DNA of 64,000 nucleotides from Marchantia polymorpha subsp. ruderalis (taxonomy: Eukaryota > Streptophyta > Marchantiopsida > Marchantiales > Marchantiaceae): positions 10,560,001 to 10,624,000 of the forward strand of contig AP031357.1 in NCBI GenBank assembly GCA_037833965.1. The letters are read 5' to 3'. Below the pieces are notes generated by a model that saw only the letters and a program-made list of their open reading frames with translations, did no database searches and was not told where the DNA came from. Numbering within the stretch: the stretch's first letter is position 1; each line of letters opens with the position of its first letter. The translations under genes and the position numbers were made by a program. Below, one piece after another: positions 1 to 64,000 of this stretch.

Positions 1-3000
1 ATTTAATTTTTTCATCTTTAATTCACCTTTTGTTTAATTCTTTCCCATCTATCAATGTCAAATAAATTTTTTTTGAAAAAACATATCATTCACATAAAAT
101 ATTAAGATAATGAAATTTAAGATCTTATTATTCATCTTTTTTATGTATATACATAGATCATACACACTTTATAGAAAAAATTGTGTTTTTAAGGAAGCAT
201 TAAACATTTTAGTTAATTGTATAAAGTATATATATACTTGAATCATACAATCAAATCAACATACTACATTAAATTATTCTTATAACTTCTTCTTTTTTAA
301 ATTAGCTAATTGTCATGTAAACAGATTTAATAATATTGAATTATATCCATTTTATCTATAACTAAAATAAATATTACAACAAATGCACATAGCTTTCAAA
401 GCATATTTTGTGCATAAAAAATATAGCTAAATTATTTATTACATTTTTTGGGGTAAAATTTCTAATCACTTATCTTGCTGTAAGGATTTTTCTCTTCATC
501 ATTTGGTAAATAATATTACATCTTAAGTACTCATTTATTGTTAAACAAAAGTCAATATTTGAAAGTTTCACTAATTTCACATTTTGTTATCCGTCAACAA
601 TTGCATCTTCAATTTATAAAACTTTTAGCAGTATTTTTTCAAGTTTATTGATAGAAGCATGTGTTTGTCTGTATAAGAAGAATTTTATTCTATTTAAAAA
701 AATAATCCTATGGACTATATGATGTTGTAATTTTAAACCTTTTATATCACAAGCATATAGGTAATTTTTTGCTGAGGGCAGAATCCATCAGAAATCACAA
801 GATACTTGTGGTTGTACAACTTACGAGAAGTGCCACCTTTAGACTCCACTGCTTGCTACCATAGAAAGGATTGTAAAACACCTACATTGGGAAGGTTTTT
901 GTACCCCGGTTGAAAAACCCAAACCCGTTAGATAATGGATCTTTTTGGATCACCACGAACTCATCTTAAGATACCGGGGCATTAACTTAATCATATATTT
1001 GTTTCATATGAAAATATACATATCTCAATCAAATATTTTCAAATATTTTTTATCAAACAATTATTTTTTTCTCAGTTCAAATGGTATCAAGAAATTGATA
1101 ATAAAAAATAAAAAGATTTCAAATATCTTGAGTTCTTTACAATCTTTAAAAGTTGAAAAGCCCAAGTTGAAAGTTAAATTTAACACAAGGTGAAATATCT
1201 ACTTAAGTATAATGACAAGATATATACTTATGAGAAAATTAATAGTTATTACTAAGAGTATAAGATCATTCTTCATTTCATCGCAGTTTAAAATGGGCAA
1301 TAGAACAACATTGAATTTGTTGGTTTTGGATTTGTTATATTTTCGACAATTGACACACAAAATCTGTTGTATTCACATAATTACGTCATATAAATGCAAG
1401 ATTGTGCAAAACTATGAGAAATTAATCATGTAAAAGATACATATTGCTTATAAGGTTAAAATCAAGCCACAAACAACTAATAAATTTTGATAAAATACAC
1501 AACTTTGTTGATTTTTGTAACATAATTCTTTACTGCCAACATATTTGTGATGACATTGCTCAACACATTTTTGAACATGTCCATGGAGTTTGCTTATATT
1601 AAAATAAGTATTCCACTTTTGTAAGAACATAAACTATCAGAATCTTTTTAATAAAATATTATGGTTGAATTAGAATTTACAAAATCTACAAGCACAATAT
1701 ACTTGTAGATACAATTAAAATATTATCATAATAGTTAAACTGAAATATGATTAAAATTATTAATTCAAAAAGTGAAACAATAGAAATTTTATTTATGCAT
1801 AAATCAATAAAAAAATTTAGAATTTTAATTATATAATTCATAATCTTATAATTTATACATAATTATTTGATATTATTAATTATAAAAACTTCAAATTTTG
1901 CTTAAAATTTATTATTTGTTGCATTAAATGTGTTGCATATTTTGTTTATTTATTTTTTGATTTTTTAAAACTATTATTATTATTGTTGAGTTTAATTTTT
2001 CTTAAGAAGTAACTTGAGTTTATAGCTAAAGATAGTTAGTACGGTTGCCAGTGTTGGTATATTCAACTTCAAAATTTATGTAATATCACAAGACATTTTA
2101 TTATACTCTTGTGAGTATGAACTTTCTCTTTGTGAACGTAGCAGTCCAAAGTGTGAATCACGTTACACCTTGCGTATATCTTGATTTCTTGATTTGATTT
2201 GTTATGTGTGTTAATTCAAAATTGATTTTTACTAGTCAATTTTGAATTATCATCATTAATTATACAATTATAATATATATATTTACAGAAGATTATAATA
2301 AAAATTATTTAACAATAAATATGATTGAATTATAGTATAATAAATAAATATATAAACAATAAAATATATTTTTTAATAAACTGATGATAATATAGAATAA
2401 GTTTAGATTTATATTTTAAATATAATTTTATCAAGGATAACAATCTATGTTTATTTTTATAAAAAAATCAGCTGTTTTTATTCTTATTAATACTTATAAA
2501 TATTACATTTATTTTTTTGAATCTAATCAATTATGAATAGAATAATTATATTTTTGTATACATATAGATAAATTATTTGACTTTTAAGCATATTTGTAGT
2601 ATATTACCGTTAGTCATATGTCATGTGGGGTGATAATTTTGGCATGATGTATGCGTCTCATCCATGCACACGCATCGATAATCCAACGCCACGCCTAAAG
2701 TATATAAAGAGACAAGACATCAAAAATAGAATATGTCGAATACTTGATATAATTTATTTTCATATGTTTTTATTAGATTATAAGCTTGATAAAAAAATTT
2801 TATATTATAAATTATATATATATATAATAAATTACAAGTTAAATTTCATAAGCAACATCAAGAATATGAAAATAAGATTGTACATTATCATTTTTTAGCT
2901 GAAATTTTTAATAAATATATTTTATATATTGATAGCAAGATTATGTTGAGACACACTAGAGAATTCACATAAAATTACATGAAAAAAAGAAACGAGTTAT

Positions 3001-6000
3001 AATCACCTAAAATCTTAGTAGTAATAGCCAATCCAAACATGCAACCAAACCAACTGAACTCTTGCAATCAGCCAACGTGAATCACTCATTATCTAGCACA
3101 TTGATGACGGAAAAATAATCAATTGCATATGTATTATTGATAAGGTGTATCAACAAAATTCAAATGTATAGTTTTTTTATCATTGATGAAATTAAATATA
3201 TAATCCAACGACATATTATTGATTTGTGAAATAATTGTTTCATATCTTCATAAATATAGATTTTTTTAACATATCATCTATGCTATAACATTTCATGAAC
3301 AATATTTGAAAAGTTCATCTTTCATATTATTATTATATTTAAAATTTGTTAAATTTAATATCATTCTATATCTTTATGAAATTATATCCCATATAAACCA
3401 TATATATAGAAACAAACTCCATATATCATAAGTAATTTAAAAATAATATTAAATTATTATTTGATTATAAATTTAATTATTATTTTTAAATTAAATATTA
3501 CAAATGACATATATTAAATTAACTTTGATTTTAATATTATTTATTTATATAAATATTATTTTTAATTTTATTTTCAGAAAATATTTTTATTGAAAATAGT
3601 ATTTCTATTTACAAATGTAAAAGATAAGCAATATCTAGATAACTTAGTAAGACATATATTTTTAAAATTTTATAAAAAATATTTAAATAAGTCATTTATT
3701 ATATTATATTTTATAATTTTACTTGCATGTGAAAATAATAAAATAAATTCTTCAATAGATCAAAATAATCTTTTAAAATTCAAATGCATCTTTCATGATA
3801 AGTACATTATTAATTGTATTTAATGTTTTTTAATTGACATATCAAATGCAAAATCTATAACTAGATGTAATCCAAATACATGATTTGAATTGAATGAAAT
3901 TATATACTAATATCTTCATGGATGAAGCATGTGTGATTTTTTCAGAAATATTTTTAGAAATTTGATTTGCAAATGATATCGTAATAGAATATCAAGCACG
4001 AGTGTGTAATCTTCGTCTGCACAATTTTGGATTAGGCATGTGTTGTTGTTTGGAGACACTTTTGGAAATTTGATTTGCAAATGACATCGTAGTAACCTAG
4101 CAAGCACAAGTTGGTTATCTTCGTCTGCACAATTTTAAATGAAACATGTGTGGTTGTTCGGAAATACTTTTAAAAATTTGATTCTCAAATGATATCATAG
4201 TAACGTAACAAGCACGAGTATGTAATCGTTGTCTGCAAAATTTTGGATTAAGCATGTGTGGTTGTTAAGAGATACTCTTGTAAATTTGTTTTACACATGA
4301 TATCCCATTAATGAAGCAAGTACGAGTTGGTTATATTAGTGTTCACAATTTAAACACAACAAATGAGTTGATGTATACAATATATAATACATTTTTCATC
4401 GCTAAAGATCATTGAAATAAAAATTACTTATGAATTTTTTTGATGTAAGTTAAAATTAATTTGTAATTACTAAAATAAATTAATGTATAAATATTCAAAT
4501 TTTGAAAATAAAAACAAAAAAAATTTTAATTCCTTAAAAATGATTTATATTATAATTTATGAGTTGTTTCATGTATGCAATTACTTTGTAATCTTATATT
4601 TTGGCTAAAAAAAATATAAATGGTTTAATAAATTTTTAATTTTATTATTCATTATTTTAATTTTAATAATATTTTACAAAATATTTTTTAAATATTTTTT
4701 CAATAAGAATTATATATCAAAAAATTATGTATTTTTTATTTTATAAAAATAGTTATAAATAATATTTGCATTCATATTGCATAAATCATATATATGTTAT
4801 AAAGATTTTGATATTATTTATTAATGTCAGTCTAATTGATGGGAATCTTAATTTTATATGTTTTAAATGACATTTATTCAAAATAGATTTCTTATTTGGG
4901 ATTTAAATTTTGATTTTCATTATCTACTTTTTTAAATTTGATTTTATCCCGTGCATGGTGTTGTAATTTTACTTAAAAGTTGAAAATTGAATATAAATAT
5001 TATATATAAAATATTTTTTATTATAAAATTGCTTTAAATCATTCTTATTTTTACTTTCTAACATTTTTATGAAATAAACTTTTTTGGGTTAAAATATCTA
5101 TTTTCAGTTGCAATTTATTGTATCAAATTTATATCAAATTTATCAAATTTATTGTATTTGTAGTTCATCTTGTTCAATCATCAAATGAAATAGTAGAAAA
5201 TATGAAAAAACTTACTTAATGTAAATTATAAATTTTATTATTTTTATGTGTAAAACCAATGTCAAAAGTCAAAGTTACTAAATTTTTATGTTGTTTTGAA
5301 ATGTTGATGAAGAATATTTAATTTTTTCATATCATATTTTAAAAATCAAATGAATATCTTTATCGCTTCTTCTCGGCTACGAGACTCGTGACCGACAACA
5401 GGAGATAGCACCCTACTCCCTAGTTGGTGAGAAATTCAACGGAGTCATAGCACAACAGAGCATTCAAGCTTCCGACCTACCATACCTACTTTAGCTTTTG
5501 TGTTTGTAATTGGTGACGTGAAGTTCATGGAAAAGGTGAGAAAGATATTGAAAGTTGGTAAAAATTGAAAGACTCGGCGAGTCGCGGTAAAAATTTTGTT
5601 CTGACATGTCATATGATTGTTTTAATAATTTGTGTGATCGTTTTAACATTTCATTAAATTTATACATTATATCAAGAACTAAACAGTGTCAAAAGCATGA
5701 TTGGCAAAATCATATATTACATTATTTCACGTCAAAAACAATATTTTATAGTCGATAAAACATCATAATGTCAACATGTTTATTATGTATATTTTACCCT
5801 CTTATATATACTATAAATTTGAAATTTTGAGATTTTTCAGATGTTGATTTAATTACTTTTAATATATCTATGATCAAATTTAGATCAATGATGATTAATT
5901 TATGTTATTATAACTTAAAAAAACAATTTTTTTCTAAGTTTTGGGTTTGATGTCCGATATGTTTGAATTGAATGTTGTTACACAAATTTTTTTAAATGAA

Positions 6001-7100
6001 TATTCAAAAATTTTCAAATGGAATTCAAAATGAAAAATGATGTAAACATTTTTATTTATATGCAATCTATTTTATTTTTTGTGTCATCTTAAATTTTGCT
6101 CATGAAATTTGTTAAATTTTAGTTGTAACTAACAATTTAATTCAAAAAAATTCATTATGTAAGAACATGATTGATGATTGCTTTGAAATAGATCAAATCA
6201 AATTGAAAACTAACCAAACTCTTCAAAAATATATTTCCGTATCTTATGACCCCTATTGATTATTTGGGTCTCACGGGCTTGATCTATTTACATAATGTTG
6301 AATATATTCATGAACATTATAATTTTTTATTATAAGATTTGAAAAAAACTTGTTTTAAATATATATAATGATAAACTAACAATACGATGAATGATTTGAA
6401 ATTTTTTTGAATTGAAATGATTAGATGTTTAAATGTATTGCAAATTAAAATATTTAGCTGAAAACAATATGTGAGAACAAGATTTATTAGATAAAATATT
6501 ATTATTTAGTACTCTTTAAATTCAAAGAATGTTATTATGGATAAGTTTGTATTCTTTCATTCTAATGATGAAATCTTCTGAAAAAGATTTCATCAAGAAT
6601 GTTGATTTCATCCAGATTTCATCGGAAGACACTTTCTTGGAGCATGTTGAAAGTAATAATATTATATAATTTAAAATTTTGAATGTGCCTAATCGGTTTC
6701 AATACATTAATATTTGAATGATAAAATTAAGATTTATTGTACTATATTAATGAAAAATTTTACCTGTTAAAAGGGTAAAAAATAGGATAATTGAAATTTT
6801 AAAATCTAAATTTTACACATACATGTGTAGACTACATTCTATGAGCACAGGTCATAGAGCTCACAATATTCGTTTCAATGTTCACTCGTTGTAATTTTCG
6901 TAGTTATTCTATTTTGAATATATCAATAGGAAATCTGGCTAGTAGCTCATGGTCCATACGACCTTCAAGAGGATCAGTCCTTTCGCCTAGGTAGAGGCAC
7001 CCATATTTGAATAGTTTGTTATTCGTGGAGAATATAATTTAATCCAAAATGTGACAGCGTTGTAGCACTCTAGTATAACATTCTACTTCGAATCTTTTAT
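1..7100. other. AT-rich gene-free DNA
   Basis: This stretch is dominated by A/T runs with no open frame that looks like a protein. Short frames here have Lys/Asn/Ile/Tyr-rich composition, as expected of random AT-rich DNA. No RNA gene was recognised. The only structured element I can support is the tandem repeat at 3,921-4,350. A small GC-richer patch near 5,360-5,590 has no recognisable content. Confidence 0.7.
3921..4350. repeat. Four-copy tandem repeat of about 108 bp
   Basis: Four diverged copies of one unit follow each other. The anchor GCATGTGTG or a close variant occurs at about 3,927, 4,036, 4,144 and 4,252, giving periods of 109, 108 and 108 bp. Each unit continues with a GAAATTTGATTTGCAAATGA-like core, then an AGCACGAGT-like segment, then TCTGCACAATTTT. 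The last copy is the most diverged. The unit is not coding. It resembles a small satellite or minisatellite remnant. Confidence 0.85.
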
Positions 7101-10100
7101 TGTAAGCGAGCAGAAATTGTTCCTAATTAATCGGTCGTAAATAAAGAAATTGTTTCGTCAAGGAATTTGCCCTCTACTACATTCGTTGTCGATGTAAAGC
7201 AGAGCGAAGAATTTGGAGGGAGAATGGAAGCCAATGAGACTGGTTCGGATATGAGCAATGTGTGTAGAATGGGACGAGTCGCGGGAAGAAGGCGAGCTCG
7301 ATGTGCAAGAGGAATGGCGTAAAAGTGGGAGTGAACTGAGACGAAGACCGGGCGAGAGAGGAGGCTGCCAGTCCCTTCAAGACAACGAACCATAACGGAA
7401 GAGATACTCCCAAATCATGGAGAGCTCGAAAGGCTTGTTGTGGGAAAGATACGTGAACATGCCCATGATGTGTTTCGTCTGGGGCAGGTGTACTCCGAGG
7501 TGCGAATCCAGCAAATCTTTTCTGGTGTGGAATGATAGGACACAGCTATACTGTTTCGCTTTCAGGCCCCCATAGGTTAGTTCGACTCCACTTTGTTGGC
7601 CCTCATTAACGACGCTGTGCTGGGACTTAATGGGCCTGATCATGCAAATTCCTGTCGAGAAAGCGTGATTAGACAATATTGATTAAGATCAGCAGACTAA
7701 GCCTGCCACATCACCGTCGGCCAATCTAATGCGCTATGGCTCCTCGGGGATTTATGACACGCATGCGATGGAGATATATGCATGCTGCCGCCCTCGCTGT
7801 AGCGGAGGAACGATGTTGTTCGCGTTTTCCTCCGTTGTGAAAGAGATGTAGTGCGCGGGTTCACGGTGTCTCGTCTTGTTCTGGCGATGGAGATCTGCGC
7901 TCGATGGCAGTCGATGCCACCCACTATTAAGATTTTCTCAGGTGGGTTCGCCACTGTCCTTCGGAACAGTCACAGTGCGTCTGTCTGTCGCCATCGCCCC
8001 TTAGATTCAACCCGAAGAATCATCATGGAATTGCATCAGTTACACAACATAAGCATTTATGTGAGAATCTTCCTCAGGTTCTTCACATGTTCACATGAGT
8101 GAATGACATCTACCGTCCCGCTCGTACGACCGAGTTACCATATGCTGCCAGAAAGTGTGCGCCGCTTTTGATTTGCTGCACCTACTGGCTCCTATCCCAT
8201 CCGTCGAACGCAGATCTCACCAGTTGTTGCCATAGGTTCCAACGATTCATGTACATCTGCTAAACATACTTTGCGTGCTGCGGCCTAATACGGGTACGGT
8301 AACTATTTTCAAATCCGCCTGATCCTGTACCGCAGACGATTTTTTTATCAATTATTATTAGGTGAAACTCTGCACATGCTGCAAGGCGAGACAGTTTCAC
8401 GGCCCAGTCACAGCAAACCGATTTAACTGTCTACTGTACTGGTTGGTGACTATTTTACCCCGAAATCTCTACGAGCGGTGCGACCCGAGTCGATAATCCG
8501 TTTCACCCTCTAGGATGCTTCTCCTGCACGTATGGCGCCGATCCTATGCCGGCATGGCGACAAAAGCTTCGCCTCTTCTGGCATGAAGATACAGTACTGG
8601 TCTACGAGAGCTCTATCGGGTGTGGCCATTTTCGCCACCCCCCCACTCGTTTTGAATTCCCCTTCACTCGGCGCTGGCAGCAGGCAGGCAGTCAGGCAGG
8701 CAGCAGGCTACGAGCCTACACCCTTCGGACATGTCTGATTTCTCTCCCGCTGCGATCCATGTAAGAAACGAGGCCACGGGAATAGAAAGAAGGAATGTGG
8801 TCATCGGCCTCTTATAACACTTCGGCTCCGAACGGTCTTGCTTACTCGACCTTCCTCGTGTGATGCGATGTGGAGAATTCTTCTTCAGCTTTGGAGATTT
8901 TCACGCCCTTTATTCACTCATACGTTTATTCTATTATCCGTCAATATGTTGATCCTCGTCCAACTCGGGGGCCAATGGTGTAGAAACTGTGATTTAAGTG
9001 TGGGAGCGAGACAGTGGCGTCCTGGACCAGGTCCCCGAGGCTGCAGCGATGCGATCATTGCAAAATGAAATGTATGTATTTTTATTTGCATTCTTATTTC
9101 TGATTACCAGTTTGTGAGCACCATTACTACCAGCACATGGATGCGGATACGTCGAGAGCAAGCTTTAGTTTTCATCCAATAAGTGGCAGCCTCGGCCCAT
9201 TTGATAATGGCTCCTCAGCTTTCCAACTTGCCTCAAGGCTCTTTCTGTGCCAACTGTTTGCATGGTAGAAAGGACTCGGAGGCATGTGTTGCCCTGCCCT
9301 GGTAGAAACGCAGGCGCCTTAAGATAATGCGATCCGGAGTTAATGCGAAGCCAGTGCTAAATTCAAAGCGCGAGTGCATCTCGATATTCCCTGCGCGATC
9401 GGCATCTGATGGCTTTATATTAGTTTGGCGGAATCTTGAGCTCAACCAGAACGGGTCGGAGATTGAGGAATGTACGAGGGCGAGCTCTTTGGATGTATAA
9501 TTCCGTATTTTAGTCTCTTTTCTGATATCTTCGAACGGATTAAAACACATGTGCTACATCCAGATTGATTCCCTCTAGAGAAAATTTAAATTATTTCACG
9601 TGAATGAGCTGTGCTTGATGAAACCCACCCAATAGCACATTCCTGCAAAGGTACACTGCGTGTATCATTCACAGTTTTTAAAATTTCATGTCCGCAAATG
9701 CCAGTTGGGGCCAGAAGGAAATGCTTAAAAAAGGGCATATTTTTTTTAATATTCCGTGAACGAGAATTGAGAAAATGCTCAATGTCTCTTCTACCGAGTA
9801 AAGTAACTCACTGTGTCCCAGTCATGTCCGAACCATCTACCCGATTATCTCAGTGTAATTTCGAGGCGCCTTTTCTTCAGGAAGTTCTTTCGATCAAAGC
9901 TATGCCAATTTAACCCTCTCTCGGTTTATTTTTTTAACGTCGAGCTCGAGCTTACTTTCAACCTCAAAACTTTCACCTTTCACCCCCGGTCCTTGCATGC
10001 CGTGTACCCGGCACGCATCCCTCGACAAAACTTTTGTTTAGGATTTATTAAAATAATTTTCACTGTCGTATTTTAAAACTGGGCTCTAGGGGGTCCCCAT

Positions 10101-10480
10101 TTAGGCCACGTCTATAATTTGTACCGAAACTGGACGCACCTTGACATAAGCATGGCGGCTGCGCGATTCTCCCTTAGTGGTCGCCATCTGTTCGATATAA
10201 GAACTCTTGCTTCCACGAGAATCTTCTATCCAGTCTAACGACTTTTCGGTACGTTCTTTGTTTCGAGCCATCGTGTGTGATCGGACGATAGCATATAATT
10301 TTCGTCTACCAGTTTAATTTAGACTTTTGCTGCAAATTTAGTTTCAGGCCCGAGAGCTTGGATCGCTAACCATTATTAGCTTCTCGGACGGTACCTTGTT
10401 AACTAGAATTGGATCAGACCCGCCCTCCCTCATTGTATCAGGAGGATGGGTTTTCTTATCCCTCAGTTGTGGTTTTACAT
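7100..10480. other. GC-richer block of unknown origin inside AT-rich DNA
   Basis: About 3.4 kb of near-balanced base composition is set between very AT-rich flanks, with fairly sharp edges. None of its open frames (up to about 105 codons) resembles a known protein. A CAGGCAGG-type short repeat lies near 8,683-8,710. A TATA-like GATATAAGAAC at about 10,193 is followed by CT-rich transcribed-looking sequence, which could be a promoter or the end of an old LTR. I found no terminal repeats. An old transposon or a captured fragment is possible, but this is inference. Confidence 0.4.
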
Positions 10481-13400
10481 CTATTAGTTTCTAATTTGGC
10501 TTCTTCCAACTGTTTCCACATTCCATAATAACATGCTGAGTGTGGCTAAATTTATACGTGATATACAGAGTAGTTTCATGTTTATTGTCTCATATGATAA
10601 TTATAGCATAGTTAATATACAATTTTCACCTCAATACACACTACTGTATATCTTATATGATTAAAGTTAAAATTTAGTTATATGATTTATATAAGAAAAT
10701 GTTATAGTTAATGTGTGTGATAATGTTAACATATTCTCAACAAAAATATAAAAATTATATGAGAGTAGATTATAATCCAAAAATAAATAAATATTCTGCA
10801 ACTTCTTCCAACTTCTTGCATCTCGTTTTCATAGCTTTAAAGTTGGAATAACAAAGAATTGAATAACAAATCCACAAATATGTGTGGATTTGACTTGATT
10901 TATTGTCGTTTAGTTTTATACATAACAAAAAAATTAATACGAGGATGTATGCTTCATATTCATCATCGTAAATATATTAATTGAGAACAAAAAGAAAATA
11001 TACGTGATATTCATGTTTTATGTGTCATGTTTATTTGATTTTATTTTTAACATTAATTTTGAATCAACAAATTTTGTTAATTACTTTTGCTTTACAATTT
11101 TACAAAAATTAAACTCTTATCTCCTACTCTTTATGAACCTTATGAATATACAATAATTTTCAAAAAATAGAATTACAAAAAAACACAATGAAATGTTTTT
11201 ATAAATAGCTAAAATAACTTAATCGGTTGAAAATTTTGTTAAAAAAAGATTTATTATTGATCGTAATGCAAATTGATAAAAAATGATGATAAAAAAAAAT
11301 GTTTTTTTTCTCGTAAATCATTGACAGCGCTCAATGACAAGTGGTAAATACTTTAATCAATTTTTTGCAATCATTTATCAACCTATAATTTAACAAAATC
11401 ATACAAAGTTTTACATGTGACAAATCATTAAATGAAATTTTAAATAATCCAACAATCTACACAAAATATAAATCCGTAACATTTTCAGATTTTAAAATAT
11501 TCTGTAAGTTTCATATCTAAGAAAATCAAATTGCTGATTGCGTCAAAGCTTTTATTTATATATTTATTTATTTATTTATGTATAAAAATAATATTCAATT
11601 TTCCACATTTTAAAAAAATAAAAAAAGATATCTTTATTCATGATGATTAAAAAAATTTGAATTTAATAACTATATTATAATTTTTTAGTTTATTTTTTAA
11701 TTTTTTCAAAAAGCTAAAATACAAAGGTTAAAATCACATTGATAACAAAAAAATGAAATTACATTGTTAAAAAATAATTTATTACAGTTTTTATTCATAA
11801 AACTTTTTAAATTTCATACTATTAAAAATAAAATTGTTGATAAAAATCAGCGAACAAAAATTAAAAATGTATAGAGTATGTTGAATAAATAGACTCTTAT
11901 CACATGAGTTTTAATTAATAATTATGAAACCAATCAAATCTTAGTGTTTTCAAATTCTAATCAAGAATTTTATTGGAATAATAAATTTTATTTAATTAAC
12001 TTTTAATTAAAAATACCTTTGCAACAAAAGTTATAAATAAATATCAATAGTTATCAATTTACAAGTGTCATAGATCTTAAACTTTAAATCCAAAAATAGT
12101 ATTTTTATTTCAAAGTGATGTAAAATCTTTAATTTTGTAACCTTTATTAATTTGTGAGTTGATTATTATTATAGATATTTTTTTAAGACTTTAGATTTTT
12201 TTTAAAGGACAAAAACTCATTTGATTCAAATTAATAAGAACAAATCTTTAAAAAAAATTTCAAACTGATTATAATAATTTCATGATGAGTAAAAACAAAT
12301 TTCCTTGAGTGATAAAAAAACAAGAGGAGAGTTGAGATCTATAAAGTGACATTTTTTTGAGCTTCTTCGAACTCGGATATTTGACATATGCAACATAAAA
12401 ATAAAGCAAAATTATCGACATAAAAAATGATATAAATTTTTTTATTTTTCAATCATATCATAACTGATTTGATTAAATTTAATTCAGTTACAAAATTTGA
12501 TGATGATGGTGATCTAGATTTCATATTGAAACAAATTGATCTCAGCAAATTAGTTTCATATTAGTCTTGAATGAAATTAAAAACTAATAGTTAATGAGAT
12601 CAATGAATAAAATAATATGATATAAATGGTATGAATTTTTCAAGATCGCCGTGTGGCTCATTTTGAAAAGAATATGACCATACAAATTTTGCACTCGGTA
12701 CTTTCGGACGAATGAAGCTTTTAAAGAAATAAAATTTCATTGATCAAGAACAAAACATCGTAGTCATGTCAATGTCATAAAAAATTCACATGGAATAGAA
12801 ACATAGATTAGAATGAGATCAAATTTTTTTATTCAAAATACTTTAATATAACTTATTATGTAAGTATTTTATTTAATCATTAATTAGTTTAGAAAAAATT
12901 TCATAGTATCATAGTTTAAGTTATGATAATTTAAATGATATAATTTTTACAAGATTTCATATTTATTTTCTCAAAAAATCTGAAAGCATGTTGTTTGAAT
13001 TTTTTATTATCTTTGAATTAATTGAAACAACTTTTATATGTAATGAAACCAAAAATTTGATCAATTTTTTAAAAACCAAAAAATTATTTATGTCATAATA
13101 AAAACTAAAAAATTATTTGATTATCAGATGAATGATATTGATAATATTTTTAATATATCAGAAAATATATATTTTATTAACAAATTCAATATTATATTAT
13201 ATTCATAAATTTATCATGCAAATTTTACGCTATTTTAAAAAATAAAATTAAAAATGGACAAAACAAAATAGTTACAAAGTAAATATGTTAAAAAAATAAT
13301 TACATACAAATTTGCAAGACTATCATTTTTTCCCAAATTTTCATTTTCAAATTTTTTGATTCAATATTTCATCAAATTTTTTTTGTTAGATTATAAATAC

Positions 13401-15050
13401 AAACGTGATAGACAAATGACACACAACAAAACTTTTAGTTTTAAGTCACAATTATTATACTTCACATTAGATCTAACATTGATTTTGTTATAGAAAATTT
13501 AGTGTTCACATGATAAATTGATAAGAGAAGTTTATATTTATTAATAAGTTAAATACAGACTTTTATTTGATGTAATATTGTATGAAATAAAAAACGTAGT
13601 TTGTGTTAGAAATTTAATGCAAAATAATCTAGAAGTAACAGATTTATTGTTATTTTTGTATGCTTTAAAATAAATGCATAAATTGCAAGTGTTGCAAAAA
13701 TACAGACTTGATTACTTACAAAATGTGAGAGTGTAGAATTTTTGAACTGAATAATACATAATTTGGTTGGACAAAATTGTCAAAGAAAAGATTTGTGAAT
13801 AATATTTTAAAATTTCATCATGATGATAATAATGATTTACATTCAATTTGAACTGACATGATAAATAATGATAAATTAAATGAACAATAGTTTTTTCAAA
13901 GAGACAATGTTTGCAAAACAAATTATTTTAGTCAAGATTAGTGTTAAACTCAACATGTTTATAATCAATTGTGATCCAATCTTTCATTCAATTTTTAAAG
14001 CACCTAGCAATTACTTAATAAATTTAGAAGCTACACTAGAGATCATCATGAAAATCTAGAATATGAAACTCAGCTGAATCAGTTATCTTAACTCATTAAG
14101 TCATTTATGATGTCTCTTCTAAATAAGTTGATCAAGTTACAACAATTTTCTCCAATTTTAGATGACGTATAGAATAGTTTGAATATGAGATCATAGTCTC
14201 AGGGAGCTCATAAGAAAGCAAGAATATGATGCAAGTCATTCTCATGAATTTGTAAATATTTGAAACAATCAAAACAATTTGACTAAGTGATTCATGTAAA
14301 ATTTGTAATATTTACAAAATAGATATTGATATGATCTCCTTTATCACATTGGCATACCAACTAATCATATCGTATTCTGTTTTTATTATTGTAAATTTTC
14401 TTCTGCGTTTACAGTTTTAGGGTTTAGAGTAAAAAAACCAGTGATTTATATTAAATATGTGTGATATATGATCACATGGGGTAAATCATAACTAAAGGCC
14501 GGTGTTACTCCCAAATAAACTTGATTCTGCTCCGAATAATGGAAAAATGCTAAGGATTGACTTTTGGTATCTTTATACTTGTTTGTGATTTTCGCTTGTA
14601 TTGTGTTTATCCGCATATACATGTACATATAGTATATCTTATTAAAGTTTAGAAAAAATACAGTATATCTTATTTAAGTTTAGAAAAATTATGCAAAAAA
14701 TGTCAAGACACTTAGATACTACATCTTTAGTCTAACTTTAAATTCAGAACCCTAATTTCTGCGATGATCATGCTGAAAAAAGTTATTTAATCTCTTTTAT
14801 GAAATATATCATAGTTTTAATATCATAATTTAATCACAATTTTCAAGGGTAGTCTGTTTTTACTTGCAAGCTTTTGATAGTATCCGATGACACAAGCAAC
14901 AAAAAATTACACCTATTCTTTGTATATCACCTTAAATCACATGTTTTGCATTCAAATATATAGTATAACTTTCATATGTATATATATATATATAAACCAA
15001 GATAGAAGAATCATAGAGTTGGAAATATGATTGATATAAATAGAGTATAT
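10480..15050. other. AT-rich gene-free DNA
   Basis: The sequence is AT-rich with homopolymer A and T runs and no plausible coding frame. A short TA microsatellite lies near 14,980. No tRNA, hairpin cluster or repeat array stands out. Confidence 0.65.
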
Positions 15051-15269
15051 ATATAAATAAATTAGTATAATATATAGTGCAATTTCGCTGTGGAGAAAAT
15101 GACATCTACACATCTCTAGCATTCTTTGGAGGTACGATCAATTATGACGCTCAGAAAATGAGCTGTTCGGTCTCGCTTGAAGACGAAGTAAACTCTAATC
15201 ATATACTCGGGGTTCGACGTCAAAATTATAGATCTGAAAAAACTTCGTTCTCGTTGGGATAGGTTCACA

Positions 15270-17150
15270 AGTAGCAGATATACTCAAATAGTTAGACATG
15301 GCTAGGCGTAGCAATCGTCCCGGCGGATAATCACATGCAGAGAGTATCCTGAAAGAACATGTCATCAGGCCTCGGAAGACCTTCCCCGAGGGCCTCGAGC
15401 CTCCGAACTTAACTTCGTGGGCCGAAATTCAAACGGAGGACTGGCGCTCGCAGAAGCGGGCGAGGAAATGAAATTAAACTCGAAAGAATGCGCGAGAAGG
15501 AATCAACGAAGGGCCGGAATTAGGCGCGGGGAACAGGTCAGAGGGTTCTTGTAGCAAGCAGCACCGCAAAAGGTAACAGTACGGCGTCGGGATAAAGAAC
15601 TCTGTTCAACGGTACTCTTTTCCACCCCGCGAGCTGGAGATATTTAGATCTGACGGTTCTTCCACAGGGAGGTCCTGGGACCCCGCCCGAGCCCGGAGCC
15701 AGCCCAGGTGTTAGCGAGAGGAGATAGGGGTTAAATCAGGATAATCGGGATTAGGACCGCAGAGCAGCCGGTAAAAGGTGCCGGCGGGGATCGCAGGCAC
15801 GCGGTCGGGGGGCGACGGGGTCGGGAAATGCGGCAGGGGACGGCGTCGCGAGCCGGAGGGCCGATCGGCCCTCGGATCTGCGAAGCGGAGAGAATCGGAG
15901 TGGCGAGGCGTGATGACACGCTCAGCGGGGAACGCATCGGGAGCGTCGGCGGGCGCGATCGCAGGGCGGAGATTCAATCCGTACGCATCGCGAACTGGCG
16001 CCATGGCAGATGCCCTACAGGGCTTCCCGTCGTGTTTCCCGTGAAGGCAGCGCGGAAATGATTTCGTCGCCCTCTGGCCTCGGACCCGCTCCGCGTACCG
16101 GCGTATCAAGGCTCGGCCCGCGGGGTATTGCCGCGAAAGGCGTCGTCTTTCTTTCTTTCTCCAGCAGCGCCTGCAGTCCGCTGTCTGAGCGTCGCCTGCG
16201 TCTCGTCTCCAGACTCTCCACTATACTTGTGCTGGGCCTCGCTCTCGACGTGAGCATATGTTGTGCGACACTGGCCCTGGTGTTGACAATTCTGCTCATT
16301 CTCCTCGCGCCCGATTGAAGACAGACAGTCGATTGCCGTAGGGTTGGGTTGGGGAGCGAGCGTGCGAGCGAGCGAGAGCGAGGGAGTTGAAGAGTGCGAG
16401 GAGGAGGAGGACGAGCAATTTTCGTTCCGGGTTCGAGGAGGAGGAGGAGGTGGAGAGGGCAAGATCGTGCCGGAGCTGGTAGCTCTGCATTCCGTTCTCG
16501 TGGGGCGCTCATCGGTGTGAGAGCAATTTGAAGTGCGCGAGCGGGGGAATTCGGAAGGCTTCGCACTAATCTGCCAGGGGAATTCTCGGGGACCGGAGTC
16601 TGTCGTGGGTCGGGCGAGAATTGCGACAGTGGTGGCCGTCTCGGGTTCGATCTTGTGTCTGGACCTCCGGAGTGCGGACGAACGGTCGGAGAGCGGTGTT
16701 TCTTGAAATTGAAGATCTGTTAGTTCCTGTCGTGCCGCCGGTTCTTTTCAAGGAATTGCTCGTGTACAGGACATTTCAGATGAAATTTTACAGCTCTTCG
16801 TTGAAAGTATCAACAGCGATCAGCTCTTCTAGAAAATTGTCATTTTGGCCCTTCCACCAGGAGCTTTTCTGTGAATTCCCCCCCATCAATCGTTTCGCCG
16901 TCTTGCCTTCTTCCAAAGAGGCCCGTAGCATGTTTCTTGAAGATAAGCAGTGAATTCGACATCTGCAGTTGAACCTTTCTAAGACAGTCAGCGTCAGTTC
17001 GCCGGAGGAACGTGTGGCCTGCTTTTGGGAGTCTTGGACGCGAATGATCTGAGCTTCTTGTACAAATTCGGCCAAATGCTCACCTCACAGCTCTGCTCGA
17101 ATCCTCACTGCAAGCGGACATCTCCAGGAGATGGACCGTAAGCCCTCACC
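15270..17150 (+). promoter_or_regulatory. GC-rich island, probable promoter and leader of the PHD-SAP30 gene
   Basis: A strongly GC-rich stretch with GAGGAGG and CGAGCGAGCG runs lies upstream of the plus-strand PHD gene. Its open frames are Arg/Ser/Pro-rich and overlap on both strands, as random GC-rich DNA gives, so I do not call them genes. A donor-like ACCGTAAGC near 17,139 could end a leader exon whose intron runs towards 19.4 kb. Assignment to this gene is an inference from orientation and proximity. A bidirectional promoter or a separate noncoding transcript is possible. Confidence 0.4.
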
Positions 17151-19473
17151 TCTACATCCTCGCATTGCCTTCTGATTTTATTTGGTTTTGATCTCTGAGG
17201 GAATTTTTAGGGAACAACCGTTCCGCTGCATTGAAGCTTACGGTCCACCGTGTCTTGGTTTGTGCGTGTCATACATTTCTTAGGCTTCTGTTTGGCGATT
17301 TTCGTTACTGCTACGCACACTTTATTAGACATCTCCTCAGACTACCCGCAAGGCTGCGTCGAGTCAGATGGGATGGAATTACTTGGTCGAAGTTTGAAGG
17401 CAGTTTGCTATCGAGATTCCCTTGGGGACGTCTCTTGGTATATGAACGCTGATCTTGTGAGGAGAGTGTTCAACGGGAAAAGAGACTGGTGCATCCGACG
17501 CCTTGCTGTCAAACTGAAGGTGCCGTACTTGTGGTCAACATCTGGATCTGCATCCATCCGCGTTGCCGCGGAAGAAGAAGGCGGAGTGCATGCGGGTGCG
17601 CGCTCCAGCTTCTTTGCAGGGAGCTTGGTGCAATGCCATTCTTCTGTCTAACGTCACAAGTTCTTCAAACTCTCGAACAAGGTCTTCAAGAAACCGTGGC
17701 CCACTTCTGCGCACTAATTTACCTTGTAGATTGGGCCTGACCATTCTCCTTAATTCTGCTGTTGAACCCTTGTCAAATTGCGGACTCTCTTTCGGTCCGA
17801 TAAGTCCGGGCCATTTACGCTGTCGAACGCGTCGAGTAGCGTTCACAGCGTGTTCGTCTGTGTGAGGGGAATGTCAGACCTCATTGAAACGTTGTGGTCA
17901 GTACAGGGACATTTCATCGCCCATCTGACATTTGGTGCCAGTGATTACCAAATTGATCCTCGAGCGATTGATGTCGCATTGAAATCGTTTCATGTGAGCA
18001 TCGTGGTAGATGCGCTCTCTTTAGGAGCCTCTGACCAAGGCTGTGGCTCAAGAGGCCGGCTATGGTTTCAGTGTGGAGATTGGCTCGTGAGCGTAATTGT
18101 GCCCTTCGTAAAGAGGTGGACGAACACGATTCGTTTCGATTTGTCCTACTGGGAACCTAGTCTAGAGACTTCGTTTCATCCCGTCGCGGCTGATCCCCGG
18201 CCTTCGAAGGAAGCGGAGGGTTCACATAGTTCGGACTGTGTTGTGGCCAGCAGATTCATGTCATGCCGAACAAGGACCATGAGGGAACAAGAGTAAACTG
18301 AAGATGTGTTCCCCAGGAGTTCGGGTTAGTGGTGTTTCTGGTGATTCGTCTCCACTGATCTCTCGAATTACTGCTTTCATCCACTACTGAAGACGAGTAT
18401 CGTCCCTGAGGGAACCCGAAGAGTGGACCCAAGATGCTCTTACGAGGTTCAAGTTGCATCTTCTTGTGAAGTCCACATCGTCATCAAATTGAAGGTCTAC
18501 AGGAGAATTTTTCTTTCTTCGGGCTAGTGGACTACGAAAGTGGTCCATGTGGTCGGCACAAGCGGAACTGGAGGGTTGAATCTTTTCACCGTGCGGCAGA
18601 CATTGCAATTTCCTGCAAAATCCATCGCTGGGGATGTCCTCTTTCTTGTGTAGACGGATCCACTTTTCAACGGAAACTTGAAGCGGAACCCGTGAGGGGA
18701 TCCCAAGTCTTGTACTGATGGCCTCTGGGTGCGCGTAGCGAGCAGCAGTACGTTGAGCTGCTAGTACTCGTCTCCACATCTTGATCGATCCGCTTGTTGC
18801 CACCAGTTGTTCCGCCTCTGGTTGGCCTTCCCAGTTAGAGGAAAATTCTATCCTTGCAATGAACAGAGGCGGGAGGTCTACCCGACTCCGAGAAGACATA
18901 ATCGGCGCTTTTGACTAATTTTGACTTCCACACACAGTTTCCTTGGAACTCAGTTCATGGTCAATGTTCAGCGATCCTGATCGTCCACCCGCAGTTCAGG
19001 AATGTAACTCAGCGTAGATTTCTTTCATGTGACTGGTACCCGCGATTCTTGCGAGTAAGCCTGCAGGCGATAGATGATATCATCTCCGTTCGACGCAGAC
19101 CATGTTTAAAACTTGGTCTGCTCTTTCTTCATGCAAGGGGGTTGTTCTATGTTGACCTGCTGGGTAGTTTGCATCAGCCATACTTTCTACGCTTCCAGTA
19201 GTGGTCTTGGCATGCGCATCATGTTCGCCTCTAGTTTTTCGGACAGACTCATCTTTGGCCATCGGGAGAGGACCTTTTCACCGCTGGCGATGACCGAAGT
19301 GGGGAGTGAGACTCGGAGATGTCGATGCGTCTTCCTTAGCATTATTCTGTTGCAATCCGCTACATCACAACTTTGAAACTTCCGTCCCGCACGATGCGCA
19401 GCCATCTTGTTACTTCTTCATTTCCTACTTGGCTCCATGTGGATTGGCTAACCAGAGCATTCGATTCGATATT
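17150..19473. other. Unassigned mid-GC sequence, possible long leader intron
   Basis: About 2.3 kb lies between the GC-rich island and the first recognised exon. The longest frames (about 170 codons, on either strand) match nothing I know. If the leader splices from about 17,139, most of this would be intron. I see no PHD, SAP30 or other domain here, though a short N-terminal exon of the PHD gene could be hidden in it. Confidence 0.35.
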
Positions 19474-21328
19474 ATGTGCAGGACTTGCCGTTGGCACGTA
19501 CGCAACTACGGCAGCGAAGAGGAGCCCAAGCATGTCACTCTATGCAACGCCTGCAAGATCAATTTTGACCAGGTAAGGTCTGCGATTAGCGTACCTTCGA
19601 TCTTGTAACTTGGTCTGTCAACATTGTGTATTTGAGCTGAGATCTGACCCTTCGAATTGTACGTTGTTTTGCAGGGCAAGTACTGCCCATTCTGCGTTCA
19701 GATTTATCGCGAGAAGGACCCAGACAGCTTTGACGGAAAAGAGGTACTGCATCGGCCACTCATTACAAATGCATCCTTCGATAATTTCCATGTTAGTCTG
19801 ATGTTCACGCCATGCCATACAGAACGGTTCTGCCTGAAGGTGGGTCGTTGTCTCAGTAGTCGGACACCTACCGTGCACGTATAGTAGACGTCAACAGCTT
19901 AATTAATTTTAATCAATTTTTCGGTGCGGTAAAGGTTGTTGGTGAGCTTATGTAAACTCACGGGGCATACAATGTAGTCACCTTCGGACTGTTTACATAG
20001 GAAATGTTGCCATAGTATCACTTGATAATCAGTAAAACATCTGGGTTATAAGTCTTCATCACATTTGAATAGACACTTCAGGTAGATAACGGGATACGGA
20101 GGAAATCGTGATGGAAACTGAGAAGTTTCACGTGTCCATGCAGTGGGTGGGTTGCGACAATCGTACCTGCAGGCGCTGGGTTCATGTAGACTGCGAGGTG
20201 GGAGCTGGAAATAAAGTGGATTCAGCTGCGTTCTATTTATGTCCCAGCTGCAGAGAGGTAAGGCTTTCATGAATTTACTTGAGAGTTGAGCTGGAAGTAT
20301 CGAAGGGGGAAGAATTCCTCGAGCGGAGAGCACTCATGTGACGGATATAATTCGATATGAACTAAGGTCTTCAGTGGAATCTGTCAGCCCTTCGTTTACT
20401 TGAAAGAAAGCAGCGTAGATGATGTCGACAATGTTGAAGGCTTCAATGTGTCTAAACCTAGTGTTTGGTTACCCCAACCAAGTTATTATGTTGCGGTGCA
20501 ATTTGTCGTTATTCGACTTGTGTGTTAATTTACTAAACTTATTGTTTTGTCTTTTTCTCAGAACGCCCAAGAACTGGGCGATCGGAAACGTCCTGGTCGT
20601 CCACCTGCCCAAGATCAGTCGGTGGCCACAAACCATTCCAACTCGGACTCTACGCCAATGGTAAAAACATATGCTGAGTCATTGTAACTTATTATCTGCA
20701 TGCAATGTCGTGGTTGTGTTATTTGTCGTTACTGACATCTTATTTGTTGTAGGATGTGGAGCAGAAGCCCAAAATGTCCCTGTCGATACGAAACTCCAGA
20801 AGACCACTCCAAGTTGATTTGTCCAAACTTGAAGTGAGTTTTATGATTAATCGTATATTTGCTGTTCTGTTTATCCGATTTTGTGTCGTTTATCCAACCG
20901 TCGAAGAGGACTATGCAGAGATTGTCGATTACATCGTAGTGGGTCATGTGAGTAATCTTTTTGGTTTGGTAATTGGAGGAACTAATGGCCAGATGCCTTC
21001 GAATTTCAGACTTCGTCACTGAAGCGCTACCGCCGTGTCTACAACCTGCGAGAAGTGACCAGCAGCTGCAAGGAGGAGCTCATTCCGGCAGTGGCACGAC
21101 ATTTTGCTGCTCAGGTGAGGGTGCTGCACTCGTGGATGTGTTCGAAATTCCATCTACAGCAATTGCTGTCAACAGATGTTAGCTTCCACATAGACTAACG
21201 ATTTGCGAGTTTTCCAGGTCGTGGAGGAAAATGAGACGTTGCTGACATTTGCATGCTTCCTGAAGAAGCAGCAGAATTTTTCTGCTTCCAGCTTGACACA
21301 TCGCATCCCACGTACAGCAGCCAAATGA
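19474..21328 (+). CDS. PHD-type zinc-finger protein with C-terminal SAP30-like Sin3-binding domain, 7 exons
   Basis: Predicted chromatin protein of about 239 residues. Exons: 19474-19572, 19675-19743, 20102-20257, 20562-20660, 20753-20833, 21010-21114, 21218-21328. All junctions are GT-AG and phase 0, and reading stays open to TGA at 21326. Cysteines 2, 5, 25 and 28 form a small zinc knuckle. Residues C37, C40, C74, C79, H84, C87, C103 and C106 fit a C4HC3 PHD finger. Residues 117-123 (KRPGRPP) are AT-hook-like. Residues about 160-225 resemble the SAP30 Sin3-binding domain: a VDLSKLE lead-in, LKRYRRVYNL, a KEELIPAVARHF helix and a last helix ending FLKKQ. In known Sin3-HDAC complexes the SAP30 region contacts SIN3, so a role in recruiting histone deacetylase is inferred. 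The N-terminus is uncertain: the first ATG lies right beside an acceptor-like TGTGCAG, so an upstream coding exon may exist. The third exon's acceptor (AG at 20,100-20,101) is chosen by frame. Confidence 0.75.
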
Positions 21329-22300
21329 ATTGAAGGCGATGAGAGCGTCATACATAATACTTTGCCTGTACTCCTTACTACTGACTCTCGTGCTTTTTAA
21401 TAGCGTCGGTCACTGCGAAGGATTGCAAGCATAGTATAGATATATACCGGAGGTGAAGTAGTCGGGTCAGTTTTGTGTAAAGAGGCCGTAGTCACCCTTA
21501 AGCTATTTCAGACTGCCTCCTGTCAAGTGCTCCTACAGTCAACTGGTATCGTGGCAGCACGACTTAAAGTGGGACGAATTCTATGTTCGTTTGTATAGTG
21601 TGTTCGGCCACTAAATTCCAAACAATCGCGATATGAGAGGCAGGTTGATTTGTATCATGAGTAGGAGACAACCTAAATTTTTATCATTTTCTTAGCGAAG
21701 ATATTTGCGGATTTGCCAATTTTTTTATGTAAACATTTTCCTTTCACCCCTCTGTCGTCAAATGTGATGGTTCTGTTATTTTGTCCCTATCACTATGCAT
21801 TTCGAAGCCTTTTTTTTCCCAATGCACGTCCCTTGTGAATCCTCATATTTTTTTCACGTGATGAATCCTCCTGTCCAGAAAGGTTATCTGAAATGGAATC
21901 GCGAGCTCCTCCAAGTAAATGAAAACATAAACTGAAGTTGGATAGTACAGATCTTAATGGTAGTGTATATTTATCAGTCTTGATGGTTTTGACAAGACTT
22001 CATTCCGAGACGACATTTATCAAAGCCCATTCGAATGATGCAAAGTGTAATGTTAGCGAGATGCAAACGTCATGGTGGCAACCCTGGAGGACCACTATCC
22101 GAATCTACTGTTGTCAAAATCTTCTGGGCAAATTATCATGGGAAAGGATTCGCAGAAAACTCATTACCAACTGGTATGCCTGACTGATGCTCGTAACGAG
22201 TACGAAGACCAAGTACTTTTAAGTATTGCTAGACCAGAACCTCTTGTGATGTCTCTGTATGTGGCTTGGTGTGCATAAAAGTAGAAGTGAAATGATGCAA
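21329..22300 (+). other. Probable 3' UTR and downstream flank of the PHD-SAP30 gene
   Basis: Sequence after the TGA loses coding character and becomes T-rich, as in plant 3' UTRs. I see no clear AATAAA signal and cannot fix the polyadenylation site. No further domain is found. Confidence 0.4.
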
Positions 22301-24500
22301 GCGTGGCATTCTGAACCGCAAACCTGCATCCAAGCTGCCCATACGGTTCTGGTCCTATGGGCGAGGCTCGGTTGATTCGCGCATCGAACTCTTATCGACT
22401 GTAGCGCGGAAGCGGATCCGTCCATGGCTATAGCCGCAGCTGTCAAGGAGCGCGATCTGATGGTTTGACACTCTGCTCTCGCCAGGGCTATGGTTCTTCA
22501 GCACAAGGTCTAGGAAGCCAGATAGACCTGCAGCGGTGGAGCTCCCCCTCCTCGTTTCTAACTGACTTGCTCACTCTAGACGGTTGCGAGTAGGTCACAG
22601 CCTCGCTTTCCCGATTCTTTAAAGCTTATCCGTATCCAACTGCGACAACGTCTCCGACATCAGCTCATTCTCATACCCGACAACCGGAAACCTTGTACAT
22701 GTTGCCGAAACGATCACCAGAGGCGAGCACAGTAAGAGCAGTGAACGATCCCAAGGGCGAAACCATCTCTCGTCTCGCCTTCCCGATTCCCGTCTCCGGT
22801 CCCATCCCCTCCATTCTACGAGAGAAGGCAAGCATCCATAGCTCTGTCTATATGGAGATGTTTTCTTTCGAATCAGCGATGCAAGCGAGAGCATGCTTTC
22901 CCTCCCTCGCTCCCTCTCGCAAGAACTCGGAGGGGCGTGCGCCCTGGGCTTCGATCCGCTTCACGGGAGGAGTCCGGTCCGCATCTGGGCGGCAGGACGA
23001 CTTGTTCGTGCGAGGGGAGGGAGGGAGGGAGGGAGGGTAGGTCGGTCCGCATCTGGCGACGAGCACATCCTCTCGAAGCCATTGGAACGACCTGAAGACC
23101 AGGAAGGATTCTCTGGCGTCACGAGGGCGAAAACAAAAGGCTCGAGAGAAAGCGACAATGGCCATGGCCGTCAGCAGCTTTAATAAAGGCGAAAGAGGCA
23201 TGAGCGCGGTGGTGGGATGAGCAATTCCACTGTGGGGCGACGACGCTTATAGAAGGTTAATTCCATCATCCCACAAGGGCTCGTGAGGTCAGCTCCAAGT
23301 GGAGACCTAATTATGAGCTCTGGGAAATCTGCTGTACTTACAAGTGACCTACCGGTAACAAAACTCGGCGGAGCGCGACGGAGTCCGCCGTGGGCCCCAG
23401 CGCGCGACTGGGCTCGGGTTCCACCCACAGTGAATGGAGCGAGGAATCATTTGCATGCAACCACTTTCGCGAGGAGTTACCTCCGAACGAAATACGTACA
23501 TGAGTACATACGAATCCCCACGATTCAAGACAGATCGACAGACAGACAGACAGCAGATCCCATGATTGTGACAGTGGGACCACCACGCGAGCGCTCCAGA
23601 ACGTGACGTTCGCTCGACTCATCCGGTGCCGCGATCCTGCCGCTCTTGTTCCATCTCGACGGCCCTTGCGCCTCGCTCCGCAATCCTGGCCTCTGGCAGC
23701 CGCCGATCTCTCTCAGGGTTCACGCGCCGTGTGTTCGTCCCAAGCTCCATGCTCCATGCTCCAGATACTGCGATCTTTCCTCTAGGCCTCATCATGTCAA
23801 TCCAAATCAAAGTGTCACCACCGACACGCACACCCTCCATGTTAGTGTCTGCAGGGCGAGCCTGAATCGGAAAGCGCTGCCGTCTCTGACACTTCTCGCC
23901 TCCCTCCCTCCTTCCCTCCAGTAAGTCAAAATAATTCAGTCGCATCTCCCGCTTGGGAATTTGGCTCATAGTTCGTTGTTTTTGAGGGCTTTATTCCCGA
24001 GTTTTAGAAAGCCGTAAGCAGATCAGAAATCTCCCTTCTCATCTGACACACACTCTCTCTCTCTCTCACACATACATTCTAGCAGGCGATCAATAATTCA
24101 ATCTATTTCCGAGTGCGCGATCTCTCTCTTTCTCGCCGATCGGTCTTGTTGATCGGCATGCATTTTGTCGGAACGATCGAAGTCATGCGTCCGATGGTGC
24201 AAAAGTCGGCGCATGACATTCGTCCCCAAGTCCGCCTCAATGTGGACATCCACGGAATGTTTTCATATTCTTTGTTCGACAAGGATTCACATGCTCTGAA
24301 GTTGGAACCTCTGGCCTTGACTACTTGTACGAGATCCGAGCCTACTACATCTCACAAGTCTGGAATCAATATTGACAATGGGGGAATGACGGACACCGTA
24401 CACTAACGGTGGCCTAACCATGCAATACCACAAAGACCGGAAAGTCAAACAAGGGATTGCTTGTCTCTGCCCTCCAAAACGTCCATCTCTTGACTTTACT
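22300..24500. other. GC-rich island without recognised gene
   Basis: A promoter-like GC-rich stretch carries CT-rich and GA-rich runs, including a CT/CA run near 24,050-24,072 and the G-tract array at 23,014-23,037. Several frames of 80-117 codons overlap on opposite strands and none resembles a known family. It could be the promoter or leader of a gene whose exons I cannot recognise, or a CpG-rich remnant. Confidence 0.35.
23014..23037 (+). repeat. Six-tract G-quadruplex-type (GGGA)n run
   Basis: Six runs of three or four G separated by single A residues. This meets the usual G3+N1-7 quadruplex pattern with the shortest possible loops, which gives high predicted stability. It lies in the GC-rich island. 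Whether it is transcribed or promoter-proximal is unknown. Confidence 0.85.
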
Positions 24501-27500
24501 CAACTGAATTAGTCCCTAGAGATTGATCGACTGGAATTAGACTTCACTGCTTCATCACACACCACAAATCTACACAATTTCGCCCCCAATCAAGATTCGT
24601 TAAACTCATTCCTAAGCTGGTGAATGGTTCATTAATAGATACATTTTACAGGTCCAGAAAAAATTTAAATACAAAAAATTTAAATACAATTTCCTCCAAC
24701 AAGTAACTAGTAATGCTTTCTCCTCGCAATACAAGAAATCATTTGCATATAAAAAGTTGATGAGAACAAAACCCTCGAAAACTGTCACAGGGTATGTAAT
24801 GCTTGTATGTAATGCATCATCTATTACATCCGAACTAGTGATATGTTGAAGTAGCAACTTGTTCTATTCCTCTAAATTTTTCACTGAAATCAATGGATCT
24901 ACGTTTGGGTTCAGATATATGCATTGGATTCATGTGTGGAATGCAATCTACTCATCAATTATGTGCACAAATTCATGATACAAATGTGATCTCATGAGAT
25001 TTGGAGTAAATGTCTCTGTTCTTTTCCTCTTTCGTTTTGCGCTGAAATCTGAGCACAAGAATGTAATGCCAACTTTTATACCATGGGGAGACTTTCTTGT
25101 TTAAAGGCATACTTGCCACTGGTTCGGTCAAAAGCCTTGCACCATCTCACCAAGGATTCAACTTTACCAAGGGCAACTTCTCCTCAAACTTAAGATATGT
25201 CTTTCAACATTCATCATAGCTCTTTTGACATATTGTCCCCCCCATGTTGGGCTTGTCGTCATGGAGCATTTCACGTACTTTCAAAACGTTATTGCTTTAC
25301 TATCAAAAAATCTCATATGTTGACTATCGGGACACAATATTTTTAACCTTTTTTGTGGAAGCACGTTTTGTGAACTTTGCCAGTTCACAAATCATGTAGT
25401 TTGTTCTTATGACTAAGATATCTTATTGTGGCTTAATTATAATGGGCTATATTCTAAATCCATGACATATCGACTGATTTATCCAATTTTAATTATGAGA
25501 TTGTAAAAAAAATGTACATCGATGCGCAGATTTATTTCAAAACTCATCCAATCCAACAATATTTCATTTCACATAAATCAATTATCTATTTAGTTCTGCG
25601 CCAATAAACATCATAACACGAAATAGCGTTGAAGACATAGTGGAAACAACTCATTCACTATGTATTTCATAAAATCCATGATCTCCACTAAGATGTTTTT
25701 TTTTCATGATAATTTTTCATGATAATTTTTTGATGATACACTCAATCTTTAATGCATAAGCACCAAAGCTTTATACAATTATGCTAATCAATTTATTAAT
25801 TTCATCCGATTCAAAAATCAGAATTGAAGTATGTGATCATGAATAATGTTGATAATTTTCAATGAATTAAGAAAACACTCCTCAAACGTCATTTACATCA
25901 TGAAATTAATTTTTTTTTAAAAATAATTCATGTAATATCAATGGCACTCGCAGAAAGGTGTGAGTGCATCATAAATTAAGTATGGAATTTACATCCAAGT
26001 CAAATTTTACTAGACAGATTTCAAAACTATTACATAGAATTATAGTTATAGAAAATGATTAAAAATTCAAGAGTACAGAACTTAAATTTTTTCATGTTAG
26101 TTATGACTTTTTCCTCTAGTTTTATTCATCATTTCATATTTAGATTTATCACCCAGAATTATCATTGATGCAACAAGAGTTTCAATCTCCTATCTTACTT
26201 CATCTTCTCCTCTATTTAGATCAATAATAAATCATGATAGAATTTGAATATAATCACAAGTCTACTTCTAAAGCCACTTCAAAAACTTCTATGAATTTTC
26301 TGTTGAATTATATAACAAGTGAAATTTCAAAAAATAATATTTGATGACTTCATATTGAGTTATTTTCAAGAAAGTTATTATGTAATGTATTATTACATTA
26401 TTTATACCAGCGTCAGCGTCGTTCATACCTTTTATGGCATTGCATGGTCCATGAGCAGACTTTTACAAAAATATTTGATTGCAAAATGAAAAAAAATAAA
26501 ATCAAGCGTCAACAGGAAATCATTTTATTTTTTGATTGTGTTGAACAATTTAGAGTCTAACAATTTTCATAAAAAAATCAGCGTTTTTTGAAGCTAGCTA
26601 TGAAGATAAATATTATACAAATTTAGAAGTGGAATTTATGATTTTGATAGTTTTATATGCTCAAGAGGAGGATACTTCTTACTATAAATTTCTGAAGAAA
26701 GTCTCAGATTGATATTAATTTTATAATGTAATTATAGGTTTGAAACAAAATTTGTGATCTTATGATCGTTATAGCAATGTGATCTAAATATATCTTCATA
26801 AGTACTACTTGAATCATCCTTCTTATCATATATTTTTGATTAAAAATATAGATCTTTCAAGTGATCTTAATATAATCTGAGATACAAGTAAATTATATAT
26901 AATTATATATAATTGCTGATTTATTTTTCTTTAAAATTCCTAATCATAATAAAATATGGTTTTATAAATCAAGTAGTTTATTTTTTGAAGCTTTAAGCTC
27001 CATCGATAGGTTCATGAGGCGCATTTTATAAGTTGATTCATACCATTTAGCAGAAGTAAAGTAAAAATGACGTGAGAAATTATGGATGATCATCTATTCA
27101 ACAATGTGTATCGATTCTACACTGTGTATCTTGAATTCCAAGCAGAGGGCTTCATTGGTGCAATTTCTTATGATATAACAAGACTAAAAATATTTTGTAT
27201 GATATATTCAGCCAAGCATATTATCGTAAATTTTTAAAGACATTTTCATATATTACTTGGATATTATCTGACAAGATGCCTCTGATAAATCCTTGATAAT
27301 ATCTGTGAGATGTTTGCAAGTTTTAAGGGTTTACGGTGAGCAGGTCTGTAGTAACTTTCTCAATGCAAGGAGCCAACAGAAAAAAGGAATCAGTTTTTGC
27401 ATGATTGAAAGATACACAATTGCTTGGAAATGTATTATTTTCACGGAAGGTTGCGCAGTAAAAGAACTTCATCTTGAAGAAAAGCAAGCTTTCAATATTT
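24500..27500. other. AT-rich DNA with possible decayed transposon coding remnants
   Basis: Mostly AT-rich sequence. On the minus strand near 24,640-24,790 a broken frame reads FLYANDFLYC, faintly like a reverse-transcriptase YxDD region. Further short broken frames continue to about 25,250. Stops and frameshifts are frequent, so I call only possible relics. No intact gene or RNA gene was seen. Confidence 0.3.
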
Positions 27501-27995
27501 TTTTAGTTTGATATACATATCTGGTATATATGGTAATTCTGTCATGAATGCGATTCTTCCCGTTATCATATCCCCTTCTTCTTCAGACAACACAGAGTCA
27601 GGCACACGCAGGAATTTTCTCGCCATAAGGACACAGCAGGACAAATACAAGCCAAGCCATGACGAGGATTCTGTGGAATTACGGGGGGTCGGAAATAAGT
27701 CACAGATTCCAGGAGACTTGCAACCTTCAGGAGCTACCATTAAAAAAAAGAATTACGGGTCCGGTTATAGAACTAAGCAGGCGATGAGAAAATTCTTCCA
27801 CCCTCCGTTCCTTTACGAGGAGTCGCGTCCCAGAGGGTCCACTCCACCTAACACTCATCAATGAATGGAATGGAAAGGGTTCAGTTGTGGATGCAACGTG
27901 AGACATGGTGATGATGATGATGCAGTGCACTGTAAGCTAGCGTCGTACAAAGGACATTTTTATTTCACGCATATGACAAATGAAATCGGTCCTAC

Positions 27996-28025
27996 CTCAG
28001 CTCGGCTCGGCTCGGCTCGGCTCAG
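27996..28025 (+). repeat. CTCGG pentanucleotide repeat
   Basis: Four perfect CTCGG units, flanked by CTCAG variants on both sides. This is a short microsatellite in noncoding DNA. Confidence 0.85.
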
Positions 28026-29432
28026 CTCTGTGCTATCCAATATACTTCACATGATGATTATTTTTCATGTCAGACATCATTCTCGGAAAGTTGCCAATAT
28101 TTTAAAAAGACTTTTGCTGTCCTTTAAAAAAGACACACAAATCCACGAAAGCTATGCACTACTTACCGTTCATGAGCTGGAGTAGTCTACATACATACAT
28201 AAACAACTCCAACTTGGAGGTCCATAGTGTGGCACACCTCAGTTTCTGCTAATGCGTGCCTGCAGCATGGCTTCGAGTCAAATGCAGATAAATGCACAAT
28301 GTTTAATCTTCTCGGACATGTGACGCAAAATCAATGTGCGACTATACAAGGGGCTACTTTTTCTACAGTTCCGGTGTACTTTTTCTGCGTTGGCTCGTCA
28401 CCTGATTTGGAGTGTTACTTCGCTGCTTTCCCACAGATTCTTTCTGTCGGGGACAGTGGTAAGAGACAGTGCCATCCTCGTTGCCTTTCTGTTGGAGTTC
28501 GACCCTGCTGAGCTCCCGTTTACGATTCTCCTCGAGGAGATCAGGCAATGGGACAACGAGTTTCTTATAGTTCGTGGTATGGATGTAGCGAGACAGTTCG
28601 GTTGTTGTTGTGATGAGAAGAGACTACAGGAGATTCACTCGCAAGAGGACACCAGATCCTCCCTATTTTCAGCCCAGAGCTTACTACCACTCGAAGTCTC
28701 CCCTCTCATGACACTGTTTGGAGATCGACTCCAGTCATGTATCTCAGAAGTATCTCAGATTGTTAGTTATATCTTCAGTGCTCGTCCCACGTGTTCTCTT
28801 GGATCCCTGGAGGCTAAATTTATTCTGGGCCCTTTGGTGTTTTCTTGTCTCGCTCGATGAGGTTCTTGTCTTGCCGTCCCATCCCATCACATGCCATCAT
28901 GACTTGCTCCCAACGTGAAGCACTTCACCAAATCTTCGGGCACTCGAAGTACTGTACTGCTTACGAACCTTGTGTCTAGGATTTGGTCGTTTCGAACGAG
29001 AGTTGAATCGGATTCGATCAGTTGAGTGGAATTCTTCGCGGAGGTGAAATGTTTTGGTCACTTGATGAGCACACCGGCCATTTGACACAGCTCATTATCT
29101 CGAGGGACTCACGAACTCAGGTCCGCTGTTTGCTGCTGTCTCACTGGAAGTTGACGTCTGTTGACACACGTTTGACTCGAGTACCAAAAGAAGTTTCCAT
29201 CTAATTCTCAATTTCCTCTTTACCTTTTATCGCATTGGTGATCTCCTTTAGGAGCTGGAGATCTTATTGACACCTGTCCTTGGACAACAACAACAAGAAT
29301 TCTAAAGAGATCTTATACATATGTGTGCTGAAGCTTAGAGGACCTTTAAGTTTCACACTTTCCTTCAGGTGCAGAACGGCAGATTGAAATTCGATCCTGA
29401 CACCGTATCTGATAAAAGGGAGGAGAATTCGA

Positions 29433-29468
29433 TCTCTCTCTCTCTCTCTCTCTCTCTCCCTCTCTCTT
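29433..29468 (+). repeat. TC dinucleotide microsatellite
   Basis: A run of about 13 TC units followed by CCC and a further TCTCTCTT. Such tracts often occur near plant transcription starts, but no gene is recognised beside it. Confidence 0.9.
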
Positions 29469-31079
29469 GGCGTAACGTCTAGTTTGATCAGCTCACCTCA
29501 CTCATGACTGACAGCTCCATGTAACGTCTCAAGGTGCATCACACTGATGTAGTTTCATAATATTTCTTAACATCTGTCTCATGTTGGACGATGTGATTCA
29601 TGCATTTTTTCTACCCAGCAACCATCACCACTCCGTCTGACTTTCATTACATCGTACTGGCCTTCGATTGCGTGCATTTTCCAAAGCTGGAAGAGAAATA
29701 TGATCTTGCAATAATTCACATCAGTGCAGGTGATGATATCTTTTCCTCCCGTACTGTGCGTTGTTGACATTCCTCTCTTGGGCGTGACCTCACACCTGAG
29801 GTGGATTTCGTGGAAATCGTGTGAGTCACCGGGCTATTAGTGCTTTGTAACCTGGGAGTTGGAGCACTTAAACTGGAGTCATCATTCACCATATCCTTGA
29901 CGTATTCCCTTGACACTCTTTTCTAAAGATGGAGGTTTTCAATTGGCTAGCGTCTAAATTTAAGACCATGATAATATCTTACCGCACTTCAGAGATGCAT
30001 CCTCGTGGGTACGAATAAGAGAAGTCTCGTACCTCAGAACCTACAACTAAACTTGTCAGAGCTCAGGAATCTATTGTAATTTCCATAGAAACATTTGTTG
30101 GTCACTTCGTTTCTTGGGTTTCTTTGGGACATTCAAGAAATACGTACGCCCATTACATGCCAAATGAACCATACTCACGTTACAGCCACGGTATAAATCC
30201 CACATTGAGAAGAAATCTCTATCTTAACGGGGGGATATTTCTTGAAGTAGATCTGCGAATGGTGGGAGGAAATTGCTCATCATTTATCCTAATCTCGTCT
30301 AGTGTGGGATGTGGATGAGATGGCACATGCATGTTTCCAAAGCATGATGATCGAAAGCTCTGAAACGTCGCTCAAAGGTGAGGAAGCGTAGAGAGAGGTC
30401 AGTGCTCTTACAACACTCTACAAAATTTGAAATGTGAGATACAACACTATGTCCATGTGTGAGGTGTGTGAAAAGGATTAATTGGCACTCTGCAGATTCA
30501 TCTTAGAGGAGGACCTTCACGGAAACATGGTGTCATCTAATCGACCCTTAGATGTCATGGCAGGCAAACTCGAAGCCTGTAGGGAGGGATGACGTAGATG
30601 ACCAATGAACACTTAGTGCGAAACCATGTTTCTCGACCGATCTCCAGCGACGACTGAAGAGCAGAGGTCTACGAAGATGTAGCTCATAAAATGCACCTTC
30701 AAGCAACCACGCAGAGAGTCGAAAACCGCTCTGAACGGATGAATCAGGATGAGTCCCGAGGTGACGAACCGGAAAATCGAATCCTGTTGATCTAACAGAC
30801 AAACTTCATCTCGTTGACTTATTTGAGCAGAAGCCGAGAAATAAACGAGTCGTCGAAAAGCGAGCGAATTGTCTTCATAGTGAACTGTTTGGGCTGGGCT
30901 GCATTCAAGAGTGTCTTAAAGACGAGGACCGAGGCGAAACGAGGATTCTCTTTCCTTATGCGCCACGACGTTTCTACGAAGTAAGAAGACCGTCAAAAAT
31001 TAGCATTTCAAGCCAAAGCCTGGCTATTCGACGGGAATATCCATCAAGCCTTACAACGAAGAAAATTAACAGGAAAGTT

Positions 31080-32380
31080 AAATAAAAATCTAATTGATGA
31101 AAAAATACAATGTTCCAACTATGTGATTTAAAAATTGGCTAAAAGTTGTTCGAATAACAAATACATTGGATTTTCTTATTGAGCACATTAATTGGACTCT
31201 TATGTATATTGTCATCCATAACTCTTTGGAGAGTAATATGATGGCTGATAAAGTTACATATTAGGAAGTGATTGCTTGGTATCATATACTCTCCCGTTCC
31301 ACTACAAACATGTCAAATCCATGTTTATAATTTTGAACACTACAGTAACAATTGAAATTTCTGCATACTCCATTACTTGGAGACTTAGCTGCTGTAGTCA
31401 TATTCATCAGCCATCGATGATAAAATGATAAAATATATATCGCATGGATAAAACCTTCATCTCAAGAAAGATAGATAACTATCACATTTTGCTATCGTAG
31501 CTTGGCTAAGCTTGACTCAAATAGAAATCCGCTGTTACCTCGTTGATTGCAAACTAATTCAACTTAAATTCCATTTGTAAGACATCTTTTGGACTTCGTT
31601 TTTATTATTATCATGTCCTTGATGAAATTATGAGTGATTGACTTTTTAAATTCCAAATGTTCTATTCACGTGAATGGTTCTTAAAAAAAATCTAGTGTAA
31701 AATCACAATGATGTGTGAACAATAAAGATATGGAAGAGTACCAAACATTTAATAAGATTCATACTTTTTAACAATATAAAGATGGGAAACTCTTGCAAAA
31801 AATATCTCTTGCAAATATCCAAGTCTAAGTTTGTTTTAAACCATCAAAGACAGAAGTACATACTTGTTTCGTTTTTATCTAGGCAAATAATTATCAGCTA
31901 TGTAATTTATAATACACGGGATATACATCAAATGTTCACCAAACAGCAAATGTTCATTTGTTGAGAATAGAAGTCTATTCGAAAATAATGATTTGGATTT
32001 TTCAACTATTGCAAGGTAAAATAAACCCCAAATCACATTACAGTTTGATAACTTTGAAGACCCGAAAAAAACGTCTTTTAACTAGGATAGATATTGTATA
32101 ATATAGGTCTTGATTCGATGTTATCAAGAGTGTTGAATCTATCGTCATTGAGTGTTAAGCATCACACACAAGTTCATGAAAATTCGTTATCTAAATTTCA
32201 AGAATATGAGTTCTCCACTGTATTCCATGCAGCTCCATGAATATCATTATTTAGTCTTAGCACACTGAAATCCATTTAACATCATTTTAATATTGCTTGC
32301 TCGAAAAATATTAACTATTTGTTTCCAATTACATTTTTACTGAAACCCCAAGCGTAGTTGGTCATGATCTCTTCCAATTG
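31080..32380. other. AT-rich gene-free DNA
   Basis: AT-rich sequence with only short random frames. Nothing recognised. Confidence 0.6.
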
Positions 32381-35300
32381 TTGGCGAGGCCCCACGATGT
32401 CGAAGACCTCGATCTCCATTGCTTGAATTCTCATTCACTCGAGAGGGTCAACGTACGCATCAAGTTTGCTCGAGCAAACTTGAGGACTGGCTGCACCAAA
32501 TCTGCATCGCGACTCGGAGAGGTCCGAGGCCGAGCCATCTGGAGCTTCTAAGAGACACACAAGCTCGAACTCATCGGGGCTCCTCGCGGTGGCAATTACA
32601 GTGATGACATGAACGAACTAAATTCGGATTTATTAACGAATTTAATTAATTTAATTAATTAAATTCGGAGGGCGGTGGTCGGTCAACGCGTGCATGGCTG
32701 CACGCCAGCAGCAGCAGCAGCGAGCGGGCGGGCGGGCGGCACCGAAGGCGACCGGACTCATGGGCCTTGGACCACCGCGTTCCAGAGCACCATGATCTCG
32801 GGGTCGGTGGTCCAAATCCCAGTCTATGGAGGCCCGATCCCCAAGGCGCGGGTCTTAATTCAGCCTGCCACAGGCTTTCGGCCTTCGAGACGGTGAGATT
32901 ACAATATTCAGCATGATAATTTATTAGTTCAGGCCCACACTCTGCGCAAGGTTTCATGCGAGCCGCACCTCGGACACTGCGCAGCCTGGCTATGGCCGAT
33001 CGAGGCGGAGGATCGGCATACCTGCTCGCTCTCCCTCCTCTCGCCGTAGACCCCGTTTGGAGAAATTTTGCAGCTTTCCAGTGGGACGAGGAAGAAGGCT
33101 CTCTTTCTTCCATCGGAATCGAGTACAAATCATGCCGACGAAGATCGGTCTGTCGAAAGTTGGTTTTAGAAATCGAGATCGTGGACGAGAGCTTCTTTGG
33201 GGTCCTTTCGGAGCTCCGCCGAATTTCTAGGAATACGGGGTTTTACGATGATGGGGCAAGGCGAGAGAAGGAAAGGGAAGGGAAGGCGAAACGAATGGAG
33301 CACAAATCGCAGCACCTTCGGAACCACCGAAATCACAGCGAAGAATTCACAGCTCTGACAGACGCCCTTCTCGGAACGGCGTGGGTAGAATTTAGAGAAT
33401 TGGTGATGCCAACATTGGTCGCAGAAGAGAGGCACCGATTGCCAATCGAGCCATGCAGCTTGGCCTTCTTCTTCTCATTCCTCCAGCCCTGGGAATGAAT
33501 CCATCCATACACAGCACGTCAGACCCGACCGACGACGTGCTTCATCCGATCTTGGAACCCCAGTCTCGATCCTGCTTTCAAAGCGGAACGAGGAGTGGAT
33601 CCATCGGAATGGGCTATGGGAGTGTCACAGTCAGTGGGAGCGAAGCACATCGTGGAGTCATGTCCACTTAGGATCACAGTCCAGCCCAGCCATCGCCAAG
33701 ATGACGCCATGAATTGTATCTGCACAGTGTGACCCCGTCCATCCTCACACGACATGATCGTCTTCTTCCCGTCCCGTACTCCGATGTCTGGGAAGACCGT
33801 CGAAAGTGCGACATTGCTGCGCCATTGCAGCGACAGAAGGAAGAAAGGAAAGGCGAAGCGCGGTCTCTTTCCGGGCTCCATGGCCGGACGGGGAGGGCCA
33901 ATCATCGGTGCAGAGGGTTCTAGGCACGCAGGCACGCCGGCCCGGGGCAAGTGAGTCGATGTCAATGATGGCTGCCACCTCCCTCGTCCTTCCTTCCTTG
34001 CTTACTAAGCTCGCGACGGGAATCCGTCCGGTGTCAGTCGCCAGTTGCCGAAACAGTAGGTTTCTCGTATCCGTGCTCACCAAGTTCTCGAAGCGATGGC
34101 TGACAACATCTCGAGCCACAGTCACTCGCAAAGCTCCCGCTCCCGCTGCCGATGCTGATGCTGCTGTACTTGATTGGCGTCTAAATACTATTGACCGGTG
34201 CATCGTCAGTGCGCTCCTATTACTGTCGTCCAATTTAATATCCATTTATGTGCATTTCTACTCCACTCCACTCCACGGTACGCAAGCAGGCTCGTAAATG
34301 AACGACGCCGTCTGCAGGACTTGCATCGGGGTGCAGCTCGCGAGCAGTCACTGGCTGACGTGTTGCGAATTGAATAATCTGATCCGTCCCAGAATCTCAC
34401 TCCAATCTCTCCAATCATCCGAGCGCTTTGTCGTGTTAATGTACGGGGATCTCCACCGAGCGAGCGATTCCAGAACCTGCCGAGGCCGAAACTGAAGTTC
34501 GTGCTTTTGTGCAGTCGAAGCTCAAGTCGGATTTAGAGTCGGTTTCGGAGGATTTTGGAAGCCAGGTTAGCTCGAAACGGGGGTTGGCTTTGAATCAATC
34601 TTCTGAGCACTCGATTGATGACTGGGCCCGGAAGGGTCGAGCTCTGGGATCTCTCGCTGGGACGTCCAGTGCTTGCTTTGTACTCGAGGAGCTGGCCCCA
34701 TGGTCAACGTCGCGGTACGCACGCACTCGAGCGATGGATTCCATGAATTCGGGGCACAGTCGAATGAAGTGCGCACGCACCGTAGACCCCCGAGCTCGCA
34801 AGCTGCTCATGCAAACTGGAGTACGAGAATCTAGTGCTCCACGGCTAGAGCAATTAAGCGTTTCCATCATCAAGTCTACCTCTGCTCTGCTCTGCTCTGC
34901 CCTACCACCACCATCACCATCACCTCCACCCCAACCTCCATCCCCCGAGACCTCTTCCTCACCGAAGGTTGTAGATGTCCAGAGAGTCGGTCCGTCAGTC
35001 GAGCCATGTCTGCAATTGAGCCATCCATTCATCAATACGAGTCCACTTCGGGCAGGCATCGAGGACCACCACCATCCGCAGCGAGGTTACTGGGTGGGTG
35101 GAAATGGATGCAGTTCTGATAACGAATTAAAGGTGAGGGAAATGCCTCGAGGTGTCGAGCCGAGAAGAGGTTTGGTAAGACGAATTGTTAAATCTAATGA
35201 GGATGATGACGCTTTGAGTGCCGGCAGGCATTCGGACGCCGACATGATGGTTGTTGTCAGCCACCGGACAGACGATCGACGACGAGCTGAGTCGAGGAAT

Positions 35301-35760
35301 CTCGAATAAGCAAGCGGCGATGGAGGCTGATCGCTGTCATTCGTCGCTCCTCCTGTGCCCACTGCTGTCACCCGACGTCACATCTGCCTCGAGATGACGA
35401 GCAACTGCCTCGGGCCCCAGCCAGCAGTAGTACGGTGAGGTTCTTCGGGACTCAGGGACACCCCCACACCCAAACGTCGAAGAAGCTCTCGATGCCACGA
35501 GAGGTCTCTCTTAGGACACACTCACCGAGCGAGAAGCCATTTTGCTCGTACGTCGAAGAGTCTGATCCCCAGGCAGAATCTCTAAATCACCACCACCCGT
35601 CGAGCACAAGTGTGAGATGTTGTCACTGTTACGACATCGAGCAGCTTGCTGCTTCTTCTTGGGACTTGACATTCTCCTCCTCGTCGTCCAGAGTTGAGTG
35701 AATCACTGAGAGATTGCAGACATTGGAACAGACGAGATCATGATCGCGCAGTTATTACAC
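32380..35760. other. GC-rich island without recognised gene
   Basis: A 3.4-kb GC-rich block with a sharp left edge that contains TTAATTAATTTAATTAATTAA at about 32,639-32,661 and a CAGCAG/CGGGCGGG run at about 32,705-32,740. Open frames up to 266 codons exist, but the 266-codon one (34,509-35,309) starts at GTG and is low-complexity Pro/Ser/Arg. It may be a promoter plus leader of an unrecognised gene. Confidence 0.35.
32956..33498 (+). CDS. Unrecognised 180-codon ORF (doubtful)
   Basis: The frame begins at an ATG and has a second ATG at codon 13 in good plant context (GCTATGG), so 168 residues is the alternative length. Composition is protein-like with a highly charged middle (DDGARREKEREGKAKR), but I recognise no domain, signal peptide or membrane segment. 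There is no homologous neighbour to give context. In GC-rich DNA of this length an open frame of this size can arise by chance, so this is a weak call. Confidence 0.2.
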   Translation: MRAAPRTLRSLAMADRGGGSAYLLALPPLAVDPVWRNFAAFQWDEEEGSLSSIGIEYKSCRRRSVCRKLVLEIEIVDESFFGVLSELRRISRNTGFYDDGARREKEREGKAKRMEHKSQHLRNHRNHSEEFTALTDALLGTAWVEFRELVMPTLVAEERHRLPIEPCSLAFFFSFLQPWE

Positions 35761-37634
35761 GGGAACATCGAAGGAGACAAATACTCCGACTGCCAGGTTA
35801 CAGTCGATTGATGTTCTCGAGCTGACAGAGTGAAACATTGTTGTAGTACATCTCACTGAGCACAATCTTCCACCCACAAAAGCTCTAATTTCCATCAATT
35901 TTCATCAAGGCTGCTGAGTTGTAGAAAACTAATTCTCATAACCGAGACCGAGAAATAATGGAGGTAATTACAATACATCATCTCGAGATGTTTTTTCTAT
36001 CTATACATGTCATACTTCACAGTATATCGAATTCAGTGTCTCACAGCACTTGTTATGTGTTGCCATGTGTTTCATTCCTTAACAACATTCGTATAATACT
36101 GTAATAAATCTCAACATATCTGGAATTACATATATGAATACATACAGTTGATGAAATGTATCATAGTGAACACCTCTCTTCTTTATCAATGCATAGATAT
36201 CCATTTACATTTACCATATAAAGCATTGAGCCACGAGATCTGCTTTCTATTAAAAAAAAATAAAAAATCCTTGCCATGATTTTCATATACATCAGTTTTC
36301 ATCGAATTAACCTCTCTATCTGTGACATCTATTGGATCAAGAACTTTCTTATACTATGAGTATTAGATCTGATATATTATAACCTCGTTCTAGCCGGACC
36401 AATAACTTCATGTATAGTACTAGTCTAAGCTTTGAGAGTCAAATGGTTCTAGTCAATAAGAAGACTTGAAAAATATAAAAGAGAAGTTTTATCTCATCAA
36501 ATTTGACTTTTTCATACACCTCATCTTGCATGTTTGGAGATAGTTCACAGCTATCTTTTTGAATTGTGCTTGTGACTCCCTCTTTAAGTCTACTATTAGT
36601 ATCATGCGAATCACACAATTCTTCAGGGGTGTATCATTTGCATGATTGTTGATTCTATTGATGACTTTTTCAAGTGAAATGTGCTACAATTGGCCGAAGA
36701 TGAGAAAGAGTATTCAACCGATGATTGATTTGGATCGGTGTTGTTTGTTCATTCTTAGAAGAATTAGGTAGTCTATTGCCACATTCTGAAAATATGAAAT
36801 CCGATAGTGCTCATTTTTAGACTATGAGATATGCTGATGTAATTGTGTGTTAAAAGAAACAAGATTAACATATGTACACAGAGTAAGTTATGAAATCAAA
36901 TATGAAAACACTTCTGAATTAAAAATTAGATAGGAAAAATGAATTTAATTATAATGATTTTTATGAAATAAATTTGAAATTTAAAATAACACAAAGTAAT
37001 TCATATTTTCATATTATATAATCATAGATTGCATTGTATGTAGAAATTAAATATTGGTCAATTTTGAAAATAGTTGAGATAATCGCTACATTTAAATATA
37101 TATTGATGATTTATATTACAATATTTTTCATATTTATTGTTAGAAGATACAATGAAGTTTAAAATTTATGATATCAGTCTAGTTAGTACCACAATACTGT
37201 ACATACTAAAGAATGAATTCAAGCGGTGCAAATATTTGATCTCATCAATAATCTTTAACAAGCGAAAATTTGTAAATCTTCTGTTTATTAAATCATATTT
37301 CTTTTGGATAACTTTTTCTAAATTTTTTATTATATATATGATAGGATGTGTTTTGCAAAATATCACTATATATAGCTCATTAACATGAAATTTTATTTTA
37401 ATTTCTAGTTTTAGTTATATTAATATTTATCAAACCATCATAAATATTATATATATATATATATATATACAATATTGTTAAATTTTTTTTTTTCTTGCAT
37501 TTTATCATGCCATAAGATATTGTTTTATGATCTGAAGAGAACAAAGAATTTATATGCAATTTGTTGATGACAAGCTGTTAAGTGATACTCTAGCTGCAAC
37601 AATTTTGCAAAGTATTTTTTTCCTTCGATAGGAC
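35760..37634. other. AT-rich gene-free DNA
   Basis: AT-rich flank with no plausible gene. It contains an AT microsatellite at 37,448-37,469. Confidence 0.6.
37448..37469. repeat. AT dinucleotide microsatellite
   Basis: An uninterrupted TA/AT run of about 22 nt, about 180 bp from the tRNA gene. Confidence 0.9.
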
Positions 37635-37639
37635 AAAAA
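37635..37639 (-). terminator. RNA polymerase III terminator of tRNA-Ser
   Basis: Five T residues on the coding strand, 5 nt past the 3' end of the tRNA, the usual position and form of a Pol III stop. A second, longer T run lies slightly further downstream. Confidence 0.8.
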
Positions 37640-37644
37640 CGTGC

Positions 37645-37726
37645 CGTCAACTGCAGGGTTCGAACCTGCGCGGGCAATGCCCAACAGATTTCAAGTCTGT
37701 CGCCTTAACCACTCGGCCAAATTGAC
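37645..37726 (-). tRNA. tRNA-Ser (anticodon UGA)
   Basis: An 82-nt intronless class II tRNA. The 7-bp acceptor stem GTCAATT/AGTTGAC closes with one T-G pair. The A box TGGCCGAGTGG and B box GGTTCGAACCC are intact. The anticodon stem ACAGA/TCTGT holds loop CTTGAAA, giving anticodon TGA, which reads UCA codons. The long variable arm GGGC-ATT-GCCC and discriminator G are serine features. It looks like a nuclear cytosolic tRNA rather than an organelle insert, and it has its own Pol III terminator just downstream. No CCA is encoded, as expected for a eukaryotic gene. Confidence 0.97.
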
Positions 37727-38830
37727 TTCACACTTCCGGAGGTGATTTAAACTTATTTGTAATCAAATTGATCTGAAGTTGTTCTAAATCTTTCTTTCTG
37801 AACGTGCTGATGAATTAGGCTAGATGCATTAAGAGCATGAAAGTTAACAGCAAGTTTCATCTTTTCAAATAACAGCAATTTTTTGAATGCATTCTGTCTG
37901 AGTTAATAATAATCATTTTTTTTTCATAACCAAAAATAATCATAATTGATGTTGCAAAATATAAAGTTTAAATAATTAATTAAATAAATAGAATTATATT
38001 ATAACATATCTTGAGCTTTGGAAAGACATGATTCACTGAATCTAATAAACATGATATTGCATAATATGAGTAATATTGATATTCATATTGCAACAATAGA
38101 TTGATTTTTATGAATTTAATGTGTGCAGTATATTACATCTGTATGATCAACCAAGTTTTTGTCAAAGAGTTTGTATCAAAAGATGAGTTCATATGAAGAT
38201 TTTGAAATTCATGAAAAAGTCACTTGGATTTATTCAAATGTTGTAAATTCTAGAAAACGGCTTTGTTTTCATCAAAGTATATTCATATTGTATCATCTTT
38301 TTTTTTGAAGACAAAATACGTATACATGATAGATTGAAGATGCGCAACCTTCACAATTTAACGTTTTGATGATCAGCGATGGATCTTCTATTGATGTTTG
38401 AACTTGTGATAGTAAGGAAAGTGATCTATGAGTGAGTTTGAGTTGTACATGGATACATGGGAGTACTATGTGTGAATCATGCATCATGAGTAACCAACAA
38501 AACTCATTTTGATTTGATTGCAAGTGCGAATTAGACATTAATTCAACACAGTTCCGTAGAGCATGTAGTATCAAAACAAAATTAGAAGCATAGAACAAAT
38601 TGAATTTCTTCTTAATATGTCCGTCAACACTCCATTTACTATAGGTGTAAATGAGAGACATACTATATTGAGATTTTGCCAAGGTCGCAAAATCTCAAAC
38701 TATCAATCGTATAGAATTATAGGAATCTTAGAATATCGTTTGAGAATGGTAAAAATGCTCTCTTTTTAACAAAATCCTAGTACTAAAGGACTAGTAACCA
38801 ACAATTGTGCATGTAGCGAATGTGTAGGAG
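37727..38830. other. AT-rich flank upstream of tRNA-Ser
   Basis: AT-rich, no gene seen. A 129-codon minus-strand frame at 38,293-38,682 has no recognisable domain. Confidence 0.5.
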
Positions 38831-40663
38831 ATTGTTGGAAAATAGAGATACAACTTTTGTATTATTCAACTTCACCCCTAGCAACATATGAACTGGTATT
38901 AATCTTTGCTGTTTGGGGATTAAGTAGCTCGATTGAAGCTAAATTACAATTCACCGGCCGAATAGTGAGTAGAATTCATGATGTCACCATGCAATACCTC
39001 CCTCGGTTGAAGCATCTGTTGTACGTTGACTGTGCAGTTTCCTCGTCCTGCTGGCTTCAATAGCAGAATGTCTCATGGATCCAGGTCTTGTTATGTGCCA
39101 GTTCCCCAGATATGGCAGACGCTCATTGTTCCCATGCTGGTACTGTACTCCGGTAGCGCTATCAGAAAGCTCAAATGGCGTTTTCATGCTCTGAGCAAGA
39201 ACTGCACCTTCGAAAGTTGATGCTGCAAGTGGAAATCGCATCAGCATTTCCCCAGCGGCTTTTCAACTCGATAGAGAAGTTTCTCAAGGGGATCCGTGAA
39301 ATATGCTCGTAACAAATCAGAGAACATAAACTGATTCTGGGAACGCATGACAGTCTGAGAGCTCGAGAGTGGACCAAAAAAGAAGAAGGATTCATCCTCC
39401 CAAGACATTCATACAGTTCACAATTTCCAGGTGTACTGGATTCAGCTGATCATAGTCTTCACTTGTCATAGTGTGTTGTAGGACATTCGGCCATCTGCCA
39501 TAACATTGACGGTTCCTCTATTCTTCGCTGTCCAGCAAATGAAGATACAGTGAATTGGATCAGGAGAAAAGTCGAGAACTAGAATTAACCGTGTGATTAG
39601 GATATCTCGTGAATTGGATACCAGGCGTAAAGAGATTCTTGTCATTCTCGCAACTGAACAGGGATCACCCCGTCAGTACCTTGCACCCTCCTTTCAGCTA
39701 CTTCAATGGTCATAACTTCCTGCACTTTTCAGTTCTTCCACAAGGTCTTACTAAGACTTAAGTGAATAGTAAAACGAGGGCCAAGTAGATAACAAAATAG
39801 TCTTTAATGAATAGGTTTGCCAGAGTAAGTGATTTTATTTGTTGCTGTGTGATTTCCTGATACTTACCCATGGATCAGGCACCTCTATCTATTACATAAT
39901 TGAACTATAGATTGTGATTGGAACTGTAATGTAATCGCTTTCTTAGTGAAAATCCGAAGTCATCTCAGGTTTGCAAGTGCAACATACGTGTGAATGAAAA
40001 TGTTGACCACCATGTTAGGTAGCTTAAGGTCGCAAGCAGCCATCAAGTTACACAAGGGAGGGATGAAACCAAAAGGGTAGGATGGTGCTACGCCCCAATT
40101 GCTTAGCACTGTGAAATTTGTCATAATGCACATACGAGATTTCGAACCATCAGTCCGTGCAATACATGAGCATCCAGAGAATATTCCTCTCTGTAATTAC
40201 TATCTTATGAATTGTACCAACTAGTTCTCCTTTGTAGAGATTTATTGGTTCCATGCTTCTTAAAATAAGCTATTCGATTACCAATATGCTGAAATTATCT
40301 TTCTTAAACAGTAACCGTTTTCCTTCAAACATGGTATCGGAGCTTCCAACCACAGAAGAGTTCTGAAGAGAGCATAGAACTTTTCCAGATTTTCCTTGAC
40401 TCCATTAACAGCATTATGGAACTGTGTTCTCTCTGCAAGGGCATCCCGTATCATGTATTTACTTCGGTAGATGTAACCTTCTTTTGCAACCTTCTTCTGT
40501 TTGATAAAACTTCAAGAACGAGCGCATCGGTGGTAGCAAAAGAGGTCACCGATGCAACTGACAGTCGAGCAATTCTCGCAATTCTCTTGCGGGAATGGAT
40601 CTCCGGTCAGTCTTGTCACCTGCTCAGTCCGCATCATAATACCCATAGCAATGTCCGCTTCTT

Positions 40664-40710
40664 CTCTCACACTCAACTTCATAATATACATTTGAAGTTG
40701 AGTATGAGAG
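40664..40710. repeat. 18-bp inverted repeat (hairpin)
   Basis: Arms at 40,664-40,681 and 40,693-40,710 pair at 17 of 18 positions around an 11-nt AT-rich loop. The stem is shorter than a typical plant miRNA precursor. It lies within the degenerate region and could be a MITE remnant. Confidence 0.85.
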
Positions 40711-43700
40711 GTCTTACCGAGGATCATTCCGATCAAATACTTCGGACTCGAACTTCCTTTCTCGATATGAGCTTGGTCCATCAGTACCAGAGTCACCAGA
40801 CATTGTTCCTCTCCACCAACACACAATCCGCGAATCTTGGTAATTTTAATCCTCTCAACTATGAACTTCCAGAAAGACGAAAGTAGACTTGGCATGGAAA
40901 CATTGCACTCCAGAAGTTCATAGAACATAACATGCGCTTCTACCTGAGAGTAAGTGAGCCTCCAGTGTTTAGAATTGATGTACAATGACTGCTGGACTCT
41001 CCATCTTGCTGGTCTGCACGGAGATAGGACTCGATACGAGCCACAACAGTTACGAGCGGAAGATATAAGCAAGTGCTACGGATGAAGAACATCACAGGTC
41101 CCAGTGGTAGCACGATAAATTGATTACCAAGCCAAGGAGTCCTAGTCATGAATTATAGTCTTGAAACACGGTCTCTATTCAGGCTGAGATCTGCAAAACT
41201 CACGGGAGAGAGCAAGCACACATACAATGTATATAGAGAAGACTCGAAACACAGGTGATATGGCTGTCCTGTAGTCTGGATGCCATGCACTGCCATCATT
41301 TGGCTATCGTTCACAAACCTTCCATACTTGAGACTAATATCCCAAACTGATCATGAAGCCAACCGTTTTGTAAGCTTGGCCTAGGGCAGGGAACACATAT
41401 TTCGCAATGCTATCCAGGTAAGAATCGACATTCTGAGTATGAAATGAAATGCGCTCATTAATATCTCTTGGGTAGAAACTTGTTTCCTCCTATGCAGAAT
41501 ATATTGAGCATACTCTGTGATAGAGCCAAGGTGTCAAGGTTAGAGCAGCTGAGAGTTGTATTGTGCTTGGGTGCAGAAAAGGAAAACTTATTAGATTTCG
41601 TACATCCAACTTCTTCGTACTCTGTTTGAGTACATGGAGCGACCGACGTATGTACAGTCGATGAACACTTACCGAAGTGCACAGCCTAGACATTTCTTTA
41701 CATCACATGTAGGTACTCCGTACTCCATTGGCCTGCACAAGCTATAAGAGGAGTGGATACCATGATATCCATGATGCTCTTGGTTATCAGCTCAAGAGGA
41801 AGAAAAGTATTCACCATCATGTTTTGTGCCCTCTGGAAAGAAGCTTTGGTGTCATGAAAGAGGGCACACCACTCCTCAAATGCAATCCAACGGTTCCAAT
41901 AGTTGCTGTTGTTGGAATCCAACTCTTCAGTACTTGCCTTTTTGACTCAAGTTGCAGTCACTCACTCAGAATTCTGATTGCATGCTTGAAAATGGCTTGA
42001 ATCCGATTCGAACGTGGCTATATTCCTATCCATTATAAATTCCGTTTCTCCAACCTTGATGAAGGTCGCTGCTTTAGATTTGAGATCTACTATGTTGACC
42101 TTAGAATCTGTCGACAATCCTCTAGTTTCAGTCTCGCGGGTGATCTGATATCGTTGTTAACTACCACAACATTATCTATGGAGGAGATTACTCCGAGAGA
42201 TCCTAGTATAGTCTCCAGAAATAAACAGAGCTTGGGAACTGAGATTTCTCCATCGAAACATAACATCACTGTGAGAAAAGCCGAGGGGTCGACCATAACC
42301 TCTGACGACATTCAGCCGTGCAAAGAAGTAGCCAGGAGTTACGTCAGCTAATCTGACACATTACCAATCCCTGATGCTAAACAGTTGAGATAATTGGATC
42401 TCTCATACACCTAGGTTTGTACTCAGTCTCACACTGGAGCTACAAGTAGGTAGCAGCCACACTGCCTTATACGTTTGGGCAGGACAAGAGATCCTGCCTG
42501 CTACCTCTGAGCTGCTTAAGCAGCATGTTACTTTGGACTCTGATGATTTGACAGGCTGTTTTTATTTGATTCTACATCATCCAGACAAGTACCACTTCAC
42601 ATTGCCGGCTCCAGTTTGATGTGCGGTTTGGAATTGGCACCACACTTCTTTTTGAGTATCTGATAGACTGATCACTCCATGAATTGTCCATTCGTACGAG
42701 TGTTCCGGCACTTCTAGAGGTCCAGAGATTATTCCATTGTTTTCCTGTCATTCAGTTTGGGTCAAACTTACATATAATGTCTCTAATCCCCGTGTTCTCA
42801 TTGCATTGTCACTTCACATCTCTCCATGCTGTGTACTATCATATGAATAGGCGCGAACTGCAGTTAGTGCTCATGTCCAGACCGTTGTTAGTGTAATTTA
42901 AATGAGTTCCAGGCAATTGCGAACCATTCCCACGAGGTTTTATGTGACCTTCTAAAGTAGTGTGAACCGCACTAATTTAGGTCAGCATTGGTGATGAAGA
43001 GCATATATTAAAGAAAAATGGTGAAACTGGCATCAGTTCTGCTTCTTTCACGGAAATCTCAGCAATCTAGACTTATGTGGTTCAGACATTAATTAAGCTA
43101 AGAACAAGACTAAAGGCAAAGACAAAAAGATATCTGACGGTACAGGTATACCTGATCTGATCTTTCACACAACTAGAGGTTCCACCCAGTGCTTTGTCGT
43201 ATCTGAAACGCAGACCGTTCACACTTAGAATTCCTGGAATTTACCTCTTACCTCTTGTCACCGCACTTCAAAACCAAATTTTTTTTACAGGCAGTTCTCA
43301 TTTCTCTCATTGACAACCTGCCGTCAGGCTTTAAGAAAGAAGGTGAGAACATTCCAGTTCTTCTAAATGGCCCATCGCTTGCACATATTGCCACCATCTA
43401 GCCATGAAGTGCAGTAACGCTCAACGTTGAGAGATCCAACTCATTCCTGTTGCTCCTGAGCTTGTTATTTTCACAGAAATCGTCATCCTGTGACGATGTG
43501 AATGCGAGTCCCAACCTCGATGCAGCATTGAACTGCTGAAACTTTAGAACCTGAGCGTTCCGAACTTGAATCGTAAGATAAATAAAAGAACGGAACGAGA
43601 CCTCTGCTTGTTGCTTCAAAGAACTGTATCTTCCCTCAAGAGTCGGAGCATATCATGCAGCATGTGTCACAAGCACACACTCAACCGAACGAACTGACAA

Positions 43701-43773
43701 TCCCTTGAGCTAGCAAACCAGCAAACAACATCTTCGGCAGAGCTCTCATCGACATCGTTCTATCTACACACAC

Positions 43774-43805
43774 ATTATGATCCAGATAATAATCTGGATC
43801 ATAAT
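43774..43805. repeat. 14-bp perfect inverted repeat
   Basis: ATTATGATCCAGAT at 43,774-43,787 and its exact complement at 43,792-43,805 flank a 4-nt loop. There is no associated gene and no T tract typical of a bacterial-style terminator. It is likely a transposon scar. Confidence 0.9.
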
Positions 43806-44431
43806 GATAATGAGAAACTGTCACACATCTTCAGAATCACGCAGTTCTGATAATCAAAGTCCACAGCGTGATTGAAAAACTTTGGCAGATTTTCAGTATT
43901 ACGCAGGTTCGACTGACTTCCTAACATTCGTACCTTAGGAATGACAACCAGAACTCACTGTGATCGCATGTATGGAATAGATGGTACTTTGACCTTTCTA
44001 TCACTGCTTGAGGTCTAAATCAATATCTCTCATGGCGTAACGCACTTAAAAAATAAACACTGAATAGAAAATGGTATGCATTCTCGTCTAGGACTCCATT
44101 GGGCTGAGAAGTTTCTGCAAAGTCCACGAGATCTGTGTAAGCAAATATCAGAGTAGAAAGAACATATAAACAAAGGCCAGCATGAACACGAGTTTTGCAT
44201 CTATCGTAGGAATATAAAATAGGGCAACAAGCTTAGTGCATCGTGTAAGAACGTTCACAATGGGCCCAAAGGAGAAGGAACAGTGTGTGACACCAGAAAT
44301 ATGAATTTCAATTTCAGCAGTAAAGATTATCCGGATGTTCTCCCAGTGGTGACTACTACCACCAAAGTTCTATTTATTAGGACTGATCAGTGTTCTCTAC
44401 AACAGATCGTAGAGCAAAATACAAATTCATT

Positions 44432-44465
44432 GTTGTTAACGTGATCCGTAGATCACGTTAACAAC
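44432..44465. repeat. 15-bp perfect inverted repeat
   Basis: GTTGTTAACGTGATC at 44,432-44,446 pairs exactly with 44,451-44,465 around a CGTA loop. It lies at the right edge of the mid-GC region, where composition drops to AT-rich. Confidence 0.9.
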
Positions 44466-44599
44466 ACCAAGAACTCGGACACAACTCTGAACTGTGCAAA
44501 CTCTACTAAAAGAGTAGTAATTATGTGGATCATATTCATACCAATGAATCAACAAAATGCAAGCCTGCACGTTATATTTACTTGATTGTACAGTGGATT

Positions 44600-46480
44600 A
44601 GTTTAATATATCCGAATGACTTGAAGGGGAGCCCCAAATGAATCAACCAAACAAAAATTGTTTCCTGTTGTTATATACTAAATGAACGTACACCTGAATC
44701 TTAGGGCAATCGTACGAGGATATCAAATGATATTAAATGTCATTATTTAAGCTCATACTGAATTATATTAGACAAAAATTTAGTTGCTTTGATGTCTAAC
44801 AAAATGCGCCACTGTAACAACCAAAATTAAAAACCACAATGAATGAGTAAGTTTATCAGAAATTTCATTTTCATGTGCTTCGAATATCTCCTTACATTTG
44901 ATTTTATTCAATATAAAGCAAAATGTATGTAATTTCAAATCAACGCTCTGGATTGAATGATGATCTTTTCATAGGATCTTTCCACCCACACTTGAACTTG
45001 TAAAGCATACGGAAAGTTAAGAAGATCTGATATCATAATAAATAAGTAGCTCCAAAATAAGTAAGTTATAGTTATTTACCGTAATCTCACAGAAAAAATG
45101 TAAGAGAAATTAGCATCATTATTATGTATATAGGGAGGATTCTTTTTTACTAAAGTCAAATGCATTATATCATTGATTTTACGGTATGACTTCAATTATA
45201 TCATTTTAATGAATACAAAATAATTCATATTTTTATTGTACCAAATTATTATAAATACGTTGACATTAGAATTTGAAAAATCATTATGTTAACGTTAACA
45301 CTATGATGCGTATTTTTTTGAAATTTTTTTAAGATAAATTATTTTCCAATCTATTGTAATGTATCATCTTTTCAATTCCTTTCATGTGCACATTTGGACA
45401 TTAAAAATTTACTACAAACATACTTTTTAAGATCAGTCATGCTTTCCTGAAATCACAACTTGAACTCAATCCACCTTGTTGATTTTTCTAATCATATGAT
45501 AGATTTTACTTCAATATTTATATAAAAGTTATAATGTTTATTATTACACTTTATAGAATCAATGGATGTGATTGAAAAGATTTTACAAAAATGAATATTT
45601 TAAATATCTCAAAATACTATCGTGAGATTATGAATAACAACTACAAAGTATCATACGTTAAGAATTAATATTGAAGGATTGTGTAATTTTTCCTCTATAT
45701 ATCCAGTATCTTTGATTATTTAAATATGAAACTGCAAGTTCTAAGCCAAAATTGAAAACATGATTTCTAGCAAGCAATTAGTTTAAAAAATGAACAATAA
45801 GATTTGAATCATTTCTAAATCAATCCTGATTCCAATCATATGCTTATTATATTCTTTTGCTACAATAATCTGTATCATACTTGTTTATGTTTTTTCCTGT
45901 TTGAAATGTTCTACTGATTTATAATAAACAATGAAATAAGAATATTATCAAAGATAAAAGAACATACAAGTAACTAGAAATTTTAACGTTTTTTAAATAT
46001 ATCAATGATCACATTAATTTTGTTATCATTTTGTAAAAAAATTTGGCTTTATATGTGATTTAATCATATATTTCATTTTCAATGATTTCTTTAATTTTTG
46101 AAATGTGAAAGAAAAATTATCAATTCAAAAATAAGGAAATGACTAAAAATTAAGCTCTATGGTAAAAATATCAGTTTAAATTTTTTGATCATGATATTTT
46201 CGGAATTCCGGCCTGCTTTTGTGCTAAGCCCTTGCAGTTGATCACGTGTTATACTATGTTTATAAGATGTATATGCATGGATATATTTCCGGAATTGAGG
46301 AAGTATCAAATAAAAGAATTAGCATAATATTTGTGTATTTGCCTTTTCTAGCCAACAGCAAACCTGGCTCTCCCCGTCGCATTCTTAGGTTGGACAAAAT
46401 TAGCATAAACTAAGGGGCATGTTGAAACATCGACATAACATTGGCCAATGGTGCTGATCAAGTCATTGGAGTAGTGATGG
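44600..46480. other. AT-rich gene-free DNA
   Basis: AT-rich sequence with no gene or RNA gene recognised. Confidence 0.6.
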
Positions 46481-46571
46481 GTATTGGATGTTTACAATTA
46501 CGCTGTGGTTCAAATCAGAATCCTCTTGCATGAAGCATAGGGGAATGAGAATTCAGGAAATCCATTTTACC

Positions 46572-46871
46572 GACATTTTAGGAAAGCATTCAGATCTTAT
46601 GGATGGCTTCAACGACTTTCTTTCGCAGCGGCTTCCCCACAAGCGCAAGTACTCGAACAAGCCCATCTCCGAGCTCGACCTGTCCAATTGCGAGCGCTGC
46701 ACGCCGAGCTACCGCCTGTTGCCCAAAAGCTACCCCGAGCCCATTTCCACGCATCGGACCGACCTGGCACGGGAGGTTTTGAACGATAGCTGGGTCTCGG
46801 TTACATCCGGGAGCGAAGAGTTCAAGCAGATGCGGAAGAATCAGTACGAGGAGATCCTCTTCCGCTGCGAG
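46572..46871 (+). pseudogene. SIN3: SIN3 corepressor fragment: end of PAH3 to HDAC-interacting domain
   Basis: An uninterrupted plus-strand frame (ATG at 46,488, TAG at 46,884-46,886) carries a SIN3 piece. [17 protein letters not shown] is the last helix of a PAH domain, and [17 protein letters not shown] then [26 protein letters not shown] and [14 protein letters not shown] are the hallmark start of the Sin3 HDAC-interacting region. Intact SIN3 has a long charged linker between these parts. Here it is replaced by SQRLPHKRK. There are no introns, although plant SIN3 genes are intron-rich, which suggests a retrocopy. The match stops abruptly after RCE, where sequence flips to the opposite-strand SIN3 piece. 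Less than a tenth of SIN3 remains, so no normal function is expected. A 132-residue peptide could still be made if transcribed. Confidence 0.85.
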
Positions 46872-46873
46872 CG

Positions 46874-47109
46874 AAACTCTTGGTAGGTGTCGCGGTTGCG
46901 CAATCTGCCCTTCACCTTGTCGAAGAAGGCAAGCAGCTCCTTCTGCAGGCTCGAGCTCTTGAGCGACTTCTTGTCTCGACCAGAGGCGATGCCGACAATC
47001 CCTGCAGGGCCTCGCCGCCCTCGGCGGCCTGAGATTGCTTGCGAATCAACTCGTCAGCTCGCCGGGCGGACTTGCGCTTGTGGGGGAGCCGCTGCGAGGC
47101 GTTCAAATC
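46874..47109 (-). pseudogene. SIN3: SIN3 corepressor fragment (inverted): linker to start of PAH3
   Basis: Read on the minus strand from about 47,109: [21 protein letters not shown], then RKQSQAAEGGEALQGLSASPL, then after a frameshift near 46,970 DKKSLKSSSLQKELLAFFDKV and [13 protein letters not shown]. The last part is the entry helix of the third paired amphipathic helix of SIN3. The frameshift marks it as a pseudogene. The 3' end joins the plus-strand fragment within about 2 bp (46,871/46,874), a head-to-head junction. A 28-nt segment encoding SQRLPHKRK is shared with the plus-strand fragment (about 46,622-46,649) in inverted orientation with one mismatch. That shared segment points to a rearranged intronless copy of a single SIN3 cDNA. 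Confidence 0.8.
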
Positions 47110-47141
47110 CTTTTCTTTTCGAAATTAGAATTGTGGATGTT

Positions 47142-47171
47142 GTAGGGTGTCACCCTACGTCGTAGGGTGAC
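47142..47171. repeat. Nested palindrome beside the SIN3 pseudogene
   Basis: GTAGGGTG/CACCCTAC arms occur as a palindrome at 47,142-47,158 and again as the perfect 11-bp arms of 47,149-47,171, so the motif appears three times in alternating orientation. It lies 33 bp beyond the pseudogene and may be an insertion or repair scar. Confidence 0.9.
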
Positions 47172-47599
47172 TTCCGTATCCCGGTATATATCCAACTCCC
47201 GCAACTCTTCACCTGCTGTGTTAACTGCCGCCCGGATTTGATCCGTGGTCTACCAGGTTGAGTATTATCTTCCTTGGGCCGCAATGACTTATCTGACGTC
47301 TCATGTGACCTGACTGATTCAAACCCATCACCTTGCGATTGTTGATAAGCCATGCCAGTCTCATTCGCCCCGCCAGTCGCGACGCCTCGACGGCTGTCTC
47401 GTATCGAACTGGTTGCCATGGTTAGCGCCGAGACTTGTGATTGGTCGTTTTCGTCCATCAATTGTCATGCAACTGCTATATTGTTGGCTCAGCAAAGTGA
47501 CTATTTCGTTGCTGCTCCTTCAAGTGGAGAGAAAACCCATAAGCCCAGCGGTCAATGCATCTTTGGTTTATGATACAATTGCAAGATACATAATCCAAA

Positions 47600-48110
47600 T
47601 CAACCAGAAACTCATAACTTTAAGTACAGATACTTCTCCACTATGAGAGTCTTCCGATCATCATATTAAAATTTTAAGTTAGTAATTTTCGAAGAATTCA
47701 TGAAAATAGTCAAATGATGAATTATATTTCATCAAATGATTAGTTTCAATTATTATTTGGTAATTAATAAATTGATATTGCATCAATGTACTTTTGACGT
47801 TCATATTTAATTATTCTACATGATTGAATTTGGTGGATATAAAGGATTTACAACAGACATGATTTACATCAGCCTTAAGCTTATAGCTACTAAATTCAAA
47901 TATTTCTCTATCATGAGAATCTTAGGATCATCAGATTAAAATTGTCAGTTAGTAATTTTCACAGAATTCAATGAAAAGAGTAAAATGATGAATTATATTT
48001 CATCAAAATATTATTTTAATTATTACTTGGAAATTTATCAGTTGAGATTGCAACAATGTACTTTTGACATTCATGTTTAATTACTCGACATGATTGAATT
48101 TTTATGTTGC
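47600..48110. repeat. Diverged tandem duplication, period about 270 bp
   Basis: Two copies share the order TTAAAATT-TAGTTAGTAATTTTC, then GATGAATTATATTTCATCAAA, then AATGTACTTTTGACRTTCAT, then GATTGAATTT. The GTACTTTTGAC anchors are at 47,788 and 48,058. It is noncoding, and copies differ by scattered substitutions and small indels. Confidence 0.8.
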
Positions 48111-48331
48111 ATTCATTTTGTTTTATAAATTAGTAGGATCGGAAAATTGCATAACAACTACCTTTGCATCTATGACGAGAAATCAGTTTGAGATTTTCAC
48201 CAATTTTTTTTTTAATGATTTTCTTTATTCAAAGTATTATTTTAGAAAGAGAGATTTAACAAGATAATTTGTTAAAATAAATCGATCTTCCGACTAAACC
48301 CCGATCGGATATTCCGACTTACAGCCGGAGC

Positions 48332-48368
48332 AGCACAGTACTGCCTACCACGTCGGCAGTACTGTGCT
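48332..48368. repeat. 14-bp perfect inverted repeat in a GC-rich patch
   Basis: AGCACAGTACTGCC at 48,332-48,345 and its complement at 48,355-48,368 are separated by TACCACGTC. The surrounding 130 bp is GC-richer and rich in CCGAC/CCGG. It could be a short MITE or a foldback insertion. Confidence 0.9.
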
Positions 48369-48698
48369 TCCCGATTCCTGCCGGTGGAAAAAGCAAATGC
48401 AGACGACCGGATAATCAAAACTCACGGAAAATTACCGGAAATTATGACTTACAGTACTTTTGTCTATATCTGGATTAAATTTATTTACAAGTGATTTCTT
48501 TAAAAAAACATAAGGATGATTCTAAAAGATGAATTTTACAAATCACCCTCTGTTTACATATCATAAGTATCATTACATATCATACAATTAAAAATATGCC
48601 TAACTTTTCCATTAAGGTAAAATTTTAGAAATGCATATATTGAAAATGATTGTTGTCAAATTATGGTTCAACTTATTTCATGTAGAGAATAAGGTGTT

Positions 48699-48719
48699 AA
48701 ACTTATCACTGATAAGTTT
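48699..48719. repeat. 9-bp palindrome with 3-nt spacer
   Basis: AAACTTATC-ACT-GATAAGTTT. The core GATAAGTT/AACTTATC recurs in the next palindrome 7 nt away. Confidence 0.85.
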
Positions 48720-48725
48720 TACATC

Positions 48726-48750
48726 GAATGGTGATAAGTTATCACCATTC
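48726..48750. repeat. 12-bp perfect palindrome
   Basis: GAATGGTGATAA-G-TTATCACCATTC, beside the preceding palindrome. The two share the GATAAGTT core and so may form alternative cruciform pairings. Confidence 0.9.
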
Positions 48751-49599
48751 AGCTTTGATGAATGAATAGATATCTTGAGACAAAGGTTATTTACTAATAT
48801 AATCTCTATGTGATCATATTATAATTAGATGTTATTTCTATTTTTTATAACTGAATATACAATACTCATGAACTTGAAATTGAAAGCACTATCTTCACTT
48901 GTGTAGATTAAGAGGAAACCTCCACCTAACTATCATACCACTAAACCAGATACACCAAAGTACACTCAAGTCTATGAATAATGTGTAACATTTACTGCCA
49001 TGTAGGATGCGTGCAACGGAGAGAATGTGTCAAAATTGATATCTTTTCACGGGGCAATACATGCAACTGATCTTCGACTGTGCACATTGAGCTCCTCATT
49101 GAAAATGGCGGAACAATGAACTGAAGATCTAATACTTTTCAAAGAATGACCCATCTTTTCTCAATTCTATCTAAAGAGGTCTGCATCTTACTTCATTTAA
49201 ATCTCCCTAACAATGTGCAGATTGTGCCGCGCGATGCAAAAGTACATTGTTCAACCATATAAATTACACTCAATGTAAGAACCAAATAATCTCTGACTCA
49301 AGGCAGCGGGATAGTTGGCAAAAACTTTCATAATCAATTGTTGTCTAATGCGTGCCTCGACCAATTTGAGATACTTTCCATTAGTTTCTAGGAATAAGTA
49401 GTTTATGCTCATGTTTTCTTCAGTGAATTATCTCGTATGCTAATCTCAGATAGCGGGGAGGAAATATCCATTTTGGATACGCGCGTGACATATACAATTA
49501 GCAGATCATACACAGACGTGAGACTCAACATATTAAGAATTTTACGATGTTTTTTTTCAATTCCAACAGATTAAAACACGAGTTTCCTCACAGACAACC

Positions 49600-50206
49600 G
49601 TTGTCAAACTTTGCAACAAAGTGTTCAGTCGCTCGACACCGAGCGGGTCGAGATCTGTCTGAGGTGAGATGATAAGCGCAGTCTCATCAAACAAATATCA
49701 CAGTTTTCATTTGAAAACCGGACTCGGAACGGAGAAACGACGGCAATGAAATGAGACACGCAAACATTCCATCTCAGTTTTCAGATGAAAACTCGCCTCG
49801 GCCCCCGTGAAGGAGCCGACAGTGAAAGAGAAAAGATGGAACGGCCGGAATTTCTCACACCTCGGAGAAGCATTTCTCGTCGGAGTCCTTCGTCATTGAG
49901 CATCGAGTCCTCTGCTCTATCATCGAGCTAATCCTCCCTTTTAGCATGTGAGCCTGTTCCTCAGCCACCTCTACCTCTCGCTCACTCTTCCTCCATCTCC
50001 TCCTCCTCCTCGCTCACTCTTCCTCCATCTCCTCCTCCTCCTCCTCCTCCTCATCATCCTCCTCGTCCTCGACGTCACCACATGGAAATGCAAGCTGTAG
50101 CCCCTGCCCACATGAAGAGCAAAGTCGCTTTCACCTCTCTACATCCGACCATAAGGCCACATCTGAACGATTTCACAACCAGGACTTGCAAATCCACAAT
50201 TACGGA
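49600..50206 (-). other. Probable 3' UTR and downstream flank of the STOP1-like gene
   Basis: GC-moderate sequence follows the stop codon on the minus strand. A plus-strand CTC/CCT run with a direct duplication of about 32 bp (49,979-50,010 and 50,011-50,042) lies here, so the sense RNA would carry a GGAGGA-rich tract. Two near-palindromes GTTTTCANNTGAAAAC lie at 49,703-49,718 and 49,777-49,792, 74 bp apart. The polyadenylation site cannot be placed. Confidence 0.45.
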
Positions 50207-52303
50207 TTAGTGAAGGTGGGCCGAGCTCCCTCCGTTGGAGCCTTCCATGAAGTTGCTGGTGAAGAGATTGGACAGCATCGAGGACTGGGGGAGAAGGCTC
50301 GAGCCTGCTCCAGAGTAGGAGTTCGAGGGCGTGCCGTCCGACTCGTCGGCGATGCGGCCGTGCATGCCCGTCATCACGTGGCCCAGGCTGTTGCCATTGC
50401 CTCCCCCGCCCATGCCGGACGAGAGCCCTGAGAGCCCCATTCCACTCCCCATCCCGGAGCTATTGCCCGACAGATTGTAGCCCGAGGAGTTGTTCACAGA
50501 CTGCTGCTGCTGCTGCTGCACGAGGTTCGGGTTGGAGGAGCTCAGATCGATGGAGTCGAGCTCGCGGTGGCCGTCCACATCGCCCAGAGGCACGGCGGGC
50601 GTGTGGCCCTGGAACAGAGCAATGTGGCCCAGCAGCTTGTCCTTGCGGGAGAAGGTGGTCCCGCACGAGCATTGCCACTTATCGCAGCCGCAGTGCTTCT
50701 CGTGCGTCTTCAGATCCGCCACCACCGAGAATTTCTTGCTCTTGCACTTCTGGCACGCCAGCATCTTGGGGCAGTGGCTGCGCCTGTAGTGGTTCTTCAC
50801 GCACAGCATCGTCTTCAAGGGCGCGAATTTGCGGTGCTTTTTGTTGCGCTTGCAGCCGGCGTAAGGGCACGAGTAGCGCCGCTCTTTCACAGCTGCCTGA
50901 TCGTGCACAGCTTTGTCGGGCCGGGCCAAGGCCGCAGGAGTCTTGTACTCATCGCCGTGGCCCCTCATGTGCATCCGCAGATTGGCATCGCGCTTGAACC
51001 CCTTCCCGCAAATCTCACAGAAATGAGTGTGCTCTGCTAGAATCTCGATGGCGTCCATCTCGATGAGCTCGTACTCCGAGGGATCGAGCTTCTCGCCCTC
51101 GCCGTCATCGTCCTCGTCCCGCGCGCGTCTTCGGCCTCCGTCCTCATCCATCTGCGGGGGCGAGTTCGCCATGGACGAATGCGACGACGGCCTGTTGGAC
51201 ATGACGCTGGATTCCATTCCCCCGCCCGCAGTCCCGAGAGTGTTCCTCGCAATGCCATTCCCCATCTGGTTGCTGAGCCCGCTGCCGAGCTCCTTGTTCC
51301 TCAAATTCTGCCCGGAATTCGGATTTCCATTCCCTCCATCGCAGCCGAACACTCCACTCAGGCCTCCCACGAGACCTGCCCCCAGTTGCCCCGGAAGAGT
51401 TGCGGCCAGATTGTTGTTGCTCCCATTGCCTTGCATGCCCGAGAAGCCGCTGGCCATGGAATTGCCCATTGCGGGATTGTTCATGGAGGGCGGCCCCTGC
51501 TGCTGGAAAAAATTGAAGGCCTGCGGGGGAATTGACTCGCCCAGGTGCTGGATGATCTCGCTCAGCTGGTTGTTGTTGGGAGGGCCCGGGAAGTTGTTGC
51601 TGCCCATGGGGCCCTGCTGCTGATGATTGGGGACGGACGGGCTCTGCTGGGGAGCTTGAGCCTGACAGGGAAGCATCGAGGTGGCGACAGCGGCGAGCTG
51701 GTTGATCATGTTGATGGTGCTGGCTGCGGCTGTCTGCTGTTGCTGGGCCTGGTTGTTGCCGGCGCCCTGGGCTTGACCAGAGGCCAAATACGGGACGATG
51801 GCCTGAAGATGGACGATTTTTTGCTGGATTATCTGCAGGGCGGACATTATTGCCTCCTGGCCCTGCGAGCCTTGCAGGCCCATTGCCATGTTGTTTTTGT
51901 TGAACAAGTCCTGCCCCGACTGCGGAACTTGGCTCATGAAATGAGCGTTGTTCTGGTTATTGTTCTGATTGAAGGACGGTCCTCCTCCTCCGACCACGCC
52001 CGGGCTCTGCAGAAAATTAGCATACCCTCGTTCGTTGCCGCCTCCACCACCGCTCATGGTTTGAGCCTGCGCGAAGGCCTGCGAGTGGGACTGGTGATTC
52101 TGGACCTGCTGCTGCTGTGGGTGAACACCCAGGGAGAAGCCCATGTTAGATGGAGGTGCAGGATTCTGCTGCTGTGCGTAGGTCAGCTGCTGGCCGAGGA
52201 GAGAGAACTTGTTGAGATTTCCTCCTCCTCCTCCGCCTCCTCCTGCACCCCGAGGGCTCGAGGGATGGCGACCCTCCGAGCCCTGGCCTCCTCCTTGCTG
52301 CAT
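50207..52303 (-). CDS. STOP1: STOP1-like C2H2 zinc-finger transcription factor, single coding exon
   Basis: A 698-residue nuclear transcription factor of the SENSITIVE TO PROTON RHIZOTOXICITY 1 family. In flowering plants these activate genes for proton and aluminium tolerance and organic-acid export. Four zinc fingers typical of the family are present: C429-C432-H445-H449, C479-C484-H505-H510 with the long basic insert, C517-C520-H534-H537, and C545-C547-H560-H567. Residues about 153-174 ([19 protein letters not shown]) form the family's upstream helix. Residues 1-380 are long, low-complexity and Gln/Gly/Asn-rich, longer than in flowering-plant members. An acidic run (386-404) precedes the fingers, and the tail after 568 has a Gln run and Gly/Ser-rich sequence. 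One uninterrupted coding exon is usual for STOP1. The ATG at 52,303 opens the frame and no ATG lies between it and the predicted acceptor at 52,403. A competing acceptor-like CTAACATGCAG overlaps the start. If used, translation would begin at Met54. Confidence 0.95.
50508..50522 (+). repeat. CTG/CAG run encoding polyglutamine
   Basis: A short triplet run inside the STOP1-like CDS encodes the Gln tract at about residues 596-601. Similar CAG-rich coding recurs through the N-terminal half of the protein. Confidence 0.8.
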
Positions 52304-52402
52304 GTTAGTGAATGCTCTCCCTTCTCTTCACCTCCACTTCCACCGATGGTTGACTCAGTGCCCTCTCCTCTCTTCACCCCCACTTCCACTGATTACCTCC
52401 AC

Positions 52403-52539
52403 CTGCGTCCATCGACTCATCAGCATTTCGGCATTGCGCCACGGACCCGATGCAAGACACCCAAACAAGCAATCCACAAATTGATGCTCCCAACAAAACA
52501 ACAAACGAGAGGAATCGGAGGGGATGGCAGCAGGCTCAC
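52403..52539 (-). other. Predicted 137-bp leader intron of the STOP1-like gene
   Basis: The coding strand shows donor AAG|GTGAGC at 52,539 and acceptor GGACGCAG|GTGG ending at 52,403, with a CTGAT branch-like element 16 nt upstream. All four ATG triplets between the donor and the main start (at about 52,410, 52,418, 52,424 and 52,432) lie inside this interval. Splicing would therefore make the STOP1 ATG the next start after the upstream ORFs. This is a sequence prediction, not confirmed by RNA. Confidence 0.55.
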
Positions 52540-52542
52540 CTT

Positions 52543-52668
52543 CTAGCGTGGATACTGCCTCACGCTGTATGATATATAGAAAAGGTCCGTTCGGAGGAAC
52601 CTGCAATCCGTGAGTACGAGAAGATCCTTGGGCTGCAGATTCAACAACGGGTTGGGATAGCCCGGCAT
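52543..52668 (-). CDS. 41-codon upstream ORF (uORF) of the STOP1-like gene
   Basis: The frame starts ATGCCGGGC and ends at TAG (52,543-52,545), 3 nt before the predicted splice donor. The peptide begins MPGYPNPLL and ends YSVRQYPR. It lies in the leader of the STOP1-like transcript if the leader extends this far. The -3 base is a T in weak context (TAGGGGATG gives -3 G if counted as GGG), so initiation strength is uncertain. Two other uORFs overlap it or precede it in other frames: 13 codons from 52,682 and 23 codons from 52,743. The exact stop just before the exon end is suggestive, but conservation of the peptide is untested. Confidence 0.4.
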   Translation of the reverse strand: MPGYPNPLLNLQPKDLLVLTDCRFLRTDLFYISYSVRQYPR

Positions 52669-52688
52669 CCCCTATCGGTCATCAAATA

Positions 52689-52817
52689 TCAATATTCTTC
52701 TGACAGAGAGAATTGTCTGTGCCCGGTATTCTGCAATTGCCATATATCACGAACCTTCGGATTGACCTCTTGCAGTAAAACGGTCCGACCAGGAAAGAGA
52801 AGGGAGAGCTCTAGCAT
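52689..52817 (-). CDS. 42-codon upstream ORF of the STOP1-like gene
   Basis: This is the first ATG after the start-stop array that is not followed at once by a stop. It begins MLELSLLFPG and ends SEEY before TGA. It lies between the AUG-stop array and the 41-codon uORF. It would translate only if the leader is unspliced here. Acceptor-like ATTGCAG strings occur in the neighbouring 250 bp, so it might instead be intronic. Confidence 0.3.
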   Translation of the reverse strand: MLELSLLFPGRTVLLQEVNPKVRDIWQLQNTGHRQFSLSEEY

Positions 52818-52829
52818 CCGCCCTGTGAC

Positions 52830-53657
52830 CTACATGATCACCCTTATCTCTGCGCTCTCTCCAGATCTGTGAGCTTTACGCGTCCCACCAATACTTCGAA
52901 AACTCAGATCTCTTGCTACATGATTGAACCGATTACTCCACTTCTTCACTATCTCCCTCCGATATTCGGCGTACAGCCGCAGCTGCGGGACTCCAGTCGG
53001 CACGTGTTTACATAACCTCCTTTCCAGATTGCTTACATAATCAGCTACTCGATTCGGCTCTCGTGGGCAGGTGTTTACATGATCGACTAAGTCTCTGGAC
53101 TGTGAGTGATAGATTACATGATCAACTCTCCCGACGATTAGGCCAGATTGATTACATAATCAGCTCTCGGATGACCGACAGATGATTTCAGTAATGAACT
53201 TTCTCAAAGAGCGTCAGAAAAACAGATTACATGATATCACGGGTTAGACTCCGCCTCCCACGATTTACATCCTCCGCTGCGATGAAATCCTTGCTCTGTG
53301 TTCTACATAATCAGCTGTAGTGACTCCCCCGAGGCTCGACAACTACATGCTAATCAGAAGACAGTCCGAGAGATGAAAGTTTACTGAGCGACCTCGATGC
53401 TCCCTAAACCGCCAGACTACATGTCCAGAACCGCAGTCCCCTGGTAAATCACAGGCTCACGTCCCTCGTGAAAGAATGCTCCTCGTCGTCCGACCAATTA
53501 CATAGCCAATACCGCAACGGCCAATCTCCAGACAGTGCCCTCGCTTTATCCGCTACTCTGAAAGGCAAATCTACATCACAAGCTGCTGCTCTTGGCCCAA
53601 ATCCCCTGTCCCGCAAATCGAGCTCGTCGGTCGCTGGCAAAGGCAGAGCAATTACAT
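52830..53657 (-). promoter_or_regulatory. Array of 15 start-stop (AUG-UAA/UAG) minimal uORFs in the STOP1-like leader
   Basis: On the coding strand, ATG plus an immediate stop occurs with the ATG complement (CAT) starting at 52833, 52919, 53011, 53036, 53078, 53117, 53155, 53230, 53268, 53306, 53346, 53420, 53501, 53574 and 53655. Nine use TAA, six TAG and none TGA. No other ATG occurs on this strand from 52,836 to 53,978. Spacings are mostly 38-42 nt or 73-81 nt, a period of about 38-40. The best-preserved copies share AGCTGATYATGTAA. The -3 base is A in ten, G in four and C in one. AUG-stops are known in the Arabidopsis NIP5;1 leader, where they stall ribosomes in response to boron. Function here is inferred. 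A cluster of transcription-factor sites is the alternative. Confidence 0.8.
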
Positions 53658-53699
53658 CAGCCAATCTGCTGGGGCCGGTGCGGTGGTGTGCTGTGCTGC

Positions 53700-54200
53700 G
53701 ATGGCAGACGAGAGAGCAAGCAAGTGAATGGAGTGATCGATAGAGACGTACAAAGACACAAGACAGAGAGACAAGCAAGCAGGCAGGCAGGCAGGCACGG
53801 AGGGAGTGATCAATCTCACGTGAGCCGTCAGCGGGCTACTTCACTGCTCTATAGCTCTAGCGGGTGGCTCAGTCAGGCACTCACTCCCTCACTCACACAC
53901 TCGCTCAGGGGGCTGGTCACACTCTCAGGAGAGAGAGTGAGGAGGAAGGGAAAGTGTTGCTCGACAACAACAGAAGAGCATCAGCATCATCAGACAGCAG
54001 CAGCCGCGATATGAAATCTGAACCCTAGGGAAAAGGCTCCCCCACCTCACTCACTCACAACCCTGCTGCTGCTGCTCGCTCGCAACTCGGTCGCACTTCT
54101 GCTCGAGTCTGTCTGTCTCTTCTTCTCTGCTGCTGCTGCTGCTGCTGCTGCTGCGTCGTCCTCGTTCCACGATGAGATCCAAAAATGCTCACACACGACC
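53700..54200 (-). promoter_or_regulatory. Probable transcription start region of the STOP1-like gene
   Basis: The coding strand becomes CT-rich (complement of GAGAGAGAGTGAGGAGG at about 53,930-53,946), typical of plant leader starts. An AACCCTAG telo-box-type motif lies at 54,021-54,028. No TATA box is seen. Three clustered ATGs at about 53,979-53,990 would open a 21-codon uORF if transcription began upstream of them, so a start near 53,930-53,980 would give the cleanest leader. Confidence 0.4.
54127..54154 (+). repeat. (CTG)9 microsatellite
   Basis: Nine CTG units, preceded by a shorter CTG run at 54,063-54,075. The coding strand of the STOP1-like gene reads CAG here. It is upstream of the likely start, in the promoter. 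Confidence 0.9.
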
Positions 54201-55360
54201 ACACCTGCCCCTAATCTCACTCTACCTCACTCAAGATCTGTGCTCAATCTCCACGCCCTCCGTTCATGGATCTAGTACAACCTCATCCAGCGAAAATGAC
54301 AGCTAACGACTTCCGTGAACTCAATCGAATACACCTCCCCTCGTCTCCACCCCGTCTCCTCAGCTCGGCTCGGCTCCGTTCCACTCCACTCCACTCCGCT
54401 CCGCCACCCTCAGTTCATGTAGCAGTCAGTCTGTCAGTCAGTCGTCCTCGTCCTTCGTCCTTCGTCGCTGCCGTGCCCTGGCCCGATCCGCTGTGCTGTG
54501 CTGCGCTGCGTTCCGCTCGGTGCCGACTCGACTGCTCTCGCCTGTGACTAAGCTCCGAAAAGCACGAGGATTCGACGTCTGTCGAATTTATTGGAGCATC
54601 GGGGGGTGGGGGGATGGCGAGAGGGGGTGAGGGAGACGCTGTGGCGCTCCGCGGAGCGGCTCGCAGCGTCGGGACCGGGCGTCGGGCGTCGGCCGCCGTG
54701 CCCAACCGCCTCGGGGCTCGGTTGACCCGTTCGCCCCCGCGCGTGCCATGTACGTGCACCCGTTCCTGATTTTTGGGAGGCCCTGGGGCAGCAGCAGCGG
54801 GCCAGCGGGCCCTTGGGCCCTTGGGCCCTTCGGCTCATGATTCTGCAACGATTCTTCTTCTCAGATCTCGCTCGGCTGCTCCCCCTTGAGCTTCGGAAGT
54901 TCACTCTTCTGCTTCCTTCACAGCACAGCGCGCTGCCTCCCCGTCGTCCCCCTCCCCTCGCTCTCTATCTCTCTCTCTCTGTCCCTTTCCTTCGTTCCAG
55001 CTTCGCTCAGCGCTTGCGCGTCGGGAGGGTCTCGCTCGAAATATCTGACTCCGCCTCGCCTCTGGCATCGACTTCTCATGATTTCTCGCATGCCACATCC
55101 AAAGTGTCAGCTGAATTTCCAGCGTGTGCTGTGCCTCGTTCCGATGCCAGCCGTCAAGCTCTCGTTCGCTCATGTTCACCTCTATTGCCTTACTCTGTAC
55201 TGCATTGGATGTAACAGTGTCCACGCATGGATGACACTTTGCCTCACGAGCCACGGTGCCCATTCAGCTCCGAGCGCTCTGTGTTGCTGGGTATTTCTTG
55301 CGATCCCATCCCCTCGAGTCAAGTGAAGACAACTACAGTAATCGAGTTGTGGTTTACATA
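54200..55360. other. GC-rich promoter-side island
   Basis: GC-rich DNA upstream of the STOP1-like gene, with short C-rich and CT-rich runs. Overlapping frames on both strands show no domain. It may hold a divergent transcript to the right, but I cannot support a gene. Confidence 0.4.
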
Positions 55361-55527
55361 AATTACCCATGACATGGTTTTGGAGAGCTTTATCAGCCAT
55401 GCTCTTGGATGTATGGCAAGTGTAGTTGTAGCCAAGTTCTCGCATTGCAGAGTGGTGAGAGATGAAATTTTTGTTACTCTAGGTTTAGAGCAAGCAGTAT
55501 GCGATAACCTCATGCTGATTAATAGAG

Positions 55528-55531
<4 letters not shown>

Positions 55532-55559
<28 letters not shown>
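55532..55559. repeat. AT dinucleotide microsatellite
   Basis: An uninterrupted AT run of 28 nt at the boundary between GC-rich and AT-rich DNA. Confidence 0.9.
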
Positions 55560-55562
<3 letters not shown>

Positions 55563-57228
55563 TCATAGTCAACGTTTTTACATTGTTCACAAAGAGTATT
55601 AGCTGAAGCACGTTTATTCTTCTGCTCAAGATTTATGTAGAACCGTTTGATCTATTTTCTCTGTATATTCTATGTGAATTATGATATCTTTGTCATTAAT
55701 ATGTCATTGGGGCTAATGATTACCAACAAAATTTGAGAAAATTCAAAACCCATCACATGCTAATTGCAAATATGAAATTTTACTATGTCAAATAACAAAG
55801 AATATAAAAAGAACTCATCCAGTCTTGCATGGATGACACTAAATGTTCGAAGTGATTTACTGTATGAACTTATATTGAAGTACAAATAACTCTTTCATCC
55901 TCTACACAGTTTGTAAAAATTTTGCTTGATTTTCAACGTAAAATCTTTACTCATTTCAACTGTACTAATTTTTAGCATTAGTCAATTTCATCAAAATTTG
56001 GATATTATTAATCAAGATAAACAGATTTGATATCTTAATTTCTTTTTTTTAAAAACTATTTCTTTTTATATATAATCATGCAATAAGTATTTTATCCGAG
56101 AAACCTATTTTATTATTTGATCTCAGATTCAAATCTTTGATGAACTAAGTAGATGAAAAAGATCAAGCAATATTTTGGGCATATATATTATAGAAATAGT
56201 CAGCTTTCTAGAAAATGTATTTTCATTATCATCTAAATCTGAAAAATATATATCTATGATAATATATATATATATAGCACTCTAATCACACCTTATATTT
56301 TACTTTTCTTTTCAAATGAAGATATGTATTGAAAACAAAGAAAATTATCTCATATTTAGTTATTTTCATGATTTGAAGTTTATGTAAAACTCATGACATG
56401 AAGTTGTCTTGGGTTTTTATTTCAAATCACTTCAACACATTATTAGATATATGTTTATATCTATGAATGAGTTATGTGTACTAGGAAGAAATAATTAAGT
56501 GCTTTTTCTACACTTCCGGACAAACAGAACATTATTCCAAGGCATCACAAAATGTACATACCATCAATGAATATTGTTTATGGTCGAAAAGAACATATCT
56601 CAAAGGTTTTTATCGCTGATGTTATATCTGATACTAGTTCTATCTCCTTCGACCGATTGACTAATGACTCTACTAAGTACTAAGCATCCAACTTATTAAT
56701 TTTAGTCGTATCTAAGCATTTTGTACTCCCAGCTATTCATGGTGCACACTCTATGGATTGGCCCCAGATTTTTATATCAAACAATAATTACCAACTTTCT
56801 CACACTACATCTAATATTCATTGTTGTGAAACTTATTTCAGAACCTCTGTTTTCCACCTTTCAAAATTTTGAAATACACATCCATGGATCTATTGGGTTG
56901 GTTTTGAGAGGTGTTTTCCTTCATACGCGAGGATTTTTTATTTTGATTTTTTTCCTGTTCTCCTTTTTTCATTTGGAATGAAACCAATGCTTGCTTGTCT
57001 TCTTGTTCCAATTAGCTCCCTCTGGTCTTGGCTTTTTATGGGTGTTGGAGACTCAGTGAGTTGGCTGATATCACCAACGGAACAAGATGCACATTTCAAG
57101 CATCATGTTCAAACAATTCAAACATCACCATTATGTGAATAGAGTAATCACGAGAAGCAACAAAAAAACACAAACTATTCATGAAAGGAAAAACAATATC
57201 CAGAGAAGTACACGACGACCTTAAGACA

Positions 57229-57246
57229 GGGCAGGGCAGGGCAGGG
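57229..57246 (+). repeat. G-quadruplex-type GGGCA repeat
   Basis: Four GGG tracts separated by CA, the minimum for an intramolecular quadruplex. It lies in otherwise AT-rich DNA. Confidence 0.85.
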
Positions 57247-60200
57247 ACTAAAAGAATTCAGACGGGATCCACTATAATAATACTGGCCAACGGAATCTTC
57301 CTGGAACCATATTTGATGAGAGCATATGTTTCATGCTCCGAGGGATATCCTTACTGTGCTGCAGATGATTGAGCTTGTGTCGAGCACAGGCACCCATGAT
57401 GAGGATGATCAAAATCGGGTTACATAGAGGCCCAAAATCCAAACATTAAATGAATGGCAAACGAGAAACTTGGCGCTCTCCCGATGCTATGCAGGTTGCA
57501 GGTGCTAACTAACTATGATCAGCCCTCCCCATAGCTTTTCCCCCTTCTTTTTGTAGCATGTGCATTAGGAAGATTATTGGCCTTTTTCTTACAGATAAAG
57601 CCTTCATCGAACCCCAAGCACGTACTTTTGGTTCAAGTCTTCAGTCAAACGTGAATGACTAATCACTAATTTCGCCCTCACTTCACGCTGAAGAAACATT
57701 AACTGTGGCCCACACATCGTTGCTCGCTTCCAAGAAACAATGTGAAACAATTTGCAAAGACCTCCTGCCATGGCCCACCACTCCTCACCTTCCATGGTCC
57801 TCTTTTTGGGCGATATGCAATGCAATATTTTGTCACATACAGTACTCCCTTCCACAAACCCACACATACCCACCTGTCACGTGCACTTCCTTAATTAAAT
57901 GGCCAGGCACTATTATTTAGCCCCTCCCATGTTTGTAACCCTTCCTCAAAGTACACTTTTGAAGTGTTTTCACGTACAGAGTACAAGAGACACATACATA
58001 CCAAGGGAAAATCAAGGGCAGAAAGGAGAGAAAGAGAGTATCTGAAAATTTGTTGACCTGACAGCCCGTTTGACTAGAGACTTGAGAAGACCTTGGACCT
58101 TGGACGTGAGAGGACGCAATGTGGAAGTGGACGAATTTGAGAATTCAACGCGAGGGTCACCTCCTTTGCTATTGAGGGTAAATTGATGTTGAAATTGAAA
58201 AGTTTTGAAAGGATGGTTTTTTTTGTGCTCTCATACTTGAGAATGATTATGGTGACCTTTTCAGGACAAAGGTAGATATTCTTGTTGGACATCGGATCAG
58301 ATGTGGATGTCTTCATACCTTTTGTAACATAGGGGTGCTAGATCATTAGTCACTAGTATGTAAAGAAACTCATTCAGTACAACTTTGCACAACGTATTCA
58401 TTGAGGTTGACTCTGTATGTTCCTGTCCAGAATCCTATCTATATAATGGATATTGCTCAATGCAAACAAAGCTCGGAAGCATTTTATCTTCAAGATGCAT
58501 GTGAAGATATGAATGATTGTCACCACAAATATGTGGAAGAAGCAAACCAATACCCCACTTTCTTCTTCTTCTTTTTCACTTTTCAGAAGGAGCTGGATTA
58601 TTTTGTGCTTCAAGTATTCAAATATTTTTTGTTTAATTTTTCGTCATTAAATTGCAAAATGTTTGGCAGAAAGCCTTATAGAAAATAATTAGCTTAGGAT
58701 TATCATATTTGAATAACTAGGAAGCCAAAAGAGAAGGCAACGCTAATATAGCCTAATATGTAGACTTTCATGTCAGACTCGCTAAATATTGTTTTCAATC
58801 ACAAAAATTACATAACGTATTGAAGACGTTGCTTGAAGGATAAAAGTGTGTTCCCCTATAAACTACTTCGCAAAAAAAGAGTGAACTCCAGAGAAGCAAA
58901 AATAATGACAGGGCTTTATTTATTGGGTTGCATGTTCGATTTTGATTATTCCGGGCCCGGCATTTCCCCGGAATATAGGAAAGAAATATATTTTCCTAGA
59001 GCACTTTAACCCATTTGGCATTCAAAACAGAGAAAATCTGTAATGTTATCCATATCCCACTCAGTGTCTACTTGCTTCTCTCTTCATCATCATATCGATG
59101 CACAAAATTGTACGAAGATGGATAATTGACTAAGCTTAAGCAGCAACTTGACAAGTGTTATCTACAATCTAGTGTATCTCTTTCTCAACTCTTTTTGTAT
59201 ACATTGTATTTGTACTTGGGAAAATGATCAAGTCTCATATATGATAATCACGCCATGAAATTTGAAGTAAAAATCGAGAAAAATGTTCAATTACCTAGAT
59301 TATTAAATTGAAGCTGACAAAAATTGTGCAAACTAGATAGTGAAGTTGTTCGAGATACAATATAAAGAAGAATCAAGCCTGCACCATTTGATTTGGTTTG
59401 CAAACAAACCAAATCAATCTAAACGTAGAAGCGCAATATGTTTGTTAGAAGCTAGCTCACAAACGTCTACAACAGTTCCGTATTGCAGTGTGCCAAATGA
59501 AACATATGAAACAATTTGTATTCTATATTGATGCAAAGATATACACATATATCTATAAGTTTTTATGTGATATTTGATATGCAAAATATAATGTGAAATG
59601 TTTTTCTATGGCTATATAAATTTGGTTGCTTATGGTAGTTAAGACAAAAACAATATGTGCAGATTTTCAGCATTATTATCTTAACTCAAATATTTACAAA
59701 GATATTGTATAGTTTCAATGATTCAATAAAATATATGTACTTATGTCAAGTTTTTTACTGTAAATTAGCAATATGTTTCCATACTTTATTCAAGAAAAAA
59801 ATTAATATATGAATCGTCTAAACACAATTATATCAATCAGCTCTCGTCATACTTAAATTTGAATACAAATGTATCATGTGTATGGAGCCGCTAGTCATCA
59901 CTCACTTCCAATTTTAAAGAACCCATGCGCACTTTTCTCGTGCTCCAATTGGCTGGATGGAAAGCACTATTAAAAATGAACACTAATAATATAGAACCAA
60001 CGCAAAACTTCATGAATACAAATCGTTGAAACGTTGAATCAAAAAGTAGCCATATTGACATCAATAGCTACTTTTTATTATGGAATTATTCTCGACAAGA
60101 AGATTGACTCTCCACAAGCGTTACCATTTCGAGAAATTGCTCATTCACGTCCAGTGGGTATCCGAAATGGTACCATTCGTCCTCGGCACCAAGAGCATCA

Positions 60201-60691
60201 AGATACCCCGCGGCAGTTGCTGCTACAATTGCCGATGCAGTCACTGCTCGAGCGCGAGAAAAGTGTGCAAGGTATCTTTTAAATTGGGGGTGAGTGGTGA
60301 TTGGCGGCTCCCATAACTATATATAAGATTATTTGAATTAGCTCTTATTTCCATTTTACATAATATAATTGCACATTTCATGGATTAGATTATATATATA
60401 AAATAAAGATATCTTATTTAACAATAGTTAAATAATCACAATACTAAGTAGATTTTAAATCTATATTTTAAGTAATCATATTTATGAATATACATGTTAA
60501 TTCTTTCATGAAAATTTTTTAAAAAGATAATTTAATGAATTTTTTTATAAATGATCATCAATAAGTCATGAAAGTAAAAAATACGATTGATATATCAAAA
60601 TTATAATTTCCCATGGAATATATGTTAAAAATAAAACTTAATCAGTAGATAAATGTCATTTTCTTATGGAGGCCTAAGAGAGATAAGATAG

Positions 60692-61497
60692 AAGGTAACT
60701 TAAGCATTTACCTTTACCTTACCTTTTAACTCACTCACACCACTATGGTCTTCACCCTTTACCTATACCTCAAGGTAATTACCCGGTTACTTGGTACGGA
60801 TTCTTAAAGCTTTAAAAATTATCCTTATCTGAGAATTACTCGATATATCTAACTTTTAGGATAAAATGTGAAGATAATAGGGTAATTTACCTGTTTGATA
60901 ACTGGTAAATTGTCAAACTAACTTCCTCAAATTGTGTGTTGTCTGAAGAACATGTGTTAGGCGTGGTGAACGGAAGATTTGTTAAGTATGCCTCCCTTGC
61001 TTTCTATTCTGTAATTTGGCCCCAAATCAAAAAACTAGTGACAACAATGCAAAAGTCAATTTGCCATTAAAAAGTTCATCAAGCTCATCAAGCACTTCAT
61101 TCTCTTCTTGTTTTCCATCCAGTTCCGTGATGAATGAAAACTCTACAAATCATCTCTGTCGGATGCTGTCAAGTGCAAGAGGTTAAACTTTAACTTCTTA
61201 TCTACACTTTGTGCTTTCACTAGATTATATAGAACAACAATTGCGATCGGAATTATGAATTCGGACTTAAACTTGCATTGTTGTTTTTCCGATCTCGTCT
61301 TTAGTTAGAATGTGGAGAATTACATTCTGAATAATTCTGAAAGTATCACATTTATGTTTTTTCGGGTAGGAGTGTTATATAGTAATTACTAGGTAATCCA
61401 CTTGACTTGACTTGACTTAACCTTATAACCAAAACTCTAACTTCTACCCTTACATTTTACACTTTTAACGAGTAACTCTAAAAGGTTAAGTTACCTT
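60692..61497. mobile_element. Candidate non-autonomous element with AAGGTAACTTAA terminal inverted repeats
   Basis: A perfect 12-bp inverted repeat, AAGGTAACTTAA at 60,692-60,703 and TTAAGTTACCTT at 61,486-61,497, bounds about 806 bp. The interior is rich in GGTAA/TTACC words at both ends (CATTTACCTTTACC on the left, TAGTAATTACTAGGTAA and triple CTTGA on the right) and has no coding frame. No clear target-site duplication is visible. A MITE-like element is inferred. Chance pairing is less likely given the shared subterminal motifs. Confidence 0.45.
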
Positions 61498-62250
61498 GCC
61501 GAAGCTTATTCTTATGCAAGATTTAGTATCCAATCCAAAACTTGAAATAATACTTTCGATTTTTTTGAGTCTTCAAAGATCAAAATATGTGGATATCAAA
61601 ATATCCACATTGAAAAAATTCCACATGCAATGTGAATGCTTGTTCAATGTTTATAGTATTAATTCTTTTTTCTTAAAAGTTTCATACTACAAATTTGTAG
61701 AAAGCATTCTACTGTAGTGTACTTTTATTGATGATCGAGCACTTTCTCAATCAATACCACTTCATTACCATGTGTATAGTGGTTGACTAGGGCCAAACTC
61801 CACCACGGCTCACACGCATAACTTTTGATTTCGCAATCCATCACTCAAAAGCGTTGTTTCCTACAATATAATATGCACATCATTCCAGATCTAATGAAGT
61901 AACGAAAATATGATATCCCCTACATCAAATCAAAAGAGGGTCCTAGCAATACCAACGAGGGTGCAATAAAGCCAATAATTTCACTTACTCTTTCACACTA
62001 CAAACCTATATTAGCCCAAGGTATTCGAATATAAGATCATGCAAATATCACGTTTTTCATGTTCTGCTGAGCTGTAGCATTCCATAGAACCATGGATAAA
62101 TAATTAAACTTCAACAGTGTGATCTATAATGGACCATACATGGCATGGGATTTATTTTCTCCAAAGCTATCGAAAACAAATTCTTTGCATTGCTGAGCAA
62201 AAAAAATTGTGCTTCATATTCATAGAATAGGGAAATCACGAATACGATAC
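61498..62250. other. AT-rich intergenic DNA
   Basis: No gene or RNA gene recognised. Confidence 0.55.
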
Positions 62251-64000
62251 TTTAAGCTCTTATTTCTTGTCTTCAGGGAATGGCGCTCGATGGGACTGCC
62301 CCTCTCGATAATTTCACAGCGCTGCTGGTGGTCGAGGAATTTGATGTTTTGTGGCGTCGTCAAGAGCATTTGCATTTCACAGCGACTGGCCTCCGGGCAG
62401 AGATTTGCCTGTGAGAATCAGGGGGCAGAGATGGTGCCGACGAATTCGAATCTCCTCTCGGCGATGGCGAGTTTTGCCCAAACCTTGCGAAGGGTGGAGA
62501 TGGATCGTCATCTTTTTCTTGTCGTCCGGCAAATTAAGCTCGATTTGCTCGAAGAATTCGCCGTTGGAGCTTTCGAGCTTTTGTCGCCGTGAAGAAAGGA
62601 AAGCGATGCGGTGGAGAAACGAGTCGGCGATCGCCTAATTTCACACGAGACGTTTATTGAAGGAGGGAGGGAGCGATGGAGTAATCAATTCGCTACCGGA
62701 GAATGAGAAGAAAAGTCTACGGCCCGTGGAAAGCGAAGCGATCGATCAAAACACTGCTCAATGTGCTCTCGTTTGTGCGCGAGAAAGCAAGAGAGAGAGA
62801 GAGAGAGAGAGTGAGAGGAGGAGGAATGATTCACATCGGGTGCAGAGGACCGACCGACCAGGCCTTCCTCCGTTCACAGGTCTCATGCGGTCTTGGCCCG
62901 TCGATGCATCACGTCGCCCCGTCAGCGTGCCATCGCCATCTCCATCTCCATCGACGCCGCCGGACCGAGTCGCAGAATCCGTGCCAGTGGGTGGAGGGCA
63001 AAATCCACCCGAACGGGGCCACAATTCTCCGCCCTCGCTGGCAATCTCGGGCCAAGATCCGCACAGATTCATCGGTGACGGAGAACCGCCATGTCGGCCT
63101 CCCTCCGAGCGGGCGGTCGGGCACTCATGATCAGCCCGAGGTCATAAACACCTTCCGTCTGATATTTCCTGCCTCCTTCGGGCCTCGGTCTACATTCAGC
63201 CATAGCTCGCAATACCCTCCCACGAGTGCTGACGCATCTGCCGAATATGCAACCATTTGAACGAGATCGTTAGGGCATGATCTGCAGCAGATTTCAGAGC
63301 ACATTCTTTTCCCTCTTTAATGAATTCCCGTCCATGCGCTCTTGGAAATATTCTGCGAGCTCTGCGAGACTACTGTGCACGTTTGGGGGAATTTCCGAGC
63401 GCCTGAGCAGAAGTGCAGATCACACTTCGATCACTGTTCTCCGTGCGGGGAAGGAAGGAATTGGGCTCAAGTTTTGCATTTGCTGGTGTCGAGTCTTATC
63501 CATCAGAAAATGGGGGGAGAATAAAGAATTGAAGGGCATAGCTTTCTTTCAAGTGGCAGACGAGGCCGTGAGCTCGTGAGCCAAAGAGGAGGGAGGGGAG
63601 AAGCAAACAAGGCGAGGATCGCATCATCGTTCTTGGTAGGAAAGTCAACAGTCTAGTGCAGGGCCAGTGCAGCGGCATGATGTTGCAATCCACAACAACA
63701 AAAGTTGTTCCCTTGTCGTCAAGTTCCCAGACTTCCCACCTCAACTCCGGTCATCGCCATAAAGTGAATCCTTTGATTTTCCCTTTCTCTTCCACTTGCT
63801 CACGAAGTCCTTCCACTTGGGCTGGAGGTATGGATGCAGGCATGGAGGACGGGCGTCGAAGAGGAGGAGGAGGAGGAGGAGGACGGGTACCCCCTCCCTC
63901 CCCCTCCCCCCACCACCTTTTCCACTCCGATGGCGATCGGCCGTCCATGGTACATTCTGTCGTCCATGGGTTCTATCCAGCTCTCGAGTGTTTTAAAATC
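62250..64000. other. GC-rich island at window end without recognised gene
   Basis: GC-rich DNA with frames up to 185 codons on the plus strand, none familiar. Two frames look more protein-like than the rest. One is minus-strand, about 62,393-62,640, with NGEFFEQIELNLPDDKKK. The other is plus-strand, about 63,342-63,524, with a CELC...HFDHCSPC Cys/His spacing. The island may be the 5' part of a gene that continues past the window. Confidence 0.35.
62791..62811 (+). repeat. GA dinucleotide microsatellite
   Basis: Ten GA units in the terminal GC-rich island, reading as TC on the minus strand, which is typical of leader sequences. Confidence 0.9.

Follow-up and report, generated by a model that had tools for sequence, protein, structure and literature searches.

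The region upstream of a STOP1-type zinc-finger gene in Marchantia polymorpha carries an array of 15 minimal upstream open reading frames (uORFs), each consisting of an AUG followed directly by UAA or UAG. The array occupies positions 52830..53657 on the minus strand of the window, which is the whole 64-kb stretch of DNA that was analysed, and all 15 sites (15/15) read ATGTAR. We consider it probable, from the pattern in the DNA, that 14 to 15 of these minimal uORFs lie in the mature leader, are kept by selection, and act as a multi-step translational gate. The start-stop element itself is known, whereas the number of sites, their regularity, and the target gene appear to be new. No report of uORFs of STOP1 or of start-stop arrays was found in the titles and abstract openings of a collection that lies outside most subscription papers.

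On the minus strand between plus coordinates 53978 and 52830 (1,149 bases, 51% GC) there are 15 ATGs, and a stop codon follows directly in 15/15. In the direction of transcription, the A of the ATG is at 53657, 53576, 53503, 53422, 53348, 53308, 53270, and 53232 for sites 1 to 8, and at 53157, 53119, 53080, 53038, 53013, 52921, and 52835 for sites 9 to 15. The original prediction held that every ATG over about 1.14 kb is a start-stop, and this was confirmed by a recount and by 5,000 dinucleotide-preserving shuffles of the 1,149-base stretch, which served as the chance model. The shuffles contained on average 22.2 ATGs and 0.47 ATGTAR, with a maximum of 4 ATGTAR. None of the 5,000 reached 15 ATGTAR, and in none were all ATGs start-stops. 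The same prediction expected a stop after about 3 in 64 random ATGs, which is too low, as the actual chance rate in the window is about 7%. Across the whole window, array included, start-stops make up 87 of 1,294 ATGs on the plus strand (6.7%) and 106 of 1,388 on the minus strand (7.6%), and the longest run of consecutive start-stops elsewhere in the window is 3. Twenty further 10-kb regions of the M. polymorpha assembly, taken at round coordinates and read on both strands (200 kb), were used as a control. The longest start-stop run in this sample was again 3, and the highest number of ATGTAR per 830 bases was 5. Runs of start-stops like the array are thus not common in the genome, as judged from the 200-kb sample.

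The sites resemble each other in their stop codons and in their close context. Nine end in TAA, six in TAG, and none in TGA, while ATGTGA accounts for 169 of the 446 start-stops in the 200-kb control; the chance of finding none among 15 is about 0.0008. Common descent of the sites or a preference for UAA and UAG could explain the missing ATGTGA. At position -3, A occurs 10 times, G 4 times, and C once, and a purine is therefore present in 14 of the 15 sites, as had been claimed. Position +4 is always U, as in any start-stop. With the -3 position as the only measure, the sites are one-codon uORFs in a strong Kozak context, a feature of the stuORFs that depend on DENR-MCTS1. Each uORF encodes methionine only, which places the array outside the conserved-peptide uORFs (CPuORFs). 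Around the invariant core, the site profile is AGCTGATY-ATGTAR, and beyond -8 and +7 every position holds at most 0.48 bits.

The absence of all other ATGs is the second line of evidence. The zone from 52830 to 53978 on the minus strand has no ATG other than the 15 start-stops, and this depletion marks it as the putative exon 1 of the 5' leader. Outside the 15 sites, 0 ATGs were observed against 14.7 expected from the zone's own dinucleotides; by z-score none of the other 64 trinucleotides is as depleted as ATG, and the Poisson chance is 4e-7. Nowhere else in the window, on plus or minus strand, do ordinary ATGs stay away over a longer distance (1,164 b). The 200-kb control has comparable gaps of as much as 980 b, so length by itself proves nothing, and the argument is carried by the depletion relative to local composition. 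On the opposite strand, the same 1,149 bases contain 16 ATGs, none of them ATGTAR. Every TGTAA or TGTAG on the minus strand of the stretch has an A before it, which indicates that the start-stop as a whole is the unit. The simplest single explanation is a process that reads AUG on the minus strand, and the stretch is therefore most likely an exonic 5' leader scanned by ribosomes. From these features, the array probably lies within the mature 5' leader. The original prediction named two situations that would oppose it, namely an array upstream of the transcription start or one wholly within an intron; both are made unlikely by the strand-specific absence of ATGs.

The same features bear on two other explanations. 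The first is that selection purges ordinary upstream ATGs from a long leader, and that functionless start-stops stay behind as the least harmful ones. The lack of other ATGs in the stretch fits such purging, but it leaves unexplained why 15 ATGTAR are present where 0.47 are expected, why ATGTGA is missing, and why the sites fall on a spacing lattice (see below). We regard these tolerated remnants as improbable. The second explanation is an element that acts as DNA or as an RNA motif, such as a repeated transcription factor site (GATTATGTAATC-like) or a splice, poly(A), or RNA-binding motif built on UGUAA. Some sites form a near inverted repeat (GATTA-TG-TAATC at 53157, found by eye), GTAR resembles the core of a splice donor, with moderate donor scores at several sites, and the motif CTGATTATGTAATC occurs at 99 places against 44 for a reversed control. 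A DNA-level element is nevertheless hard to reconcile with 15/15 sites on one strand and 0 on the other. Moreover, the conserved core is ATGTAR, with TGTAR never found without its A, and the missing ATGs would stay unexplained. There is accordingly little probability in this reading, and a poly(A)/UGUAA or PUF-type motif in particular was rejected on the ground that TGTAR always carries the A. A search of Rfam in 52000-55500 gave no match at gathering scores, and a known RNA family was rejected on this basis.

The spacing of the sites is not arbitrary. Successive sites are 81, 73, 81, 74, 40, 38, 38, 75, 38, 39, 42, 25, 92, and 86 nt apart. Thirteen of the 15 sites fit a 38.5-nt lattice at phases between -0.03 and 0.12, with a coherence of 0.78, and the two off-lattice sites are 53013 (phase 0.73) and 52835 (phase 0.35). 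The lattice was tested after the spacings had been seen; the control included the period scan, with the same grid for the random sets. Random placements with the same ends were as coherent as the real sites in 16 of 10,000 trials when the spacing had to be at least 20, and in 50 of 10,000 when it had to be at least 25, the smallest observed gap. Self-similarity of the masked sequence was highest at a shift of 38 (0.311, mean 0.256), followed by a shift of 77 (0.295), which barely exceeds the values at shifts 24 and 12. Two lattice slots hold no ATG: one at about 53192 (53184..53200, minus strand, phase 0.08) with a weak profile score of 0.9, and one at about 53386 (53378..53394, minus strand, phase 0.04) with a weak score of 1.3. 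These empty slots may, tentatively, be decayed units.

The flanks of the sites share less than their cores. Mean identity between flanks is 11.6 of 38 positions over 105 pairs, against a background of 9.5 for random places. Among these 105 pairs, the best is 53157/53038 with 21 of 38 (0.0002 for one pair), and 53080/53013 reaches 20 of 38. We read this as an old tandem amplification, a likely origin from the sequence pattern, in which the flanks have drifted and the hexamer has been kept. A decaying minisatellite whose unit contained ATGTAA by chance and which was under no selection would also produce a 38.5-nt lattice, a self-similarity peak at shift 38, and some pairs with common flanks. This neutral origin is very improbable, since the flanks are near background similarity while the 15 cores are intact, and neutral decay would not spare a hexamer and at the same time remove all other ATGs. 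In addition, Tandem Repeats Finder reported no array at the start-stop region, and an ordinary tandem repeat was rejected for this reason. Elsewhere in the window, a tandem repeat of 108 b in 4 copies, also reported as a 216-b unit, is present at 3919-4351. A perfect (CTG)n run on the plus strand (CAG on the STOP1 coding strand) lies at 54127-54154, upstream of the presumed leader.

The genome (241 Mb in 9 contigs) was searched with an 851-base array query, with very common words skipped, and one other place was returned. It is a fragment in AT-rich DNA, some 195 bases long and 78% identical (C3 13527134-13527326), which matches window positions 53602-53412 and lies on the minus strand at 5327-5135 of the region C3:13522000-13531900. 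Two of its three start-stops are kept, one of them as ATGTAA instead of ATGTAG, and the third is now TTGTAA. The fragment also has an ordinary ATG at a position where the array has none. It appears to be a decayed dispersed copy, and its pattern is as expected from loss of constraint, although it is one small example. The 99 genome places of the 14-base motif CTGATTATGTAATC were counted with at most 1 mismatch. Eight of them were examined; one is this array, and the other seven have no array (longest start-stop run 2).

The gene downstream of the array was predicted to be of the STOP1 type, and this assignment was borne out. The main coding sequence (50207..52303, minus strand) encodes a C2H2 zinc-finger transcription factor of 698 aa. 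Two Pfam families of STOP2-like zinc fingers scored above the cut-off (PF23118 at 6.3e-20 and PF23115 at 3.2e-18), and the protein carries the STOP-type set of C2H2 fingers. Among the best 120 of 810 matches, the closest named relative is Mapa_009757 of Marchantia paleacea with 88% identity, and the next relative is R1flu_006733 of Riccia fluitans with 61%. The M. paleacea protein has the same N-terminus, starting MQQGGG, which supports the start codon at 52303. A study of phosphate starvation in M. polymorpha names MpSTOP2 (Mapoly0083s0069) (PMC7672586).

The position of the array upstream of this gene therefore stands, although the original prediction did not mention that eight ordinary ATGs precede the coding start at 52303. 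These lie between the array and the coding sequence at 52817, 52743, 52682, 52668, 52434, 52426, 52420, and 52412. In an unspliced transcript, the ATG at 52817 would start a 42-codon uORF. Splice sites were scored by hand with approximate plant frequencies. A predicted first leader intron (52633..52833, minus strand) has the donor CAT|GTAGGT (6.9) and the acceptor CTGCAG|CCC (6.5). It would remove the ATGs at 52817, 52743, 52682, and 52668 and would cut the 15th start-stop. All 15 sites are thus real as sequence, but the last one, at 52835, overlaps a possible splice donor and may be absent from the mRNA. Alternative acceptors exist for this intron: 52565 is equally good, and 52601 would create one ATG. 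A predicted second intron (52403..52539, minus strand) uses the donor AAG|GTGAGC (8.7), which is the best in the scored region, and the acceptor ACGCAG|GTG, which is modest (4.5). This intron would remove the ATGs at 52434, 52426, 52420, and 52412.

The two introns could together remove all eight ordinary ATGs, and this is a prediction of the splice model. With both introns out and an assumed start at 53950, the leader would be 1,309 nt long with the acceptor at 52633 or 1,241 nt with the one at 52565. It would contain 14 AUGs, all of them start-stops, and 280 or 212 nt, respectively, would separate the last of them from the main AUG. Across the models, leader length ranges from 1.2 to 1.65 kb with the same assumed start. 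The leader is free of ordinary AUGs in 2 of the 26 splice combinations modelled and retains 1 to 9 in the other 24; some of the combinations have introns too short to be possible. Other sites compete with those chosen. The donors at 52754 and 52396 (7.6 each) outscore the first intron's donor at 52833, and the acceptors at 53558 (7.3) and 53441 (7.0), inside the array, outscore 52633. Splicing within or around the array may therefore be an alternative under the same scoring. The leader fold was less stable than 20 of 20 shuffles (z +2.07), and strong RNA structure was rejected as an explanation; weak folding suits scanning.

Regulation by AUG-stops is proven in plants (PMC11915504, PMC11062462), and a gate function is the likely role of the array as judged from its sequence. 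A scanning ribosome would meet a start-stop every 38 nt or so, or at a multiple of this distance. It would initiate at some or many of them and terminate without elongating, and would have to rescan after every termination before it arrives at the STOP1 start codon. A steep fall in output would follow from reduced post-termination rescanning or from a ligand that holds ribosomes on the AUG-stop, and stalled ribosomes could also set off mRNA decay. Direct passage past 15 sites was calculated as (1-p)^15, where p is the capture per site, and amounts to 46% at p 0.05, 3.5% at 0.2, and 0.03% at 0.42. For one mammalian uORF, a start-stop of weak context showed 42% engagement in vitro (PMC11790910). 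Direct passage is small unless capture is very weak, and hence STOP1 synthesis would need repeated rescanning or a shorter transcript. Against the gate stand the long leader and the eight ordinary ATGs, which require splicing out or bypass. Any condition in which transcription starts downstream of the array would lead to its bypass. The footprint of an 80S ribosome is about 30 nt. With gaps of at least 38 nt in 13 of 14 cases and of 25 nt in the other, there would be room for 80S ribosomes on most pairs of adjacent sites at the same time. We infer the exonic, translated, and selected status of the array from its composition, and the factor that would tune the gate (boric acid, DENR-MCTS1, or another) is hypothetical.

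The main candidate besides boron, by analogy with animals, is dependence on DENR-MCTS1. Start-stops would make STOP1 translation depend on factors for 40S recycling and reinitiation, as is the case for animal stuORFs, and this is a reasonable possibility that we hold at somewhat below even. Reporters with an ATGTAA stuORF require DENR-MCTS1, and this dependence tends upward with uORF copy number, although the effect is small and covers 1 to 3 copies (PMC5473865). At a capture of about 42%, a fraction of 0.0003 of the ribosomes would bypass all 15 sites directly, and rescanning would then need to carry the flow. However, these data on DENR-MCTS1 come from animals, and at 5% capture per site 46% of the ribosomes would pass. 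The animal stuORFs and the Marchantia sites are alike in being one-codon uORFs with a purine at -3 that call for reinitiation to reach the main ORF, and they differ in number, as the copy-number reporters held 1 to 3 copies (PMC5473865) and the Marchantia array holds 15.

The other candidate is boron. Boric acid would hold ribosomes on the AUG-stops, as in Arabidopsis NIP5;1, and high boron would shut off STOP1 together with the boron uptake genes. The array would then be a high-gain boron sensor one step above the transporter. This reading is tentative and rather doubtful. In Arabidopsis, boric acid keeps eRF1 bound to ribosomes at an AUG-stop and sets off the decay of NIP5;1 mRNA (PMC11915504), with decay intermediates whose 5' ends lie 13-14 nt upstream of AUGUAA (PMC11915504). 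STOP1 activates NIP5;1 in the same plant (PMC11915504, citing its refs 29 and 30); as NIP5;1 is the prototype AUG-stop gene, boron is a lead. Of 153 minimal uORFs translated in Arabidopsis leaves, 119 showed more footprints under high boron (PMC11062462). On the other hand, STOP1 expression in Arabidopsis is stated to be unresponsive to boron (PMC11915504), and under high boron ribosomes also stall at the stop codons of main ORFs (PMC11062462). Because of this wider stop-codon stalling, a boron response of the array would not prove a dedicated sensor.

NIP5;1 is the closest plant parallel to the gate proposed here. Both have an AUG directly followed by UAA in more than one copy, upstream of a nutrient-related plant gene (PMC11915504, PMC7503886). 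NIP5;1 has 2 AUG-stops (PMC7503886, PMC11915504) and the Marchantia array has 15, which agrees with the earlier claim that the array exceeds the one or two of NIP5;1. NIP5;1 is a transporter, whereas the target of the Marchantia array is a transcription factor. The lattice spacing and the absence of all other ATGs are features of the Marchantia array, unlike NIP5;1. Boron responsiveness is established for the AUG-stop of NIP5;1 and hypothetical for the Marchantia array. Start-stops in human 5' UTRs belong to the same class of element, and at least one is present in 5.0% of human 5' UTRs (PMC11057154). The lineage differs, and a comparable regular array is not described in the accessible part of that source (PMC11057154). 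Beyond start-stops as such, control of the GCN4/ATF4 type combines several uORFs with reinitiation upstream of a stress transcription factor. GCN4 and ATF4 have few, functionally distinct uORFs, in contrast to the many one-codon uORFs of Marchantia.

A more far-reaching version of the gate is a graded "ribosome ratchet", which we think unlikely. A lattice of about 15 sites, spaced with just enough room for adjacent ribosomes, would turn a small change in termination or rescanning, for instance through boric acid acting on eRF1, into a steep STOP1 switch, with the gain set by the number of sites. In that case, STOP1 and not the transporter would be the level at which liverworts read boron or the state of translation termination.

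AUG-stops are a proven yet sparsely understood control device of plants. The array offers a natural test bed for how many cycles of initiation and termination a ribosome can survive and for the action of boric acid at an AUG-stop. It also allows a test of whether STOP1, which acts as a hub in acid, aluminium, and phosphate stress, is under translational control. If the array is boron-responsive, Marchantia would have its sensor one level above the Arabidopsis one.
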